Shown here piece by piece: positions 1-64,000 of a stretch of DNA of 64,000 nucleotides. Origin of the DNA: Deltaproteobacteria bacterium. Lineage in GTDB: Bacteria > Myxococcota_A > Polyangia > Polyangiales > Polyangiaceae. Every line of letters starts with the position of its first letter. The first letter of the stretch is position 1. The stretch is from assembly GCA_016218915.1 (NCBI GenBank), contig JACRCQ010000076.1:36618-100617 (forward strand). The letters are read 5' to 3'. The notes under the pieces were generated by a model that was not told the origin of the DNA, made no database searches, and saw nothing but the letters and a program-made list of their open reading frames with translations. The position numbers were made by a program, and so were the translations under genes.

Positions 1-1
1 G

Positions 2-232
2 ATGGAACCCGAGCAGATGATCGTGCCGTCGCGGTTCTCTCTCCGCTTCGTGCCGCGCCAGCTCACCTCGCGGATCGCAGGCGACACAGCCATCGTCGAG
101 GCCGTGGGCGCGGACCCCGAAGTGGAGCATGCGTCGATTCGGTGCGTGCGCGAGAACCAGGCCTGGCGAATCGATCTGCAGCTACCGCCGTTGCCTCCTG
201 TGGAGCGGCGTCCGGACGCAGGCGTTCTGTGA
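2..232 (+). CDS. C-terminal part of an unidentified protein (5' end outside window)
   Basis: The reading frame is open from the left edge to a TGA at 230-232. The first ATG at 2 is probably internal, because the window edge cuts the gene. The visible 76 residues end in a pattern typical of small periplasmic or lipoprotein domains (an ENQAWRIDLQLPPLPP segment resembling the last strand of SnoaL/DUF4878-type folds). I do not recognise a family. It converges with the cdnL gene 73 bp downstream. Function unknown; a real gene is likely but not certain. Confidence 0.45.
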   Translation: MEPEQMIVPSRFSLRFVPRQLTSRIAGDTAIVEAVGADPEVEHASIRCVRENQAWRIDLQLPPLPPVERRPDAGVL

Positions 233-305
233 CGCTCGAGGAGGAGAGTGGATGGGGTCAGTCGAGGGACTCGAGGCAGGGGCCGGGCCTCGGCGGGGGG
301 TGGGA

Positions 306-812
306 TCAATTAGCTAAAAAAATCGCTTCGATCTCCGTGCGCACCTGCTCTTCGGTCTGCCCGCGGGAGATGGCGATCTCCTTGACGATCAGAGAGCGCG
401 CCGTGTCGAGCATCCTGCGCTCACCGAAGCTCAGCTGCTTGTCGGTCTTGAGGCGGTACAGATCGCGCAGCACTTCGGCGACGTCGTAGATGCTGCCGGT
501 CTTGATCTTGTCCATGAAGCCGCGATAGCGGCGATTCCAGGTCTGGTTGTCGAATGCGATCGTGCGCTCACGCAGGATGTCGAAGATCTCGCGGATCTCC
601 TGCTCGGAGATGACCTGACGCAGGCCGACTGCGCCGGCGTTGGCGACCGGGACCATGATCTTGCGGTCCGTGTCCATGATCCGGAGCACGTAGAAGCGCT
701 GCCGCGAACCCGCGATGTCTTTTTCCTCGATGCTGATGACCTCTGCCACGCCCTGGGCGGGATAAACGGCCTTGTCGCCAACCTTGAATTTCACTTCCGC
801 GCGTGCCTGCAT
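306..812 (-). CDS. cdnL: CdnL/CarD-family RNA-polymerase-binding transcription factor
   Basis: A 168-residue protein of the CarD/CdnL family, which binds the RNA polymerase beta subunit and stabilises open complexes at rRNA and other housekeeping promoters. The N-terminal Tudor-like RNAP-interaction domain (FKVGDKAVYPAQGVAEV through RKIMVPV, about residues 8-60) is followed by the helical DNA-binding part containing the conserved Trp of the NQTWNRRYRG segment. Length matches CdnL and not the much longer Myxococcus CarD with its HMGA-like tail. I chose the ATG at 812 over the one at 851 because AAGGAGA lies 6 nt upstream of it. Monocistronic by context: 280 bp separate it from the next minus-strand gene. 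Family assignment is firm; the symbol is by homology. Confidence 0.93.
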   Translation of the reverse strand: MQARAEVKFKVGDKAVYPAQGVAEVISIEEKDIAGSRQRFYVLRIMDTDRKIMVPVANAGAVGLRQVISEQEIREIFDILRERTIAFDNQTWNRRYRGFMDKIKTGSIYDVAEVLRDLYRLKTDKQLSFGERRMLDTARSLIVKEIAISRGQTEEQVRTEIEAIFLAN

Positions 813-1092
813 TAGCGTCTCCTTGTTCACATCCGGCCGCAATCGAACCAAAATCGTGGCCCTGACGCCGAGTTCGAAGGGGTCCTCGACGCAACCGAGT
901 CTTAACGGTTATGGGGTCGACTTATTCCAGCACCCTGTCATGCGGCGCATTCGCGTTCCTGCAGCTGCAACCGGGGGCTAAGATTTCGGGTCACAAGTGC
1001 GGCAGGCGCCGGGATCCTAATAGGCCGAGGCCGATCTTGTCAAGTTAGTTGAGACGATCCTGGAAGATAGTCGATCGACCCGGCATTCTTCG

Positions 1093-2013
1093 TCACGGCG
1101 CCCTCGCCAGCTCCAGCGCCAGGCCCCAACGGACACCTCGGTCGCTGACCATCATGGAGCCTGCGGCGCCGGATGCAAGGACCTCGCGGACCACGAGCGC
1201 TCCTCCCACGATGACGTCCGCTCGCTTGGGCTCCAATCCGCGCAAGGCCCGGCGTTGCTCCAGAGGCATCGAAGCGAGACGCTCGATCAGGCGGTCGATC
1301 TGCTCGATCGACAGGGCCGCGCCATGGATGCGCTTCGGATCATAGGGAGCAACCTCGATCGCAATCGCCGCAAGCGTGGTGATGGTTCCCGCGATTCCCA
1401 CCCATTGCACACCCGCTTGCACCTTCGGAGCCCGCTGCAGCTCTTCGCGCACGTGGGCGCGCACCGCATCCATCTGCTCTTGCGTGGGGGGATCCGAGCG
1501 CAGGAACCGCTCGGTCATCCGCACGCTGCCGACATCGATCGAAACTGCGCTGAAGACCTGTGGATGCCCCTTTTGCAGGGCACCGACCACGATCTCCGTG
1601 CTCCCACCCCCGACATCCTGCACCGCCACCGGTCCGTCGATCGGCAGTCCCGACAATGCACCGGAGAACGTCAACAACGCTTCGCGTTGTCCGGATATGA
1701 CCTGTGGTGCCGCACCCAGGATGCTCTCTGCCTGACGCACGAAATGCTCGGCGCCCTTGGCGTCGCGACTCGCGCTCGTGGCCACGACTGCCAGCCGATC
1801 CACAGGGTGCTGCTGCAGCATCGTGGCATAGTCGCGCAGACAAGCGAGCGTACGATCAACCGCATCGGGATGGAGCGACCGCGTGCGATCGACATCCTGG
1901 CCGAGGCGGGTGATGGTGGATCTCTCGACGACCGGCTCGATCCGGCCGTCCGAGGCTTCCGCGATGAGCAGCAGCACCGAGTTGGTGCCGATATCGATGG
2001 TGGCAACGCGCAT
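1093..2013 (-). CDS. ppx: Ppx/GppA-family phosphatase (exopolyphosphatase)
   Basis: 306 residues with the ASKHA nucleotide-binding fold of exopolyphosphatase/guanosine pentaphosphatase enzymes. These hydrolyse terminal phosphate from polyphosphate or pppGpp and so link phosphate storage and the stringent response. Visible phosphate-binding loops are DIGTNSVLLLI (residue 6 on), DVGGGSTEIVVG (about 137) and GIAGTITTLAA (about 207). The length matches the short single-module form lacking the C-terminal HD domain, so activity is probably on short-chain polyphosphate; sequence alone cannot separate Ppx from GppA. Read on the same strand as the OmpA lipoprotein gene upstream, 76 bp apart, so co-transcription is possible. 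Confidence 0.88.
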   Translation of the reverse strand: MRVATIDIGTNSVLLLIAEASDGRIEPVVERSTITRLGQDVDRTRSLHPDAVDRTLACLRDYATMLQQHPVDRLAVVATSASRDAKGAEHFVRQAESILGAAPQVISGQREALLTFSGALSGLPIDGPVAVQDVGGGSTEIVVGALQKGHPQVFSAVSIDVGSVRMTERFLRSDPPTQEQMDAVRAHVREELQRAPKVQAGVQWVGIAGTITTLAAIAIEVAPYDPKRIHGAALSIEQIDRLIERLASMPLEQRRALRGLEPKRADVIVGGALVVREVLASGAAGSMMVSDRGVRWGLALELARAP

Positions 2014-2089
2014 GGCAAGGCTCCGGCGAGGTAGGCCGAGGGAGGGTGCGAACGAGTCGGGATAGACGAGGAAAGCTGGTGGGCAGGGG

Positions 2090-2917
2090 TCAGGGCGAAG
2101 AGGTCAAGCTCTTGAGGTCGAGCATTTCTTCGACATTGGGCATGATGACGAGCTCGACGCGCCGGTTCTTCTGCATATTCTCGGGGGAATCGTTACCGAC
2201 GATCGGGTCGGTGTCGCCGTAGCCGACAGCGCTCCACTTGCTGGGGTTGAGGGCACCGCCGCCCTTCTCGGCCGGGGAGATGAGGTACATGAGCACTTCG
2301 CGAGCGCGCATGACCGACAGTCCCCAATTGTCCTTATAGGGACCACCCTGAAGGGGCTTGTTGTCGGTGTGGCCAGCGACCTGGAAGGTGCGCGAGTTCA
2401 GCTGGGCATCGCCGCGGATGACGTCCGCGACTTGTCCGATGATCTTCTTTCCTTCGGTCTTCAGGTCGACCTTGCCGGAATCGAACAGGACGTCGCCGGG
2501 CATGGAGATGACCATGCGGTTGTTGCGTACGGATACGGTCAGTCCGAGCTTGGTGAGGGCATCGAGCTTCTGCTTGAGCAATTCGAAGCGCTTGCGGATG
2601 GCATCGAGCTGCTCGGCGCGGCGTTTGAACTCCTCGAGGGCCTTGCGCTGCTCGGCGAGCGAAGCGTTGAGCGTCTGCACGTCGACGCCGGCCTTCTTGA
2701 GCTGCTCGCTGAGCTCCTCGATCTTGCCCTTGGCGTCGTTGTAGTCGCCCTGGGTTTTCTGGTGAGCTCTACGCTCAGCCTGCAGCTGAGCCTTGAGATC
2801 ATCGACTTCCTTGAGCTTGGCCTGCCACTCGTCCTCTCCATGACCGCAGCCGAGGGCCACGAGGCCGAACAGCATGCAGGCCGACAGCCACAGCCAAGTG
2901 AAACGACGCCAGATCAT
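2090..2917 (-). CDS. OmpA-family peptidoglycan-binding lipoprotein with coiled coil
   Basis: 275 residues. An N-terminal signal ends in a lipobox-like LVALGC, suggesting lipidation. A long coiled coil (about residues 30-115, rich in A/E/K/L/Q) follows, then a C-terminal OmpA-like peptidoglycan-binding domain with GHTDNKPLQGG, a RAREVLMYL helix and NRRVELVI. OmpA-like domains bind diaminopimelate in murein, so the protein likely ties the outer membrane to the wall or acts as a motor-stator-like or structural linker. The ATG at 2917 is preferred over 2950 because GGAGG lies 7 nt upstream. No cognate partner gene is adjacent. Confidence 0.87.
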   Translation of the reverse strand: MIWRRFTWLWLSACMLFGLVALGCGHGEDEWQAKLKEVDDLKAQLQAERRAHQKTQGDYNDAKGKIEELSEQLKKAGVDVQTLNASLAEQRKALEEFKRRAEQLDAIRKRFELLKQKLDALTKLGLTVSVRNNRMVISMPGDVLFDSGKVDLKTEGKKIIGQVADVIRGDAQLNSRTFQVAGHTDNKPLQGGPYKDNWGLSVMRAREVLMYLISPAEKGGGALNPSKWSAVGYGDTDPIVGNDSPENMQKNRRVELVIMPNVEEMLDLKSLTSSP

Positions 2918-3199
2918 ATCGGTACCTCCAGGGTGTGAAGAGCGGTCCATATACGCGTGGTTGGGGCGAAATGGTGCGAGAAATTACAGCGAAAAATCGC
3001 TGAGCGTCAACGCAGGGAAACAACAGTGAGAAGGGGGAGAAAAATGGGCGGAGGGTGCAGGGGATGGATACGGATGAACAGGGACGGGGGATCAGTCGAA
3101 AGGCGGCCAAACAGCTGCGCGAACGATGCGTGCGCAGCGGTTGCGGAGGGTAGGTTGGAGGAAGTCAAGGGGGCTGGATCGGCCCATGAACTTTTTTCA

Positions 3200-3228
3200 T
3201 TGACATGCACAATGCATAGCCATATATG
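3200..3228 (+). promoter_or_regulatory. Strong sigma-70-type promoter for the histone-like gene
   Basis: TTGACA at 3200-3205 and TATATG at 3223-3228 are separated by 17 nt. The -35 is a perfect consensus and the -10 matches 4 of 6. The surrounding 366-bp intergenic stretch (2918-3283) is otherwise featureless except for an unusually AT-rich patch around the promoter (3188-3235). Expected transcription start is near 3235, giving a leader of about 48 nt with AGGAGGG before the ATG at 3284. Confidence 0.7.
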
Positions 3229-3283
3229 TCGTGCAACATGCGTTGCCTCGTATGGCGAGGCGGCTCACCAGGAGGGTCTCTAA

Positions 3284-3682
3284 ATGGCTGCTGCGAAGAA
3301 GACTGCGAAACCGAAGACGAAGACGGCGAAGAAGGTTGCGGCTCCCAAGGCTGGCAAGGTCGCGAAGCGCGCGACGGCTCGTAAGCCTGCTGCCAAGAAG
3401 GCGGCGAAGAAGCCGGCTGCCAAGAAGGCGAAGAAGCCGGCCCGCAAGCCTGCCAAGCGCGCCGCGGCGAAGCGCGCGACCGCGCGTAAGCCCAAGGCTG
3501 CAAAGGCCAAGGCACGCAAGGCCCGTCCAGCCAAGCGAGCTGCCGCTAAGAAGCCGGCAACTCGTAAACCGGCTCGCCGGGCCGCCGCGAAGAAAGCTGA
3601 GAAGAAGCCGACCGCCAAGAAAGTCGCTCCGGTTGCTCCCAAGGAGCCCGTGATGCCGGCTGCGCACGACGACGAAGAATAG
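3284..3682 (+). CDS. Histone H1-like Ala/Lys/Pro-rich DNA-binding protein
   Basis: 132 residues built almost entirely of lysine, alanine, arginine and proline in degenerate KPAAKKA / ARKPAKRA units, with a short acidic tail (HDDEE). This is the composition of bacterial histone H1-like proteins (HctA/HC2, AlgP-type), which bind and compact DNA non-specifically. There is no globular domain and no signal peptide, so it acts in the nucleoid. AGGAGGG 7 nt before the ATG and a near-consensus promoter upstream indicate high expression. Low complexity limits what homology can prove; the nucleoid-protein call is by composition. Confidence 0.8.
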   Translation: MAAAKKTAKPKTKTAKKVAAPKAGKVAKRATARKPAAKKAAKKPAAKKAKKPARKPAKRAAAKRATARKPKAAKAKARKARPAKRAAAKKPATRKPARRAAAKKAEKKPTAKKVAPVAPKEPVMPAAHDDEE

Positions 3683-4331
3683 TTCAGTGATTTCAGGCCT
3701 CCTCGTGCGGCCGTATTCGTTGTTGCGCCTCTCTTAGCTCTTGCTTGCCGGCCTCGGACCCTGGCGCCGAGGCCGATCGTTTCCGCTCCTACCTGCCAGG
3801 TCGTTTCACTCATCCTCAGCTTGCAGCTGCGTTCGCTCCCTGAGCGGCGCGCTGCGCCCTTCATCCCCCCATTCCAGCCCCACGCGATGTTCCGACTCGC
3901 CGCATTATCCCGCCCCGCCCCATCCCGCACGAGCATCCGTCCACGGTGTCGTGAATCGCTCGCTCCACTACCCACAAAAGGATAGACGACCCGACCCATC
4001 GCACCTCCACGTCCCGTCAACTTCGCCGTCCATACGCCTTTGCTTCGCGCTACCGCTTCCCATCCCGAATCCAAGACAATCCGTAAAGCGCGTTCCAGTG
4101 CCATCACCATCCAGGACGCACGCAATCCTCCCCTCGCTCGTGCCGTGATCCCCTCCTGTCGCTGTTTTTTTCCTCACTTCGAGCTGAGCACGCCTCGACA
4201 CCGCGCTTGCCCCCCACTCCGCATGCTCGCGTCGACCAGCGACCGGCTTGCCCCGAACATGCATCCGTATCCGGATAGTTCACGAGCGTGCGACGCTACC
4301 GCATCGCGCCCGACGCCCTCGCCCGGGAGCG
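3683..4331. other. 649-bp stretch without a convincing gene
   Basis: Between the histone-like gene and the end of the minus-strand gene at 4332. The plus strand is strongly C/T-rich (long runs of cccgcccc-, tcctc- and ttttttcc-type sequence). Several frames stay open, but none has a good start site, recognisable motif or normal codon pattern. No clear terminator hairpin was seen. It may hold a long 3' untranslated region or an uncharacterised RNA; nothing supports either directly. Confidence 0.5.
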
Positions 4332-5999
4332 TCACTCGCCCAGGTAGAGCCGCAGCGCCGCCGCAGCCGCGCGCTTGTCGAAGACCGTTCCTGCCAGCTC
4401 CTCGCGCCGTCCAACCTGATCGAGCAGCTGCACGAGGAACTCGTGGAACGCCTCGCACTCCGCGATCGCGCGCTCGAGCTTGCCCGGGTCCAGCAGGTCC
4501 GTCTCCTGCAAGCCCGTCATCGCATCCACGAATGCCTCGAAGCGCGGATAGTCCGCCGCACGCAGCAGCGGGTAGCCCATCGCCCTGAAGTAGGCGAGGA
4601 ACTCGCGCACGAACTGGAAGCCGGACACCGACGCCCACCGCTCGTCGCTGGCTTGGGCATGGCGCGCCTTGACCGCGAACGCGCGCACGATCTGCGAGAA
4701 CATCCAGACGTTCTGGCGCAGCCGCTCGGACAGCTGGCGCCGCGCCGTCTTGTCGTCGAACACCTGCCCTTCCTCGAGCCGCGCCCCCAGCGTCTTGCCG
4801 AAGAACAGCACCACGTTCTGCAACGCCGGGCGAAGGATCGCCACAGCGCCCATCGCCGCCCTGCGCAGCTCGGCCTCGGTCGCACCCGCCTCCGGCGCCG
4901 GCAGCACGTGGTCGTACACGCGCCGAAGCTCCAGCCGAAGGTTCGCGTTGATGCACTCGAACGCGCCACGAATCTCGATCAGACGATGCGCGACCGCCCG
5001 GAGCGTCTCGTAGCGTGCATGGATGTCGTTGGCAGGGGTGTGCAGCAGATCGTGCTCGAACGAATCCGCAAGCAGCTCTCCGGAGTTCCTGCGCAGGTAG
5101 TTGGACAGCGCGCGCGCATCCGAACGCAGCACCGACAGCACCAGATAGATGCGTCCGGCCACGAAGTTCATCGGCTCCGGCATCCCCGCCGCGATCTCCT
5201 CGATCAGCTTGAGATAGCGGAGCATCCGGAACAACGACAGGAACGTCAGGGCCACCAGCCGCTGCGCTTGATCGCCAGGCACGCGCTGGATGATGTCGAG
5301 CACCTGCGACGACGAGATGCGGTCGAACTCGGGACGGAACTCGAGGGCCGAGAGCGGGTTGAAGAACGTGTTCTGCGCGATCTCGCGCTGGGCCACGCTC
5401 GCGGTGGCGTAGAACAGGCGGAACGGTACGCGCGTGAGCCTGTGCAGCCCCTCGGCCACCTCGGTCAGGTTCGTGAAGGAGCGTCGCAGCCCGAGCAGCG
5501 CGCCCTCCGGGGAATCCGGGGCGGTCTCCTGGCGCACCAGCCGCGTGCGCGCTGCATCCTCCGGCAGCACCGTCTCCAGGTAGCGATGGAACACGAACGT
5601 CCGATCGCGCTCCCCCAGGCAGCTTCGCGCCAGGTAGCTGATGCGCTTGATGCCGCCGGTCATCACGGCGAGCGGCTCGTGGAAGTCCACCGCGACGATG
5701 GGCACGCGTCCGCGCTGGCCGGGGTGGTTGCGGGGGTTGGCGAAGCACGCCATGCCTTTGAGAAGGATCTCGAGCTCGAAGAGCGCTTCACGCTTGTCGG
5801 CCGGCAGACGTGCGAAGAATGCTTCGCGGGCGCGATGCTCGTCGCCGCGCAGCCCTCTCGTTTCGCGCAGCAAGTCCGCATAGGCGTCCCTCTCAGGCGT
5901 CGGGGCGCCCAACCGGGCCGGTGGTGGAGCACTGAGCCGCTGCACGCTGCCATGGGACCTAACACGACCGGGCGGGTCGGTCACGATCCGAGCAGCCAC
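4332..5999 (-). CDS. Large conserved-looking protein of unknown function
   Basis: 555 residues, alpha-helical in character, no signal peptide, no membrane span and no motif I recognise. Codon usage and the long intact frame support a real gene. Features include a Pro-rich first 35 residues, a central segment FRLFYATASVAQREIAQ, and an acidic C-terminus. The start is uncertain: the frame opens with GTG at 5999 without a clear ribosome site, and GTG at 5945 (AGG upstream) is an alternative. It is divergent from the acyltransferase gene with only about 33 bp between starts. The 649 bp downstream are empty. I cannot assign a role. Confidence 0.7.
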   Translation of the reverse strand: MAARIVTDPPGRVRSHGSVQRLSAPPPARLGAPTPERDAYADLLRETRGLRGDEHRAREAFFARLPADKREALFELEILLKGMACFANPRNHPGQRGRVPIVAVDFHEPLAVMTGGIKRISYLARSCLGERDRTFVFHRYLETVLPEDAARTRLVRQETAPDSPEGALLGLRRSFTNLTEVAEGLHRLTRVPFRLFYATASVAQREIAQNTFFNPLSALEFRPEFDRISSSQVLDIIQRVPGDQAQRLVALTFLSLFRMLRYLKLIEEIAAGMPEPMNFVAGRIYLVLSVLRSDARALSNYLRRNSGELLADSFEHDLLHTPANDIHARYETLRAVAHRLIEIRGAFECINANLRLELRRVYDHVLPAPEAGATEAELRRAAMGAVAILRPALQNVVLFFGKTLGARLEEGQVFDDKTARRQLSERLRQNVWMFSQIVRAFAVKARHAQASDERWASVSGFQFVREFLAYFRAMGYPLLRAADYPRFEAFVDAMTGLQETDLLDPGKLERAIAECEAFHEFLVQLLDQVGRREELAGTVFDKRAAAAALRLYLGE

Positions 6000-6015
6000 C
6001 GGGCAAAATGGCTTG

Positions 6016-6024
6016 TGCTAGGCT
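6016..6024 (+). promoter_or_regulatory. Extended -10-like element TGCTAGGCT upstream of the acyltransferase
   Basis: TGC followed by TAGGCT ends 8 nt before the ATG at 6033, so the transcript would have almost no leader. Similar TGCTAG-type elements lie just upstream of several other genes in this window (see findings). No good -35 is visible. Confidence 0.4.
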
Positions 6025-6032
6025 CGCGCCAG

Positions 6033-6731
6033 ATGAACCCGGTAGTCGCGACCCTGTTCACGCTCTCCTACACCTTCGCGATGAGCGAGCGCGCAGTGCT
6101 TGCTTCGGCCTTGCGAGGCTCGGACAGCGTGGTGCGCGACGTGGCGCTGCAATGGTCGCGCAACCTGTGCAAACGCTGCGGCGTGGTCATCGAGACCCGC
6201 GGCGCGGATCGCGTCGACTGGGAGCGCCCGCTCGTGATCGTGTCCAACCACTCCAGCCACTTCGACATCCCCGTGATGATGTCAGGCCTGGGCCGTCCTC
6301 TGGGCTTTCTGACCAAGAGCGAGCTGTTCAAGATCCCCGCCTTCGGTACGGCCATGCGCAAGCTCGGCTGCGTTGCGATCGACCGCGCGCAGACGTCCAG
6401 GGCGCGCGCAGCGCTGCAGCTCGCGGCGAGCCGCGTGCGCGAAGGGGCCCAGCTGGTGGTGTTCGCCGAGGGTACGCGCACGGACGACGGCTCGCTGAAG
6501 CCGTTCAAGAAGGGGCCGTTCTACCTGATCCAGCAGGCCGGGGTTCAGGCAGTTCCGGTAGCCCTGGTGGGGACGCGCAAGATCGCGCCCAAGCACACGC
6601 TTCGCGTCAACGCAGCGGAAGTGTCGCTGCGCGTAGGCGAGCCGATCCTGTGCGAGGACGATTCCTCGGAGGCTCGGGAGCGACTTCGCGACCGCATGCA
6701 CGCGGCCGTGGCAGCGTTGATGCAGGGCTGA
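6033..6731 (+). CDS. plsC: 1-acyl-sn-glycerol-3-phosphate acyltransferase (PlsC family)
   Basis: 232 residues with the signature blocks of glycerolipid acyltransferases: NHSSHFD (the HX4D catalytic motif, about residue 75), FLTKSELFKIPAFG, and FAEGTRTDDGS (EGTR block, about 146), followed by a PVALVGT block. The family transfers a second acyl chain to lysophosphatidic acid at the inner membrane in phospholipid synthesis. The ATG at 6033 begins a normal-length protein with a hydrophobic N-terminus; the same frame is open far upstream, but that part is antisense to another gene. It ends 3 bp from the convergent gene at 6735. Substrate specificity is inferred only. Confidence 0.88.
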   Translation: MNPVVATLFTLSYTFAMSERAVLASALRGSDSVVRDVALQWSRNLCKRCGVVIETRGADRVDWERPLVIVSNHSSHFDIPVMMSGLGRPLGFLTKSELFKIPAFGTAMRKLGCVAIDRAQTSRARAALQLAASRVREGAQLVVFAEGTRTDDGSLKPFKKGPFYLIQQAGVQAVPVALVGTRKIAPKHTLRVNAAEVSLRVGEPILCEDDSSEARERLRDRMHAAVAALMQG

Positions 6732-6734
6732 GGC

Positions 6735-7265
6735 TCAGTCGACCGGCTTGGGCGGGGGGCCCATCTGGATCCGCTCGCCGATGTAGGAGCCGATCAGGGT
6801 GAAGAGCACGCCGACCGCGGCCATGATGATGAACATGAACACGGGCGTGAAGTCGCGGGTGCGGGTGATCACCGTGTAGAACACGGTCGGGATCGCCACG
6901 AAGAACGACGCGACCACCGGCTCGATGAAGGTCTTTCCAGGGGAGATCATGCCCACCAGCAGCCCGCCCAGGAACCACACCGGCACAGCGACGTACATGC
7001 CGGCGATGCCTTCGAAGTCGAGCGCGCTGACGACCATGGGCAGGCCGATGACGAGCGCAGCCGTGAGCACGCTCTGCACGAGCAGCGAGATCACGAACCA
7101 GATGAAGCTGAAGCCTTCCTGCTGGTAGCGTCGCTCCAGCTCTTCTTCCCGGGTGCGTGGCACGCCGGTTCCGAGCGCCTCCATCTTGGCGCCACACGAA
7201 ACGCACCGGCCGGGGGCCGTGTTCTTGAAACCACAAGAGGGGCACGTAATGGGCTTGCTGGCCAT
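6735..7265 (-). CDS. Zinc-ribbon membrane protein of unknown function
   Basis: 176 residues. The N-terminus has a CPSC / CVSC pair (CX2C-X10-CX2C) forming a zinc ribbon. After a charged stretch come four hydrophobic segments (about residues 55-75, 85-105, 115-135, 140-160) consistent with membrane spans. Small zinc-ribbon plus multi-span proteins of this layout are common and functionally undefined. The start at 7265 places the zinc ribbon at the extreme N-terminus; the frame is open further upstream but that part is a shadow of the divergent gene. Tail-to-tail with the acyltransferase gene. Confidence 0.75.
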   Translation of the reverse strand: MASKPITCPSCGFKNTAPGRCVSCGAKMEALGTGVPRTREEELERRYQQEGFSFIWFVISLLVQSVLTAALVIGLPMVVSALDFEGIAGMYVAVPVWFLGGLLVGMISPGKTFIEPVVASFFVAIPTVFYTVITRTRDFTPVFMFIIMAAVGVLFTLIGSYIGERIQMGPPPKPVD

Positions 7266-7418
7266 GGGGACCTCGTCCAGGGGCCCCAGACTAGCGCAAC
7301 CAGCGCACGGGACGCCAGCAGAGCCGTGCATCCCGCCCTTCCCTCCGGGAACCCGCACAGATAAGGGTTGTCGGAACGTTGTGGCCAAGCCAATCTCTGG
7401 CCATCGGACGGAGCGAGC

Positions 7419-8075
7419 GTGAACCCAGGAGCAGAGCAGGCGGCAGTCAAGCCCGTGGTCCGGACCGAAGTGGATCCGGAGCTGCTGGCTTTGCCTGCTC
7501 CGCCGCGCAGGGATCGAACCCTGGCAGTGGTGCTGATGCTGGTGACCGCCGTGGCTTCGATCTCGATGTGCTGGGCCCTGCGTGGCGAGGTTTCCTACGC
7601 TTTTTCCCGGGCCGTCCCTGCGGAGCTCGGCGACTTGACCACCCTGCAGCTCGGCTCCGTGGCGCCAGGCAGCTATGTCGAGGCGCGCGGCCTGCTCGGG
7701 ACCAACGGCGCGATCCGATATTCGCGTCCGCTCGAGGGTGACTCGTTCCGCCTGCAGCCTGTAGCCGGCAACGACAAGCTTTGGGTCGAAATCCGCGTTC
7801 CCGAAGGCATGGAAGGGCCCCGGTTCATCCCGCCGATCTCCTTTGCAGGACGCCTGTCTCCCATGAAGTCCGCTGGATTGCGTCATGCCGGGCTCGCACG
7901 CTCCGTGCACGCGCAGACCTCGGTGGTCATCCCGCAAGACGCGTGGATCCTCGTGGACGGAGCTTCGCCGCGCGCATCGCGCTGGGCTGTGGCGCTCTTC
8001 GCGCTGTTCGCGTTCTTCGCCGCCTGGAACGTGGTCAACACGATCCGCATCGTGCGCAGGGTCAGCGATCGCTGA
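7419..8075 (+). CDS. Bitopic membrane protein of unknown function
   Basis: 218 residues beginning with a GTG preceded by GGAG. Two hydrophobic segments, near residues 35-55 and 190-210, flank a roughly 130-residue region that would be extracytoplasmic (LGSVAPGSYVEARGLLG, WVEIRVPEG). The arrangement suggests a beta-rich periplasmic domain held by two anchors. I do not recognise the domain. Divergent from the zinc-ribbon membrane protein gene and convergent with glyA, so probably a single-gene unit. Confidence 0.65.
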   Translation: MNPGAEQAAVKPVVRTEVDPELLALPAPPRRDRTLAVVLMLVTAVASISMCWALRGEVSYAFSRAVPAELGDLTTLQLGSVAPGSYVEARGLLGTNGAIRYSRPLEGDSFRLQPVAGNDKLWVEIRVPEGMEGPRFIPPISFAGRLSPMKSAGLRHAGLARSVHAQTSVVIPQDAWILVDGASPRASRWAVALFALFAFFAAWNVVNTIRIVRRVSDR

Positions 8076-8119
8076 GCGCGGGTGCGGCCGCAGGATCGCG
8101 GCTCGATGCGGGGGGGCAG

Positions 8120-9391
8120 CTAGATGGGGATGCCAGGGGCGGGGAAGTCTTTGCACATGTCGGCGACTTCGCGCGCGGTGCGCGTGATCAACGCCTCGTC
8201 GTCGTGCTTCTGGATGACCTGATCCATCCACCCCGCGATGCGCTTCATCTCGGCTGTGCCCATGCCGCGGGAGGTGACCGAAGGCGTGCCCAGGCGCAGG
8301 CCCGACGGATCGAAGGGCTTGCGCGGATCGAAAGGCACCGTGTTGTAGTTGGCCACGATCCCGGCGCGATCGAGCGCTTTGGCGGCGATCTTGCCCGGGA
8401 TGTTCTTGTTGGTGAGGTCGATCAGGATCAGGTGGTTGTCGGTTCCACCGGTCACCAGGCTATATCCCAATTCGGACAGACCTGCGGCGAGCGCCTTGGC
8501 GTTCTCCACGATCTTGTGGGCGTAGGTCTTGAACGCCGGCTGCGCTGCTTCGTGCGCAGCCACTGCAATCGCCGCCGTGGTGTGGTTGTGCGGCCCGCCC
8601 TGCAGCCCCGGGAACACCGCCTTGTCGATCGCCTTGGCGTGCTCCTTCTTGCACAGGATCATGCCGCCGCGCGGTCCGCGCAGCGTCTTGTGCGTGGTCG
8701 TGGTGATCACGTCCGCGATCCCCACCGGCGACGGGTGAGCACCGCCTGCGACCAGCCCTGCGATGTGCGCGATGTCAGCTGCCAGGATCGCTCCGACCTC
8801 GTCGGCGATCGAGCGGAACGCCTGGAAGTCGATGATGCGCGAGTAGGCGGTGGCGCCGCAGAAGATCAGCTTGGGACGATGCTCCTTGGCGAGCTCGCGG
8901 GCTTGATCGTAGTCGATCAGGTGGTTGTCCTTCCGGACGTTGTAGGCGACGCTCTTGAAGAACATGCCGGTGATGGAAACGTTCCATCCGTGGGTGAGAT
9001 GGCCGCCGGAGGGCAGCGCCAGACCCATGATGGTTTCGCCCGGCTTCGCGAACGCCAGGTAGACCGCCAGGTTGGCCGGGCTGCCCGAGTAGGGCTGCAC
9101 GTTGGCGTGCTCGGCGCCGAAGAGCTTCGCCATGCGCGCTGCCGCGATCTCCTCGACCTGGTCGACCTGCTGCTGGCCTTCGTAGTAGCGCTTGCGCGGG
9201 TAGCCTTCGGAGTACTTGTTGGTGAACACGGAGCCGGCCGCCTCGAGCACAGCGCGCGATGCGTAGTTCTCGCTGGGGATGAGCCGGACGGTGTCGTGCT
9301 CGTAGCGCGCTTCCTTTGCCACGAGCTCGGCGATTTCGGGGTCGGTTTCTGCGAGCGAAGGCTCGCGCCATTGAATGATCGGCTGAGTCAT
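8120..9391 (-). CDS. glyA: Serine hydroxymethyltransferase
   Basis: 423 residues, the usual length. The enzyme interconverts serine plus tetrahydrofolate with glycine plus 5,10-methylene-tetrahydrofolate, using PLP. Diagnostic blocks are RLIPSENYAS, NKYSEGYPRKRYYEG, NVQPYSGSPAN, AADIAHIAG, and the PLP-lysine block TTTTHKTLRGPRGG, all intact. ATG at 9391 gives a standard N-terminus (MTQPIIQWREPSLAE); an in-frame ATG at 9409 is an alternative, and the only SD-like GGAG is 12 nt from 9391. Divergent from the ferredoxin-like gene, with 153 bp between; no riboswitch-like structure was recognised there. Confidence 0.95.
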   Translation of the reverse strand: MTQPIIQWREPSLAETDPEIAELVAKEARYEHDTVRLIPSENYASRAVLEAAGSVFTNKYSEGYPRKRYYEGQQQVDQVEEIAAARMAKLFGAEHANVQPYSGSPANLAVYLAFAKPGETIMGLALPSGGHLTHGWNVSITGMFFKSVAYNVRKDNHLIDYDQARELAKEHRPKLIFCGATAYSRIIDFQAFRSIADEVGAILAADIAHIAGLVAGGAHPSPVGIADVITTTTHKTLRGPRGGMILCKKEHAKAIDKAVFPGLQGGPHNHTTAAIAVAAHEAAQPAFKTYAHKIVENAKALAAGLSELGYSLVTGGTDNHLILIDLTNKNIPGKIAAKALDRAGIVANYNTVPFDPRKPFDPSGLRLGTPSVTSRGMGTAEMKRIAGWMDQVIQKHDDEALITRTAREVADMCKDFPAPGIPI

Positions 9392-9544
9392 GGCGTGACG
9401 GTACTCCATAACCCGGGGTGAGATTCAAGACTCCTCGAGGGGATCGCTCGATCCGCATCCCGGACGGCCCGGGCCGGTGTCCGGTTGCCACGGCACGGCG
9501 TCCGCTTGACGCGCCATGCGTGCGGGCGGTACTGCTCGGCACAC

Positions 9545-10519
9545 ATGCCCAAGGTCAAGTTCGTCGTAGAGCACCAGGTGGTCGAGGCTGAAGCCGGCCG
9601 CAAGTTGCGTGAAATCGCGCAGGATGCCGGGATCAAACTCGAACGGGAATTCTTCCGAGGGGTCAACTGCCACGGATTGGGCCTATGCGGCTGCTGCAAG
9701 GTCTGGGTCCACCCGTCCAGCAGCAACGCGCTCAATGCGCCCAACCTCCGCGAGCGGATCTTCGGCATGAGCGCCGGACGCAGGCTCGCTTGCCAGGCCC
9801 GCGTCCAGGGCGACGTGGACGTCACAAGCATGCCCGGCGGCGACGATCGGTTGGAGACCCACCGGTCGATCGCGGCGACTCCGGGGCCTCTTGCGGATGC
9901 GAGCGCACATCGCAAGCCCATCGACGAAGCAGCATCGATCGCCTACCCCTTGGGCCACCCTTCTGCTGTGGGAAAAGGTGAAGTCCCTGCTCCGGCGGCC
10001 AAACAAGAGGCTGCGCCTGACGCAAAGCCCGCTGCAGGCAAAAAGGAGCCTGCCAAGCCTGAGGCTGCGAAGAGCGAGGCTGCCAAGCCTGAGGCTGCGA
10101 AGACCGAGGCTGCCAAACCTGAGGCTGCGAAGAGCGAGGCTGCCAAGCCTGAGGCTGCGAAGAGCGAGGCTGCCAAGCCTGAGGCTGCGAAAACCGAGGC
10201 TGCCAAACCTGAGGCTGAGAAGACCGAGGCTGCCAAACCTGAGGCTGAGAAGACCGAGGCTGCGAAGAGCGAGGCTGCCAAGCCCGAACCTGCCAAGGAG
10301 GACTTGAAGTCGACCAGGGCTGACGCACCGAAGGCCAAAGCGGTTGCGGAAAAACAGAAATCTACGGACGGCGTGCCCGAGCCCCCTGCGGACCCACCTG
10401 CTGAACCCAAAGCTGAGTCCAAGGCGGCAAGCGAAGAAGGCTCCGCAAAGGTCGACGGTGCGGCGAAGGAGCCTGCGGCAGCCGAGCCCGACAAGAAGGT
10501 CGAGCCTGAGGCAAAGTAG
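9545..10519 (+). CDS. [2Fe-2S] ferredoxin-like protein with long EAAKPEAAK-repeat tail
   Basis: 324 residues in two parts. Residues 1-95 form a ferredoxin fold: VKFVVEHQVVEAEAGRKLREIAQDAG, then NCHGLGLCGCC (CX5CX2C) and a later Cys in RRLACQARV, the four ligands of a plant/adrenodoxin-type [2Fe-2S] cluster. After a linker of about 60 residues, a low-complexity Ala/Glu/Lys/Pro tail runs to the end, including about eight 10-residue units of the type EAAKPEAAKS/T. The head suggests electron transfer; the tail resembles extended spacer or partner-binding arms such as TonB or lipoyl-domain linkers. No redox partner gene is adjacent. The combination is unusual. Confidence 0.8.
   Translation: MPKVKFVVEHQVVEAEAGRKLREIAQDAGIKLEREFFRGVNCHGLGLCGCCKVWVHPSSSNALNAPNLRERIFGMSAGRRLACQARVQGDVDVTSMPGGDDRLETHRSIAATPGPLADASAHRKPIDEAASIAYPLGHPSAVGKGEVPAPAAKQEAAPDAKPAAGKKEPAKPEAAKSEAAKPEAAKTEAAKPEAAKSEAAKPEAAKSEAAKPEAAKTEAAKPEAEKTEAAKPEAEKTEAAKSEAAKPEPAKEDLKSTRADAPKAKAVAEKQKSTDGVPEPPADPPAEPKAESKAASEEGSAKVDGAAKEPAAAEPDKKVEPEAK
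10050..10286 (+). repeat. In-frame 30-bp tandem coding repeats in the ferredoxin-like gene
   Basis: About eight tandem copies of a 30-bp unit (GAGGCTGCGAAGAGCGAGG plus CTGCCAAGCCT), differing at a few positions (agc/acc, gcg/gag). The period is divisible by three, so copy-number change would lengthen or shorten the tail without shifting frame. Repeats this close in sequence are expected to vary between strains. Confidence 0.9.
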
Positions 10520-10675
10520 AATCTCCCAGCCCGATGCTCGCGTCGCGCGACGCGATGAGCTGCGCAACCGCACCACAACGGAACGGAATAGGCTGGCGTC
10601 GCGTCGTCGGGCTGGGTCAGAGTAGGGGTTGCGCTTGGGGCCCGGAGCCACCCAAGCCCGGGGACAAGGTTGAGC

Positions 10676-12154
10676 ATGGCTGAGGAGCCCAGCACGAGGG
10701 AGAGCTCGAACACGATCCTCGTCGTGGACGACGATCGTGCGACGCGTCGGACCCTCGAGAGGATCCTCGTGGATGCCGGCTATGCGGTGGAGACGGCGGC
10801 GGACGGTCCTTCCGCCCTGGACCGTCTTCTCGCTGGCGGCGTCGAGGTGTGCCTGCTGGATCTGGGCCTGCCCGGCATGAGCGGCATGGAGATTCTTCGC
10901 AAGCTGCGCGACGAGGAGTCGCGTCTGGAGTCATCGCCGGCAGTGATCGTGATCAGCGCTCGCGACGACATGAAGACCACGGTGCAGGCGGTGCAGCTGG
11001 GCGCATACGACTATCTGGTGAAGCCGCCGGACGCGAACCGTCTGCGAATCACGGTTACCCGCGCGCTGGAGCAACGGCAGACCTCGCTCGCCCTGGCCCA
11101 TCTCGTGGCTGAGGAGCGCGAGGATCACGGTGTAGGCAACATCATCGGCAAGTCCGAGTCGATCCGTGACGTCTACAAGAAGATCGGCGCTGTCTCCACG
11201 AGCCGCGCGACCGTGCTGATCACGGGCGAGAGCGGCACGGGCAAGGAGCTCGTGGCGCGTGCGATCCACTTCTCTTCCGAGACAGCGCAGTATCCCTTCG
11301 TGGCCGTGAACTGCACGGCGTTTCCCCATCACCTGCTCGAGAGCGAGCTGTTCGGGCACATTCGGGGCGCCTTCACGGGAGCGGTCGCAGACAAGATCGG
11401 ACGATTCCAGCTGGCTGCCCAGGGCACGCTGTTTCTCGACGAGATCGGCGAGCTGCCCATTGATCTGCAGGCCAAGCTGCTGCGCGTGCTCCAGGAGCGC
11501 GTGTTCGAGCGCGTCGGCGATACTCGCCCCACCAAGCTGCTCGCGCGCATGATCGCTGCCACGCACCGCGACCTGGGCCAGATGGTCAAGGAAGGAACGT
11601 TCCGCGAAGATCTCTACTACCGCTTGAAGATCGTGGAAGTCCATCTGCCGCCGTTGCGCGAACGACGGGAGGACATCCCGTTGCTGGTCGACCACCTGTT
11701 CCGCCGCATCACGCGCGAGACGCACCGTCGAGTGCGCTACGTCTCGGCTGAAGCCATGCAGCTTCTGTCGACCTACCAATGGCCTGGCAACGTTCGCGAG
11801 CTGGAGAACGCGCTCACGCGCGGCGTGGTGCTCACCCAGGGCGAGGTGCTCACGGTCGACACGCTCCCCATCTCGATGGACGACGAGGATTCTGCGGATG
11901 CCGGGGCGAACGGTCATTCCGATCCAGCTTCGGGCGCCAAGGGCGCTCCTCAGTCGTCGGCGCACGGCGAGCAGCAGCTTGCCACGCTTCGCGAAGTCGA
12001 GCGCCTGCACATCTTTCGCGTGCTCAACCACACGCATTGGAACAAGCGACGAACCTGCGCGATCCTGCAGATCACCCGCCCCACGCTCGACAGGAAGATC
12101 CGCGAGTTCGGATTCGAGCGCCCGTCCCCAGGCTCCGCTGCGGGCAGCAGCTAG
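10676..12154 (+). CDS. NtrC-family sigma-54-dependent response regulator
   Basis: 492 residues. Receiver domain at about 15-135 (ILVVDDDRA; phospho-acceptor Asp in [12 protein letters not shown]; conserved Lys in YLVKPP). AAA+ sigma-54 activation domain at about 155-390 with Walker A GESGTGKE, the sigma-54 contact loop GAFTGA, Walker [12 protein letters not shown] and the [10 protein letters not shown] block. A Fis-type HTH lies at the C-terminus ([20 protein letters not shown]). It therefore activates sigma-54 promoters when phosphorylated. No sensor kinase is adjacent, so the partner is elsewhere. ATG at 10676 is used; a TTG two codons earlier is possible. Targets unknown. Confidence 0.93.
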
Positions 12155-12218
12155 GGCCGCGTTCCCGGCGTGCGCTGTGGGGGCGTGCGACGGCCCGCCG
12201 CGCCTGCGCCGAGAGCCG

Positions 12219-12653
12219 CTATGGCGAAGCGGGCACAGCTTCGCCTTCGAGCAGGCGTCGCACGGTCGCCAGGATGCTCGCATCTGCAGGGGGAAAATCC
12301 TGGTCCACGAGCTCTGCACCGGTGCGCCACTGAAGTGCAGCCACGTCGATCACCGCGGGCGCAGGGGAGCCCGGTCTCCGGTGCGCTTCGTAGAAGAGGA
12401 TGAGCACGCTCTTGCCAGGATAGCGATGGAACGCGACGTCGAGGATGGCTCCGACCTCGACCTCCACGCCGAGCTCTTCTCGCAGCTCGCGCACCAGAGC
12501 ATCCCGAGGATCTTCGTCTTGCTCGACCTTGCCGCCGGGGAACTCCCAGGCGCCGGCGAGGTGCGAGCCGGGCATGCGCTGCGTGACCAGCACGCGCCCG
12601 TGCTCCACGATGACAGCGGCGACGACGAGGACGGTGGGACGAGCCTGGCTCAC
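12219..12653 (-). CDS. Nudix hydrolase, MutT-like (8-oxo-dGTP diphosphatase type)
   Basis: 144 residues with a complete Nudix box, GGKVEQDEDP followed by REELREEL-type REXXEEXG (GX5EX7REUXEEXGU), near residues 37-60. The N-terminal AAVIVEHGRVLVTQR and the AWEFPGGK segment are typical of MutT/CTP-pyrophosphohydrolase members that clean oxidised nucleotides. The last gene of the minus-strand run; it starts 71 bp after the S9 peptidase stop and may be co-transcribed. Substrate is inferred from subfamily resemblance only. Confidence 0.87.
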   Translation of the reverse strand: MSQARPTVLVVAAVIVEHGRVLVTQRMPGSHLAGAWEFPGGKVEQDEDPRDALVRELREELGVEVEVGAILDVAFHRYPGKSVLILFYEAHRRPGSPAPAVIDVAALQWRTGAELVDQDFPPADASILATVRRLLEGEAVPASP

Positions 12654-12724
12654 GGCTGGGTGTCTACAAGCAACCGCGGGCAGAGGCCAGCTCGGATTCG
12701 TCCGGGCGCCCTACGGTCCGCGCG

Positions 12725-14749
12725 TCAGCGCGGGAGGCTGCGCTCGAGGAACCTGGCAGCGCGTGCCATCAGCTCGATCATGTTCTCCACCCGGTCGACC
12801 GAGTGTCCTTCGTTGGCAGCGACCATGTACTCGACCGGAACTCCGCGCGCGCGCAGTGAACGCACGATCTGATCAGACTCGGAGCGCGGGACCCGCGGGT
12901 CGTTTTGTCCCTGGTAGACGAACAACGGGTCGACGATCTTGTGCGCATCGGCAAGAGGCGAGGTCGAATCGAGGAATGGTCCGTCCTTGTCCACGCTTCC
13001 AAACTCCTTGGACAGGAAGCTGGCGATGTAGCCTGCCGTGGATGCCATGAACGATCTCCAGTGCGACGGGCCCACGAGGTCGATGCCAGCGCTCCACAGG
13101 TCTGATTGCCGCGTGAGCGCCATGAGCACCATGTAGCCGCCGTAGCTTCCGCCAAACACCACCATGCGTCGTGCGTCGGCCCACGGTTGGCTCGCAGCCC
13201 ATCGGCCCACAGCTTCCATGTCCTTGACCGCATCGAGACGTCGGGGGCCGTTGTCTGCCATCTCCCACGCGCGTCCGAAGCCGGTCGAGCCACGGATGTT
13301 TGGCTCGACGACCGCATAGCCGAGGGCAGAGAACCAACGGGTGAATGCGTTCCACTGGATCGACGAGGACGCCGCAGGGCCGCCGTGGAGCGTGACGACC
13401 ACCGGCAGCTTTGGGGGTCTCGCGGCGGAGGACGGAAGATACAGATTCACGGGGACCAGCTGGCCGTCGAACGAAGCGACCTGCACGATCGAGGTCTCGA
13501 TGGCGGGCAGCGAGGCAAGGGTCGGTCGCGCCTCCCTGCGAAGCGGCTGGACAGCGCCGCTGGCTACGTCGATGCGAAAAACTTCAGGCGGCCGATCCGC
13601 GGTGGACCACGTTGCGGTCAGATGCTTGCCGTCTTCGGAGAACCTGCCCGCGCTGCCCGAGCCCAGCGCAAGAGTCACCGGGCGGCGGACCTGGAGCGTG
13701 GCCGCGTCGAGGATCCTGAGCTCCTTGTGGTTGCCAGCATCCACGGTCAGACCTAGCGCTCCGCCTTTGCGGCTCACGGACACCGACGTGATGCGGGCCG
13801 TTGCCGGGTTGGATTCGACGTAGCGCGCCTTGTGCTTCAAGGTTGCCAGGTCGAGCGCGATCAGCGTGCCGGTCTCTCCCCCGTCGTCCGTCGCGATGAA
13901 CACGCTCCGGGCGTCAGCCGACAAGCTCGCGTCGTGCACCACCGCCGGCTTGCCGTCCGGGAAGATCACGCGGCCCGTGCCCCGCTTGAGATCCACCAGC
14001 AGGAGCTTGGATTCCGAGGGGGACTCGAACCGGATGAACAGCGCGCGGGAGCCGGTGGCATCGACATCTGCGAGCGCGCCTGGGGAGGGATCCGTGTAGA
14101 CCACCGTCGACTTGAATGCAGGCGAGGTGGGCTGGACCAGGATCCGGGTGGAGCGATCCGCGGCGCTGCGCGCGGAGTAGACCATGGTGGCCGGCGCGCG
14201 CTCGGGCAGGAAGGGAAGATCGCGGTGCAGCCTGTCTCCTGGCGTCAGCTCGACCAGGTGGCTGCCATCGAGATCCACGCGAAAGATCGAGTAGTTCTCG
14301 TCTGCGCCGCGGTCGGACAGGAACACCGCGGACTTGCCGTCGCGCTCCAGGCGCGCCCCTGCGACGGCTTCCGAGGTGTTGACGATGCGCAAGGGGGGAG
14401 CCTCGGGGTGTGCGAGCTCGCCCACGTACAGCTGCTGGATGCCGGGCATGTTGGAGCGAAAGAGGAAGCGCTTGCCATCTGGGGCAAGCTCCGCGTCGCG
14501 ATCGTGGAAGGCTGCCACGATGCCTTCCGCCTTGCGTGCGAGCTCCGCAACGCGTGCTGCCGGCTCCCCTCGGACCACGTCCGGATCAGAGTCGGCCGGC
14601 AGCCTGGCGGAAGCTGCGGGCACGGTCGTGGAGGCAGCTGCGACGGGTGCAACTCCAGGGCCGCGAGCCGCCGGAGGGCGAGGTGAAGGGGCCGCTGGCG
14701 CGCAAGCGAACAGCGCTGCGGGCACAAGCGCAAGGGCAATCCTTCTCAT
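12725..14749 (-). CDS. Lipoprotein S9-family prolyl-oligopeptidase-like peptidase
   Basis: 674 residues. A signal peptide ends in a lipobox (ALFAC), so the enzyme is probably anchored on the cell envelope. A Pro/Ala-rich linker follows, then a beta-propeller region with TolB/DPP-like blades (RFLFRSNMPGIQQLYVGEL, SDRGADENYSIFRVDLDG). The C-terminal alpha/beta hydrolase has the nucleophile block FGGSYGGYM, an Asp in the NDPRVP block and the catalytic His in ANEGHSVDR, an intact triad for the family. Start at 14749 lies 5 bp after the stop of the ABC-like gene, so the two are coupled. The frame runs open further upstream only as a shadow. Likely a periplasmic peptide-processing enzyme. Confidence 0.88.
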   Translation of the reverse strand: MRRIALALVPAALFACAPAAPSPRPPAARGPGVAPVAAASTTVPAASARLPADSDPDVVRGEPAARVAELARKAEGIVAAFHDRDAELAPDGKRFLFRSNMPGIQQLYVGELAHPEAPPLRIVNTSEAVAGARLERDGKSAVFLSDRGADENYSIFRVDLDGSHLVELTPGDRLHRDLPFLPERAPATMVYSARSAADRSTRILVQPTSPAFKSTVVYTDPSPGALADVDATGSRALFIRFESPSESKLLLVDLKRGTGRVIFPDGKPAVVHDASLSADARSVFIATDDGGETGTLIALDLATLKHKARYVESNPATARITSVSVSRKGGALGLTVDAGNHKELRILDAATLQVRRPVTLALGSGSAGRFSEDGKHLTATWSTADRPPEVFRIDVASGAVQPLRREARPTLASLPAIETSIVQVASFDGQLVPVNLYLPSSAARPPKLPVVVTLHGGPAASSSIQWNAFTRWFSALGYAVVEPNIRGSTGFGRAWEMADNGPRRLDAVKDMEAVGRWAASQPWADARRMVVFGGSYGGYMVLMALTRQSDLWSAGIDLVGPSHWRSFMASTAGYIASFLSKEFGSVDKDGPFLDSTSPLADAHKIVDPLFVYQGQNDPRVPRSESDQIVRSLRARGVPVEYMVAANEGHSVDRVENMIELMARAARFLERSLPR

Positions 14750-14754
14750 CGCGC

Positions 14755-15636
14755 TCACTGCCAGATGGCGACCGCCTCGAGGAGCGTCGTGTCGCTCTCC
14801 CGAGCAGCGTCGAGCAGCACACGCGTCGTGGCGCCTTCGGGGAGACACACGATCATGCGCGGAGGGTCGCCGCGCACTTCGACGCCGGCGGCCACGGCGC
14901 GCTCGACGAAGGCAGGCTCGTTGCCGCGCACGACGATGGCGTAGAGGCGGACGCCCTTGAGCAGAGCGTCGGGCTGTCCGATCCAGCTCGTTCCGCTGTC
15001 GGACAGCAGGGCCACGCAATCCGCACCGAGCAACAGCTCACGCTCCGGGCTGGAGGGATCAGAGCGGAGGGCTGTGGCGATCACGGAGCGGGACTTGCAG
15101 GCCTGGCCGAGCACGTTCAGAACGTATCGCGCGGCCTGGGTCTCGAGCCCTGCCAGGGGTGCCTCGGCGAACAGCACGCTGGCACCTGGGAGCATCGCCT
15201 GGGCGATGACCGCGGCTCTTCGCTCGGCCAACGAGAGCGTTGGGGCCTTGCGCGTCTCGAGCGCGCGCAGCCCGAGGTCGTCCATGGCTGCGTGGGCGGC
15301 TGCTGCGGCTTCGGTGCGAGACAGACCTGCGAGGCGGAAGCTCACGGTCACGTAGGCGAGGATGCTGTCACGGTGCGGCAAGGGCAGATCCAGCGCAGCG
15401 ATACCGACATGCCCGAAGTGGGCGCCCTGGGCGACGTCCTTGCCGTTGATCAGAAGCGAACCGGACACGACCGTTCCACGCGACGAGATCGCTGCAGCGA
15501 TCGCTGCGCTCGGCGCGCCCGCGAGCACGAGACGTCTGCCAGCAGCCCGCAAGGCAAGCTGATCGCAGGCGGCCGCGCCTTCCACGTCGATGCGCGCGTC
15601 ACGTACCTCGATCGAGACATCGACGGGCTGTGTCAC
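14755..15636 (-). CDS. Degenerate ABC-transporter ATPase-like protein lacking Walker A
   Basis: 293 residues. The first 220 follow the layout of an ABC ATPase: an N-terminal beta sheet, a signature-like helix start LSLAERRAAVIAQAML and a Walker-B-like ASVLFAEAPLAGLE. But the phosphate-binding loop is LAGAPSAAIAAAIS where GXXGXGKS/T should be, and the Walker B Asp-Glu is Ala-Glu. ATP hydrolysis is therefore unlikely. The last 70 residues are a separate small domain. GTG start at 15636, overlapping the SppA fusion stop (GTGA). No transmembrane permease gene is nearby. I infer a regulatory or structural pseudo-ATPase; it could also be a decaying gene, though the frame is intact and tightly coupled. 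Confidence 0.6.
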   Translation of the reverse strand: MTQPVDVSIEVRDARIDVEGAAACDQLALRAAGRRLVLAGAPSAAIAAAISSRGTVVSGSLLINGKDVAQGAHFGHVGIAALDLPLPHRDSILAYVTVSFRLAGLSRTEAAAAAHAAMDDLGLRALETRKAPTLSLAERRAAVIAQAMLPGASVLFAEAPLAGLETQAARYVLNVLGQACKSRSVIATALRSDPSSPERELLLGADCVALLSDSGTSWIGQPDALLKGVRLYAIVVRGNEPAFVERAVAAGVEVRGDPPRMIVCLPEGATTRVLLDAARESDTTLLEAVAIWQ

Positions 15637-18155
15637 GGCGTGTCCGCAACCTCCATCCTGGCTAGGGGGCTATCGGGATCGTAGATGAGGAAGGGGGCAA
15701 GCGGGCGAAGCAGATTGAGCATCTGCGCGGGGACCGAGGCGCGCAGCTCTTCGCTGCTGGCGTGCAGCCCAGCGGCGTTGGCCACGATGTCGAGCAGGGA
15801 GCTTTCCGGGACCGGAAGCTCGATCACCGGACTGTCGTCTTCGACCCCGGCGAGGGAGCGTGCCTCGGCGAGCGCCTGGCGGAATCCGCCGAGGCGATCG
15901 ATGAGCTTGTGGTTGAGGGCCTGCCTGCCCATCCACACGCGACCCCGGGCCACCGCATCGACCTTGTCCGCGCTCATGTGCCGTCCACGGGAGACCCGGT
16001 CGATGAACACGTCATAGAACTGCTTGACCTTTGCGCCGAGCAGCTTCTTCTCCTCGTCAGTGAATGGACGGAACACCGACTCGGCGTCGGCGTGCGGAGC
16101 GGTTCGCATCGTCTCGACCGTGATGCCAACCTTGGTCAGCAGCTGGGCGATGTCAGCCTTGCCGTAGAAGATGCCGATCGAGCCGGTGGTGGTGTACGGG
16201 GTGGCGAAGATCAGCTTGCCGGGCGTTGCGGCGTAGTAACCGCCGCTTGCGGCCACCGTACCCATGGACACGATGAGCGGCTTCGCGCGCGCGATCAGCT
16301 CGGCCTCGCGCCAGATCACGTCAGCGGCCATCGACGAGCCGCCGGGGCTTTCGATGCGGAACACCACGGCGCGCACGGACGGGTCTTCGCGAGCGGTCTT
16401 GAGCGCCTTGGCGATGGTGTAGGAGCCGGCCAGGCGCATGCCGAGCAGCGGCACCTTCCGGCTCTCGCCGTCGATCATGTCGCCGTCCAGATACACGACT
16501 GCCACGCCTGGGCGCTCGCCGAAGGACCGGTCCTCGACCGGCTCGTAGTCGTCGGTGAGCGACGACGAGCGTCCGCCGAGCACCTCGTAGACCACACGCC
16601 GAAGCTCGTCGTCGTAGGCGTAGCCGTCCACCAGCCGGGCGCGAAGCGCCTCGGAAGCCGTGAACGGGCCGTTGTTGATGCTCGCGCGCAGCGCCGCGGG
16701 ATCGAGGTGCCGGCCACGGGCCACGTCGGCGACGAACTCGGACTCGGTCTCGCGCATGTTGGCCGCGTTGGCCTCTCGCGCAGCCTGGCTCGCCCCTTCG
16801 TGCGTGAACTCCTCTGGGGCGCCCTTGTACGCGCCGATGCGCACGAACTCTGCGCGCACACCCAGATTGGTCAGGAGCCCGGCCAGGTAGATGCGCTCGG
16901 ACTTGAGCCCCGAGAATCGGATGCCACCCGCAGGATTGAGCACGATGCGATCCGCGTGCGAGCACAGGTACAGCGCGCGCGAACCCTCGGATTCCATGTG
17001 GCAGATGACCTTCTTGCCGTGCGCGCGAAGCAGCTGCACCGCGTCGGCCATCTCGTTGGCGTGGGCCATCGAGGACGCAGGCTCGGTCTTGAGATGGAAG
17101 ACGACCGCGTCGATCTCCGGGTCGCGCGCCATCGTCCAGAGCTTCTGGAGCATGTGGATGTGGCGACGATTGGACGGCGTGCTCGTGATGCGAAAGCGCA
17201 CCGCGTGGGCGGGGGCTGGAACACCCGGGTCGCGCCATCCCCGGACCGAAACGCCGGTGACGAATCCCGCTCCGTCGCGCCCTCCAATCGCACCACCGAA
17301 CACGCCGCCGCCGGTCAGAACCATATGCGGGAACGTCAGGTCGATCAGCGCCGAGGCCGCGATCTCGCCCTTGGTGCTCTCGGGAGTCCGGGGCAGCATG
17401 GCCAGGTCCCCGCGGATCCGCCCGACGTACGGCACGTCGAAGGCGAGCACCCCGCGCGGCACCCAGCTCTTCTTGCTCTCGTCGCCGAAGTAGCGCGCCT
17501 CCAGCCCGACCTCGAGCGAGCTGTCGCCCAGGGGGCGCACGGAAGCTCCGAGATTGTAGCTCCGATCAATGCGATTGCCCGCGCTGCCCGAAGGGGCGTT
17601 CAGATCCTGGGCCACGGCTGCGACCGACAGGAATCGCGCAGGGCGCCCGGTCCAACCGAGCGAGATCGACGTCGGCCCGTTCACGGTCGCGTCGTTCGAG
17701 TAGACGTGCGCGATCGACATGCCGAGCGACGAGCTCTTGCCTCCGAAAGAAAGGCCCCACGTGAGCCAGGAGTACGGCGAGTCGTAGGGTGCAGGGGCGT
17801 GGTTGGGCGGACGCAGGAAGTCGAGACGGACGCCGGTTCCGAAGCCGAACGGAAGGGCGCCCGCAAGTGCGAACGAGTGCCCTCGCGCTGAGGACGTTCC
17901 TTCCATTCCCGTGCGCACCCAGTTCCATCGGAACTCGGCGCCTGGCATGAACGTCAGGTTGGCCGGGTTGACCACCAGCGCCGAAGCGTCGTCGCTGCTC
18001 GCGACGGCGCGTCCGGGCTCGGGTACGCGTTGGGCGCGGGCGGCGGGTGCCGCAAGCTCCTGTGCCTGGGTGCTGCGAGCCGAAAGCAGCAAGGCCGGCA
18101 CGATGCCGGCAAGGGCGAGGGCCGAGAGTCGACGAAGCCAGAGTCCGCGGTTCAT
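15633..18155 (-). CDS. Outer-membrane beta-barrel fused to SppA-type signal peptide peptidase (S49)
   Basis: 840 residues with a Sec signal peptide cut near residue 31. Residues about 45-310 have the alternating hydrophobic/aromatic strands of an outer-membrane barrel-like domain (FRWNWVRTGMEG, ISLGWTGRPARFLSVAAVAQDL, LEVGLEARYFG). Residues 320-840 are two S49 repeats of SppA. The catalytic dyad is preserved: Lys444 in RIGAYKGAPEEF and Ser637 in GTVAASGGYY. SppA normally sits in the inner membrane with one N-terminal anchor and digests cleaved signal peptides; here that anchor is replaced by a barrel-like domain. ATGA overlap with the gene upstream and GTGA overlap with the one downstream show translational coupling. 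Domain calls are by eye. Confidence 0.82.
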   Translation of the reverse strand: MNRGLWLRRLSALALAGIVPALLLSARSTQAQELAAPAARAQRVPEPGRAVASSDDASALVVNPANLTFMPGAEFRWNWVRTGMEGTSSARGHSFALAGALPFGFGTGVRLDFLRPPNHAPAPYDSPYSWLTWGLSFGGKSSSLGMSIAHVYSNDATVNGPTSISLGWTGRPARFLSVAAVAQDLNAPSGSAGNRIDRSYNLGASVRPLGDSSLEVGLEARYFGDESKKSWVPRGVLAFDVPYVGRIRGDLAMLPRTPESTKGEIAASALIDLTFPHMVLTGGGVFGGAIGGRDGAGFVTGVSVRGWRDPGVPAPAHAVRFRITSTPSNRRHIHMLQKLWTMARDPEIDAVVFHLKTEPASSMAHANEMADAVQLLRAHGKKVICHMESEGSRALYLCSHADRIVLNPAGGIRFSGLKSERIYLAGLLTNLGVRAEFVRIGAYKGAPEEFTHEGASQAAREANAANMRETESEFVADVARGRHLDPAALRASINNGPFTASEALRARLVDGYAYDDELRRVVYEVLGGRSSSLTDDYEPVEDRSFGERPGVAVVYLDGDMIDGESRKVPLLGMRLAGSYTIAKALKTAREDPSVRAVVFRIESPGGSSMAADVIWREAELIARAKPLIVSMGTVAASGGYYAATPGKLIFATPYTTTGSIGIFYGKADIAQLLTKVGITVETMRTAPHADAESVFRPFTDEEKKLLGAKVKQFYDVFIDRVSRGRHMSADKVDAVARGRVWMGRQALNHKLIDRLGGFRQALAEARSLAGVEDDSPVIELPVPESSLLDIVANAAGLHASSEELRASVPAQMLNLLRPLAPFLIYDPDSPLARMEVADTP

Positions 18156-19300
18156 TCAGGTCCTGCCTGCGCGATTTGCATGCCTCGCGCCTGAGCCACT
18201 TCAGCGATCTCGGGTCGGCGCCGCTCCAGCTCCTCCATGTCCTTGACCGGCAGGAAGCGCGAGACAGCGCCGAGACGGGGAAGGTGAAGGAATCGTGTCG
18301 CAAGCGTGGAAGTGATCTCGCCGATCAGCCGCTCGAACTGCACGGCCTTCCGGTCCCCGACCTTCTTGGACACCTGCACCCAGGTGAACTCCATGTCCAG
18401 ATCGAGCAGCGCCCGCGCCGTAACCAGGAACGTGTTCGTGTTGAACACACGCACGGTCGTGGGATCGAACTCGCGCGGCAATCGGAACTCCTCCAGGATC
18501 AACCGGCGTCCATTCCAGCGGACCGGGATGCCCCCCTTGTCGCTGCCGAGCTTGTCCACGACCTCCACTGTGACCGGGTCGCGGTGCTGGATGTGCGCCC
18601 CGAGGATCGCGGGGTCGATCGTTGCGCCCAGATTGTCGATGTTGGCGATGGCGACGTACTTGCCGCCCCGAGCGAGGAATCGCTCCAGCAGGCCGCTCCG
18701 GCGCAGCGCTGCTGGCAGGTCGCCGTGTCCCGGGGCGTACAAGCTCGGCTTGTCCCCCTCCTCCCGGAACAGATGTCCGTCCTCGGTGAGGCGAACCGAC
18801 AGGTTCTGCTGGAACGTCGCGATGTCGTCCTGCCGAAGGTGCGAGCCGAGCGCTTCGCGCAGCCGCGCATCGGTCGCATGGCTCGTCATCAGCCACAGCG
18901 GCACCTGCTTGGCGGCCAGCTTGCTCCAGTGCCTGTTTTCCGCGAGACGCAGATCGAGGAACGTCTTGTCCCCGAGCGCGGGCACCAGCGCCTTGACCAC
19001 GCCCCCCATGCGCGTGGCCATGCCGCCTGCGAGAACGACGACCGCGAGCTCGCCCCGGGCCAGAGACTGCATGCCCAGGTCACTGAGCGCCGCGTGCTCC
19101 GCCGTGCCCTGATCGGGCAGCTTCGCCAGATCGTCGGCAAGGGGCGCTGTCACTCCGCCCGGAAGTCGGTTTCGGGCATCGACGTCCTCGGCCATCCGTG
19201 ACGCGAGGCGCAACAACAGCTCAATCTCGAAGCCGTTTCGGGCCAGCTCGTCAAGCAGGTCTGCTGGAAGCGTCTTGATCTCGTGGGCCAGAGTTTCCAT
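18152..19300 (-). CDS. UTP-glucose-1-phosphate uridylyltransferase-like (eukaryotic-type UGPase/UAP family)
   Basis: 382 residues with the nucleotidyltransferase signature LAGGMATRMGGVVKALVPA and later family blocks (IANIDNLGATIDP, DKGGIPVRWNGR, VFNTNTFLV). These resemble the eukaryotic-type UGPase/UDP-GlcNAc pyrophosphorylase superfamily more than bacterial GalU. Such enzymes make UDP-sugars for envelope polysaccharides. The ATG at 19300 is preceded by GGAGG 7 nt away; an upstream ATG at 19348 has none at proper distance. First gene of the four- or five-gene minus-strand operon with the SppA fusion, pseudo-ABC protein and S9 peptidase. Exact sugar substrate is not evident. Confidence 0.78.
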   Translation of the reverse strand: METLAHEIKTLPADLLDELARNGFEIELLLRLASRMAEDVDARNRLPGGVTAPLADDLAKLPDQGTAEHAALSDLGMQSLARGELAVVVLAGGMATRMGGVVKALVPALGDKTFLDLRLAENRHWSKLAAKQVPLWLMTSHATDARLREALGSHLRQDDIATFQQNLSVRLTEDGHLFREEGDKPSLYAPGHGDLPAALRRSGLLERFLARGGKYVAIANIDNLGATIDPAILGAHIQHRDPVTVEVVDKLGSDKGGIPVRWNGRRLILEEFRLPREFDPTTVRVFNTNTFLVTARALLDLDMEFTWVQVSKKVGDRKAVQFERLIGEITSTLATRFLHLPRLGAVSRFLPVKDMEELERRRPEIAEVAQARGMQIAQAGPE

Positions 19301-19515
19301 CCCGTCCTCCGCACGAGCGGGAGCGCCGCGATCGTGGTGCGCAAGCATGGCCGCCGACAGCCTCGAGCGTCAATCGGAACGCGCCATCAGGTGCAGACCC
19401 CGACGATTCTCCCCGTCTGCGAAGAGGTGCGCGAGGGTGGACAGGGGTGCGGGGGAATACAATGACGGGCGTCCGGAGTTCGACTCTGGTAGTCTTTGGA
19501 TTTCGGCGGGGAGCC

Positions 19516-19890
19516 ATGATGCGAAACCGACTGTCGATTGGGTGGGCTTGCCTGTTGGCGACAGCGATCGCACCGCTTTCGATCGGGTGCACGGCGACAT
19601 TCGAAGCGCATCCGCCCCGGTCTGTCTATGTGGCGCGTCCGCCCCCTGAGCCCTTGCCGGAGATGAAGAGCGGCCCCCCTGCGGCGGGCATGGCATGGAT
19701 CGGCGGCTACTGGCATTTCAACGGCACCGACTACGTGTGGATCCCAGGGCACTGGGAGTCCCCAAGGCCAGGGTGGGCCTGGAAGCCACCAGCGGTCGTC
19801 TACTCGCAGCAACGCCGCGCCTGGGTCTACGAGCACGGCCAGTGGCAGCCTGCTGATCCGGGCGTCGCTGAAGCCAAAGCCGCGCACTGA
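19516..19890 (+). CDS. YXWGXW-repeat lipoprotein
   Basis: 124 residues starting at the ATG after GGGGAG. The signal peptide ends in a lipobox (LSIGC), so it should be lipidated. The mature part carries two copies of the YXWGXW-type repeat: AWIGGYWHFNGTDYVWIPG and HWESPRPGWAWKPP. The family is widespread, surface or periplasmic, and without a defined biochemical role. Divergent from the UGPase operon (215 bp between). The downstream kinase gene is 93 bp away on the same strand. Confidence 0.75.
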   Translation: MMRNRLSIGWACLLATAIAPLSIGCTATFEAHPPRSVYVARPPPEPLPEMKSGPPAAGMAWIGGYWHFNGTDYVWIPGHWESPRPGWAWKPPAVVYSQQRRAWVYEHGQWQPADPGVAEAKAAH

Positions 19891-19983
19891 CCCTTCCGCA
19901 AAGAAAACACGCAACCGATCACCCGGACCGTCCGATAGGGCAGCGTGCGCACCCTTCGTGCGCCCAGCACCGAGGTGTTCGGC

Positions 19984-21159
19984 ATGAGCAAGCCATCTCA
20001 GTTCAGCTTGAAAGAAGGCGCGTGGATCGGCGGCACGCCGTATCGGGTGGTCCGGCCGCTCGGTCTTGGTGGCATGGGAGAGGTCTACGAGGTCGACCAC
20101 ACGCGCACTGGCACGCGCCGGGCGATCAAGGTGCTTCGCGATGCCAAGGACGTGTCCGGCAATGCAGCGGTTCGGCTGACACGCGAAGGCCGCGCGCTCG
20201 CTGTCATCGATCACCCGCACGTGGTGCGCGTCTTCGAGATCGGCGCCATCGCCGATGGCCGTCCCTACTTCGCCATGCAGCTGCTCGAAGGCACGACGCT
20301 TCGCGGCTTGCTCGCACGCGAGCGCAAGCTCGCCCCGGCTCGCGCATTGCGCTTGATGCTCCAGGCCCTGGCCGGGCTCCAGGCCGTGCATGAGCACGGG
20401 ATCGTGCATCGTGACGTCAAGCCGACCAACCTGTTCGTGTGCCGAGGCGAGATGGTCAAGGTGCTCGATTTCGGGGTCGCCAAGCTGCTGTACGGCGCGA
20501 CGATGAGCCCGAGCACCGCCGAGGGGCTGGTGCTCGGAACGATGCGGTACATGGCGCCCGAGCAGCTGAGCGGTGCGCCTGTCTCGTGTGCAACCGATGT
20601 CTACGCTTCGGCGCTCGTGCTCTTCGAGCTGATCGCAGGGAGGCACGCATTCCAGGGGCCCAAGGGCAGCGAGGCATCCGTGGTGGCGCGACTTCGCGAG
20701 GTTGCGCCTCGTCTGTCGAGCGTAGCGGACGTGCCCCTGCCGGCAGCGTTCGATGACGTGATGGCCCGCGCGCTCGACCGCAATCCTGCCAAACGCTACC
20801 AGACGGCCGCTGCGTTTGCAGAGGCGCTGCGCGACTCCTGGGGGACGCGTGTGGTGATCGAACGCGTGCCCCGCCCTTCCCACCTGCCTCGAAAGGTGGA
20901 CCTCGACTGGACTTCGCCGTCCGAGGGAGAGGATACGGCGGAAGCGACCCGCGTATGGTGCCCGGAACGTCGCGTCGAGCCCGAGATGCGGCCGGACGCG
21001 ATGCTTCGGTTGGGCATGGTGGCATCGATTTGCTCGCTCGTTCTCGGGAGCATCGCTGTGACGGTGGCGATTGCGGGGGCCCTTTCGCATGCCGGGCCCA
21101 GGTCCAGGATCGAGCTGCCGCAGGCGCCGGCGGGTCATCTGACGGGCGCTCCGCGGTAG
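19984..21159 (+). CDS. Hanks-type Ser/Thr protein kinase with C-terminal membrane segment
   Basis: 391 residues. The kinase domain (about 15-285) is complete: Gly loop LGLGGMGEVYE, ATP Lys in RRAIKVL, catalytic HRDVKPTN, metal-binding DFGVAK and the APEQ block. About 60 variable residues follow, then one hydrophobic segment (LGMVASICSLVLGSIAVTVAIAG, truncated here) and a short Pro-rich tail, so it is a cytoplasmic kinase with a membrane anchor near its end. ATG at 19984 follows GAGG 9 nt upstream. Such kinases are numerous in myxobacteria. No extracytoplasmic sensor domain is present; substrate unknown. Confidence 0.92.
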   Translation: MSKPSQFSLKEGAWIGGTPYRVVRPLGLGGMGEVYEVDHTRTGTRRAIKVLRDAKDVSGNAAVRLTREGRALAVIDHPHVVRVFEIGAIADGRPYFAMQLLEGTTLRGLLARERKLAPARALRLMLQALAGLQAVHEHGIVHRDVKPTNLFVCRGEMVKVLDFGVAKLLYGATMSPSTAEGLVLGTMRYMAPEQLSGAPVSCATDVYASALVLFELIAGRHAFQGPKGSEASVVARLREVAPRLSSVADVPLPAAFDDVMARALDRNPAKRYQTAAAFAEALRDSWGTRVVIERVPRPSHLPRKVDLDWTSPSEGEDTAEATRVWCPERRVEPEMRPDAMLRLGMVASICSLVLGSIAVTVAIAGALSHAGPRSRIELPQAPAGHLTGAPR

Positions 21160-21185
21160 CCGTCATCCGCGGACCGGCTCGGCAG

Positions 21186-21194
21186 TGCTAGACT
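21186..21194 (+). promoter_or_regulatory. Extended -10-like element TGCTAGACT upstream of the transglutaminase gene
   Basis: TGC-TAGACT ends 7 nt before the ATG at 21202. The ATG would be almost at the transcription start, so the message may be leaderless. There is no convincing -35. One of several TGCTAG-type elements in the window. Confidence 0.45.
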
Positions 21195-21201
21195 CGGCTC
21201 G

Positions 21202-22785
21202 ATGCGACTTGAGATGAAACGAGTGATGAGCGCGGTGACGCTGGTGTGCGCCGTGCTCGCGATCTCGTTCGGGGTGCGGGCTGACATCCCGCAGACCGTG
21301 CTGCACGAGTTCATCCCGGCGGATTCGCGCGAGGACATCGAGCTGTCGGCGACCACGCCAGATGGGAGCATGCCGGCTGCGATCGAGACGCCGAGCGGTG
21401 TGGTGGCGGCGCCGGACACCACGCGGCTTCCGACGCCGACCGAGAAGTCCTACGGTGGAGCGTCGGCGAACCCGGGCGCGGAGAAGATCTTCACGCCGGA
21501 CCTGGATACGCGTCGTCCTAATGTTTCCCGCTACGACGATCCGTTCTCTCCGTCGACCGCGCCCTACAAGCGTCTGCGCGCGTTCGACGCGGTGCTCGAG
21601 GACTTCTCGATGACGGTGGCCGATTCCGGCGCGCGGAGCGTGCCGGTCGGAGGGGCAGCGCTCAGCACCGAGGACAGCTTCTTCGGGGATCTCACGGTGG
21701 ATCTGGTGCCTGGCGACGGGGTCCCGATTCCGACGGTCGGCCCCGGGGCGCGCGTGATCAAGATGGTGACCGTGCCCGCGGTGGGATTGACGATCACCGC
21801 GGACAGCGCGGACAACTGGTACGCACGCGCCAACGTGCGAGCACGCGTGCGCTTGGTGGAATGGCTCGCGATCCCCCGCGAGACGTTTGGTGGCGTGCTG
21901 CGAGACACGCCGATCTCGCGTCTTCGCGGCGCGCGTCCCGTGCCCGACAACGTCCGAAGGTCCGCGCTCGAAGTCGCGCGCACGATCGGCGTGTCCTCCA
22001 ACGGCACCGTTCGAGATGCCGTCGGGCCCATGGTGGCGTGGTTCCGCTCGTTCGAGCCTTCCGAGGATCCGCCTCGCGGAAGAGAGAACAAGTACCTCGA
22101 CCTCGCACTATCCAAAAAGGGTGTGTGCCGCCATCGCGCCTACGCCTTCGTCGTCACCGCGCTCGCCCTCGGCATCCCGTCGCGGCTCGTGGTGAACGAA
22201 GCGCATGCGTGGGTCGAGGTGTTCGACGGCGCGCTGTGGAGGCGCATCGATCTTGGCGGCGCTGCAGCGCACATCGAGCAGGATCCCGCGGACGCGCGTC
22301 CTGCGCACCGATCGCCTGCCGATCCGTTCCCATGGCCCGCCAAGGCCGATTCCGGCGAGGACAGCGCGCGCCGCAGCCGCGCAGAGCAGGACAGCAACGG
22401 AGGCGGCAACGGGGGAGGCTCGCAGACCGGTCCGTCGCCCATTCGAACGGCCAATGGATCCAACGTCGGGCCCGCGGACCGCGTGCTTTCGACCTCGAGA
22501 ATCGCCATCCTGACCAACGACCCACGCGTGATGCGTGGCTCTCCCCTTCGCGTCGAAGGCACCGTGATCGGCTCGCAAGGACCGTGCAGCCACGTGCGCG
22601 TGGACGTCGTGCTGGTCGACGCGCGCACGTCCAAGGAGATGACGATCGGATCGCTTTCCACCGATGAGCAGGGCAGGTACCAGGGGGCTGTGGTGATGCC
22701 GCTCGAGGTACCGGTCGGGGACTATGACCTGCTGGTATCGACGCCAGGCGACGGCAGCTGCGGGGCGGGCCGAAGCGGCGGATGA
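21202..22785 (+). CDS. Secreted transglutaminase-like protein
   Basis: 527 residues with an N-terminal signal peptide (cut near residue 28). The central transglutaminase-like domain (about 270-350) has the Cys in KKGVCRHRAYAFVVTALALG, the His in NEAHAWVEVF and the Asp in RRIDLGG, i.e. a Cys-His-Asp triad of the papain-like fold. A Gly/Asn-rich linker and a C-terminal beta-sandwich domain (LRVEGTVIG, YDLLVSTPGDG) follow. Bacterial members act as peptidases or cross-linkers in the envelope. No SD lies before the ATG, consistent with a leaderless transcript. Substrate not inferable. Confidence 0.8.
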   Translation: MRLEMKRVMSAVTLVCAVLAISFGVRADIPQTVLHEFIPADSREDIELSATTPDGSMPAAIETPSGVVAAPDTTRLPTPTEKSYGGASANPGAEKIFTPDLDTRRPNVSRYDDPFSPSTAPYKRLRAFDAVLEDFSMTVADSGARSVPVGGAALSTEDSFFGDLTVDLVPGDGVPIPTVGPGARVIKMVTVPAVGLTITADSADNWYARANVRARVRLVEWLAIPRETFGGVLRDTPISRLRGARPVPDNVRRSALEVARTIGVSSNGTVRDAVGPMVAWFRSFEPSEDPPRGRENKYLDLALSKKGVCRHRAYAFVVTALALGIPSRLVVNEAHAWVEVFDGALWRRIDLGGAAAHIEQDPADARPAHRSPADPFPWPAKADSGEDSARRSRAEQDSNGGGNGGGSQTGPSPIRTANGSNVGPADRVLSTSRIAILTNDPRVMRGSPLRVEGTVIGSQGPCSHVRVDVVLVDARTSKEMTIGSLSTDEQGRYQGAVVMPLEVPVGDYDLLVSTPGDGSCGAGRSGG

Positions 22786-22930
22786 TCGCGAAAACAATAG
22801 GTATTCTTCGGATCCAAGACGCGTTGTGCCACGTGCGCTCACCGGCCCGAAGTCCCTGGGCTGACCGTGCGCGGTTCTTTCGTTGACGCCACGCCGCGGC
22901 TCACTACGATTCCATAGCGGAGGTGCAGAG

Positions 22931-23911
22931 ATGCGCTCTACCGCCTGGCTTGTCCTTCCATTGCTTGCAATTGCCCCGTTCTACGCGTGCGCACAGGGCA
23001 CGCCCACGGACAACGTGATCCCCGGAAACCCGCAGGACGGAAGTGTCGGGGGCGCCGGCGGAGAGCAGGGTGGCGGCGCCGGACAAGCCGGTGGCGCAGG
23101 CACCCAGAGCAATGGCGGCAGCCAGAATCAGGGGGGCAGCGCAGGCACAGCGGGCAGTGCAGGCACCGCAGCGGGTGGCGCAGCTGGAAGCGGCGGCGTC
23201 GCAGGCGGCGGCGGTAGCAGCGGTGCCGCAACCGGTGGCACAGCGGGCAGCGGCGCTGGCGGTGGTGGCACAGGTGGCAACAACTGCACGCCTCCGGTGC
23301 CCAACGCGCCTTGCGACACGTTCCCGCAGTGCGGCTGCAAGGCAGGCGAATCTTGCGACGTCAACAACGCGCAAACCGGCATGACCCAGTGCGGACCTAC
23401 GGACGACATCCCCAAGGGAACGGTCTGCCAGTACAACAACTCCTGCGCCCCTGGCCTGTCGTGCGTGGGGTTGACCTGCAAGCCGTTCTGCGAGAAGGCG
23501 ACCGATTGCAGCACTTCCGGAGCTGATTGCATCGGGGTGCAGTACACGCAGACCGACGGTGGATCAGGCGATGTGCCTGCCATGAAGGTGTGCACCGATC
23601 AGTGTGATCCGATCACGTCGCAAGGCTGCGGGGCTGGCGCTGGCTGCTACCCGATCGACGATCTCAACGTCAAGCCTGGCCATTCGCTCTGCGCAAAGGC
23701 TGGAACGAGCACCACGACGTGCAGCCCGACGGTCGACTGCGCACCAAGCTACGTCTGCCTGAGCGACAACCAGTGTCACAAGTGGTGCCGGTCCACGGTC
23801 CCGACCGACTGCACCGGTGGGCAGACCTGCTATCAGTTCCAGGACAACAGCACGCCGCCGGTCGTGGGCTTCTACTATGTCGGCGCGCAGGGCTTCGGCG
23901 TGTGCGGCTGA
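22931..23911 (+). CDS. Lipoprotein with Gly/Ala-rich stalk and Cys-rich C-terminal domain
   Basis: 326 residues from an ATG with GGAGG upstream. The signal peptide ends FYAC, a plausible lipobox. Residues about 35-125 are almost only Gly, Ala, Ser, Thr and Gln (a flexible stalk). The remainder is Cys-rich, with about 20 cysteines in blocks such as CNTxPCDTFPQCGCKAGESC and CQYNNSCAPGLSC, like disulfide-bonded surface modules common in myxobacteria. Followed after 40 bp by the cyclic-nucleotide-binding gene. Likely a cell-surface protein; ligand unknown. Confidence 0.72.
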   Translation: MRSTAWLVLPLLAIAPFYACAQGTPTDNVIPGNPQDGSVGGAGGEQGGGAGQAGGAGTQSNGGSQNQGGSAGTAGSAGTAAGGAAGSGGVAGGGGSSGAATGGTAGSGAGGGGTGGNNCTPPVPNAPCDTFPQCGCKAGESCDVNNAQTGMTQCGPTDDIPKGTVCQYNNSCAPGLSCVGLTCKPFCEKATDCSTSGADCIGVQYTQTDGGSGDVPAMKVCTDQCDPITSQGCGAGAGCYPIDDLNVKPGHSLCAKAGTSTTTCSPTVDCAPSYVCLSDNQCHKWCRSTVPTDCTGGQTCYQFQDNSTPPVVGFYYVGAQGFGVCG

Positions 23912-23951
23912 TCTCGGGTTCCACCCCCCACAGAGAATCTTCGAGCCAGCG

Positions 23952-24482
23952 ATGAACACTCCGAGCACGCACCCTCCTTTCGAGTCCAGCGTCAACGCGG
24001 AGACCCTCGGGCGGATCGGCCTGTTCGGTGGGCTCAACGAGGAGATGCTGACCTTCATCGCGGGCTGCTTGCGCGTGAGCACGCTGTCGCCTGGCGACGC
24101 TGTCTTCCACGAGGGGGAAAACGCAGCCGAGATGTTCGTGGTTCTCAGCGGCGAATTCGAAGTGCTCAAGCGATCCAAGCGCGGCATCGACGCGCGCGTC
24201 GCCATGCTCGGCATGGGTGACTGGTTCGGTGAGATGTCGATCCTCGACGTGCAGCCGCGCTCGGCCACGGTGCGCGCGCTCGCACCGTCGCGGCTCTTGC
24301 TGATCACGTCCGGCGACCTTGACGCGATCTACCGAAAAGATCAGAAATCCTACGCGCTGCTCGTGCTCAACGTTGCACGCGAGCTCAGCCGTCGCCTTCG
24401 CGTTGCCGACGGCATCCTCGCGGATCTGGTTGTGAGCTTGATTGACGATCTCGTGTCGTCACGACACGGGACCGCGACGTGA
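23952..24482 (+). CDS. Cyclic-nucleotide-binding-domain protein without DNA-binding domain
   Basis: 176 residues. One cNMP-binding domain (about 20-135) with the double-stranded beta-helix glycines (LSPGDAVFHEGENAAEMFVVLSG region) and the phosphate-binding cassette GEMSILDVQPRSATVRA, including the Arg that contacts the cyclic phosphate. The C-terminus is a helix (VARELSRRLRVADGILADL) and lacks the winged-helix DNA-binding domain of CRP. It therefore probably acts by protein contact. 40 bp after the lipoprotein gene; its stop codon abuts the stop of the convergent gene (TGATCA). Confidence 0.83.
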   Translation: MNTPSTHPPFESSVNAETLGRIGLFGGLNEEMLTFIAGCLRVSTLSPGDAVFHEGENAAEMFVVLSGEFEVLKRSKRGIDARVAMLGMGDWFGEMSILDVQPRSATVRALAPSRLLLITSGDLDAIYRKDQKSYALLVLNVARELSRRLRVADGILADLVVSLIDDLVSSRHGTAT

Positions 24483-24977
24483 TCAATCCGGGCTGACGCC
24501 GTCGATTGCTACATCTTCCGACGAGTCGATCGGTGCATCGGTCGCGTCGTCGAGCGGCCCATCTTGTTCGCCATCCGTCGGCGCATCGACGCCGCCGTCG
24601 TTGACCTGGCCCGCACCGCCCGAGGCGCCAGCTGCGCCAGCCGTGCCAGCTGTGCCGCCTGTGCCAGCGGCTCCGCCAGCACCGCCCGCGCCTCCGGAGC
24701 CAGCAGATCCACCTTTGCCGCCTCCAGCGGCACCAGCAGATCCGCCCTTCTCGCCACCATCCGAACCCGCGCCTCCACCCTGGGCACCGCCGCCCTGGGA
24801 TCCATCCGCCGCAGCATCTTGCTTGGACCCACCGCCGCTTCCACCGCTGCCCGCGCCGCCACCACTGCCAGTCGCCATGGGTGGTTCAGGCTGCGGGTTG
24901 AGCGCACAAGCACCGAGCACCAGGAGCGCTGCGACCAGGCAGGCACCAGGAAGGAGGGACAGGTTCCGCTGGCACAT
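24483..24977 (-). CDS. LNPQPEPP-motif lipoprotein (copy 1)
   Basis: 164 residues. The signal peptide ends VLGAC, a good lipobox, and the mature protein starts CALNPQPEPPMA. After that come 90 residues of Gly/Ala/Ser with few charged residues and a final Asp-rich acidic tail. No SD; a TGCTAGCAT element ends 7 nt before the ATG. One of three adjacent minus-strand genes with the same start-of-mature-protein motif. Function unknown; surface-exposed lipoprotein inferred. Confidence 0.7.
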   Translation of the reverse strand: MCQRNLSLLPGACLVAALLVLGACALNPQPEPPMATGSGGGAGSGGSGGGSKQDAAADGSQGGGAQGGGAGSDGGEKGGSAGAAGGGKGGSAGSGGAGGAGGAAGTGGTAGTAGAAGASGGAGQVNDGGVDAPTDGEQDGPLDDATDAPIDSSEDVAIDGVSPD

Positions 24978-25099
24978 GCGCGCGATGCTAGCACTTTTCG
25001 CTCCATCGCGGTTTGCTCTGAAAGCAAAGTACCACGCCTGTGCGCCATGGCACAGAATGGCACAAACCGGACCCGCGCGTCAGGGGTGGCAGAGCTGGC

Positions 25100-25558
25100 T
25101 CAATCCGGCGCGGTCACGTCCGGGGGCTCAGCCTCAACCTCGCTCGCGTCTGAGCCCGCACCGTCCGTATCCGATGCCTCGCACCCGCCGTCCTGCTCGC
25201 AAGCACCATCCCACGCGGCGTCACTGCTGTCGCACGCTGCATCGCACGCACCGTCTTCGCCATTGCACTTGCAGTCATCGCCTTCGCACGCGTCGGACGG
25301 GGCAGCGTCTGCATACCAGCCGGTGCCGCCGGCGCCGCCCATGCTCGCTCCGCCTGCGCCTGACGCGCCGCTTGCGCCGCCGCCGTTTGCTCCCGCATGG
25401 CCTGCGTCATGTTGCGTGGTGCCGCCGCTTCCACCGGTTGCGCCTGGCACTGCCATCGGGGGTTCGGGCTGCGGATTGAGAGAGCACGACGTCAGCCACA
25501 CGCAAGCTGCAGCGAATGCTGACGCCAGAACGATGGAAGCCCGTATCCCCAGTGCCAT
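25100..25558 (-). CDS. LNPQPEPP-motif lipoprotein (copy 2)
   Basis: 152 residues from the ATG at 25558 (an upstream ATG at 25603 would put 15 extra residues before the signal). The signal ends WLTSC and the mature protein begins CSLNPQPEPPMAVPG. A Gly/Ala/Ser stalk follows, then a Cys/Asp-rich region (SDACEGDDCKCNGEDGACD) with about ten cysteines and an acidic end. The upstream 18 bp closely match those of copy 1. Function unknown. Confidence 0.7.
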   Translation of the reverse strand: MALGIRASIVLASAFAAACVWLTSCSLNPQPEPPMAVPGATGGSGGTTQHDAGHAGANGGGASGASGAGGASMGGAGGTGWYADAAPSDACEGDDCKCNGEDGACDAACDSSDAAWDGACEQDGGCEASDTDGAGSDASEVEAEPPDVTAPD

Positions 25559-25696
25559 GCGTTCGACGGTAGCACTTTTCGCACCAGAGCGATGCGTGCG
25601 CACCTGTGCAGCGGAGCGCTGCAGTGCATGGACCCTGAGCGCATGGACCCTGACCGAGCGATAGCGGTCCAGACGCGCATCAGACGGGAATTGCGA

Positions 25697-26119
25697 TCAA
25701 TCCACGGCGTTCGCGTCGACTTCGCTGTCCTCATCCCCCGCGCCATCAGCGTGCGCATCGGTACCGCCCTCGCAGGGGCACATCGCATCCGGGTCTGCGT
25801 CCCACGAGCCGCCTTCACAGCCGCCGTCGTCAGCGGTCGCGCAGGGGCAATTGCAGTCGAAGCAGCCTGCATCGTCGGTCAGCGGCGCATCACCGACGCT
25901 CGCGTCATGCATCACGGAGCCACCCGAGCCTCCTGCATAGGCGCCGGCAGCGCCAGAGGCTCCGCCCATACCCGTGCTACCTCCGCCGCCTCCACCCGCG
26001 TCCTGGGTGCCGACCCCATCGATCATCGGGGGCTCCGGCTGTGGATTGAGCGAGCAGGCGGCGACCATGGCGACGCACGCCGCAAGGGCAAGCCAGAGGT
26101 AGTGGGAGCGAGCGAGCAT
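25697..26119 (-). CDS. LNPQPEPP-motif lipoprotein (copy 3)
   Basis: 140 residues. The signal peptide ends MVAAC; the mature protein starts CSLNPQPEPPMIDG. A Gly-rich stalk is followed by a Cys/Asp cluster (DDAGCFDCNCPCATADDGGC) and an acidic tail. GGGGAAG lies 9 nt before the ATG at 26119; the frame also has an ATG at 26140. First of the three tandem lipoprotein genes in transcription order. Cys/Asp-rich tails could bind metal, but no known metal motif is evident. Confidence 0.7.
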   Translation of the reverse strand: MLARSHYLWLALAACVAMVAACSLNPQPEPPMIDGVGTQDAGGGGGGSTGMGGASGAAGAYAGGSGGSVMHDASVGDAPLTDDAGCFDCNCPCATADDGGCEGGSWDADPDAMCPCEGGTDAHADGAGDEDSEVDANAVD

Positions 26120-26246
26120 GGCAGTAGCTTCCCCTAGCACAACGCGGGCCAGCTTCCAGAGGGCCGCGCTGGTGCATTCATCCTACATGCGGCTGCGGCG
26201 TAGGCCAAGCTTGCGCTTCGACATGGGAAGGCGGGATACAGACAGC

Positions 26247-26936
26247 ATGATCGAGGCAACGATCGGGCAAGCGCTTGGCGCGGTGAAGGAGCGCATCGCA
26301 CGAGCTGCGGAGCGGGCAGGGCGTCGGCCGCAAGACGTACTTCTGGTGGCCGTGTCGAAGACGAAGTCAGCGGCAGCCGTTCGCGAAGCGTACGAAGCGG
26401 GGCAGAGAGACTTCGGGGAGAACTACGTGCAGGAGCTTGCGGGCAAGGCGTCGTCGCTCAGCGATCTGCCGGATCTGCGCTGGCACATGATCGGGCATCT
26501 GCAGACGAACAAGGCGAAGCAGGTGCTCAAGATCGCGCACATGGTGCAGACCGTCGACAGCGTGCGGCTTGCAGCGGAGCTGGGTGCGCGTGCACAGCAA
26601 GCGGGCAAGCGACTGCCGGTGCTGCTCGAGGTGAACGTAGGAGCCGAGGAGCAGAAGAGCGGGGTGAGTCTGCATCAGGCGCGCGATCTGATGGAGGCGG
26701 TTGGTCAGCAGGAGGCATTGGAGCTGCGCGGGCTGATGACGGTGCCGCCGTTCGAGCTCGATGCCGAGCAGACGGCGCCGTACTTCAGGAGGATGGCAGA
26801 GCTGCGAGAGGAGCTTGGGGGCGCGCTGCTGCTGCCGGAGCTGTCGATGGGGATGTCGCACGACTTCGAGGTGGCGATCGAGCATGGGGCGACGATGGTG
26901 CGCGTGGGGACGTTGGTGTTCGGCTCGAGGACGTGA
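26247..26936 (+). CDS. YggS/PROSC-family pyridoxal-phosphate homeostasis protein
   Basis: 229 residues with family blocks LLVAVSKTKSAAAVREAYEAG (PLP lysine in VSK), DFGENYVQEL, WHMIGHLQTNKAK, EVNVGAEEQKSGV and LSMGMSHDFEVAIEHGATMVRVGTLVFG (phosphate-binding GMS and G-T/R-V-G ends). The fold is an alanine-racemase-like barrel that buffers PLP without catalysis. ATG at 26247 gives the usual length; ATG at 26223 is a possible alternative, and neither has a strong SD. Divergent from the lipoprotein array and upstream of the ribosomal cluster, 290 bp away. Confidence 0.9.
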   Translation: MIEATIGQALGAVKERIARAAERAGRRPQDVLLVAVSKTKSAAAVREAYEAGQRDFGENYVQELAGKASSLSDLPDLRWHMIGHLQTNKAKQVLKIAHMVQTVDSVRLAAELGARAQQAGKRLPVLLEVNVGAEEQKSGVSLHQARDLMEAVGQQEALELRGLMTVPPFELDAEQTAPYFRRMAELREELGGALLLPELSMGMSHDFEVAIEHGATMVRVGTLVFGSRT

Positions 26937-27017
26937 GGGGGTGGGCGGGCAGGGCCCACAAAAACGGCGTGGTTCCATGATGGAAGCGGATCTCGAGCGA
27001 TTTTCGAACAAAATCGG

Positions 27018-27046
27018 TTGCTAGGTGGTTGGCGAGTTGCTAGAAC
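27018..27046 (+). promoter_or_regulatory. Candidate promoter of the rplV-led ribosomal cluster
   Basis: TTGCTA (27018-27023), 17-nt spacer, TGC-TAGAAC (-10 at 27041-27046). Both hexamers match consensus at 4 of 6 and the TG of an extended -10 is present. Predicted start near 27053 gives a leader of about 174 nt before rplV. This would make the cluster independent of the first half of the S10 operon. Confidence 0.55.
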
Positions 27047-27063
27047 GCGCGCTCCCTGATTTG

Positions 27064-27084
27064 GCCCTTCCTTTTGGGAGGGGC
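27064..27084 (+). promoter_or_regulatory. Hairpin in the rplV leader
   Basis: GCCCTTCC and GGAGGGGC form an 8-bp stem (one G-U pair) around TTTTG, about 12 nt after the predicted transcription start. Position and strength suit an attenuation or ribosomal-protein-binding element, as in other ribosomal protein operons; no U-run follows immediately. Confidence 0.4.
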
Positions 27085-27226
27085 AGCGAAGGCGAGCCGT
27101 AACGGCGCACGCAGGATTCACGTTCCCTGGAAAGGCTGCGCACAGCCAACCAAAGCGCAGCGATGGAAAGGGGCTTCCAACGCGAATCCCACCCCGTGCG
27201 AACGACGGACGCCGAGAGGATGTCCG

Positions 27227-27568
27227 ATGATAAGCAAGGCGAGTGCGATGTTTGCGCGGATCGCGCCGCGCAAGGCCAGGGTTGTCGCCGATCTGGTTCG
27301 GGGCAAGGACGCCGGAGCTGCGCTCCAGATGCTCGAGTTCCTTCGCAAGTCGGCAGCGCCGGTCGTCAGGAAGCTCATCGAGAGCGCCCTGGCGAATGCG
27401 CGTCAACTGGCACCCAACGCGGACGTGGACAAGCTGTTCGTGAGCCGCATCACCGTGGACAAGGGGCCCAACCGCCAGATGCGTCGCTGGCGTCCTCGGG
27501 CGATGGGCAGGGCTACACGCATCACCAAAGGCGTGAGTCACATCCTGGTTGAACTGGACGCGCGCTAG
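27227..27568 (+). CDS. rplV: 50S ribosomal protein L22 (uL22)
   Basis: 113 residues beginning MISKASAMFARIAPRKARVVADLVRG in two visible blocks, with the typical C-terminal beta-hairpin region PNRQMRRWRPRAMGRATRITK that lines the exit tunnel. ATG at 27227 is preceded by GAGAGGA. In most bacteria rpsS and five other genes precede rplV; here it is the first gene, 290 bp after yggS. rpsC follows 15 bp downstream. Confidence 0.96.
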   Translation: MISKASAMFARIAPRKARVVADLVRGKDAGAALQMLEFLRKSAAPVVRKLIESALANARQLAPNADVDKLFVSRITVDKGPNRQMRRWRPRAMGRATRITKGVSHILVELDAR

Positions 27569-27583
27569 GCAAGAGGATTTCCG

Positions 27584-28276
27584 ATGGGACAGAAGACTCA
27601 TCCGTATGGCTTCCGCCTTGGCGTCATCAAGACGTGGACCTCGAAGTGGTACGAGGACAAGGCGTATTCGAAGTGGCTGCACGAGGACATTCGCATCAAG
27701 CGGGCGGTCAAGGACTACCTGTACAACGCCAACATCGCGGGCGTTGAGATCGAGCGTGCGGCCAACAAGGCCAAGGTGATCGTGTTCACGGCTCGTCCGG
27801 GCATGGTCATCGGCAAGGGTGGCAAGGGCATCGAGACCCTGAAGGTCGGCAACATCAAGACTGCGCAGAAGGGCGAAGCGAAGTTCCCGGGCGTGCAGGC
27901 GTTCACCGACAACGAGGTGTTCATCGACGTCCAGGAAGTGCGCAAGGCCGAGACGAACGCGCAGCTGGTGGCCGAGAACATCGCCACGCAGCTGGAGCGT
28001 CGTGTGGCGTTCCGTCGCGCGATGAAGAAGGCGGTGTCCACGGCGATGAAGTTCGGCGCCAAGGGCATTCGCGTGCGTTGCGCGGGGCGTCTGGGTGGCA
28101 GCGAGATGAGCCGGGTGGAGATGTACCGCGAAGGGCGGGTGCCGCTGCACACGCTGCGAGCGGACATCGAGTTCGGCCTGGCAGAGGCGAAGACGACCTA
28201 CGGCGTAATCGGCGTCAAGGTCTGGGTATTCAAGGGCGAGGTTCTGCAGCGCAAGGCGCGGCGGATCCCAGCGTAG
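27584..28276 (+). CDS. rpsC: 30S ribosomal protein S3 (uS3)
   Basis: 230 residues: N-terminal [22 protein letters not shown] domain with [12 protein letters not shown] (GXXG loop, about residues 78-89), and C-terminal domain with [13 protein letters not shown] and [13 protein letters not shown]. It binds the 30S head at the mRNA entry. GAGGATTT before the ATG. 15 bp on either side to rplV and rplP confirms operon membership. Confidence 0.97.
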
Positions 28277-28291
28277 TGGTGGAGAGAGGTC

Positions 28292-28708
28292 ATGCTTTCC
28301 CCGAAGAGAACCAAGTACCGGAAGATGCAGAAGGGCAACTCGCGAGGCCTGGCCTATCGCGGGTCCGACGTATCCTTCGGTGATTTCGGCCTGCAGGCGA
28401 TCGAGCCGGGGCGTCTGACGTCGCGTCAGATCGAGGCCGCGCGTATGGCGATCACCCGCCATGTCAAGCGCGAGGGCACGCTCTGGATCCGGGTCTTCCC
28501 CGATCGTCCGATCACCAAGAAGCCGCTCGAAGTCCGCATGGGCGGGGGCAAGGGAGCGCCGGAAGAGTGGGCGGCGGACATTCGCCCCGGGCGCGTGATG
28601 TACGAGATCGCGGGAGTCAACGAGGCGATGGCGCGCGAGGCGTTCCGACTCGCCGCGCACAAGCTCCCGCTTGCGTGCAAGTTCCTCGTGCGCGGAGACA
28701 TCACATGA
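28292..28708 (+). CDS. rplP: 50S ribosomal protein L16 (uL16)
   Basis: 138 residues, normal length, with [33 protein letters not shown] and [19 protein letters not shown]-type blocks. It helps build the A-site region near the peptidyl transferase centre. GAGAGG precedes the ATG. Its TGA overlaps the ATG of rpmC (ATGA at 28705-28708). Confidence 0.97.
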
Positions 28709-28914
28709 AGTCCAAGGACCTGCGCGAGCGATCGACGGAGGATCTGGTTCAGCTGGTAGCGCAGCTTGGAACGGATCTGTTCCAGTTCCGCATGAAAAAC
28801 TTCACCAACCGTCTCGATGACACGAGCCTGGTACGCAAGACCAGGCTGGACATCGCTCGGGTGCGAACGATCCTGGCCCAGCGCGAGCAGGCAGCCAAGA
28901 GCGAGGCGAGGTAG
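28705..28914 (+). CDS. rpmC: 50S ribosomal protein L29 (uL29)
   Basis: 69 residues, [18 protein letters not shown] then [22 protein letters not shown] and RTILAQREQ, the two-helix hairpin of L29 that sits near the tunnel exit and binds SRP and trigger factor. Start at 28705 overlaps the rplP stop; the frame is open upstream only as a shadow. Confidence 0.96.
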
Positions 28915-28916
28915 TC

Positions 28917-29225
28917 ATGGTCAACGAGCAGACGACCCAGGGCGCTGCGCCCGCGAAGCCGGAATCCGAGGCCACCAAGAGGCGGACGATGACGGGGCGC
29001 GTGACCAGCGACAAGATGGACAAGACCGCGGTGGTCGAGGTCGTGAAGTACGCGCCGCACGCGGTGTACAAGAAGTACGTGCGCACTCGGACGCGCTTCA
29101 AGGCGCACGACGAGAAGAACGAGTGCAAGGTCGGCGATCAGGTCGAGATCGTCGAACACCGGCCGCTGTCCCGCGAGAAGCGCTGGAAGGTCGCGCGCAT
29201 CATCAAGCGCGCCGTGGTCGAGTGA
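28917..29225 (+). CDS. rpsQ: 30S ribosomal protein S17 (uS17) with N-terminal extension
   Basis: 102 residues against about 80-85 in most bacteria. The S17 core starts near residue 22 ([21 protein letters not shown]) and continues through [33 protein letters not shown], all conserved. The extra 21 N-terminal residues are Ala/Glu/Gln/Thr-rich and lack structure motifs. ATG 2 bp after rpmC stop. Confidence 0.95.
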
Positions 29226-29238
29226 GCGAGGTGAAGCC

Positions 29239-29607
29239 ATGATCCAGATGCGCACAATCCTCGATGTCGCCGACAACTCCGGTGCCCGCTCCGTGCAGTG
29301 CATCAAGGTGCTCGGCGGCTCGCGACGCAAGTACGCCGGCCTCGGTGACGTCATCGTGGTCTCCATCAAGGAGGCCCTGCCGAACACCAAGGTCAAGAAG
29401 GGCGACAAGGCCAAGGCCGTCATCGTGCGCGTCGCGCACGTCTGCCCTCGCCCGGATGGAAGCTACATCCGTTTCGACACCAACAGCGCCGTGCTGGTCA
29501 ATCCGCAGATGGAGCCGATTGGCACGCGCATCTTCGGGCCGGTGGCGCGCGAGCTCCGCGGCAAGAAGTTCATGAAGATCATCTCGCTTGCGCCGGAGGT
29601 GCTGTGA
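29239..29607 (+). CDS. rplN: 50S ribosomal protein L14 (uL14)
   Basis: 122 residues, exactly the usual length: [35 protein letters not shown], and [13 protein letters not shown] near the end. L14 lies at the subunit interface and is the binding site of the RsfS silencing factor. GAGGTGAAG before the ATG; its TGA overlaps the next start. Confidence 0.97.
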
Positions 29608-29933
29608 TGAGGCGCATTCGCAAGGGTGACCTGGTCCAGGTCATCAGCGGCAAGTACAAGGGCGCCAAGGGTCGCATCCTGGTCGTGCTCGCCGACGAGG
29701 ACAAAGTCGTCGTCGAGGGCATCAACATCAAGAAGCGTCACGTCAAGCCCAACGCGAAGATGCCGCAAGGCGGAGTGGTGGAGCGCGAAGCGCCGATCCA
29801 TTCCTGCAAGGTGATGCCGATCGATCCGAGCACCGGAAAGCCGACGCGTGTGCGGATCAAGATCGAGGACGGCAAAAAGGTAAGGGTCGCCGTCAAGAGC
29901 GGCACCCTTCTCACGGCTACGGCTAATCCCTGA
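29607..29933 (+). CDS. rplX: 50S ribosomal protein L24 (uL24)
   Basis: 108 residues with the KOW motif [21 protein letters not shown] near the N-terminus and [11 protein letters not shown]. An assembly initiator of the large subunit. ATG at 29607 overlaps the rplN TGA; GTG one codon earlier (29604) is possible, but GGAGG spacing favours the ATG. Confidence 0.96.
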
Positions 29934-29941
29934 GGCTTGTC

Positions 29942-30763
29942 ATGGCGAAGACCGACGACGAGAAGCCCGGCAAGGAAGACAAGGCCCCGAAGGAGCCGAA
30001 GGCGCCCAAGGAGCCGAAGCAAGGCGCCGAGGCCGCCGCGGAGTCCAAGGAACCCAAGGAGCAGAAGCCCAAGAAGGAAAAGGCTGCTGCGTCCGAGGGC
30101 AAGGGCGACAAGGGCGGGCAAGGCAAGGGCAAAGGCGACAAGGGCAAGGGCGACAAGGGCAAGGGCGACAAGGGCGACAAGGCCGAGGCCAAGAAGCCCG
30201 AGCAGCCTGCGCGTCCCGCTGCGCCACCGCGCCTGCGCGACCGCTATCACCAGGAGATCGCCGCCGCCCTGTCCAAGAAGTTCAGCTACAAGAACCCGAT
30301 GCAGGTGCCGCGCTTGACCAAGATCGTGGTCAACATGGGCCTGGGTGCGGCCGTAGCGAACCCCAAGCTGATCGACTCGGCTGTCGAGGAGATGGCGCAG
30401 ATCACCGGGCAGAAGCCCATCGTGACCCGCGCCAAGAAGGCAATCTCCAACTACAAGCTGCGCACCGGCATCCCCATCGGCGTGATGGTGACCCTGCGCC
30501 GCGAGCAGATGTGGGAGTTCCTCGACCGGCTCATCAGCTTCGCACTGCCGCGCGTGCGCGACTTCAAGGGCGTGAGCGCCAAGGGCTTTGACGGCCGCGG
30601 CAACTTCACGCTGGGTCTGCGAGAGCAGATCATCTTTCCAGAGATCAACTACGACAAGATCGACACGATCAAGGGAATGAACGTGTCGATCGTGACGACG
30701 GCAAGAACCGACGAGGAAGGGCGTGCATTGCTCTCCGAACTCGGCATGCCTTTCCGCACCTGA
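29942..30763 (+). CDS. rplE: 50S ribosomal protein L5 (uL5) with about 90-residue lysine-rich extension
   Basis: 273 residues against about 180 usually. The L5 core starts near residue 97 ([17 protein letters not shown]) and is complete ([64 protein letters not shown]). The first 90 residues are Lys/Glu/Ala/Pro then Gly/Lys/Asp repeats ([11 protein letters not shown]). The ATG at 29942 is the only start close to the rplX stop (8 bp) and the frame is uninterrupted, so the extension is likely translated. L5 binds 5S rRNA; what the tail does is unknown. Confidence 0.93.
30103..30185 (+). repeat. GGCGACAAGGGCAA-type tandem repeats coding the L5 tail
   Basis: Roughly six 9-15-bp units of ggcgacaagggcaag, in frame and coding Gly-Asp-Lys-Gly-Lys. 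Length polymorphism without frameshift would be expected. Confidence 0.8.
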
Positions 30764-30774
30764 GGGAACTCACG

Positions 30775-30960
30775 ATGGCTCGTGCATGCTCCTTTGCCAA
30801 GTTGAATCGGGCGCCGAAGTTTTCGGTACGTCATCGCAACCGCTGCAAGATGTGCGGTCGCTCACGCGCTTACTACCGGGACTTTCAGCTGTGCCGTCTA
30901 TGTATGCGCCTTCTGGCGCTCCGTGGGGAACTCCCCGGTGTGATCAAGGCGAGCTGGTGA
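30775..30960 (+). CDS. rpsN: 30S ribosomal protein S14 type Z (uS14, zinc-binding)
   Basis: 61 residues with CKMC and CRLC pairs (CX2C-X12-CX2C), the zinc-binding short form of S14. Blocks [24 protein letters not shown] and [14 protein letters not shown] are typical. It sits in the 30S head and is added late in assembly. GAGGGAA before the ATG, 11 bp after rplE. Confidence 0.96.
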
Positions 30961-30964
30961 TGCC

Positions 30965-31360
30965 ATGATGACTGATCCCATCGCCGATATGCTCACTCGT
31001 ATCCGCAACGCGGCGCTCGCGCGCCACGACCGGGTGACCCTGCCCTCGAGCAACGTCAAGCGTGCCGTGGCAGAGTTGCTCAAGAACGAGGGCTTCGTCA
31101 CCGAAGTCAGGACCGAGGACGCCAAGCCTCAGCCGCTGCTGACGATCGTCCTGAAGTACGGTCGCGACCGCAAATGCGCCATCGATGGCGTCAAGCGCGT
31201 CTCGCGCCCGGGCCGTCGCGTCTACGTGCGCCACGACAAGATCCCCCCGGTGCTTCACGGCCTGGGCGTAGCCATCCTGTCGACCTCGCACGGCGTGATG
31301 ACCGACAAGGACGCACGTCGCAACAAGCTGGGCGGCGAGTTGCTCTGCGAGGTGTGGTGA
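30965..31360 (+). CDS. rpsH: 30S ribosomal protein S8 (uS8)
   Basis: 131 residues: MMTDPIADMLTRIRNA, SSNVKRAVAELLKNEGF, and the C-terminal GLGVAILSTSHGVMTDKDARRNKLGGELLCEVW. It binds helix 21 of 16S rRNA and in E. coli represses the spc operon. Start may be the first or second of two adjacent ATGs (30965/30968). Overlaps rplF by one base. Confidence 0.97.
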   Translation: MMTDPIADMLTRIRNAALARHDRVTLPSSNVKRAVAELLKNEGFVTEVRTEDAKPQPLLTIVLKYGRDRKCAIDGVKRVSRPGRRVYVRHDKIPPVLHGLGVAILSTSHGVMTDKDARRNKLGGELLCEVW

Positions 31361-31956
31361 TGAGCGAGCAGCAGCAAGACAGGCTGACATCGCGCACCAG
31401 CCGGATCGGCAAGCTGCCGGTGACCATCCCCAAGGGGGTCACGGTGACGATCCAGGGTGCGAAGATCAACGTACAGGGTGCGAAGGGCAAGCTCGAGCTG
31501 GCCCTTCCGCTGAACACGTCCGCGGAGCTCAAGGATGGCCGCGTGGTGGTGAGCTCAACCCTGCCGGGACGCGACGCGGCCCGCATGCAGGGGCTCGCGA
31601 GAGCGCTCATCGCCAACATGGTCAAGGGCACGACCGAGGGCTTCACGCGCACGCTCGAGCTGGTCGGCACCGGATACCGGGCCGAGATGAAGGGCGGCGC
31701 CATTCACTTTGCCCTGGGATTCTCCCATCCCGTGGTCTTCCCGGTCCCGGCTGGCATCTCTGCAGTCGTGCCCGCGGACTCCAAGGGTACGCAGATCGTG
31801 ATCACGGGCGCTGACCGCGCCCTGGTCGGCCAGACCGCGGCCCGCGTCCGCGCGATTCGTCCCCCCGAGCCCTATGGTGGCAAGGGTGTCCGATATCGTG
31901 GCGAGCAGGTCCGCGAGAAGGCGGGCAAGGCAAGTGCGAAGGGTGGCAAGGCCTAA
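31360..31956 (+). CDS. rplF: 50S ribosomal protein L6 (uL6)
   Basis: 198 residues, slightly long because of about 12 extra N-terminal (MSEQQQDRLTSR) and about 8 Lys/Ala C-terminal residues. Core blocks SRIGKLPVTIPKGVTV, MVKGTTEGFTRTLELVGTGYR, GADRALVGQTAARVRAIRPPEPYGGKG are intact. Start ATG at 31360 overlaps the rpsH stop (TGATG). Confidence 0.96.
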   Translation: MSEQQQDRLTSRTSRIGKLPVTIPKGVTVTIQGAKINVQGAKGKLELALPLNTSAELKDGRVVVSSTLPGRDAARMQGLARALIANMVKGTTEGFTRTLELVGTGYRAEMKGGAIHFALGFSHPVVFPVPAGISAVVPADSKGTQIVITGADRALVGQTAARVRAIRPPEPYGGKGVRYRGEQVREKAGKASAKGGKA

Positions 31957-32001
31957 ACGCGATGGGCTGGTCCCGGGTGGGACGGTCCACAGCGCGGAGT
32001 C

Positions 32002-32379
32002 ATGACGATGGCTATGAAATTGGTCGGACGCGAGCGACGCAAGCTCCGCATTCGCAAGAAGGTGGTCGGAACCTCGGAGCGTCCGAGGCTGACCGTGTTC
32101 CGCAGTGCGCGCCACATCTACGCGCAGGTGATCGACGACGTCGCAGGGTGCACCTTGGCGCACGCTTCGACCTTGTCCAAGGACCTGGGGGCCAGTGCGG
32201 CCGCCGAGGGCAAGCCGGCCAAGAAGACCGACAAGGCCAAGCAGGTCGGCGCCCTGGTCGCGAAGATGTGCCTTTCGAAGAGCATCAAGCAGGTGGTCTT
32301 CGATCGGAATGGTTACAAGTACCACGGGCGCATCAGCGCTCTTGCTCAGGCGGCCCGCGCTGCCGGGCTGAAGTTCTAG
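32002..32379 (+). CDS. rplR: 50S ribosomal protein L18 (uL18)
   Basis: 125 residues with [34 protein letters not shown] and [20 protein letters not shown]-type blocks that bind 5S rRNA. GCGGAG before the ATG, 45 bp after rplF. A short Lys/Ala insertion ([12 protein letters not shown]) lies in the usual variable loop. Confidence 0.96.
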
Positions 32380-32391
32380 CGGAGACAACTC

Positions 32392-32928
32392 ATGAATTTC
32401 GAGCAGCTTCAGCTGGACGAGGAAAAGCTCAAGGAGCGCATCATCCACATCAACCGCGTTGCCAAGGTTGTGAAGGGTGGACGCCGCTTCAGCTTCTCAG
32501 CCCTGGTGGTGGTCGGCGACGAGTCGGGCCACGTGGGCGTGGGGCTGGGCAAGGCCAACGAGGTTCCTGAGGCGATCCGCAAGGGCAACGACCAGGCGCG
32601 CAAGAACATCTTCACCGTGCCCATGGTCGGCTCTTCGATCCCCCATGAGACCGTCGGACACTTCGGCGCAGGCAGGGTCCTGCTGCGTCCGGCCGGCGAC
32701 GGCACGGGCGTTATCGCGGGCGGCGCGGTCCGCGCGGTGGTCGAGTCGGCCGGGATCCGCAACATCCTGACCAAGTGCCTGGGCACGACCAACCCGCACA
32801 ACGTCGTGCGCGCCACCATCGCTGCCCTGCGCGGACTCAAGAGCATCGAGATGGTCGCCTCCAAGCGCGGCAAGTCCAATGACGAGGTCCGTCCCACGCC
32901 TGTCAAGAAGCAGGAGGTGGCACCGTGA
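32392..32928 (+). CDS. rpsE: 30S ribosomal protein S5 (uS5)
   Basis: 178 residues: [30 protein letters not shown] (double-stranded RNA-binding start), [29 protein letters not shown] and [19 protein letters not shown]. Located at the mRNA entry; mutations affect fidelity. GGAGAC before the ATG. Its TGA overlaps the GTG start of rpmD (GTGA). Confidence 0.97.
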
Positions 32929-33113
32929 ACAAGAAGCTCAAGGTCCGTCAGATCCGGAGCTTGGCGAACCGCCCGCATCCTCAGCACGCCGTCATCAAGG
33001 GCCTGGGGCTGCGCGGCATCGGCTCCGAAGTGATCGTCGACAACACCCCTTCGTTCCGGGGCATGGTCAAGAAGGTCCTGCACCTGGTGCGTGTCGAAGA
33101 AGTCGAGGGATAG
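32925..33113 (+). CDS. rpmD: 50S ribosomal protein L30 (uL30)
   Basis: 62 residues starting with GTG at 32925 inside the rpsE stop. Core blocks [30 protein letters not shown] (in two segments) and [20 protein letters not shown] are typical of L30. GGAGG 8 nt upstream inside rpsE. Confidence 0.94.
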
Positions 33114-33117
33114 CGTC

Positions 33118-33603
33118 ATGGCTGACATCCTCTCCAAACTGCAGGCACCTGCAGGGTCCAACACCCCCAAGACGCGCGTGGGGCGCGGAGTCGGCTCGGG
33201 TCTGGGAAAGACCGCCGGCAAGGGACAGAAGGGCCAGAAGGCTCGCAACACCGGCGGCTTCAGCAAGAGGCACTTCCAGGGCGGCCAGACCCCCATGCAG
33301 CGCCGCCTGCCCAAGCGCGGCTTCTTCAATCCCTTCGCCCTCACGGTGGCTACGGTCAACGTGGGCGATCTGGATCGTTTCGCGGCAGGTACGGTGATCG
33401 ACGAGACGCTGCTTCGCAAGGAGCGGCTGTTGCGCGGCGCCTGTGATCGGGTCAAGGTGCTGGGCGAAGGCACGCTGAGCAAGGCGCTGACGGTCAACGT
33501 TCACGCCTTCTCGGAGTCTGCCAAGCAGAAGATCGAAGCGGCCGGCGGCAAGGCGAACCTGATTGGCCCGCCGGCGGCCAGCTCCGAAGAGGCAAAGAGC
33601 TAG
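33118..33603 (+). CDS. rplO: 50S ribosomal protein L15 (uL15)
   Basis: 161 residues with the Gly/Arg-rich N-terminal arm (RVGRGVGSGLGKTAGKGQKGQKARN), GGQTPMQRRLPKRGF and LRGACDRVKVLGEG-type C-terminal domain. A late assembly protein. ATG at 33118 after GAGGGA, 4 bp after rpmD; earlier in-frame GTG codons belong to the rpmD shadow. Confidence 0.95.
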   Translation: MADILSKLQAPAGSNTPKTRVGRGVGSGLGKTAGKGQKGQKARNTGGFSKRHFQGGQTPMQRRLPKRGFFNPFALTVATVNVGDLDRFAAGTVIDETLLRKERLLRGACDRVKVLGEGTLSKALTVNVHAFSESAKQKIEAAGGKANLIGPPAASSEEAKS

Positions 33604-33618
33604 CCTGGACGGCAGACC

Positions 33619-34944
33619 ATGGCATTCAGCATCGCGAACATCACGAAGGTCCCCGAGCTGCGCAAGCGGATCCTGTTCACGCTGGGGATGCTTGCGGTCT
33701 ACCGGATCGGTGTCTTCATCACCGCGCCCGGCGTGGATCGCAACGTGATGCGGACGGTCGTGGGGCGTCAGTCGGGCGGCCTTCTCGGGATGTTCAACCT
33801 CTTCTCCGGAGGCGCACTCGAGAACCTGTCCATCTTCGCCCTGGGCATCATGCCCTACGTTTCCTCGTCCATCATCCTTCAGCTTCTCGGCATGGTCTAC
33901 AAGCCCATCGACGAGATGCGCAAGGAAGGTGAGCAGGGGCGTCGGAAGCTGGACCAGTGGACGCGCTACGGCACGATCGTGCTCAGCGCGTTCCAGGCGT
34001 TCGGCATATCCATGTACCTCGAAGGGTTGAACAACAACGACCTGGGCGGGGGACGATTCGGCGACGTGGTAGCGCACCCGGGCTGGGCGTTCCGGCTGAT
34101 GACCATCATCACGCTGACGACCGGCACGGCGTTCATCATGTGGATCGGCGAGCAGATCACCGAGCGAGGCATCTCGAACGGCATCTCGCTGATCATCTTC
34201 GCCGGCATCGTGGCCGACATCCCGTCGGTCGCCTACAGCTACATCCAGCAGAACGCCGGCAACGTCCAGCCGCTGAGCGTGGCCATGCTCCTGGCGGCCT
34301 CGCTCGGCACCGTGGCTATCATCGTCTTCTTCGAGCGCGGCCAGCGCAAGATCCCGATCGTGTACTCGAGGCGCCAGGTAGGGCGCAGGGTGTACGGCGG
34401 GCAGACGGCGCACCTGCCGCTGAAGGTGAACACGGCCGGGACGATTCCGCCGATCTTCGCCTCGTCGCTGCTGATGTTCCCTGCCACGCTGGCCTCGATG
34501 AAGCTGCCGGGCATGGACTTCCTGCAGGGGCTGATCAACCGCGGCGACTGGGTGTTCAACACGTTCTATGCGGCGCTGATCATCTTCTTCTGCTTCTTCT
34601 ACACGGCGGTGACGTTCCAGCCGGTGGACGTGGCGGACAACCTGAAGAAGCAGCAGGCGAACATCCCGGGGATTCGTCCGGGGCGCCAGACCGCGGAGTA
34701 CATCGATCGGGTGCTCACGCGCATCACGTTCGGCGGCTCGCTGTACGTGGCCGCGGTGTGCCTGATCCCGAACTTCATCAGCTCGTACTACAAGGTCCCG
34801 TTCCGCTTCGGCGGCACGTCGATCATGATCGTGGTGGGTGTGGCGCTCGACATGGTCTCCCAGATCGAGTCGCACCTGTTGACGCGCAACTACGAAGGGC
34901 TGACGGGGCCGCGGGTGAGTCGAATCCGCGGGCGTCAGGTGTAG
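33619..34944 (+). CDS. secY: Protein translocase subunit SecY
   Basis: 441 residues with about ten hydrophobic spans. Visible blocks: LRKRILFTLGMLAVYRIG (span 1), NLFSGGALENLSIFALGIMPYVSSSIILQLL (plug and lateral-gate region, read in parts), ERGISNGISLIIFAGIV, and PGIRPGRQTAEYIDRVLTRIT before the last spans. The main channel of the Sec translocon in the inner membrane. Position between rplO and adk is the standard one. 15 bp after rplO. Confidence 0.97.
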   Translation: MAFSIANITKVPELRKRILFTLGMLAVYRIGVFITAPGVDRNVMRTVVGRQSGGLLGMFNLFSGGALENLSIFALGIMPYVSSSIILQLLGMVYKPIDEMRKEGEQGRRKLDQWTRYGTIVLSAFQAFGISMYLEGLNNNDLGGGRFGDVVAHPGWAFRLMTIITLTTGTAFIMWIGEQITERGISNGISLIIFAGIVADIPSVAYSYIQQNAGNVQPLSVAMLLAASLGTVAIIVFFERGQRKIPIVYSRRQVGRRVYGGQTAHLPLKVNTAGTIPPIFASSLLMFPATLASMKLPGMDFLQGLINRGDWVFNTFYAALIIFFCFFYTAVTFQPVDVADNLKKQQANIPGIRPGRQTAEYIDRVLTRITFGGSLYVAAVCLIPNFISSYYKVPFRFGGTSIMIVVGVALDMVSQIESHLLTRNYEGLTGPRVSRIRGRQV

Positions 34945-34954
34945 GGGGACTTCG

Positions 34955-35584
34955 ATGCGTATCATCCTGATCGGGCCCCCGGCATCCGGCAAAGGCACAC
35001 AGGCGAAGGTGCTGTGCGACCGATTTGCCGTGCCCCAGGTCTCGACCGGGGACATGCTTCGTGCGGCGAAGGCTGCGGGGACGGCGCTGGGGTTGAAGGC
35101 AGCGGCGTTCATGCAGGCGGGTCAGCTGGTACCGGACGAGGTGGTGATCGGGCTGATCGACGAGCGGCTGGGGCAGGGGGACGCGTCGAAGGGATTCGTG
35201 CTGGACGGGTTCCCGCGGACAGTGCCGCAGGCCGAGGCGTTGGGGCGATTGCTCGACGGGCGCGGGCTGAAGCTGGATCACGTGATTCAGATCGACGTGC
35301 CGCGAGCGCTGCTGGTCGAGCGTGCAGTGCTTCGTCGCACGGACAAAAGGACTGGACAGATCTACCACTTGAAATACAATCCCCCGCCCCCCGAAGCAGA
35401 TTTGGAGCATCGGGCTGACGATCGGGAAGAGACGGTCCTTGCGCGTCTCGACACGTACGAGAACATGACCGCAGCGCTGCTTCCGCACTACGAGGCCCTG
35501 GGGCTGTTGCGGAAGGTAGACGGGGTGGGCAAGCCGTCCGAGATCACGGACCGGCTGCTGGCGGTCCTGGGGAACATTGGATGA
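34955..35584 (+). CDS. adk: Adenylate kinase
   Basis: 209 residues: P-loop [39 protein letters not shown], and the long LID form ([19 protein letters not shown]) without the four zinc Cys residues found in some Gram-positives. Converts AMP plus ATP to 2 ADP. GGGGGAC before the ATG, 10 bp after secY. No methionine aminopeptidase gene follows; infA starts inside its stop (ATGA). Confidence 0.96.
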
Positions 35585-35832
35585 AAAGAAGAACCGGGGA
35601 GCGACGAGAGAGAGAACCGAAGGGCGACAAGCTCGAGTTTGACGGTGTTGTCACCGAGGCACTTCCGAACGCGATGTTCAGGGTCAAGTGTGACAACGAG
35701 CTTGAAGTGCTCGCCACGATCAGCGGCAGGATGAGGCAGTACTACATCAAGATACTTCCCGGTGATCGAGTGACGGTAGAGGTTTCGCCGTACGATCCCA
35801 ATCGGGGCCGGATCACGTACCGGCACAAGTGA
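35581..35832 (+). CDS. infA: Translation initiation factor IF-1
   Basis: 83 residues; the S1/OB-fold core begins near residue 17 ([22 protein letters not shown]) and ends with the usual RGRITYRHK. The first 16 residues ([16 protein letters not shown]) are more basic and about 10 longer than usual. ATG at 35581 overlaps the adk stop. IF-1 blocks the A site during initiation. Confidence 0.94.
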
Positions 35833-35847
35833 ATTCGGAGAGCAGTC

Positions 35848-35967
35848 ATGAAGGTTCGGCCGTCCGTGAAGAAGATTTGCGACAAGTGCATCATCGTGAA
35901 ACGCGCAGGCGTGGTGCGGGTGATCTGCAAGAAGAACCCGCGGCACAAGCAGCGTCAGGGCGCCTGA
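35848..35967 (+). CDS. rpmJ: 50S ribosomal protein L36 (bL36, zinc-binding)
   Basis: 39 residues beginning [19 protein letters not shown] and ending PRHKQRQGA. Ligands Cys11, Cys14, Cys27 and His33 form the CX2C-X12-CX5H zinc site of the C+ form. GGAGAG 7 nt before the ATG. It lies between infA and rpsM, as in most bacteria. Confidence 0.96.
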
Positions 35968-35990
35968 ACCCGAAGCAGGAGTGACGACAG

Positions 35991-36371
35991 ATGGCACGCA
36001 TTGCTGGTGTTGACCTTCCGCGGCGCAAGCACATCGCCTTTGCGCTGCCGTACATCTACGGGATCGGGCAGAAGCTTGCGCGCGACATATGCGCCAAGGC
36101 GAAGATCGATCCGAAGAAGCGCGTGGACGACTTGACCGAAGGTGAGGTCAAGGCGATCCGCGACATCATCGACGGCGACTACAAGGTCGAGGGCGACCTG
36201 CGCCGCGAGATCCAGATGAACATCAAGCGCCTGATGGACCTGGGCTGCTACCGGGGCCTGAGGCACCGTCGCGGGCTGCCCACGCGTGGCCAGAGGACGC
36301 ACACCAACGCGCGCACGCGCAAGGGTCCCCGCAAGGGGATGCTGTCGCGCGCCCGGACCAAGAAAGTCTAG
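35991..36371 (+). CDS. rpsM: 30S ribosomal protein S13 (uS13)
   Basis: 126 residues with [63 protein letters not shown] (read in parts) and a basic C-terminal tail. It contacts the P-site tRNA and the 50S subunit in bridge B1. GGAGTGACGAC before the ATG. Confidence 0.97.
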
Positions 36372-36386
36372 CGGGAGCGTGATGCC

Positions 36387-36791
36387 ATGAGCACGACCAA
36401 GGCCAAAGCCAAGGGCACCAAGCAGAAGAAGAAGGTTCGCAAGAACATCTCGACGGGCATCGCCCACATCCAGTCGACGTTCAACAACACGACCGTGACG
36501 ATCACGGACGTGAACGGGAACACGATTGCGTGGTCGAGCGCGGGCTCGAGGGGATTCAAGGGATCGCGCAAGTCGACGCCGTTTGCGGCGCAGCTTGCGG
36601 CCGAGGAAGCGGCGCGCCGCGCGATGGAGCATGGAATGCGCTCCGTGGCGGTGTTCGTCAAAGGTCCCGGGGCCGGACGCGAGAGCGCGCTTCGAGCCCT
36701 GCAGGGCGCAGGATTCAAGGTCACGTTGATCCGCGACGTGACTCCCATTCCGCACAACGGTTGTCGGCCGCCCAAGCGCCGACGCGTCTGA
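36387..36791 (+). CDS. rpsK: 30S ribosomal protein S11 (uS11)
   Basis: 134 residues: [74 protein letters not shown]. Platform protein near the E site. The N-terminal 16 residues are Lys-rich. GGGAGCG before the ATG; 15 bp after rpsM. Confidence 0.97.
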
Positions 36792-36818
36792 TCATCAACC
36801 TTGTAGAGGACGACGAAC

Positions 36819-37448
36819 ATGGCTCGCTACACAGGCCCCGTTTGTAAACTCTGCCGTCGCGAAGGCGAAAAGCTCTTCCTCAAGGGAGAGCGGTGCATGA
36901 CCGAGAAATGCGCCTTCACGCGTCGGCCCTACGCTCCCGGCCAGCACGGCCAGGCCCGCGTCAAGCACAGCGAGTATGCGCTGCGCCTGCGTGAGAAGCA
37001 GAAGGTACGCCGCATCTACGGCGTGCTGGAGCGTCAGTTCCGCATCTACTTCCACCGCGCCAGCCGCATGAAGGGCGGCACCGGCGAGCAGATGCTGCAG
37101 CTGCTCGAGCGAAGGCTCGACAGCGCCGTGCAGCGCATCGGATTCGGCTCCACCCGGTCCGAGGCGCGCCAGCTGGTCAAGCACAACCACGTGCTGGTCA
37201 ACGGCAAGCGCGTCAACATCCCCTCCTACATCATCCGCGTCGGCGACAAGATCGAGCTCCACGAGAAGAGCCGCAAGCTCAAGATGGTCGAGCTCGGCAT
37301 GTCGCTCGCCACGCGTCGTACGCCCCCGGGCTGGATGGAGATCGACGCCGGCAACTTCTCGGCCGTCATCAAGTCCAACCCCATCCGCGAGGAGCTCAAC
37401 GAGCCGGCCATCCGCGAGCAGTACATCGTAGAGTACTACTCCCGGTAG
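36819..37448 (+). CDS. rpsD: 30S ribosomal protein S4 (uS4)
   Basis: 209 residues. The N-terminal zinc-type region has CKLCRREGEKLFLKGERC and CAF, the S4 core LRLREKQKVRRIYGVLERQF, and the S4 RNA-binding domain LERRLDSAVQRIGFGSTRSEARQLVKHNHVLVNGKRVNIPSY (read in parts). A 16S assembly nucleator and, in E. coli, repressor of the alpha operon. AGAGG before the ATG. 198 bp separate it from rpoA. Confidence 0.97.
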   Translation: MARYTGPVCKLCRREGEKLFLKGERCMTEKCAFTRRPYAPGQHGQARVKHSEYALRLREKQKVRRIYGVLERQFRIYFHRASRMKGGTGEQMLQLLERRLDSAVQRIGFGSTRSEARQLVKHNHVLVNGKRVNIPSYIIRVGDKIELHEKSRKLKMVELGMSLATRRTPPGWMEIDAGNFSAVIKSNPIREELNEPAIREQYIVEYYSR

Positions 37449-37462
37449 CCAGACGACCTGAT

Positions 37463-37497
37463 GCGGCAGCCCTGGTGCCCTGCGCCTCGACTGCCGC
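37463..37497 (+). promoter_or_regulatory. Inverted repeat in the rpsD-rpoA spacer
   Basis: GCGGCAG (37463-37469) and CTGCCGC (37491-37497) are a perfect 7-bp inverted repeat with a 21-nt loop, 15 nt after the rpsD stop. It may be a weak terminator, a processing site, or a structure setting the rpoA level. No T-run follows, so intrinsic termination is unlikely. Confidence 0.3.
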
Positions 37498-37646
37498 GTT
37501 GCGATCGACCCCGGTAGAGGTCATCTTTCGGGGCTGAGCGCAAAGAGAACGCGGGCAGGGGACGGGCAGCGCTGGCCGAGCGGGTTCGACAGCGCAGCCG
37601 GGATCCCCGCGCGAGACCGCAGCTGGAAACGAAAGGAAACGTGCCC

Positions 37647-38666
37647 ATGAACATGATCAGCAGAAATTGGCGGGACCTGATCCGCCCCAAGGCCATCTCG
37701 GTCGAGCCCGAGACCCTCACGGACTTCTACGGCAAGTTCACCTGCGAGCCGCTCGAGCGTGGCTTCGGGATCACCATCGGCAACTCGCTTCGCCGGATCC
37801 TGCTTTCGTCGCTCCAGGGCGCTGCGGTCACCGCGATTCGCATCGATGGCGCGCTGCACGAGTTCACGACGATCACGGACGTGGTCGAGGACGTGACGGA
37901 CATCGTTCTCAACATCAAGGAGATCGTGTTCAAGGCGCAGTCGCCGCGCACCTTCACCGTGCGCATCGACAAGGAAGGCCCGGCTCCGGTGCTCGCCCGG
38001 GACATCCAGCTGGTCGACGGCCTCGAGGTGCTCAACCCGGATCACCTGATCTGCGTGCTCGACAAGAAGGGCCCGCTGGCCATGGAGCTGTCGGTCAACG
38101 TCGGCCGCGGCTACGTGCCTGCAGAGCGCAACAAGACCGCCACCATGCCTCTGGGCACGGTGCCGATCGATGCGCTGTTCGCGCCGATCCGCAAGGTCAA
38201 CTACACGGTGCAGAACGCGCGCGTCGGGCAGGTCACCGACTACGACAAGCTCGTGCTCGAGGTCTGGACCAACGGCTCGGTGAAGCCTGCGGACGCGGTG
38301 GCGTTTGCCGCCAAGATCCTCAAGGAGCAGGTCTCGATCTTCATCAACTTCGAGGAGACCGAGGAGACGAGCTACGCGCAGCCCGCCACGGACGAGGAGC
38401 CGGTCAACGAGAACCTGTTCCGCAGCGTCGACGAGCTGGAGCTGAGCGTGCGCAGCGCCAACTGCCTGCAGAACGCGAACATCACGCTCATCGGCGAGCT
38501 GGTGCAGCGCACCGAGCAGGACATGCTCAAGACGAAGAACTTCGGCCGCAAGTCGCTCAAGGAGATCAAGGAGATCCTCGCGAGCATGGGGCTGTCGCTG
38601 GGGATGAAGATCGACAACTGGCCGCAGCTCTTGGAGCGGTGGAAGGCTCAGCAGAGCCAGAACTGA
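37647..38666 (+). CDS. rpoA: DNA-directed RNA polymerase subunit alpha
   Basis: 339 residues. N-terminal dimerisation domain with [31 protein letters not shown] (read in parts) and the alpha-CTD from about residue 250 ([43 protein letters not shown]), which carries the UP-element and activator contacts. ATG at 37647 follows AAAGGAAA at a suitable distance; GTG at 37641 is less likely. The 198-bp spacer from rpsD could hold an extra promoter. Confidence 0.97.
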
Positions 38667-38688
38667 TTATTAGCGAGGCAAGATCGCC

Positions 38689-39204
38689 ATGCGTCACCTA
38701 GTCGCAGGCCGACAGTTCGGCCGTAACTCCACTCACCGCCGCGCGATGTTTCGCAACCTGACGGCGAACCTGATCGCTCACGAGCGCATCGAGACGACGG
38801 ACACCAAGGCGAAGGAGCTTCGCCGCGTGGCCGAGCGTCTGATCTCGAAGGCGATCCGGCTCGGCGAAATCGCCTACACCAAGCCGGGCGAGGTGCCGAC
38901 CGATGCAGCCAAGAAGCGCGAGTTCGAGAGCAACCGCGCGCGCCGGCTGCACGTCGAGCGCCTGATCCGCCAGTACATCCCGCGCTTCGGCACCAAGGTC
39001 GAAGGCGACGAGATCAAGCGCATCGACCTGGTCGAGAAGGTGCTCGTGGACCTCACCAAGAGGTTCGCCGGGCGTCCGGGCGGCTACACCCGCATCATCA
39101 AGATCGGGCGTCGCCGCGGCGACAACGCTCCGATGTCCCTGATCGAGTTCGTCGGGCCCTACGAGGGACCGCGCAAGAAGAAGACCGAAGAAGCGGCAGG
39201 CTGA
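38689..39204 (+). CDS. rplQ: 50S ribosomal protein L17 (bL17)
   Basis: 171 residues: MRHLVAGRQFGRNSTHRRAMFRNL, LIAHERIETTDTKAKELRRVAERLISKA (in parts), GGYTRIIKIGRRRGDNAPMSLIEFV. Longer than the 127-residue E. coli protein because of a helical insertion (residues 65-95) and a basic tail, as in many phyla. Last gene of the cluster. Confidence 0.96.
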   Translation: MRHLVAGRQFGRNSTHRRAMFRNLTANLIAHERIETTDTKAKELRRVAERLISKAIRLGEIAYTKPGEVPTDAAKKREFESNRARRLHVERLIRQYIPRFGTKVEGDEIKRIDLVEKVLVDLTKRFAGRPGGYTRIIKIGRRRGDNAPMSLIEFVGPYEGPRKKKTEEAAG

Positions 39205-39236
39205 CAGGTTCGGCCGCGCTTCGATCCCCCGCCTGA

Positions 39237-39260
39237 GCGCCGGTGGTCACCCGCCGGCGC
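39237..39260 (+). terminator. Hairpin after rplQ, possible terminator
   Basis: GCGCCGG and CCGGCGC pair over a 10-nt loop, 33 nt after the rplQ stop and 26 nt before the end of the convergent PIN-domain gene. No T-tract follows, so it may act with Rho or only as a 3'-end stabiliser, possibly for both strands. Confidence 0.45.
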
Positions 39261-39285
39261 GATCTCATTCGCCCACCGAAGTACT

Positions 39286-39732
39286 TCATGGAAGCACGCT
39301 GAAACCTATCAGCGCGGCCGCTGCAGCGAGCCTGCGGTCGAAGCACACGAAGTGACGACCCTTTGGGCGCTCGCGACACAACACGAGCGCCGAGGCCAGC
39401 TGCAGGGCGTCGCCCGCGCGCAGGTCGCCGCGCGCGATCACGTCCACCGCGATCTTGCGCAGTCCCTCGGATGGAGTGACTTCCAGTGCGGCGTCGCAAA
39501 TCGCGGCAGCGCGCCGCAAGCTCGCAGCGAGCTCCGCCGATCCCAGCCCACCTTCTCCGTGCACCCGAAAAAGTGCGCTGTGAACCTCCACTGCGGTGCC
39601 CCACCAGATGGCCATGAGACTGGATCTGGCTCGAATCCTTCGTGCTGCTGCGGAGCTCGGCTGATGGGCACAGAGCAGGAGCACGCCGCTCGCATCCCAA
39701 AAGAATCGCTCAGCGGCTGTCGCGGTCTTCAC
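39286..39732 (-). CDS. PIN-domain ribonuclease toxin (VapC-like)
   Basis: 148 residues with the four acidic positions of PIN nucleases: Asp in FFWDASGV, Glu in TAVEVHSAL, Asp in RAGDALQLASAL and Asp in CFDRRLAAAA. Such toxins cut RNA, often tRNA, and are held inactive by an upstream antitoxin. GTG start at 39732 is preceded by GGAG 7 nt upstream and overlaps the antitoxin frame by 23 bp, the usual TA arrangement. The frame upstream of 39732 is a shadow. The antitoxin has lost its original N-terminus, so regulation may be disturbed. Confidence 0.82.
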   Translation of the reverse strand: MKTATAAERFFWDASGVLLLCAHQPSSAAARRIRARSSLMAIWWGTAVEVHSALFRVHGEGGLGSAELAASLRRAAAICDAALEVTPSEGLRKIAVDVIARGDLRAGDALQLASALVLCRERPKGRHFVCFDRRLAAAAALIGFSVLP

Positions 39733-40027
39733 GCAGGATCTCCAAGAGGCGATCGTTGGCGACGCGTGGCCCCCAAGCCTTCCAGAACGCGGCAGTGAGC
39801 CGCTTGATCGGAAGACGCACTTTGCCCTCACTGGCGAGGGCGGCTTCCTCCGCGGGAAGGTCGTCAATTCCGCTGAGTGGAACGATGCGCGCGATGGGAG
39901 TCCGTCGATCCCGCACATCCGCCCAGAACGTTCGCTCGTTCGGGAGGCTGCCCACGGTCTCCCCATCCGGATCATGCTCGCGAAATGCCGGACGCTCCCG
40001 GCCGAGTCCATCGGCAGCTTGTCCCAT
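39710..40027 (-). CDS. Chimeric frame: dinB fragment fused to a Phd/VapB-type antitoxin C-terminus
   Basis: 105 residues in one frame. Residues 1-41 (GQAADGLGRERPAFREHD, DGETVG, NERTFWADVRDR) match the little-finger region of the intact DinB polymerase encoded at 44905-46155. From about residue 42 (RTPIARIVPLSG, then EGKVRLP) the sequence is the second half of a Phd/YefM/VapB-type antitoxin, whose usual N-terminus reads like DRGRPVARLVP at this point. The DNA-binding N-terminal half of the antitoxin is missing. The toxin-neutralising C-terminal half is retained and overlaps the toxin start. Whether the fused protein is made is unknown; it could be a relic. Confidence 0.6.
   Translation of the reverse strand: MGQAADGLGRERPAFREHDPDGETVGSLPNERTFWADVRDRRTPIARIVPLSGIDDLPAEEAALASEGKVRLPIKRLTAAFWKAWGPRVANDRLLEILREDRDSR
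39913..40027 (-). pseudogene. dinB fragment A (inverted relative to the intact copy)
   Basis: By eye about 84 percent nucleotide identity to 45641-45755 of the intact dinB, in the opposite orientation. It encodes DinB residues around 245-285. Its left end is the fusion point with the antitoxin. Confidence 0.8.
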
Positions 40028-40039
40028 TACGCCCTGGAC

Positions 40040-40138
40040 GAGCGGTATCCGGTGGTGGCGGAGCTGTTCGACAGGAACCGCACCCGGAAATTAGCGATAC
40101 GTCTGCTCGGCGTGGCGCTGACGAACCTGGGGGCCGAC
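40040..40138 (+). pseudogene. dinB fragment B (same orientation as the intact copy)
   Basis: About 90 percent identical by eye to 45914-46012 of the intact dinB (PVVAELFDRNRTRKLAIRLLGVALTNLGA against PVVAELFDRSRTRRLAIRLLGVALSNLGA, read in parts). Lies 12 bp from fragment A but points the other way, so the two pieces cannot come from one simple deletion. Confidence 0.82.
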
Positions 40139-40157
40139 CGGGCCCGACGGGGACGGA

Positions 40158-40187
40158 TTGACAGCCTTCGTCCATAACGCGTATCAT
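40158..40187 (+). promoter_or_regulatory. Near-consensus promoter for the secreted protease gene
   Basis: TTGACA (40158-40163), 18-nt spacer, TATCAT (40182-40187): 6/6 and 5/6 matches. Predicted start near 40194, then GGAAGGGGAG before the ATG at 40218. One of the best promoter matches in the window. Confidence 0.7.
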
Positions 40188-40217
40188 CCGGGAAACTCAG
40201 GAAGGAAGGGGAGCGCG

Positions 40218-42678
40218 ATGAAGGTTCAGAAGCTGGTCCTGCTGTTCGCCGCATTGCTTCTCCTATTGCTCGGGGGGGGGGGGGCTGCCAGGATGCGGCA
40301 GCACTTCTGCGCCTGAGGTGTCGAGAGCGGAGCCGACTGCCGCGGTCTCGCAATCGGTGGTGAACTCGCTCGGGGAGGTGACGCAGTTCAACGGGGATCT
40401 GTCCGGAATCGTCAGGCTGAGCGTTGGCGGTGTCGGCGGATGCACGGGAACCCTGATCGCTTCGAATCTGGTCCTCACCGCGGCCCATTGCTTCGATGTC
40501 AACGTCTCGGACCAGCCCCATACCTTCCAGATGGCACCCGGTCCCATCGTAGTGAGGTTAGACAGCGCACCAGGATCGGTTCCCCGGACGTTTTCGGTTC
40601 CCGTTGTGGCTGGCGACACGGTCTTCGTCAACCCGGACTTTCACTCTGGATTTCAATCTGGAACCTACGCGCCGGCAACCGCGTTCTTTGATATCGCAGT
40701 GATCAGGTTCCCGCGGAGCTTCTCTCCGACGCTGACAGCTCGATTGGTGGACAGGAAGACGGCAATTCCGCTCCGCGTCGCGCAAACGAACCCTCAGCAT
40801 TCGGTGTTTGAGGGCGACCCGGAGGGACTGGCGGGCTGCCAGCAGGCGTCCAGCGACCCCACCACGTGCATGCTTCTGGGTCATACCTCGTTGTTCGCCG
40901 GCTACGGACAAACGACAGAAGGGGGCAGCGAGCTCCCCTTGGGCGATCCTGCGCTGTTTGGGTACGGAAACATCAATGGTCTTCAAGAGGGATTCGCGTG
41001 GATGCCGGACTCAGGCCGATACGACAACGCCTTCATCATATACGTCATCGAGCCCGGCGGTCCTTACCCGTCCATTGGGCATGGGGACTCGGGCGGACCC
41101 GACCTGTTTCTCCCGTCTCTTCGCGACACCTTCTCTGAGACTGACCCTCTGTGGGACCGTCCAACAATCATCGGCGTCAACTCGCAGGGCGGCCCGTCAC
41201 GTTTCAAACAGGCTCGGGTAACCGGCGACTCGAACCGCGCACTCCTGGCGTCGTTCCGCGATCAGGATGGAGACGGCGTTGACGACTGGGACGATCCGTG
41301 CCCCCTGGATCCGAACAATCAAGACGACGACGGAGACGGGCTCGGAGGACCCTGCGATCCCTGTCCGCGCGATGGGAACGCATACCAAAGCTTGGTGGCG
41401 CTTGCGACAAACACCACCGATTCAGACGGCGACGGAACTGCCGACGCGTGCGACGATTGCCCAGATGATGTGAACGAAGTCTTTCCCTGGCAAGACGGGG
41501 ACGGTGATGGCGTCTGCGGGATCGTGCTGCCTGGGCATGGGGAGTCGGACAATTGCCCCGCGATATTCAATGACCAGCAGGAGAACTCGAATCGCGATTC
41601 GGAAGAGGCACACGGGGCGAAGCTGGTGGGCGATGCGTGTGAGCCGGTCCCCACGCCGGTACATGCGTTCGAGAAGGAGCAAATCGATCTTGGGTGCACC
41701 TCAGGCCCTGGAGTGAACTACTGTTTCTCTGCGTTTGTCGTCAACGGTGTGGACCTCAAGCCCCGGGGCTCGTTCGGGACCGGGGAGTCTCCCGGCGATC
41801 CTGCCATGGCCGGAGTCGAGGTTCCAGTCGATGTCGCGCAGACGAATCACCGGTACTGCATTCATGATCTTTCCGTGCTCGCCGACTGCTACAGCTCAAC
41901 AGCAATCGACGATTCCTATCTGACTCTGTCTCTCGGGCAGGAAAGCACCCTGAACCTCTGGCACCGCATACACATAGACAACATCGATCCGGCGCCGTCG
42001 CTCACCGGGCCGCTGACGTACGCAACAGCGACTCCGGCACAAGGACATGCGTGGCTGTGGAACCTCGATTTCACTGCATGGCAGTCGTCCACTTGGGGAA
42101 GCGGCTGGGTACCGAACGTCACAATCCCTTCCGGGCCGAGCGACCCTATCACGAGCGCGTTTGGACGGTACTGGACGAATGCTGACAACGTCAAGGTAGG
42201 CATGAAGGGCGGGCCCGCGAATATGGCCAACCTGACGGGCGTGCACACCAAGACCGACGGCACAGAAGCGGAGCAGCTGGCGAATCACTACTCCGACGTA
42301 TTCCCGGTCATGCACGCGATGAAGGCGACCAAGTTCACTCTGACCTACGTACCTGAGCCATTCGGCTGGGCTCGCCCGTGCGCGAACTGCGGTCCACGCG
42401 AGTTGCTCGAGGATTTGCGCCAACGTGTCACCCACCCGGACCTGTGGTCGCAAACGCTCGCGAACGCGTTCGCGCCCGGAGAATCCAGGCCGCTCGTCAA
42501 GACCCCGTCCGGTGTTGGTATCTTGACCACACAAGGGACAGTTCTCGAGATGCCGGCCAGCTCTCTCGGAGCATCAATCCTGCCCGTGCTCCAATCCGAC
42601 CACGTCTTGGTCCAGCAGGCTGAAGCGAATTCCATGCTGGGGCGAGGCATTGGTGCACCGCACTCGCTTGTGCTTTAG
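40218..42678 (+). CDS. Secreted trypsin-like serine protease with TSP3 repeats; frame broken at a G13 tract
   Basis: ATG at 40218 with a strong SD starts MKVQKLVLLFAALLLLLLG, a lipoprotein signal. The next 13 Gs (40272-40284) shift it out of frame to a stop at 40314-40316. With 12 Gs (or 15) it would continue as LPGCGSTSAPE, a perfect lipobox, into the long frame that runs from about 40290 to TAG at 42676-42678. That part has a chymotrypsin-fold protease (Ser-His-Asp: TAAHC, FFDIAVIRF, GHGDSGGP), calcium-binding thrombospondin type-3 repeats (DGDGVDDWDDPCP, DDDGDGLGGPCDPCP) and a large C-terminal region. Either phase-variable or a sequencing/mutation frameshift. A GTG at 40318 could otherwise start a signal-less protein. 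Confidence 0.75.
40272..40284 (+). repeat. Homopolymeric G13 tract inside the signal-peptide codons
   Basis: Thirteen consecutive G at codons 19-23 of the protease gene. One base fewer restores the frame and places the lipobox cysteine correctly. Homopolymer tracts of this length commonly slip during replication. Confidence 0.9.
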
Positions 42679-42705
42679 CCAGATGGTGCCACGATTCTCG
42701 AGAGC

Positions 42706-43428
42706 ATGTATGGTCCGGCGGAGTTGCTCGTTTCCGGCTCCGATCTAAGCCCTACACACGGGGAGCCGCCAGCCGTCAAGACCGTACAGCCAGGCAATGC
42801 GGTTCAATCCGCCGCTTCGCCCACCGCACGTTCTGGCTTCCAGGCGGTATACAGCCGCGCAACTGGCAAGCTCTTCCTGATAGGCGGAACCGATTCTACG
42901 ACTCATCAGCCGACCGGCGACCTGTGGGTACGGGATTCTGGGCCATCCGGCACCTGGACACCGCTCGAGATCCCTGGGTATCAGCCGCACAGCACGCTGG
43001 CTGCTACGTACTCCTATCTCAATGGACGGCTGTGGATCCTGGACGAGAGGCCTGTAGGGCCCCATTGGAGCCTCGCCCGGCTGGTCGCAATTGGCGCGGA
43101 TCAACGGGCGGTGACAATCGGGGCGTGGCCTCGGTTGAAGCTTTTCGATCGCCACTGGCTGCTTCTAGACCGCGACGGTTCCGTGCTGCTCGTGGCTTCA
43201 AGCACCAAGCTGCGAAAGCATGCGATTTTCCGCTTCACCGCGGTCGGGTCTGGTGTGCGGCTGGTGCGCATTGCAGCGGGCTATCTGCCATCCGCTCCGG
43301 TCGTGGACTTGGCCGGATATGGCTTCATCGTCCGGAAGAACGACAACTCCCCCCCAACCCTGATTCGGATGCGTGAGTTGGGGCATGGCGCAGCCGTCTC
43401 GTCGGCCGCAATGGGGGCCTATCTGTGA
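42706..43428 (+). CDS. Kelch/galactose-oxidase-like segment following an in-frame TAG
   Basis: 240 residues from ATG at 42706, but the same frame is continuous with the protease gene: only TAG at 42676-42678 separates them (PHSLVL, stop, PDGATILESMYGPAELL). Contents look like Kelch blades (ARSGFQAVYSRATGKLFLIGGTD, TGDLWVRDSG, GRLWILDE). No independent SD is evident, and the intervening 27 nt are in phase. Most likely the C-terminal part of one larger protease-plus-Kelch protein interrupted by a nonsense codon; readthrough or reinitiation are alternatives. Its TGA overlaps the GTG start of the next gene. Confidence 0.6.
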   Translation: MYGPAELLVSGSDLSPTHGEPPAVKTVQPGNAVQSAASPTARSGFQAVYSRATGKLFLIGGTDSTTHQPTGDLWVRDSGPSGTWTPLEIPGYQPHSTLAATYSYLNGRLWILDERPVGPHWSLARLVAIGADQRAVTIGAWPRLKLFDRHWLLLDRDGSVLLVASSTKLRKHAIFRFTAVGSGVRLVRIAAGYLPSAPVVDLAGYGFIVRKNDNSPPTLIRMRELGHGAAVSSAAMGAYL

Positions 43429-44861
43429 ATCGCCCGTGGCTCGCGGTTTCGCTGGGCGCAATCGGCACCATCAGTGTCGTGGCGTTCGCGCGACCCTGCT
43501 GTGACCAGGCCTCTTCAGCCCCGGGATCAGGAGGCTGGGACCAGCAGGATGGCGGACTAGATGCGGCAGCTGGAAGCGCGGGAACTGGCGGTTCGCAACA
43601 CGCCGGAGGCTCTGCGGGGGGACTGGCCGGCTCGGGCGGGACCGCAGATGGGGGTAGCGATGCACCCACGTGCCCGGCCCTGGTTCCACCTGCGAACGTC
43701 CCGCCTGGGTGGCAAGAATTCATCGGGCACGCGTGTGATTGTCGATTGTTCATCCCGAGTTCGCAAGGCGAGATGCCTCCGCCAATCGAATGGGAACCGT
43801 GTCCGCCCGTAAGCCCTCAAGGCGTTGTCTGCCGGATCATGAAGACGACGGCAGGGAGCGCGGAGTTCTTCTACCCGGCCGGGGTGAAGTTCTCGGCGAA
43901 TTCCGGTGGGGCGCCGCTGATCCTGTTTGGAAGAAATAAGGTGGGCGGAGATCCAGACTTCTTGCTCCGGATGATTGCGGAGGTTGACGGGCCAGTTCGC
44001 AACGCCTTCCTCCAGGCTGGAACGTATGCTCACAGCTGCGGGCTTAGCGGGCCGAGTCTTGGAGAGGGGAAGTACGCGTACAACTTCATTCGCAACGGCG
44101 CGAACGGACGTGGAATGCTCGCTGGCGACGTCGGAACGCCTTCGCCTTCAGTAGTGCGAGTAGTGCCCGACGGCCATCCGGCAGACTTCGACGTCTCCTC
44201 GCAGTGGCTGCTTCAGAAGACGCTTGGACCGTATTCGGTGTTCACCTGGGACATGCAGACGACAGCCACGGTCTACGACCCGAGCCAGGACCCCGATGGG
44301 CTGCCGGCCCACACCAGTGTGCTGGTGAAAGGCGACGTGTTCTTTCGGGTGTCCTCGGGTGGCATGTCAGGCGTCATGTCGTGGAACCAGTCAGCCGGGC
44401 TCAGACCGCTGCTCCGATGGTACGGCGATTGGGATCGAGCGAGCGGCAACTTCGCCACCGATGGCAAGGACATGGTTTGGACGTATGGGGAAGGGAAACT
44501 CTCGGGGCTGTACGAGTTCAGCAAGCTGTCGATCATGACCGCCCCGTATACGACTGACCCTGCGGAGGCGCAGGCGAAGGCCAAGAGGCTCCGATCCGAT
44601 CCGAACACCTTTTTGCCATACGGATATCAGGTTGGGTGCGGTCACGCGGCCCGGGCCGCAACGAACCAGCAAGGAGGAAACGTCCTGCTCATCGTTCGGC
44701 TCTCTGACGGCGTTGCCTGGATGCTGACAGGAACGAATCCCATGACGTACACGATGGAGCCAGTGGGGCTAACCTGCGAGGAAGTGTTCTTCGCCGACCC
44801 GGCGAACCGTGTTGTCCGGATCAGGATCGATTCGCTCGGACCCGGCGTCCCTCCGGATTGA
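43425..44861 (+). CDS. Secreted protein with Gly-rich stalk, unknown beta-rich domain
   Basis: 478 residues. GTG start at 43425 overlaps the stop of the Kelch-like frame (GTGA), implying coupling. A hydrophobic N-terminus (LAVSLGAIGTISVVAFARPCC) acts as signal, then a Gly/Ala/Ser stalk (about 35-80) and about 390 residues rich in aromatic and beta-forming stretches (EFFYPAGVKFSANSGG, YSVFTWDMQTTATVYDP, LRPLLRWYGDWD) that could be a propeller. The cysteine-pair region CPALVPP...HACDCRLF follows the stalk. I do not recognise a catalytic motif. Probably works with the upstream protease/Kelch protein at the cell surface. Confidence 0.65.
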   Translation: MNRPWLAVSLGAIGTISVVAFARPCCDQASSAPGSGGWDQQDGGLDAAAGSAGTGGSQHAGGSAGGLAGSGGTADGGSDAPTCPALVPPANVPPGWQEFIGHACDCRLFIPSSQGEMPPPIEWEPCPPVSPQGVVCRIMKTTAGSAEFFYPAGVKFSANSGGAPLILFGRNKVGGDPDFLLRMIAEVDGPVRNAFLQAGTYAHSCGLSGPSLGEGKYAYNFIRNGANGRGMLAGDVGTPSPSVVRVVPDGHPADFDVSSQWLLQKTLGPYSVFTWDMQTTATVYDPSQDPDGLPAHTSVLVKGDVFFRVSSGGMSGVMSWNQSAGLRPLLRWYGDWDRASGNFATDGKDMVWTYGEGKLSGLYEFSKLSIMTAPYTTDPAEAQAKAKRLRSDPNTFLPYGYQVGCGHAARAATNQQGGNVLLIVRLSDGVAWMLTGTNPMTYTMEPVGLTCEEVFFADPANRVVRIRIDSLGPGVPPD

Positions 44862-44870
44862 TCAATCCGG
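44853..44870. promoter_or_regulatory. 18-bp perfect palindrome upstream of dinB
   Basis: CCGGATTGATCAATCCGG spans the stop codon of the preceding gene and ends directly before the -35 box of dinB. Candidate operator for dinB or end-of-transcript hairpin for the upstream gene. Confidence 0.45.
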
Positions 44871-44898
44871 TTGACCCCCGGCCGCATCGGCCTAGACT
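44871..44898 (+). promoter_or_regulatory. dinB promoter
   Basis: TTGACC (44871-44876), 16-nt spacer, TAGACT (44893-44898). The ATG at 44905 lies 6 nt after the -10, so transcription would start at or next to the A of ATG, a leaderless message; no SD is visible. Confidence 0.6.
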
Positions 44899-44904
44899 GA
44901 ACAT

Positions 44905-46155
44905 ATGGACAGTATCCAGCGGCCCCCTCCCCGCATCTGCTGTCTCGACCTCGATACCTTCTTCGTGTCCGTCGAACGCCTGTTCGACCCCTCCCTGATC
45001 GGCAAGCCTGTCGTCGTTGGGGGACGCCCTGGCGAGCGGGGCGTCGTCACCGCTTCCAGCTACGAGGTGAGGGCCTTCGGAGTCCGCTCGGGCATGTCGC
45101 TCACCGAAGCCGCGCGCCTGGCCCCCCACGCCATCTTCGTTCCCACTCGACACGGCGTCTACGGCGACTACTCCGAGCGCGTGAGAGCCATCGTTGAGCG
45201 TGTCTGCCCTGTGGTGCGCATGGCATCGATCGATGAGATGTACCTGGACTTTGCCGGGTGCGAGCAGTTGTATCGGCGCGCCAGCGACGCATCCGACGAT
45301 GCGGCGATCGAGCGGATCGTGCGGGAGACCACGGCTGCCATCGACAAGGAGCTAGGGCTGCCGGCGAGTGCGGGGATCGCCACGAGCAAGCGCGTGGCCA
45401 AGGTTGCTTGCGGGCTCGCCAAGCCCAAGGGCGTACGGCTGGTTCCCGCAGGCACGGAGCGTGAGTTCCTCGCTCCGCTCCCTGTGCGCAAGTTCCCTGG
45501 GATCGGGCCGGTCGCAGAGAGCCGGCTTGCCGCGATGGGGATCAAGACGCTCGGTGAGCTTGCAACATCTCCCCGCGCTGCGCTCAGCCGCGTATTCGGC
45601 TCCCTTGCAGAGTCGCTCCATCAAGGCGTGGTTGGACAGGCTGCCGATGGACTTGGTCGTGAGCGTCCCGCGTTTCGCGAGCACGACCCGGACGGGGAGA
45701 CCGTGGGGAGCATCTCGAACGAACGAACGTTCCGCGAGGACGTGCGGGACCGGGCGAGCATCGACTCCGTGTTGGGCTCCTTGTGCGAGCGGGTCTGCTG
45801 GCGCGCGCGAAACCGGGGGGTGAAAGCCAGGACGGTGACGCTCAAGCTTCGCTACTCGGACTTCCAGACGATCTCCCGCTCCCGGTCCATCACGCCCACC
45901 CATGCGGATCTCGAGCTGTATCCCGTGGTGGCGGAGCTGTTCGACAGGAGCCGCACCCGGCGACTTGCGATACGTCTGCTCGGCGTGGCGCTGTCGAACC
46001 TTGGGGCCTATGACGAGCAACCAGGGTTGTTCCGAGATTCCGAGCCTCTGTACGAAGCGGTCGACGCGCTTCGCGAGCGATTCGGATACGAGGCAGTCCG
46101 TCTCGCGACGTCGGTGGAGCGGCGCGGCAACACGGTCGGCGGCGCAGGCAGGTAG
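44905..46155 (+). CDS. dinB: DNA polymerase IV (Y family, DinB)
   Basis: 416 residues. Palm residues CLDLDTFFVSVERLFDP (metal-binding Asp) and SIDEMYLDF (catalytic Asp-Glu) are intact, as are the HhH region FPGIGPVAESRLAAMGIKTLGELA and the little finger (SISNERTFREDV, ARTVTLKLRYSDFQTISRS). It copies past damaged bases. Fragments of a closely related dinB lie at 39913-40138, so this intact copy and the broken copy flank the protease cluster. Promoter and palindrome directly upstream suggest damage control, but no classical LexA box is recognised. Confidence 0.94.
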   Translation: MDSIQRPPPRICCLDLDTFFVSVERLFDPSLIGKPVVVGGRPGERGVVTASSYEVRAFGVRSGMSLTEAARLAPHAIFVPTRHGVYGDYSERVRAIVERVCPVVRMASIDEMYLDFAGCEQLYRRASDASDDAAIERIVRETTAAIDKELGLPASAGIATSKRVAKVACGLAKPKGVRLVPAGTEREFLAPLPVRKFPGIGPVAESRLAAMGIKTLGELATSPRAALSRVFGSLAESLHQGVVGQAADGLGRERPAFREHDPDGETVGSISNERTFREDVRDRASIDSVLGSLCERVCWRARNRGVKARTVTLKLRYSDFQTISRSRSITPTHADLELYPVVAELFDRSRTRRLAIRLLGVALSNLGAYDEQPGLFRDSEPLYEAVDALRERFGYEAVRLATSVERRGNTVGGAGR

Positions 46156-46198
46156 TGCTCTCGCGATACCGAGCCGGCGACGCTTGGTCCGAAGCGCG

Positions 46199-46969
46199 TC
46201 AATGCAACGACGGCTGCACGCGCACGAAGAACTCCTGCTGCAAGCTTCCCATGCCTGACGCGTAGGGCTGCGCTTCAGCGGTCATGTAGCCTGCTTCCGC
46301 GAGGCGGCGTCCGGCGAGAAAGCCATTGCCCTGATCGAAGTAGGCAAGCGCGTCCGTGTACTGATCCTTGATCAGCTTCCAGTACGCCACCGCGCCATCG
46401 AGCGGCGTGCGATAGGCGCGAAACTTCATGTTCACCTGCTCCCACTTCTCGAGCCGCGCTTTGGCGTTCTTGCGCGTGCGCTCCGTGGCCTTGAGCACGT
46501 AGAAGTCCCCGGCACCGTTGTCCGGCATGATGATGTTGCCGAAGTTGTTGCACTCGATGTCGCGGCCTCGTCCATGCTCGAGCGCTATCTGCGCCCAGGC
46601 CACGGACAGGCGTTGATCATTGGGGGGAGAGCCGAACACGACCTCATGGGCCTGGATCAGCAGCCGAGCCACGTCCACTTCGCTCTGCGGCGTGGGCACT
46701 CGAGGGATCTCTCGCGGGACAGGCGCCTCCTCGTCGTGCACAACCTGCACCGGGCCTTGGGCTGCCCAGCGGGTGGGAGCAGGTTTGGATGCGATCAGGT
46801 CAGGCGGATCGATCTGCTCGACCTTGGGAGGTGGCGGGTCCGCAGGCGCGCTTCGCGGTTTCCACACGACCCAAGCGACCAGGATCACCACAGCCGAAAG
46901 GAACACGCCTCCAAACACGAACGAGAAGGGCACGTCTTTCGAGCGGGGATCCGGCGGTGGGTCGGTCAT
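46199..46969 (-). CDS. Membrane-anchored glucosaminidase/FlgJ-like peptidoglycan hydrolase (putative)
   Basis: 256 residues. One hydrophobic segment (FSFVFGGVFLSAVVILVAWVVW, in parts) near residue 15-35 places the rest outside the inner membrane. After a Pro-rich linker the C-terminal domain has SVAWAQIALEHGRG...NNFGNI, the pattern of glucosaminidase/lysozyme-like domains (catalytic Glu in ALEHG, then N-FG-I), and FRAYRTPLDGAVAYW. Cleaves murein glycan by inference. The upstream TGCTAGAGT element (46994-47002) may be its promoter. Last of the minus-strand run. Confidence 0.7.
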   Translation of the reverse strand: MTDPPPDPRSKDVPFSFVFGGVFLSAVVILVAWVVWKPRSAPADPPPPKVEQIDPPDLIASKPAPTRWAAQGPVQVVHDEEAPVPREIPRVPTPQSEVDVARLLIQAHEVVFGSPPNDQRLSVAWAQIALEHGRGRDIECNNFGNIIMPDNGAGDFYVLKATERTRKNAKARLEKWEQVNMKFRAYRTPLDGAVAYWKLIKDQYTDALAYFDQGNGFLAGRRLAEAGYMTAEAQPYASGMGSLQQEFFVRVQPSLH

Positions 46970-47021
46970 GACGTCTTGCGCGGCGAACGTCAGACTCTAG
47001 CACATTCCTCCTGCGATGCGC

Positions 47022-48236
47022 TCACGGCCGCCCGGGTTCCTGCCGCAGAAACGGCTGGAATCCGGCAGGGAGCTCCTGCTCGTTCGCACGGGGAAGATCG
47101 GTTCCCAGGCGGTTCTGCGTGCTCCAGAAGAGCACGACCTGATCGCGCAATGCGCCTGCATCGTCGGTGACCGCAGCAAAGGCCTTGGCGGTGTACGTGG
47201 TCTCCAGCTCAATGCCCGTGGCCTCGCGAAACACGCGCATCGCGTCGAGCCCCTTTCGCGTGGGGCGCGCATACCCCTGTCCCACGTAGCCGTGGCGTAT
47301 CCCTGTGTCCTCGCGCTTGAGCGTCAGCGCAGGGAAGGATGGATCCATGGAGCGCAGCAAGCCGATCGTGGCGTCGAACAGCTCCACCATCTTGCCTTCG
47401 GATGCGGCATCGGTGCTCGACGCACGCACGGGCACAAGCCTGGTCTTCATCCCTGCAGCGCGCAATCCGATGGCCAGACCCACAGCGCTTCCCATGGTGC
47501 CCATTGCCAGGTACAGCACGTCAGGCTCTGGCATCAGGCCCTGATCGATCTGCTCCTTGAGCTCGAACGCAGCATTGACGTAGCCGAGGTTGCCGAGAGG
47601 AGAGCTGCCTCCGGGCGGGATGACGTAGGGGCGATCCGTGGGCGCGCTGGCTCGTACCCTTCGATCGGCACGCGCTCTCGCCTCGGTCACGCTCGGCATG
47701 AACACGAGCTCTGCGCCGAGCCCTCGCTCGATCAGCAGGTGGTCGCGGACATGGTCCGACGGGAGCTCAGGAGCGAGCATGAGCATCACATCGAGCCCGG
47801 CACGCTTGCCGAACAACGCTGTTGCCAGTGCATGGTTCGAGCCCACGCCGCCAAAGGTGATGACCTTCTTGCTGCCCTTGCGAACAGCATCACCGAGCAG
47901 GAACGCGAGCTTGCGCGTCTTGCTTCCGCCGCAGGTCGGATCGCTGAGGTCGTCTCGCTTGAGGTAGAGCCTTGGAATCCCTACGCGATCGCCAAGGCGT
48001 TCCGCTCGCTCGACCGGAGTAGGAAAGACGCCGATCGGGAGTACGGCAAGCTTGTCCGCAAGTGCGGGAAACCGACGGAACAAGGGCAGGGTGGATGCTG
48101 GAAACGGCGCGGCCACGGGCGCAGCGGAAGCGGAAGCCGCAGGCACCGGGGCAGCGTCTGGCGCGGGCCGTGCAGCGGTTGGATTGCATCCCACCAGGGC
48201 CAGGGCCAGGGCGAGCGCGAGCCAAGGCCGCGCCAC
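47022..48236 (-). CDS. Lipoprotein PLP-dependent enzyme, ACC deaminase/D-cysteine desulfhydrase family
   Basis: 404 residues. GTG start at 48236 begins VARPWLALALALALVGC, a lipoprotein signal with a good lipobox, then a Pro/Ala linker. The enzyme part (about 75-400) is a fold-type II PLP enzyme: TPVERAERLG, LYLKRDDLSDPTCGGSKTRKLAFLLG with the PLP Lys in SKTRK, GGVGSNHALATALFG, and the glycine loop AMGTMGSAVGLAIGL. These enzymes deaminate D-cysteine or ACC-like substrates in the cytoplasm; an exported lipidated form is odd. It starts 2 bp after the TPR gene stop. Real substrate and location unproven. Confidence 0.75.
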   Translation of the reverse strand: MARPWLALALALALVGCNPTAARPAPDAAPVPAASASAAPVAAPFPASTLPLFRRFPALADKLAVLPIGVFPTPVERAERLGDRVGIPRLYLKRDDLSDPTCGGSKTRKLAFLLGDAVRKGSKKVITFGGVGSNHALATALFGKRAGLDVMLMLAPELPSDHVRDHLLIERGLGAELVFMPSVTEARARADRRVRASAPTDRPYVIPPGGSSPLGNLGYVNAAFELKEQIDQGLMPEPDVLYLAMGTMGSAVGLAIGLRAAGMKTRLVPVRASSTDAASEGKMVELFDATIGLLRSMDPSFPALTLKREDTGIRHGYVGQGYARPTRKGLDAMRVFREATGIELETTYTAKAFAAVTDDAGALRDQVVLFWSTQNRLGTDLPRANEQELPAGFQPFLRQEPGRP

Positions 48237-48238
48237 GC

Positions 48239-49957
48239 TCAGAGTCGCTCCGAGCGCGACGGCGGATCCGGGAAGGCAGGAGGGGGCTCGTCCGCGGTCT
48301 GCCTGGGTGGAGCAGGCGCATCGCCGGAAGGGGGGCGCGGGCCTGGGTCCGCATCGCCCTTCTTTTTTCGCGGAGCCAGCGCGATGAAGAGCATGGCGGC
48401 CAAGGCGAGAACACCGATGGCAACCGCTGCAGCATAGCGGCGCCACGAAGCCTGACGGGTCTCGGTGTCGTGCTCGGCGCGCTCGAGGGCAGCGCGCGCT
48501 CGGGCATTGCCTGGATCGAGGTCCACCGCTCTCTTGAGCAACGAGACGTCGACGAGGCCGCGCACTGCGAGCTCCTCGGCGTCGAGCAGGGCCTGCTCGC
48601 TCTGCACGCTCTTGACGTTCGGTCCATTCGGGTCGAGAAGCTCCGCGCGCCTGAGGGCAGCGCGAGCGGCGACGCGATCCTTGTCGCGCAACGCCCGCGC
48701 CTGATCGAGGTAGGCTGGGGCCATCTCGGCCTTGCGCGCGAATCCAGGGGCGCGTGCGAGCACGCGATCAAAGCTCTTGATCGCCTCGTCGAGCTTGCCC
48801 TCTTTGTAGCGGGCAAAGCCCTCGTCGGCCATGCTGTAGACCTCGGAGAGACGTGCGCGATCGTAGGCGGAGAACAGCTCGATGGCGATGCGCTTCCAGT
48901 CCCAACCCGATTCGGCCTTGCGACCGGTCAGGTTCTCGAACGCTTCACGCAGCTGCCAGCGTGCGGGCTCGCCGATCTGGCCGATCGCTTCGCGCGCAGC
49001 TTCACGGACCTGGAGCCGATCGCTGTTGGCGTAGGTGACGATCACGCGGACCGCCTCGACCTCGCGTGCGCGCCCGTAGGCGCGAAGGATGTCTGCGAGC
49101 ACCTGATTGTCCGCGGTGCGGACCGCCTCGCCGGGGATCACCTTGCCGAGCACGTCGAGGCGTCGCTCAGCCCAGGTTCGGACCATGCGCGAATCGTGGT
49201 ACTTGGCCTCGATCAAGGCAGGGACCGCGTGGTCGCCCATGCGCTCGAGCTGGCGCTGCACATCGATGCGGAACAGGTCACCGAAGTAGGTGTAGCCGTT
49301 GATGATCTCGCGCGCGGCAGCGGTCGTGCCGATGCACACGCAGGCTCTCTGCAGCGCGAGCACGGTCACAAGGTCCTTGTAGCCGGGCTTGTCGCGTTCG
49401 CTCAGGGCGAGCACTGCACCGAGCGCGTCGTTGCCGGACGGGTCGATCAGCTTGTGATCGCAGGCCGATGTGGTGGAAGCGTTTGGAGCCTTGTCCGTCG
49501 GCTCGGATGCGGGCTTCTCCTTGTGATGACGCTTGCCTGCGTCCGGATTCTTGTCTGCAGGGGGCTCATCGTCAGGCTCGCTCGCTTTCCCTTTCTTGCG
49601 GGACTTTTCGAGCAGCTTGGCCATGCCGTCGCGGTCCGCGGTCTTGCGCAAGGCCACCAGCTTCGCGGCGATCGCCGGCAGGATGGTCGCGTCCGAGTCG
49701 GCGAGATCCGCCATGGCATTGCGACGAGCGGCCTCGTCCGGGCCCGAGAGCTTTGCGAGGTGCTCATCGAGCTCGGAGACTGCGGTCGGCTCCGGGGCCG
49801 GCAGGGTGGTCGGCTGGGGCGCCGGGATCGTGGGCGCAGGAATCGCGGCCGAGGTTTCCGCCGGCGGAGATGCCGAGGGGGACTGTCCTGATGCCGGCTG
49901 TGAAGCCGATGCGAGGAAAGCGACGATCAGGACGAGCTCGGGACGGATTGCACGCAT
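48239..49957 (-). CDS. Secreted/anchored HEAT- and TPR-repeat protein
   Basis: 572 residues. Signal peptide to about residue 24, then a Pro-rich stretch and a Lys/Glu-rich region. HEAT-like helical pairs follow (DVQRQLERMGDHAVPALIEAKYHDSRMVRTWAERRLDVLG in parts; LQVREAAREAIGQIGEPARWQL), then TPR units (GFARYKEGKLDEAIKSFDRVLARAPGFARKAEM in parts). A single membrane segment (YAAAVAIGVLALAAMLFIALA) lies near residue 520, with a Pro-rich tail. Such proteins scaffold complexes. 33 bp after the acylphosphatase gene. Confidence 0.72.
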   Translation of the reverse strand: MRAIRPELVLIVAFLASASQPASGQSPSASPPAETSAAIPAPTIPAPQPTTLPAPEPTAVSELDEHLAKLSGPDEAARRNAMADLADSDATILPAIAAKLVALRKTADRDGMAKLLEKSRKKGKASEPDDEPPADKNPDAGKRHHKEKPASEPTDKAPNASTTSACDHKLIDPSGNDALGAVLALSERDKPGYKDLVTVLALQRACVCIGTTAAAREIINGYTYFGDLFRIDVQRQLERMGDHAVPALIEAKYHDSRMVRTWAERRLDVLGKVIPGEAVRTADNQVLADILRAYGRAREVEAVRVIVTYANSDRLQVREAAREAIGQIGEPARWQLREAFENLTGRKAESGWDWKRIAIELFSAYDRARLSEVYSMADEGFARYKEGKLDEAIKSFDRVLARAPGFARKAEMAPAYLDQARALRDKDRVAARAALRRAELLDPNGPNVKSVQSEQALLDAEELAVRGLVDVSLLKRAVDLDPGNARARAALERAEHDTETRQASWRRYAAAVAIGVLALAAMLFIALAPRKKKGDADPGPRPPSGDAPAPPRQTADEPPPAFPDPPSRSERL

Positions 49958-49989
49958 GGTTCAAAGAGGAAACGCCGCAGCAGGGAGAG

Positions 49990-50268
49990 CTAGTCCACGG
50001 TGCGGAAGTCGTGGAACTCGCCTGTGAAGGCACGCCATCGGACGTCGACGTTGTCTACCCGAGCTGCGCTCGGTCCATGGTTGGTCCAGCCGATGAAGTC
50101 GCGCAAGACCTCCTCGTCGCCTTCTGCGACCAGCTCCACGGTGCCGTCCGGGCGATTCTTGGCAAAGCCGGTCACGCCGAGCGTCCTTGCTTCACGCTGC
50201 GCGCTGGCCCTGAAGAAAACTCCCTGGACCCTCCCACGAACCACCAGATGAACCTGCTTGAGTGCCAT
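49990..50268 (-). CDS. acyP: Acylphosphatase
   Basis: 92 residues, complete: VRGRVQGVFFRASAQREA holds the substrate-binding Arg, and FAKNRPDGTVELVAEGDEE the catalytic Asn. Hydrolyses carboxyl-phosphate bonds such as in acetyl- or 1,3-bisphosphoglyceryl phosphate. Flanked by the pyruvate-kinase-like gene 64 bp upstream and the TPR protein gene downstream; both small-molecule enzymes act on acyl- or enol-phosphates, which may be coincidence. Confidence 0.93.
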   Translation of the reverse strand: MALKQVHLVVRGRVQGVFFRASAQREARTLGVTGFAKNRPDGTVELVAEGDEEVLRDFIGWTNHGPSAARVDNVDVRWRAFTGEFHDFRTVD

Positions 50269-50332
50269 GACGGTATGAAAAGGTCGTAGCGTCAGGGAGC
50301 GGCTTGTGCAACGGACATCGCCCCATCGAGGC

Positions 50333-51283
50333 TCACGCGCCGAATGCGAGCAGCAATTCCGCGGCCGAACGCACGGCTCGGACCGGGTCTGTGCCGATCG
50401 CGGTCTCGTCCGAGAGCACGATCCCGGCGTATCCGCGCTGAATTACGTCGAACAGGTGACACACCTCGGAGCGCGTCGGTGCAGCATGCGCGGTGAGGTG
50501 TTCGAGGACCTGCCCTGCCAGAAGCGTTGGGGGGCAAGCTGCAGGACGGAATTGCGCCAGCCAGCGTGCGAGCGCTGCAGGGCCGAGCTGCGCGCCGAGA
50601 TCGCCCCTGCAGATCCAGACCGTGTCCACGATGCGCTGGATCGACCCGAGCTGAGCGATGGCCTCCTGGCGTTCGATCTTGCCGATGACCGGGCAAAGCG
50701 GTGCGCGATCGCGAACCCAGCTCGCTTCGTGTCCGTCGGCCATGAACGAGATCGCGAACGCGATCGGTGGGGAGCTGATGGCCACGCGAACATGCTCTTG
50801 ATCCGCGTGCGTCAGATCATCGAGAGCGACAGGGTGCTCGACCACGTTGACGCCTTTGCGAGGCCGCAGCACGCCGCCCAGAGTGACCTCTGCGCGCAGC
50901 GTGGTCCTGGCTGCATCGACGACCCTGACGCGCACGCGGTCATCGTCGATGCTCAAGGTGTCGCCCTGTCCGACGCAGCGGAACAGCTCCGGGTGCGGTA
51001 TGGGGATCGAGCCAGCGGGGGGTTGGTCGCAGGTGAAGTCCAGCACGTCGCCTGGGACGACGGTCCAGTCCTGGAACGTGCCGAGACGCATCTTGGCGCC
51101 TTGAAGGTCGACGATCACGGTGGTGTCCGGGGCCTGGGCACGAACGGTCGCGATAGCAGCGCCGAGCGCCGCAGGGGACATGTGGGAGGCATTGAGTCGC
51201 AGGGCAGAGGCGCCAGCGGCAACGATGGCAGGGGCGAGGTGAAGGGAAGCCGGGCCTAGGGTGGCGACGAGCTGCAGGGGCAT
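50333..51283 (-). CDS. Pyruvate kinase-like protein lacking the C-terminal domain
   Basis: 316 residues starting at ATG 51283. The barrel and B domain of pyruvate kinase are recognisable: LVATLGPASLHLAPAIVAAG, VIGKIERQEAI (catalytic Lys region), WICRGDLGAQLG (metal/substrate loop) and APTRSEVCHLFDVIQRGYAGIVLSDETA. The allosteric C-terminal domain is absent (normal enzymes have about 470 residues) and several consensus blocks are altered (LNASHMS for LNFSHG). Could be a divergent pyruvate kinase or a related enolpyruvate-phosphate enzyme. Divergent from prfB, with 99 bp between. Confidence 0.72.
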   Translation of the reverse strand: MPLQLVATLGPASLHLAPAIVAAGASALRLNASHMSPAALGAAIATVRAQAPDTTVIVDLQGAKMRLGTFQDWTVVPGDVLDFTCDQPPAGSIPIPHPELFRCVGQGDTLSIDDDRVRVRVVDAARTTLRAEVTLGGVLRPRKGVNVVEHPVALDDLTHADQEHVRVAISSPPIAFAISFMADGHEASWVRDRAPLCPVIGKIERQEAIAQLGSIQRIVDTVWICRGDLGAQLGPAALARWLAQFRPAACPPTLLAGQVLEHLTAHAAPTRSEVCHLFDVIQRGYAGIVLSDETAIGTDPVRAVRSAAELLLAFGA

Positions 51284-51382
51284 GGGGGGATACAAGCACA
51301 AGGCGCGGAGGATTGAACGCGCCGCGCGTTTTTCGCAGCGTTGTCGTTGCGCGAGCGGGCGGAATGCCCTAAGAACCCCATC

Positions 51383-52526
51383 ATGCTCGCTGAAACACGT
51401 GACAAAATCTTGGACCTCCAAAGGCGTTTTGAGGCGCTAAGGGGGCATCTTTGACGTCCCGAAACTGACCGCAGAGCTGGAGAAGCTGAACCAGCAGGCT
51501 GGATCGCCTGACATCTGGAACGACCAGGCGCGAGCGCAGGCCCTGCTTCGGCAGCGTTCCGGCGTGGAGCAGAAGCTCGAAGGGATCACGAAGCTGGGCC
51601 GTGAGCTGGGCGACGTGGCCGAGTACTTCGAGCTTGCCGCGATGGAGAACGACGAGTCGGCGCTCAAGGACGCGGAGAGCCAGGTCGAGGTGCTCGACAA
51701 GCACATCCGCGAAGCCGAGCTTCGCAGGATGCTCTCCGGGCCCGTGGATCACGCTGCAGCGATCGTGTCGATCCATCCTGGCACCGGCGGAACCGATGCC
51801 AAGGACTGGGCGCAGATGCTCCTGCGGATGTACATGCGCTGGTGCGAGACGCGCGGGTTCAAGACCGACGTCATCGACATGCAGGAGGGCGACGAAGCTG
51901 GCATCGACAGCGTGTCGTTCACGGTCAACGGGGACAACGCGTACGGGTATCTGCGCTCGGAGATCGGGGTGCATCGGCTGGTACGCATCAGCCCGTTCGA
52001 CGGCAACGCGCGCCGGCAGACGTCGTTTGCCGCGGTGGAGGTCACGCCTGACATCGAGGACGAGATCAACATCGAGGTCAAGGACGAGGACCTGGACATC
52101 ACGACGATGCGCGCTGGCGGCAAGGGCGGGCAGAACGTGAACAAGGTCGAGACAGCGGTGCGTCTGCGGCACCTGCCGACGAACATCATGATCGTGTGTC
52201 GGGCCGAGCGGAGCCAGCTCCAGAATCGCCGGATGGCGCTCAAGATGCTCAAGGCGAAGCTCTACGACATCGAGATGACGAAGCGCGAGGAGCAGGCAGC
52301 GGCGGCGGCAGCGGCCAAGACTGCGATCGCGTGGGGCAACCAGATCCGGTCGTACGTGCTTCAGCCCTACCGATTGGTCAAGGACCTGCGCACGGGCTAC
52401 GAGATCGGCAATGTGGACGCGGTGCTCGACGGCGATCTCGATGCCTTCATCGAGGCGTATCTGCTGGCAGCTGCGGGTGGGAAGGTGAAGAAGGGCGGCG
52501 TGGTGGAGGCGGTGGAGCCGGACTGA
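51383..52526 (+). CDS. prfB: Peptide chain release factor 2 (programmed +1 frameshift)
   Basis: ATG at 51383 opens 23 codons ([16 protein letters not shown], then RGHL) ending at TGA 51452-51454. Translation must shift +1 on CTT to read GAC (51453) and continue to 52526, about 380 residues. The shift site AGG-GGG-CAT-CTT-TGA-C has the internal SD and slippery CTT as in most bacterial prfB genes. Codon-recognition motif ISPF (about SPF, UGA/UAA) and the GGQ loop [13 protein letters not shown] are present. No clear SD before the ATG; TAAGAA ends 7 nt upstream, consistent with a short leader. Confidence 0.95.
51440..51455 (+). promoter_or_regulatory. prfB programmed frameshift site
   Basis: AGGGGG (internal Shine-Dalgarno) lies 3 nt before CTTTGAC; the in-frame TGA at 51452-51454 is bypassed by a +1 shift. 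RF2 itself reads this UGA, giving autoregulation, as known for prfB. Confidence 0.93.
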
Positions 52527-52669
52527 GCCTGGTCTGGATTGGCCCCTGTCCCGCGGCCTGCCTCTGGCGCAATCGTGTGCGTTCTTGCGCGGTATCCATC
52601 ACCGCGCGCGATGGATCAGGCGAAATTCTCGCCTTGCTTCCCGCTCACATGCCGATCTAAGGCTCGAGC

Positions 52670-53257
52670 ATGTCGACGTGTCCGAGCTGCAACAGCCGAA
52701 AGGGCAAGCGTCCGTGTCAGGCCCGTTCCGCACCGGTGTGCTCGCAGTGCTGCGGCACCTCACGCGAGCCGACGGCTTGCGCAGGCTGCGCGTTCTACAA
52801 GGCGCCCAGCCGCAAGTACGATTCCTTGCCCCGCTTCAGCCCGGGTGAGATGGAGGATTCGACGAAGCTCCAGGAGATCGCCTTCCCTGTCGAGGCTGCC
52901 GTCTGCTCGCTCGATAGGCAGCGCGGCTTCAAGCTCACCGACGCTCAGGCGATTGAGGTCTTGGAGGTACTGCTGGACCTCTACGAATTCGGTGATTCCA
53001 TGGAAGTTGCGGCTGCGCGTATCCGCGCCCTGGACTGCCAGAGCGTCGTCGACCTGGTGCAACGCGAGCTGCAGCCGTTCGACCGCCCCACGATCGCCAA
53101 GGTGCTCGCCACCACGCGGTTCGTTGCACGCCGTCGTGCAGTGGGCGGACGGCATCACGTCGCGGTGCTCCAGTCGTACGTTGGGTCCTTCGTGAGCCCC
53201 GGCGTTGGATTGCGAGTCTTGGCAGACGGAACCGAGGTCGCCGTTCAGGGGCTGTGA
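52670..53257 (+). CDS. Protein with Cys-rich N-terminal zinc-finger-like region
   Basis: 195 residues. The first 45 hold ten or more cysteines in CX2C pairs (CPSCNSRKGKRPC, CSQCCGTSREPTACAGC), likely two zinc sites. The remainder is mixed alpha/beta without a recognised motif (DAQAIEVLEVLLDLYEFG, VAVLQSYVGSFVSPGVGLRVL). No signal peptide. Start ATG at 52670 puts the Cys region at the N-terminus. Near-featureless context between prfB and the FGE-like gene. Function unknown. Confidence 0.65.
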   Translation: MSTCPSCNSRKGKRPCQARSAPVCSQCCGTSREPTACAGCAFYKAPSRKYDSLPRFSPGEMEDSTKLQEIAFPVEAAVCSLDRQRGFKLTDAQAIEVLEVLLDLYEFGDSMEVAAARIRALDCQSVVDLVQRELQPFDRPTIAKVLATTRFVARRRAVGGRHHVAVLQSYVGSFVSPGVGLRVLADGTEVAVQGL

Positions 53258-53317
53258 GGCCCACGCCTCCGCGTTCCCTTTGCCTCGCAGCGCGCTTCAT
53301 GGCACATCGGCCATGAC

Positions 53318-54466
53318 GTGCGGTCTGCTGTCCTTCGCGTGGTGTTGGTTGCGGTCGGCCTGATGGGCGTGGCCGGGTTCATCTGCGCCGCGATCGAGCC
53401 GTCCGAGGCCCTTGCAACGGGCAACACCAAGAAGAAGGGCAAGCAGGGCAAGGGGCACAAGCATGGGCGTCCTGGGGCTGCCGCGTCGGCTACGGCGCGC
53501 CCGATCGAGCGCACGCAGCCCTATGATTCCTGTCCGCCGGAGATGGTGTCCGTGCGCGGGCGGTTCTGCATCGATCGATACGAAGCGGCCACTGTGGACA
53601 AGACGACGGACCGGGAGCTGTCGCCGTACTACCCGCCGAATCCGAAGCTGCTCACCTGGGTGATGAACACGTGGGCCACGCAGCTTGCGCGGGATCGGGC
53701 GCAGGCGTTCGGGTGGATCGACGCTGGGGCTCCGGATGGGGGGAAAGAGCAGGATGCGGCGGCAGCGCAGCTGGTGGCAGTGTCGTGGGAGCCGGAAGCA
53801 GGGGTGACGATCTGGGAGGGGGGCGTACCGGAAGGGGGAACGATCGCGCGCGCGCAGGTGGATGGTGGGCCTGCGGTGCTTCCTCTGGGCGTGGTGATGG
53901 ACTTGCCGGAAGTGCCAGCGTGGCAGCGCGGGGTGGCGTTTTCGGCCAAGGCGGTGTCACGGGCCGGGGTGATACCGCAGGGGAGCACACCGGGATTCGT
54001 GGCGCCGGAGGCGTGTCGGGCCGCGGGCAAGCGTCTGTGTCGCGAGGAGGAGTGGGTGACTGCGTGCAAGGGGGAGAAGGGCACGAAGTACCCCTACGGC
54101 GAGCAGTATCGGCAAGGGGCGTGCAACGTGTTCCGGGCCGATCATCCGGCGCGGATTCTTCACGGCAATGCTTCCGAGGGGTTGAGCGACCCGAGGCTGA
54201 ACCAGGTGGTGTACGAGAACGCGGCGATGCTTCGGGAGACGGGCGGCAGCCCGTTGTGCAAGAGCGTGTGGGGCAACGACGCGATCTACGACATGGTGGG
54301 CAACGTCGACGAATGGGTGGACGATCCGGAGGGGATGTTTCTGGGGGGATTCTATTCGCGCGCGACGCGAAACGGCTGCGAGTCGAAGATCACGGCGCAT
54401 CCGCTGGCGTACTTCGACTACTCGCTCGGGCTGCGGTGCTGCGCGGATCTGGCGGGAGCCTTCTGA
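53318..54466 (+). CDS. Secreted FGE/SUMF1-like (sulfatase-modifying factor family) protein
   Basis: 382 residues from a GTG start. Signal peptide to about residue 32, a Lys/Gly/His-rich linker, then a C-type-lectin-like FGE domain: DSCPPEMVSVRGRFCIDRYEAA at the start, GFVAPEACRAAGKRLCREEEWVTAC, YDMVGNVDEWVDDP and the closing LGLRCCADL. The family includes formylglycine-generating enzymes and many non-catalytic surface binding proteins. A serine/threonine kinase-independent, exported role is inferred. Conserved catalytic Cys pair of true FGE cannot be confirmed by eye. Confidence 0.75.
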   Translation: MRSAVLRVVLVAVGLMGVAGFICAAIEPSEALATGNTKKKGKQGKGHKHGRPGAAASATARPIERTQPYDSCPPEMVSVRGRFCIDRYEAATVDKTTDRELSPYYPPNPKLLTWVMNTWATQLARDRAQAFGWIDAGAPDGGKEQDAAAAQLVAVSWEPEAGVTIWEGGVPEGGTIARAQVDGGPAVLPLGVVMDLPEVPAWQRGVAFSAKAVSRAGVIPQGSTPGFVAPEACRAAGKRLCREEEWVTACKGEKGTKYPYGEQYRQGACNVFRADHPARILHGNASEGLSDPRLNQVVYENAAMLRETGGSPLCKSVWGNDAIYDMVGNVDEWVDDPEGMFLGGFYSRATRNGCESKITAHPLAYFDYSLGLRCCADLAGAF

Positions 54467-54554
54467 AAGCGTTTGACGTTGGCGCGGCGGTGAGTACCCT
54501 TTGGCCTCCGATCTTTGAAAAGAGGTGCGTCGAGGCCTGGCTGGCTCCTGCCTG

Positions 54555-54639
54555 GGAGGAGTGGCCGAGTGGTCGAAGGCAGCGGTTTTGAAAACCGCCG
54601 TATCGCAAGGTACCGGGGGTTCGAATCCCTCCTCCTCCG
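54555..54639 (+). tRNA. tRNA-Ser (anticodon TGA)
   Basis: 85 nt without encoded CCA. Acceptor GGAGGAG/CTCCTCC, anticodon loop TTTGAAA between GCGGT and ACCGC, a long variable arm and a TTCGAAT T-loop. It is a class II tRNA, as expected for serine. Precedes the tRNA-Ser(GCT) gene by 51 nt. Confidence 0.93.
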
Positions 54640-54687
54640 CTACGAAACGGTACGGAATCAGGGGGAGGGAGCAGGGTCTCGACGACA

Positions 54688-56034
54688 TCAGGAGAGGTGA
54701 CCGAGTGGCCGAAGGTACCCGCTTGCTAAGCGGGCGTAGGTCAAAAGCCTACCGAGGGTTCGAATCCCTCCCTCTCCGCAATCATTCCGACCACTTAGAG
54801 CTGCTGAGGACCAATCCAGGACCAATCCGGAGGGGTTCTTGGGGGTCAACAAGCTCTCCGGTAGGGGAGGGAACACCTGCCCGAAACCATCCCGAAGCAC
54901 CTCTGCTTCGCGAATGTAGATCTCCGTGGTCGAGTACTCCTCGTGCCCAGCGCGGAACTTGATCTTCCGCATCTCGTCCCCTCGGATTGCCATCCAGGTG
55001 ATGCCGGTGGCGCGAAGGTCGTAGAAGCGCATCGGGAGGCTCGCGTCGTCGCCCTTGAACAACTCGGCCCGGGTGATCCCTGCCTTCCTCAACCAGTGCC
55101 GCAGGCCACGAGAGAGATCTCGATCGCTGGGAAGCTGGATCACAATCCCCGTCCCTCCGCTCTCCGCGTGCAGAGCGCAAAGCAACGGCATCAACTCGGG
55201 CTCGACCGTGAAGCGCCGCGTCTGCTCAGTCTTGGTGCTCTTCTCCACCTTCGCCTTGGCATCCCAGGCATGCTTGATGTTGACCGTGGCCTGGTCGATG
55301 TTGATGTCCCGGTCCATGCGGAGCACGCGAAGCTCGCCCGGTCGCGCGTAGAGGTAGACGTTGAGCGCCACGATGCGCCGCCACACCAACGGGACCTCCT
55401 CGCTCGCCACGAACTGCAAGAACTCGGCGGGGTAGAGGTACTGCTTCCCCCGCTTCCCGCCTCGGTCAGGTGGCGCAACGCCAGCACAGGGGTTGTCGGT
55501 GCGGACGCGCAAGGCACGGGTCTTCGATCCGCACGAATCTCGCATCATCTTCGACAGAACGCCCCAGTTGTTCTGGGCGGTCTTCCAGTGCAGCTCGCCA
55601 TCCTGCACCTTGGCGTCGGTCTCCTCGACCCAGGCTTCGATGTCCGCGCGTTCCACGTCCACGACCAGCTTGCCGCCCAGCGAAGGCTCGATCCACTTGC
55701 GGTACCGCCCATGATCGCCGCCCGCGCAGCCCAACCCTCGCGCCTTGCGATCCTTCACCCAACGATCGACCCAGGTGTTCAAGGTCTCGCCCGTGCTGGT
55801 GGTTGCTTCCTCCGGGCGGGTTGGCGTTTCCTTTTCACGGGCACGGCGTTTGGGGGCGCGCATGCCTTCCGCGTCCCAGAGTCTGACAGCCAGATCCGCC
55901 GCGAGCTGCGTCGCTTCATCCTTCGAGAGCCCCGGCTTGAAGTGGTACCAGGGGCGCGTGCCATCAGGCTTTCGGATCCGCGCCTTGTAGTGATCACCGT
56001 CCCACACAACGGTCCCTGTGCGCGGACGTGCCAT
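54688..56034 (-). CDS. int: Tyrosine-recombinase integrase
   Basis: 448 residues. N-terminal AP2-like arm (VVWDGDHYKARIRKPDG), SAM-like core-binding domain (TLNTWVDRWVKDRKARG) and catalytic domain: Arg in ARPGELRVLRM, Lys-region strand, YDLRATGITW (box II Arg; the usual His is Tyr), HEEYSTTEIYIREAE with the active Tyr. The final about 37 residues (ALSGRNDCGEGG...GHLS) are the antisense reading of tRNA-Ser(GCT); the stop is 3 nt beyond the tRNA 5' end. So the C-terminus depends on the host tRNA. ATG at 56034 is 2 nt after the RHH gene stop. Confidence 0.9.
   Translation of the reverse strand: MARPRTGTVVWDGDHYKARIRKPDGTRPWYHFKPGLSKDEATQLAADLAVRLWDAEGMRAPKRRAREKETPTRPEEATTSTGETLNTWVDRWVKDRKARGLGCAGGDHGRYRKWIEPSLGGKLVVDVERADIEAWVEETDAKVQDGELHWKTAQNNWGVLSKMMRDSCGSKTRALRVRTDNPCAGVAPPDRGGKRGKQYLYPAEFLQFVASEEVPLVWRRIVALNVYLYARPGELRVLRMDRDINIDQATVNIKHAWDAKAKVEKSTKTEQTRRFTVEPELMPLLCALHAESGGTGIVIQLPSDRDLSRGLRHWLRKAGITRAELFKGDDASLPMRFYDLRATGITWMAIRGDEMRKIKFRAGHEEYSTTEIYIREAEVLRDGFGQVFPPLPESLLTPKNPSGLVLDWSSAALSGRNDCGEGGIRTLGRLLTYARLASGYLRPLGHLS
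54691..54778 (+). tRNA. tRNA-Ser (anticodon GCT), integration site
   Basis: 88 nt without CCA. Acceptor GGAGAGG/CCTCTCC, anticodon loop TTGCTAA between CCCGC and GCGGG, long variable arm, TTCGAAT T-loop. Intact, so it should function. The mobile element begins at its 3' end; the integrase frame on the minus strand runs all the way through this gene. Confidence 0.94.
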
Positions 56035-56036
56035 GA

Positions 56037-56273
56037 CTACTTCCTCCCCTTCGTTGAGCGAGGTCGTCGAACCAGCGTTCGCTGCCCGTGCCGCTCAGCG
56101 TACATGTGGCGAACCAGCTGGCGCACGAGGTCGGCCACGGAGATCCCTTCCTCGTCAGCGAGCTGTCGCATCATCTCGATCTCGTCGGGCGACATGCGTG
56201 CGGTGAACATCTTCGTGCGGATCAGGACCATCGGCTTGGAGTGTAGCACACGTATATACGTTGACCTGCTCAT
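56037..56273 (-). CDS. Small ribbon-helix-helix (CopG/Arc-like) DNA-binding protein
   Basis: 78 residues with a basic N-terminus and MFTARMSPDEIEMMRQLADEEGISVADLVRQLVRHMY, a strand-helix-helix RHH pattern. Such proteins act as repressors or excision-directionality factors in mobile elements. Start ATG at 56273 overlaps the stop of the upstream gene (ATGA); the inner ATG at 56231 is an alternative. Directly upstream of int, so a role in int control is likely but inferred. Confidence 0.7.
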   Translation of the reverse strand: MSRSTYIRVLHSKPMVLIRTKMFTARMSPDEIEMMRQLADEEGISVADLVRQLVRHMYAERHGQRTLVRRPRSTKGRK

Positions 56274-56695
56274 TTCGCCCCTGCTTCGCGGATGCCGCGT
56301 TCCTTCATCCATTCTGCGACCGATCCCGGCTCGGACCGGTCAGCGGGCGCGGTGCGTGCGTGCCCCTCGATGAACGCGTGCACGTCGGACCTGCGCGCAA
56401 GCAACCGGTTGGTCCCCGGCGGACTGAAGGTCGGAAACGCACCTGCCTTGGCGTCGTCGTAGAAGCGACGACGACCGAGGGGATATGAATTGGCCTCGTA
56501 GTAGCGAGCATCTTCTTCATCGCCGGAGACGTCGGTGCCAACGGCGGTCAACAGTTCGCGAGCAGCGGCCAGCGCCGCGTGCGCGGCGTCAATAGCGGTG
56601 AGTGCGGCGACCATGGCTCTGCGCACGGTCGGGCGGACGGGCTGATCCAGCCCCGTCCCGTGGTGTCCCGCCATTTTGGACTTGCCGCGTTCCAT
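56270..56695 (-). CDS. HTH/excisionase-like DNA-binding protein
   Basis: 141 residues. The C-terminal half, YPLGRRRFYDDAKAGAFPTF, then TNRLLARRSDVHAFI, follows the pattern of HTH_17/MerR-like excisionase domains (a turn, a GXXP-type wing, then RRSDVXAFI). The N-terminal half is an Ala-rich helical segment (MVAALTAIDAAHAALAAARELL). Stop overlaps the RHH start. Probably the excisionase or a regulator of the element. Confidence 0.6.
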   Translation of the reverse strand: MERGKSKMAGHHGTGLDQPVRPTVRRAMVAALTAIDAAHAALAAARELLTAVGTDVSGDEEDARYYEANSYPLGRRRFYDDAKAGAFPTFSPPGTNRLLARRSDVHAFIEGHARTAPADRSEPGSVAEWMKERGIREAGAK

Positions 56696-56751
56696 CTCGA
56701 TCTCAAGGAGACTCCGCGGAGGTCGCCCTGCCCTTCGGTTTGGATCGGACC

Positions 56752-57177
56752 CTAATCATCGCCGCCCTCGCGTCCGGTGATTCGGTCCGGGGCCGGCGCG
56801 GCAGGTGACGCCGCATCGAGGTGGGCCGCCAGCGTCACTGCGCGCTGCCTCAGTGCCCGTCGATTGACTTCGCTGAACCACGAACTCGGTCCAGTTGCGG
56901 CGATCACTCCCCCCTCGAGCCGATCAACGTGAACGCCGCCTGAAAGCAGAACGGAGACCAGGCGGATAGGGTCGCACGCAACCTGGCTGGAGTCGGGGTA
57001 GACCAACCATGTCTGCTCGCCGAGTTCGCGCAGCAGGAGCGGTTTGCAGCGTTCCACTTCTGCAAGCACCTCGGCGGTGACACGCGCCTTCGGACCGCGG
57101 ACTCGGATGCGCCCCCCGGGTAGGAGGAACAGGCGAATTCCCGCCAATCCGAGCTGCCGCACCAACTCAGATGTCAC
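56752..57177 (-). CDS. Small protein with TubC-type N-terminal docking domain
   Basis: 141 residues from GTG at 57177, overlapping the ATPase gene stop by 11 bp. Residues 4-50 (ELVRQLGLAGIRLFLLPGG, RIRVRGPKARVTAEVL, RCKPLLLREL) match the TubC N-terminal docking fold, best known from NRPS/PKS megasynthases, but also present in plasmid and phage proteins. The rest (QTWLVYPDSSQVACDPIRLV) is unassigned. In this place it probably docks onto the replication proteins made from the same message. Confidence 0.6.
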   Translation of the reverse strand: MTSELVRQLGLAGIRLFLLPGGRIRVRGPKARVTAEVLAEVERCKPLLLRELGEQTWLVYPDSSQVACDPIRLVSVLLSGGVHVDRLEGGVIAATGPSSWFSEVNRRALRQRAVTLAAHLDAASPAAPAPDRITGREGGDD

Positions 57178-59023
57178 GAGACACCTCTTCCTCTTCCGCA
57201 GATGGTGGAGATGGTGGACATGCTGCTGGTTCATCCCAACCGTCACGCGTGGAAGCGATTGTCTCCGACAGTGTCTGCAACGAACCGAATCCATCTCCAC
57301 CATCTCCACCGTCTCCACCACTCTCTTCGTCGCTGTCGTCTGATCGCCCGGAAACGGGTTCGAGGTACCAGAGGTGACCGCCTTCGTTCGGCGGTGTTCT
57401 GCAGAGTCGGAATCCGTTGCGCACCTTTCCGCGAAATCGGCGGAGCAAGTATCCAAGGTCCTTGCTGGCGAGCGGCTTATCAGAGCGTACGCGCGTTAGA
57501 TCGATGACCGCGGTCCGAAGGGAGTGGTACTCGCCGGAACGATCATTCAACACCCTCGCGATCTCCGCTGCCTTGAGGGTGAAACGACTTCCCGACCCAT
57601 GCGACCGAAGTACTTCGCGCAGGCCCGTGAAGAACAACCCGATCGACGATTCCGCGGAATCGCCTTCGGCGAGCTTGGCGCGGGACAAGTACGGATCGGG
57701 CTGCCCTGCCCAAATCAGGGACGCACGGATGAGGTCGCTCCAGGCTTCGAAGCTGCCCCACGCCGGCATGTCGATCTTGGGCCTTCCAGCGACCACGAAC
57801 GCGCGCAACACCGTCAACGCGGCACGTACCAGTCGCGGACGATTTTCCCGTACCCATGGGACGAGAGGGCTGTGCTTGAAACCAGTACGTGCGTCCGGTT
57901 GATCGCAATCAGGTTCGAGCCGAACCAGATTGATGCGACGCACGGCATCGCCGATGAATTCCACGTTGTTGCCAGTCGCTATCCAAGTGACGAGCAGCGG
58001 CATTCGTTTCTCAGCGGAAACGCCGAGGATCCGATCGCTCCACATCGTCGAAGTCAGTGCAGCGTCCATGACCGGTCCTCCAAGCTTCGTTAGATTGTCG
58101 AGCAGGACGACTCGCACTCCGCCCAAGGCAATCGCCATGATGCGCTTGCGCATCTCCTCGCCGTCCGAGGTCTGGGGCGTCACCGGCAGTGGGCGCCCGG
58201 TAGCGATCTCACCCTGAATGGTGGCCGCGAGGCTCTTGCCGGTCCCGCGCTCCGGCGCCTCGATTAGCTGGAGCGGGGCACAACCGGCGAACGCAAATCT
58301 CGCGAACATCGTCAGCAGTCCGGCCATCCACGCTGATCGGTGTTCGGGACCGGCGAACGGAAAATTGACCACCACTTCGGCAAGCACCTCGCAAGCCGCC
58401 TCCGCATCAGCTTGCGTCGGCATTTTGGGTACCGGATCGAATCGCCCATTGGGAAGGTAGAGAAGACCTGTCGCACCGTCGTAACCAGGCACGTCAAGCA
58501 CGGACCCATCGGGTCGCATGACCGGCGATTCGACCACCCCTTCGAGCACACGGATGTCCTTCCACTCACCGTAGTCCGCCACCTGTCGCACCAGGCGGTA
58601 GGGAGGATGTGCTGCCACCCATTTGCCTGGGCCCCGCCTGTTGTTGCGCCAAGCTCTCCAGTCCGCCGCACTCGAGAGATGCATCGAGATCATGGAGTGG
58701 GGCAGGATGTCGATCGTGGGCGTTCCACGCGGCAAGACCACGCCTCCCAGCTTGGTCTGCTCGTCAAGCACTCGAACCAGGAAGCCGCCTCGCTGGAAGA
58801 TCGGCCGACCAGTCGCGACCATGGCAGCGACCGCCTCCTTCAGCACGCGCTCTTCATCGGCGTCGAGTCTGATCTCGGGCTTCGCGCCCACCGATGTCGT
58901 TGGTTGCCCGTCGGCCAAGAGTCCGTTCGCGTACGGCGTGCCGGTCATCGGGTCGTCCGGAAGCAGACCCTGACGAGCGAGTTCGTTAACGTCGGGGCGG
59001 GACGGCGGCGGCTGTGTGCTCAT
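57167..59023 (-). CDS. P-loop ATPase, probable replicative helicase-like protein of the element
   Basis: 618 residues from ATG at 59023. Walker A ERGTGKS (about 259-265) and Walker B RVVLLDNL (about 302) in an AAA-type core, with the sensor-like TWIATGNN and arginine-rich SAEKRMP. The layout (N-terminal unknown domain, ATPase, C-terminal extended acidic tail DDSDEESGGDGGDGGDG) matches ATPases paired with a primase in satellites and ICE-like elements. Start overlaps the primase stop (ATGA), so the two are coupled. Helicase activity is inferred from context. Confidence 0.7.
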   Translation of the reverse strand: MSTQPPPSRPDVNELARQGLLPDDPMTGTPYANGLLADGQPTTSVGAKPEIRLDADEERVLKEAVAAMVATGRPIFQRGGFLVRVLDEQTKLGGVVLPRGTPTIDILPHSMISMHLSSAADWRAWRNNRRGPGKWVAAHPPYRLVRQVADYGEWKDIRVLEGVVESPVMRPDGSVLDVPGYDGATGLLYLPNGRFDPVPKMPTQADAEAACEVLAEVVVNFPFAGPEHRSAWMAGLLTMFARFAFAGCAPLQLIEAPERGTGKSLAATIQGEIATGRPLPVTPQTSDGEEMRKRIMAIALGGVRVVLLDNLTKLGGPVMDAALTSTMWSDRILGVSAEKRMPLLVTWIATGNNVEFIGDAVRRINLVRLEPDCDQPDARTGFKHSPLVPWVRENRPRLVRAALTVLRAFVVAGRPKIDMPAWGSFEAWSDLIRASLIWAGQPDPYLSRAKLAEGDSAESSIGLFFTGLREVLRSHGSGSRFTLKAAEIARVLNDRSGEYHSLRTAVIDLTRVRSDKPLASKDLGYLLRRFRGKVRNGFRLCRTPPNEGGHLWYLEPVSGRSDDSDEESGGDGGDGGDGFGSLQTLSETIASTRDGWDEPAACPPSPPSAEEEEVSRDI

Positions 59024-60111
59024 CCGAAGATCCCTCCCCGAATGAGCAGGCACCGCGAACCGAGGGTCAGCGCGATGTGCGCCGCGTAGCGTTCACCGGC
59101 GGGATCTGCGTCAGTCCAGATCGCAACTCGGGTGCCGCTCGGAATGCGCGCCGCAACTTCTGGACACCAGGCGCCAGAGTAGATCCCGAGGACGGCGTGG
59201 GAGGGAGGACAGCGGAGCGGCGTGCGCACGGCCCAGGTCAAGAAGTCGAACTCGCCCTCGGCTATGACGACGCGAGGTTCGCTCCTCGCCCACTCAGGCC
59301 AACGCCCGGCGCGAAGTACTTCAACACCCATGGCGTCGGCCATCACGAGACCGCCGGTCTTGTGGCCCGCTGGCGGCAAGCGCTTTGGGCTGTCTCCATC
59401 AACAACGCGGCAGGCTCGGACGCCGACGACGTTGCCGCACGCGTTGTAGACAGGCAGGACTAGAAGGTGGCCGGTCTCGACCCAACTCTGTCCGCGAAAG
59501 CGCGCCCACCTCGGAAGCTGGAGGCACGATCGTGGGATCCCGAAGGCCAAACCGCGTACGTCTACTTCGCGGGGTTCGAGGCCGCGGCATCGGACGTGTC
59601 GAGCGACCGTCTCGACCTGATCGGTGCACACGCACGAACCGATGAACTTCAAGAGTCCGTCACGGTCCAGATACTCCCTCTCGGACTCTGGTCGCGGCGG
59701 CGCCGATGCTGGGATCGGGCATGAGGCCGCATCGGTCGCAGGGAAGGGGCCCTTCGCGTCAAGGGCTTCGACCAAGTCCCAGCGTCCCAGCGTCTCGGCT
59801 TCATGCACCAGGACGTTTCTGAACCCTGACCCTGTCACCTCGAACCCGCGCACCTGGGCGAACAGCGCGTGGACGTCCCGGGTCTCGCCGCATCCGAAGC
59901 AATGCACTCGGATCGAGCCTTGCGGCCCGATTCCGATCCAGCAGGATGGTGTACGCTCCTCCACCCAAGGACACCGGACGACGGCTTGTCGGGATTCCTT
60001 GCGGAAGCGGAGCCCGAGCAGCTCGCAGACAGCGAACGGACCGATGCGAGTCCACTCGCGGGTGAGGTCGTCCCGGATGCCACGAACGTCGATCACTGCA
60101 CGACCCCACAT
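59020..60111 (-). CDS. DnaG-type primase with zinc-binding and TOPRIM domains
   Basis: 363 residues. Zinc-binding CHC2-like region: VRCPWVEERTPS, then VHCFGCG (C47, C71, C74); the usual His after CPF is Val, so the fourth ligand may be C57 or H70. TOPRIM: RVVIAEGEFDFL (Glu) and WTDADPAGE (Asp-X-Asp). Makes RNA primers for element replication, together with the ATPase encoded downstream. ATG at 60111 overlaps the upstream gene by 19 bp. Confidence 0.83.
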   Translation of the reverse strand: MWGRAVIDVRGIRDDLTREWTRIGPFAVCELLGLRFRKESRQAVVRCPWVEERTPSCWIGIGPQGSIRVHCFGCGETRDVHALFAQVRGFEVTGSGFRNVLVHEAETLGRWDLVEALDAKGPFPATDAASCPIPASAPPRPESEREYLDRDGLLKFIGSCVCTDQVETVARHVRCRGLEPREVDVRGLAFGIPRSCLQLPRWARFRGQSWVETGHLLVLPVYNACGNVVGVRACRVVDGDSPKRLPPAGHKTGGLVMADAMGVEVLRAGRWPEWARSEPRVVIAEGEFDFLTWAVRTPLRCPPSHAVLGIYSGAWCPEVAARIPSGTRVAIWTDADPAGERYAAHIALTLGSRCLLIRGGIFG

Positions 60112-60407
60112 GGTGATGGCGCTGCAACTCCAATCTGGACGATGATGCAGTCCTCGATAACGATGCTGTCGTCGGGCAAGATCACCACGACCTCATTTCG
60201 AGGGTGCGGCGTCCGAGTTGCGAGTGCGACCAGGTCGGGTCGATGAATAGCCTCCAACGCCCAGGCCACCTCATTCCGCGTCATCAACAGCATCGTGCAC
60301 TCGGTGGTGAGAAACACGCCCACCGACTCGGGGATGTTGAAACCTGCGTCTCGCGTGTACCTGATGTCCGCGCAGTAAAGGACTCGACGCTGGGCAGACA
60401 GCGTCAT
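60093..60407 (-). CDS. Small protein of the replication module, unknown
   Basis: 104 residues, MTLSAQRRVLYCADIRYTRDAG..., then MLLMTRNEVAWALEAIHRPDLVALATRTPHP. Beta-rich with no recognised motif. ATG at 60407 overlaps the XRE gene stop (ATGA at 60404-60407) and its 3' end overlaps the primase start. The polycistronic packing suggests a role in replication or control. Confidence 0.6.
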   Translation of the reverse strand: MTLSAQRRVLYCADIRYTRDAGFNIPESVGVFLTTECTMLLMTRNEVAWALEAIHRPDLVALATRTPHPRNEVVVILPDDSIVIEDCIIVQIGVAAPSPCGVVQ

Positions 60408-60637
60408 CGCGACGCTCCTTCCGGCCGCCTCGTCGATCTCGCGCGCCGGATCGGTCTCGCCACGCAAAGCCGGGCGTAGGCCCGAACAAGCCTTGTGAAG
60501 ATCTGGGGGCGCACAGGCGCGCCGAACTCGAATGCTCGCACAGTTGCCGGTGCGCAATCGGCTGCCACCGCAATATCGATAAGGCGAACGTGTGCGCGCA
60601 ATCGAAGTTGCCGAGCGCGATGTGAATTGAATCGCAT
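60404..60637 (-). CDS. XRE-family (Cro/C1-like) HTH regulator
   Basis: 77 residues from ATG 60637: RFNSHRARQLRLRAHVRLIDIAVAADCAPATVRAFEFG is a lambda-repressor-type HTH. First gene of the minus-strand replication/integration operon, hence the likely repressor of it. The inverted repeat at 60632-60652 covers its start codon and could be its operator. Confidence 0.72.
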   Translation of the reverse strand: MRFNSHRARQLRLRAHVRLIDIAVAADCAPATVRAFEFGAPVRPQIFTRLVRAYARLCVARPIRRARSTRRPEGASR

Positions 60638-60652
60638 TGCCTGATCATGCGA
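60632..60652. promoter_or_regulatory. Inverted repeat over the XRE start, candidate operator
   Basis: TCGCAT and ATGCGA are perfect 6-bp arms with a 9-bp spacer (60632-60652). The plus strand also has two direct GGGACAA repeats (60670-60676 and 60680-60686, 10 bp apart). Both are in the divergent control region 60638-60815. Confidence 0.35.
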
Positions 60653-60815
60653 GAACGCCAGACCATCAGGGGACAATGTGGGACAAAGAGCAGCTCGTTT
60701 TCGGCGACCTCCAAGTGCGCGAACTTCCGAGTCCATTTGCCACACGATCGCCGGACGGGCGGTGCGTCCTCGGTCGGGCTGGGCTCCCCTTGCGCTCAGG
60801 GATGCAAGCGAGCAA

Positions 60816-61589
60816 ATGGTCGGAATGGTTGCTGCGTTCGCGTGGGTCACAGACCAAGAGCAGACAAGGAGGCCGGTGTCCGAAGCGGACTACAAGAGCT
60901 TCCTAAAGTCAGCTGGGAAGTACCGCTGGATCATCGATGGAGCGGCGCGGGAACCGTACGTGCGGACTGGGCGGAAGAAGTACCGTCTTCGCAAGCGCGA
61001 CGGAATCGAGGCGGTTGCAGAGATAGTTCGAGCCGACGGAAAGCTCGTCGAAGTCTGCGACCTCCGCGTCAAGGACGATGTGATTGAACGAATTCGATTC
61101 ATGATAGAGCCCCCGAGGTTCAAGACGAAGGAGGGCAAGAAGGTGCTGGACAAGGCGGCCACGAGGAAGTCCCGTTCGTTCCATGTCGAGGGTCTGGGGC
61201 GGGACAAGGCGTGGCGGTTCTCCCCTCGCGATGGTGCGAGGTACTGCGTCATCGAGCGCGCTTCGGCGTCGGATAGGACGGAAGCGGAATCGTTGTCGGC
61301 TCCATCCGCCGGGATCGCGGGTTCGACCGGTAGGGGTTCGGAGACTTCAGTCAGCGATCTGATTCGGAAGGGTTGGATGAGAGGTTTCGGCAAGGCGCCG
61401 ACCGCGGATCCCGTGGGGAACGAACTCGATCAACTCATCAGTGGTGCCTCGAGTGGGAATCCATTTGGTCCACCGATGACCGCATCCGGCGCGATGGAAG
61501 GCGAAGTCCGTCGCGAAGACTCAGGCGGATCACCCCGAGAACGTAGTCAAGGTCGCGCGCATCCGCCGCAGGTGACGCGAAAACGCTAG
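60816..61589 (+). CDS. Element-encoded protein of unknown function
   Basis: 257 residues if started at ATG 60816; ATG at 60825 or GTG at 60876 (AAGGAGG just upstream, spacing only 3) are alternatives. A basic first domain (KYRWIIDGAAREPYVRTGRKKYRLRKRDG in parts; VIERIRFMIEPPRFKTKEGKK) and a low-complexity Ser/Gly/Arg tail. No family recognised. Divergent from the replication operon and the first rightward gene of the element. Confidence 0.55.
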   Translation: MVGMVAAFAWVTDQEQTRRPVSEADYKSFLKSAGKYRWIIDGAAREPYVRTGRKKYRLRKRDGIEAVAEIVRADGKLVEVCDLRVKDDVIERIRFMIEPPRFKTKEGKKVLDKAATRKSRSFHVEGLGRDKAWRFSPRDGARYCVIERASASDRTEAESLSAPSAGIAGSTGRGSETSVSDLIRKGWMRGFGKAPTADPVGNELDQLISGASSGNPFGPPMTASGAMEGEVRREDSGGSPRERSQGRAHPPQVTRKR

Positions 61590-61689
61590 ATCTTCCGGGC
61601 CACAACACCGTCTGAGTTTGGCTGCCGATCGGCTTCCGATTGTCCCCGCAATCGGTAGATCTTGCCAGAGGGACAACCGGAGGTTGACG

Positions 61690-61938
61690 ATGCGTTCATC
61701 GGAGATTGAGCAGTGGATGGAAGACCGTGGTGGAGTGGCAACCACCCAAGAGGTCGCCGAGTACCTCGAGATCGATCGTCGCTACGCCACGTCAAAGGCG
61801 GAAGAGATAGGGGTCCGACGAGTTGGGTCGTCGTACGCCTGGCTTCTGCCGGACGTGCTCGCTCTGGATGAAGTGAGCAACGAGGACGACGAAGACGAGG
61901 ACGACGAAGACGAGGACGACGAGGAAAGAGAAGAGTGA
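61690..61938 (+). CDS. Small HTH protein with Asp/Glu tail
   Basis: 82 residues: SEIEQWMEDRGGVATTQEVAEYLEIDRRYATSKAEEIGVRRVG looks like a winged/HTH DNA-binding fold. It is followed by an acidic run of alternating DE (NEDDEDEDDEDEDDEEREE). GGAGG 6 nt before the ATG. DNA-mimic or antitoxin-like tails of this type occur in mobile elements; function here is unproven. Confidence 0.65.
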   Translation: MRSSEIEQWMEDRGGVATTQEVAEYLEIDRRYATSKAEEIGVRRVGSSYAWLLPDVLALDEVSNEDDEDEDDEDEDDEEREE

Positions 61939-61989
61939 TTGCGAATCCCTTCCCGGAAGCTCGATGCAACAAGCACTTCGTTGCGTCGA

Positions 61990-62450
61990 GCCCATCGCTC
62001 AATTCGATCGCTCTGGCCGTATCGCCGCCGGACGCTTCCCTGCCCGAGGAAGCTGTACGGCTCATGCTTGCCTTCGCGCCGACCCAGCATCCTCTGGCGC
62101 CGTTACGTAGGTGGCGCTCGCGCGTCGGAACTGTGCAGCGTGCGCGTTCGGGGTCTTGTTGCGCATGATGAAGCGGGGCAGGTGACTTAATTTCGGGAAG
62201 GACGGTAAGACGCCGGTCGTGTTGCACACGCGAGCGACCTGGCGCGATCTCCAGGCCTTGGCTGACACTGCTGACCCAGACGCGTGAGCACGAGCTGGGT
62301 GCGCCATGCGCGCGCGAGCGAGCCATGCGATCGACCGTGGCGCACCGGTCAGCTTGGTGCGGTCAGCCCCAAGGCACGCATCGGTGAGCACGGCATCGCC
62401 GTACTCGCAAGCGCGGCCCAGAGCAAGCTCCGGCCAGTACCTGGCAGTAC
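61990..62450 (+). pseudogene. Frameshifted tyrosine recombinase remnant
   Basis: Pieces of one tyrosine recombinase lie in changing frames: LPEEAVRLMLAFAP, then YVGGARASELCSVRVRGL (box I), LNFGKDGKTPVVLH, SWVRHARAS / SHAIDRGAPVSLV (box II, normally HWLRHAHASHALDRGA) and PRHASVSTASPYSQARPRASSGQYLAV (normally the GHASLATTSRYLHARPNDSSARYL end). At least three frame changes and a stop are needed to join them. An older, dead recombinase nested in the element. Confidence 0.7.
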
Positions 62451-62769
62451 CTGGGGGCGTGAGGGGAGTGGAACCGCCAAGAAGAAGAGGGTCGCGCGAA
62501 AATCGACCCCAGGCGAAGAGAACTGGGATGAGCTACGCGCTCTCTATAGGTTTTTTTGGGGTCAGGCCGGCGCGAACCGCCTGGAGGTTGTGCTCCAGCC
62601 CCGCGTTAGATCAGGACAGGGCAGGGCATGATGGGCGATTCGCGTGCATTGGGTGGGTAGGATTTTTCCATTTCCTGGGCGCACCCTGGGTGCCTATGAT
62701 CCGGCATCGACAGCACCTTGTCGAATGAGGTCGGGTAGGTGTGCCAGCACATGACGGGAATCATACGCG
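62451..62769. other. 319-bp stretch without a gene
   Basis: Between the recombinase remnant and the nuclease gene. Short frames only, mixed composition, more AT-rich near 62540-62760. No promoter, terminator or repeat stands out. Confidence 0.5.
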
Positions 62770-63801
62770 ATGCAACACTATGAGCCAATTCTAGCCGCTA
62801 TGCTTAGACCGATTCAGATCCCTCCCCCAGCGAATTGGCAGGACTTTGAGACCCTTTGCCATGACCTTTGGCGCGATGTCTGGCAGGACGATGAAGCGCA
62901 GAAAAATGGGCGCAGCGGGCAGCCTCAATGCGGCGTCGATATCTTCGGTCGTCCGGGTCTCGGTGCCGAGTACGCAGGCGTCCAGTGCAAGGGCAAGGAC
63001 CGGCTCACCGCTAAGCGGCTTACCTCAGCGGAGATGAATGCTGAGGTCAAGAAGGCAAAGCGCTTCCAGCCCCGCCTAAATGCGCTCGCGTTCGCAACCA
63101 CTGCACCCCGAGACGAAGGAGTTCAGGAGGCGGCTCGAAAGATCACAGCGCAGCTATCGAAGCGCACTCGATTCACTCTGAGCGTCTGGTCGTGGGACGA
63201 CATATCCGATGAGCTGTGCAAGCGACCGCATGTCCTTCAGCGACACTATCCGCAGTTCTTCCAACGGGTCGGCCTGTTGCGTATTCTAGCCCTGAACGTT
63301 GTTGAATTCGACTACATGACCCATAGCTGCTCAGAAGAAGATCTCTTCGATTTCTTCGGATCTCCCGCCGTTCGTGCTCTCTTCTCTGAGGAACTTCGCC
63401 TCGACATGCAGGCCATCGTCGCGGAACTGGTGTTGAACGCCTCATCGCATGGGGGCGCTCGCTGGTGCTCGCTGAGAATTGAGAATGACCGAGTCACCTA
63501 CAGAGATGACGGCGGAGCCTTTAACCCCTTGAACAAGGCACGGCGGAAGAAGGGCGCGAAGATGGGAACGGGGGCAGGGATCCCCTTCATCCGGTACGTG
63601 CTCCAAGCCTATGCGGGCAAGATTCGCGCGGGCTACCAACGGGACGGCGATAGAAACGTGATCGAGTTTGCATTTCAGGAGCGACTGGCTGCTCTCACGC
63701 TCGCCAAGAATTGCAAGATCTGGCTGCGAGGAAGTACGTGTTTAGCGGGTAGGTCCATGTCATCCATGTCCCACGTTGTCCTTCGAAAGTTGAGCGCGTG
63801 A
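62770..63801 (+). CDS. PD-(D/E)XK nuclease fused to a GHKL ATPase, candidate defence effector
   Basis: 343 residues. N-terminal domain (1-150): WQDFETLCHDLWRDVW, NGRSGQPQCGVDIFG and GVQCKGKD, the Glu28-Asp57-Gln72-X-Lys74 arrangement of restriction-endonuclease-like folds (Mrr/Cap4-type). C-terminal domain (about 210-320): AELVLNASSHGG (N box, Glu219/Asn223), RDDGGAF (G1), GTGAGIPFIRYVL (G2), a histidine-kinase/Hsp90-like ATPase. It lacks a phospho-acceptor. Such nuclease-ATPase fusions occur in anti-phage genes. ATG at 62770 or 62800. Lower GC than neighbours and location in the element suggest acquired cargo. Confidence 0.72.
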   Translation: MQHYEPILAAMLRPIQIPPPANWQDFETLCHDLWRDVWQDDEAQKNGRSGQPQCGVDIFGRPGLGAEYAGVQCKGKDRLTAKRLTSAEMNAEVKKAKRFQPRLNALAFATTAPRDEGVQEAARKITAQLSKRTRFTLSVWSWDDISDELCKRPHVLQRHYPQFFQRVGLLRILALNVVEFDYMTHSCSEEDLFDFFGSPAVRALFSEELRLDMQAIVAELVLNASSHGGARWCSLRIENDRVTYRDDGGAFNPLNKARRKKGAKMGTGAGIPFIRYVLQAYAGKIRAGYQRDGDRNVIEFAFQERLAALTLAKNCKIWLRGSTCLAGRSMSSMSHVVLRKLSA

Positions 63802-63848
63802 TCTGATTCTGCTGTCCATGGGAGCAGTGTTGTGAGATCCGGGAATGA

Positions 63849-64000
63849 ATGACGCCCGGCGAGTTGGAGCAGGAAAACGAGCGACTCCGCAAGGATGTCG
63901 AGGAACTGCGTCGCGAGAATGCCGGGCTTCGGGAACAACTTCACAAGGTGCTCAAAGAAGTCGAGGAGTGGAAACGAGGGCATCGCGAGCGTGGCAAGCG
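63849..64000 (+). CDS. N-terminal part of a coiled-coil protein, possibly IS66-type transposase (truncated by window)
   Basis: About 50 codons visible: MTPGELEQENERLRKDVEELRRENAGLREQLHKV (in parts), then EEWKRGHRERGK. A leucine-zipper-like coil followed by a basic run resembles the start of IS66-family TnpC proteins, but other coiled-coil proteins begin likewise. The gene continues past the window. Low confidence in family. Confidence 0.4.
   Translation, partial: MTPGELEQENERLRKDVEELRRENAGLREQLHKVLKEVEEWKRGHRERGK

Follow-up and report, generated by a model that had tools for sequence, protein, structure and literature searches.

An open reading frame of 840 amino acids in the window, the 64,000-nucleotide stretch of Polyangiaceae DNA that we analysed, encodes, with very little doubt, an SppA peptidase fused to a FadL-like beta-barrel. 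With moderate confidence we favour a reading in which this barrel tethers a periplasm-facing SppA bowl to the outer membrane, where it would cut small hydrophobic or unfolded peptides. An earlier note made from the sequence had proposed an SppA peptidase joined to a barrel-like domain at 15633-18155. These coordinates are correct, and the gene lies on the minus strand, which the note left unsaid. A description of SppA or another S49 domain joined to a barrel was not found in the open-access literature that was searched. Both halves are known folds, and it is their combination, the location and the spread across phyla that appear to be undescribed. Since the two parts stay joined in one protein across the myxobacterial phylum and in two others, the fusion probably represents a genuine outer-membrane-attached protease that has been overlooked. 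The features of the gene and of its two direct neighbours are as follows.

15633..18155, minus strand: whole open reading frame, 840 amino acids, with signal peptide, FadL-like barrel and tandem S49 module (SppA 67K type)
18060..18155, minus strand: signal-peptide-like segment, residues 1-32, MNRGLWLRRLSALALAGIVPALLLSARSTQAQ, with an AxA-type cleavage site and without a lipobox cysteine (by inspection)
17946..18032, minus strand: N-terminal hatch, residues about 42-70, with the FadL-type motif Asn63-Pro64-Ala65
17241..17936, minus strand: predicted 14-stranded beta-barrel, residues 74-305 (AlphaFold2, Foldseek, hhalign)
16521..17210, minus strand: first S49 half, residues about 316-545, with Lys444
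15843..16508, minus strand: second S49 half, residues about 550-771, with Ser637
18152..19348, minus strand: UDPGP-type nucleotidyltransferase, upstream neighbour, on the same strand in 15 of 20 relatives
14755..15636, minus strand: degenerate ABC-ATPase-like protein, downstream neighbour, on the same strand in 12 of 20 relatives

The protease module is readily recognised. The NCBIfam model TIGR00705 (SppA 67K) scores 323.9 bits over residues 337-785, against a cut-off of 311.45, and Pfam finds two PF01343 stretches in the open reading frame. Because the NCBIfam cut-off is exceeded, annotation pipelines would name the protein a plain SppA and the barrel would stay hidden. In a Foldseek search, the S49 module matched the E. 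coli SppA chain 3bez with an E-value of 2e-40. Lys444 (within RIGAYKGAPEE) and Ser637 (within GTVAASGGYYA) align to positions 184 and 384 of this chain; adding 25, the same for both residues, gives Lys209 and Ser409 of the published E. coli SppA numbering. The catalytic dyad, which the earlier note had called intact, was thus confirmed, and both residues are present in all 49 fused proteins, as are the invariant Gly605 and Gly606. A cysteine pair at residues 385 and 398, in the first S49 half, is found in 28/28 sequences of the close-relative alignment but is missing from many other members (31 and 30 of 49, respectively); a family-specific disulfide is possible. With E. coli SppA (protease IV, 67K type) the module shares the tandem S49 arrangement, the Lys/Ser dyad and the fold, at about 29% identity over about 490 columns. 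The E. coli enzyme is held in the inner membrane by a single N-terminal helix (PMC9360617), whereas the fused protein carries a signal peptide and a predicted 14-stranded barrel in its place.

The N-terminal part of about 310 residues is not S49. Its first residues resemble a signal peptide, and similar hydrophobic N-termini are found in the relatives. AlphaFold2, run on the full protein with an alignment of only 11 members taken from the window and from genome loci, predicted 14 strands at residues 74-305 after a short helical hatch (pLDDT 79). The same 14 strands were predicted for the isolated N-terminal domain (pTM 0.81). When the isolated barrel was compared with known structures by Foldseek, FadL ranked first by E-value (3.1e-7), and the best match by TM-score, at 0.69-0.70, was chain F of the type 9 translocon (6h3i, 8gl6), a FadL-like chain that is a separate protein and not a fusion. 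Alignment by hhalign of a profile of the 49 fused proteins with FadL proteins of related genomes covered 245 columns with a probability of 97.4% and an E-value of 1.5e-11, compared to 1.6% and 0.03 for a reversed-profile control. The barrel-like region with a signal peptide that had been suspected from the sequence is therefore borne out by 14 predicted strands and by a FadL match beyond chance, and prediction on both the full protein and the isolated domain describes it more precisely as FadL-like.

Membership in the known family is a different matter. The Pfam model PF03349 (FadL/TodX) reached 10.4 bits at residues 42-78, below its gathering cut-off of 29.7, and when the barrel domain of 11 members was scanned with Pfam and NCBIfam, no family exceeded its cut-off. 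As the PF03349 score is below the cut-off and the profile-profile E-value is 1.5e-11, we conclude from sequence comparison that the barrel is best regarded as a distant branch of the FadL superfamily and not as a member of PF03349. FadL/TodX channels have the 14 strands, predicted in our case, and the NPA hatch in common with the fused protein. They measure roughly 360-420 residues in solved structures, whereas the barrel part described here has about 290 and is followed by a protease. When the barrel alignment was used as a profile against the PDB, only ribosomal protein L17 (E 3.6e-4) and other unrelated weak matches came up, which we took as chance, and a weak 'kinase inhibitor' match to the barrel domain (E 0.0037) was dismissed.

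The predicted strand limits also indicate how the barrel would sit in the membrane. In the AlphaFold2 model, the connections after odd strands comprise 9, 12, 8, 15, 7, 9 and 9 residues, and those after even strands 3, 3, 2, 7, 3 and 2 residues. In outer-membrane barrels the loops are long on the outside and the turns short on the inside. The even number of strands together with this alternation of short and long connections would place both ends of the barrel in the periplasm and so the S49 module on the periplasmic side. Both the barrel and its topology are in this sense results of prediction. A protease carried in the outer membrane, or in the outer periplasm, is what the earlier note had envisaged; the predicted FadL-like barrel supports the outer-membrane part, and the model puts the protease on the periplasmic face of that membrane and not outside the cell, a location that is itself a prediction. 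Arg207 (window positions about 17535-17537), in the turn after strand 8, is invariant in 49/49 fused proteins, and one might guess that on the presumed periplasmic rim it docks the protease.

There is precedent for a barrel combined with a periplasmic hydrolase. In PlpD, which carries an Omp85 barrel, the hydrolase has been shown to be periplasmic (PMC11116518). The domains of PlpD and of type Vd proteins (a 16-stranded Omp85 barrel, POTRA and a patatin-like domain) are unrelated to those of the fused SppA. With 14 predicted strands and no POTRA or patatin match in a Pfam scan, the fused protein is not of type Vd. FadL-like barrels followed by an extra C-terminal domain have been described for TP0548, TP0859 and TP0865 of Treponema pallidum (PMC8407342), where the additional domain is a helical (TPR) bundle, whereas it is an enzyme here.

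We propose that the usual inner-membrane helix of SppA has been replaced by the signal peptide and the FadL-like 14-stranded barrel. The fused protein would be exported by Sec and its barrel folded in the outer membrane, leaving the tandem S49 module suspended from the last barrel strand on the periplasmic side. There, bound to the outer membrane, this module would probably build the tetrameric bowl known from E. coli SppA. The E. coli tetramer is believed to attack signal peptides once they have been set free in the periplasm (PMC9360617), and such chemistry does not conflict with a place at the other membrane. Likely substrates would be small unfolded or hydrophobic periplasmic peptides near the outer membrane, for example signal-peptide fragments, and the debris of failed lipoproteins and barrel proteins may be among them. 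We infer the outer-membrane location, the tetramer and these substrates, including the 'signal-peptide-like digestion' of the earlier note, from the architecture and from the E. coli enzyme. Provided that the topology holds, an enzyme seen as a scavenger of signal peptides at the inner membrane has here been relocated to the outer one and retained phylum-wide, which raises the question of which peptides need digestion at the outer membrane.

It seems likely that tethering is the role of the barrel, but its conserved residues suggest an alternative. The NPA motif is retained in the 49 fused proteins (Asn63 in 48/49, Pro64 in 49/49 and Ala65 in 46/49), a set of rows that includes a Fibrobacterota sequence whose N-terminal domain does not match the Myxococcota barrel profile. 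In FadL, the Asn-Pro-Ala of the hatch is reported to be essential for the substrate-induced change and opening (PMC8407342). As this gate motif is retained, the barrel may do more than anchor the protease, and the fused protein is possibly fed by its own FadL-type channel. In strand 3, R110 is invariant in the window's family and G108 and D112 are conserved at 90% or more; these alternating residues would face one side, probably the lumen. Such features would suit a functional FadL-type gate through which hydrophobic peptides or comparable molecules enter, from the outside or from the outer leaflet, to be digested by the S49 module on arrival, with feeding or the detoxification of lipophilic peptides as the purpose. 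On the other hand, the cargo of FadL consists of small hydrophobic molecules and not of peptides, and the NPA motif may owe its conservation to a role in hatch folding. We regard this main rival as unlikely. Its most elaborate form, in which FadL-type gates arranged around one SppA bowl would import and digest hydrophobic peptides, appears more doubtful still; to our knowledge, peptide uptake or detoxification by a one-protein channel-protease is not known in Gram-negative bacteria. A FadL-type barrel with a built-in enzyme offers a handle on the role of the NPA gate.

The likeness of the isolated barrel to the type 9 chain F, its best match by TM-score, could also be taken to favour a specific processing protease, one responsible for the maturation or shedding of certain outer-membrane or surface proteins, as a loose analogue of PorV-PorU in type 9 secretion. 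PorU, however, is a cysteine protease that acts on the cell surface. No conserved substrate gene was found near the fused gene in 20 relatives. The Pfam model of PorV matched in none of 13 relatives, but it was also silent in the control genomes. We consider a dedicated processing role improbable, and retain the peptide-cutting SppA bowl tethered by its barrel as the preferred reading.

The fusion itself is widespread. In the window's family, the full-length fusion was found in 33/36 other genomes; two more cross the junction but end early, and one has no good match. In other families of the same order 19 of 22 genomes carry the fusion, and phylum-wide a match spanning the barrel and both S49 halves was obtained for at least 82 of the 142 sampled genomes. 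Carriers include Pyxidicoccus and Nannocystis as well as two Poribacteria and two Zixibacteria. With a profile made from Myxococcota barrels only, those of Poribacteria and Zixibacteria are found at E-values of 1e-38 to 1e-22, compared to 1e-6 or worse for FadL proteins and 0.25 or worse for shuffled copies. The Fibrobacterota protein (L059) was rejected as a carrier of a homologous barrel; its N-terminal domain has an NPAG motif but does not match this profile. Another candidate (L077) was rejected as a fusion, since its upstream stretch is an over-long open reading frame ahead of an ordinary helix. A mis-join of two genes, which the earlier note had raised as a possible weakness, finds no support, as the relatives keep one gene and not two. 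The notion that two genes were joined by a frameshift or an assembly error, or that the leader is beta-rich by chance, is refuted by the conservation of the join, which recurs in the family relatives and across the phylum, and by the homologous barrels of two further phyla together with the fold and profile matches, and we give it hardly any credence. Sequence comparison establishes that the two parts are fused, that this fusion is conserved, that the dyad is intact and that either half has its homologues.

A tree built from 62 S49 regions places the 24 fused proteins of Myxococcota in one weakly supported group, and 3 changes suffice to explain the fused label on it, compared to 20.8 in shuffles. 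A single clade of all fused S49 parts was rejected (p-AU 0.0245), in line with the two fused Poribacteria proteins, which group with barrel-free members of their own phylum. Loss of the barrel or re-fusion must therefore have happened. Because the barrels of Myxococcota, Poribacteria and Zixibacteria are homologous, one old fusion with some later losses would be the simplest reading, although it is not proven. The genome to which the window belongs encodes, at another locus (contig 51, about 34.2-35.7 kb), a further S49 protein that lacks the barrel, so the fused form adds to an ordinary SppA and does not substitute for it. This barrel-free protein (L115) has one hydrophobic N-terminal stretch ending in GLGC, to be read as a membrane helix or as a non-canonical lipobox.

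The start codon of the fused gene and the TGA that ends the UDPGP-type gene upstream share bases (ATGA), and the downstream gene overlaps the stop by a few bases. These overlaps at both ends make the open reading frame part of a tight same-strand cluster. The ABC-ATPase-like neighbour scores below the Pfam cut-off and shows no recognisable Walker A on inspection; it is possibly a degenerate or regulatory ATPase. Neither of these conserved neighbours explains a protease role or points to peptide digestion. Two genes downstream (12725-14749, minus strand) lies an S9 prolyl oligopeptidase, which is likely to carry a lipoprotein signal (LFAC). It was rejected as a partner of the fused gene, the adjacency not being conserved in 20 relatives. 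M16 enzymes are degraders of small peptides. Genes for M16 (insulinase-type) peptidases directly follow the fused gene in both Zixibacteria loci (L040:7401-10136 and L051:8097-9443), and these two loci fit a peptide-clearing role. In one deep-branching member, a sigma-54 response regulator gene abuts the fused gene downstream (L124:2173-3612, minus strand).
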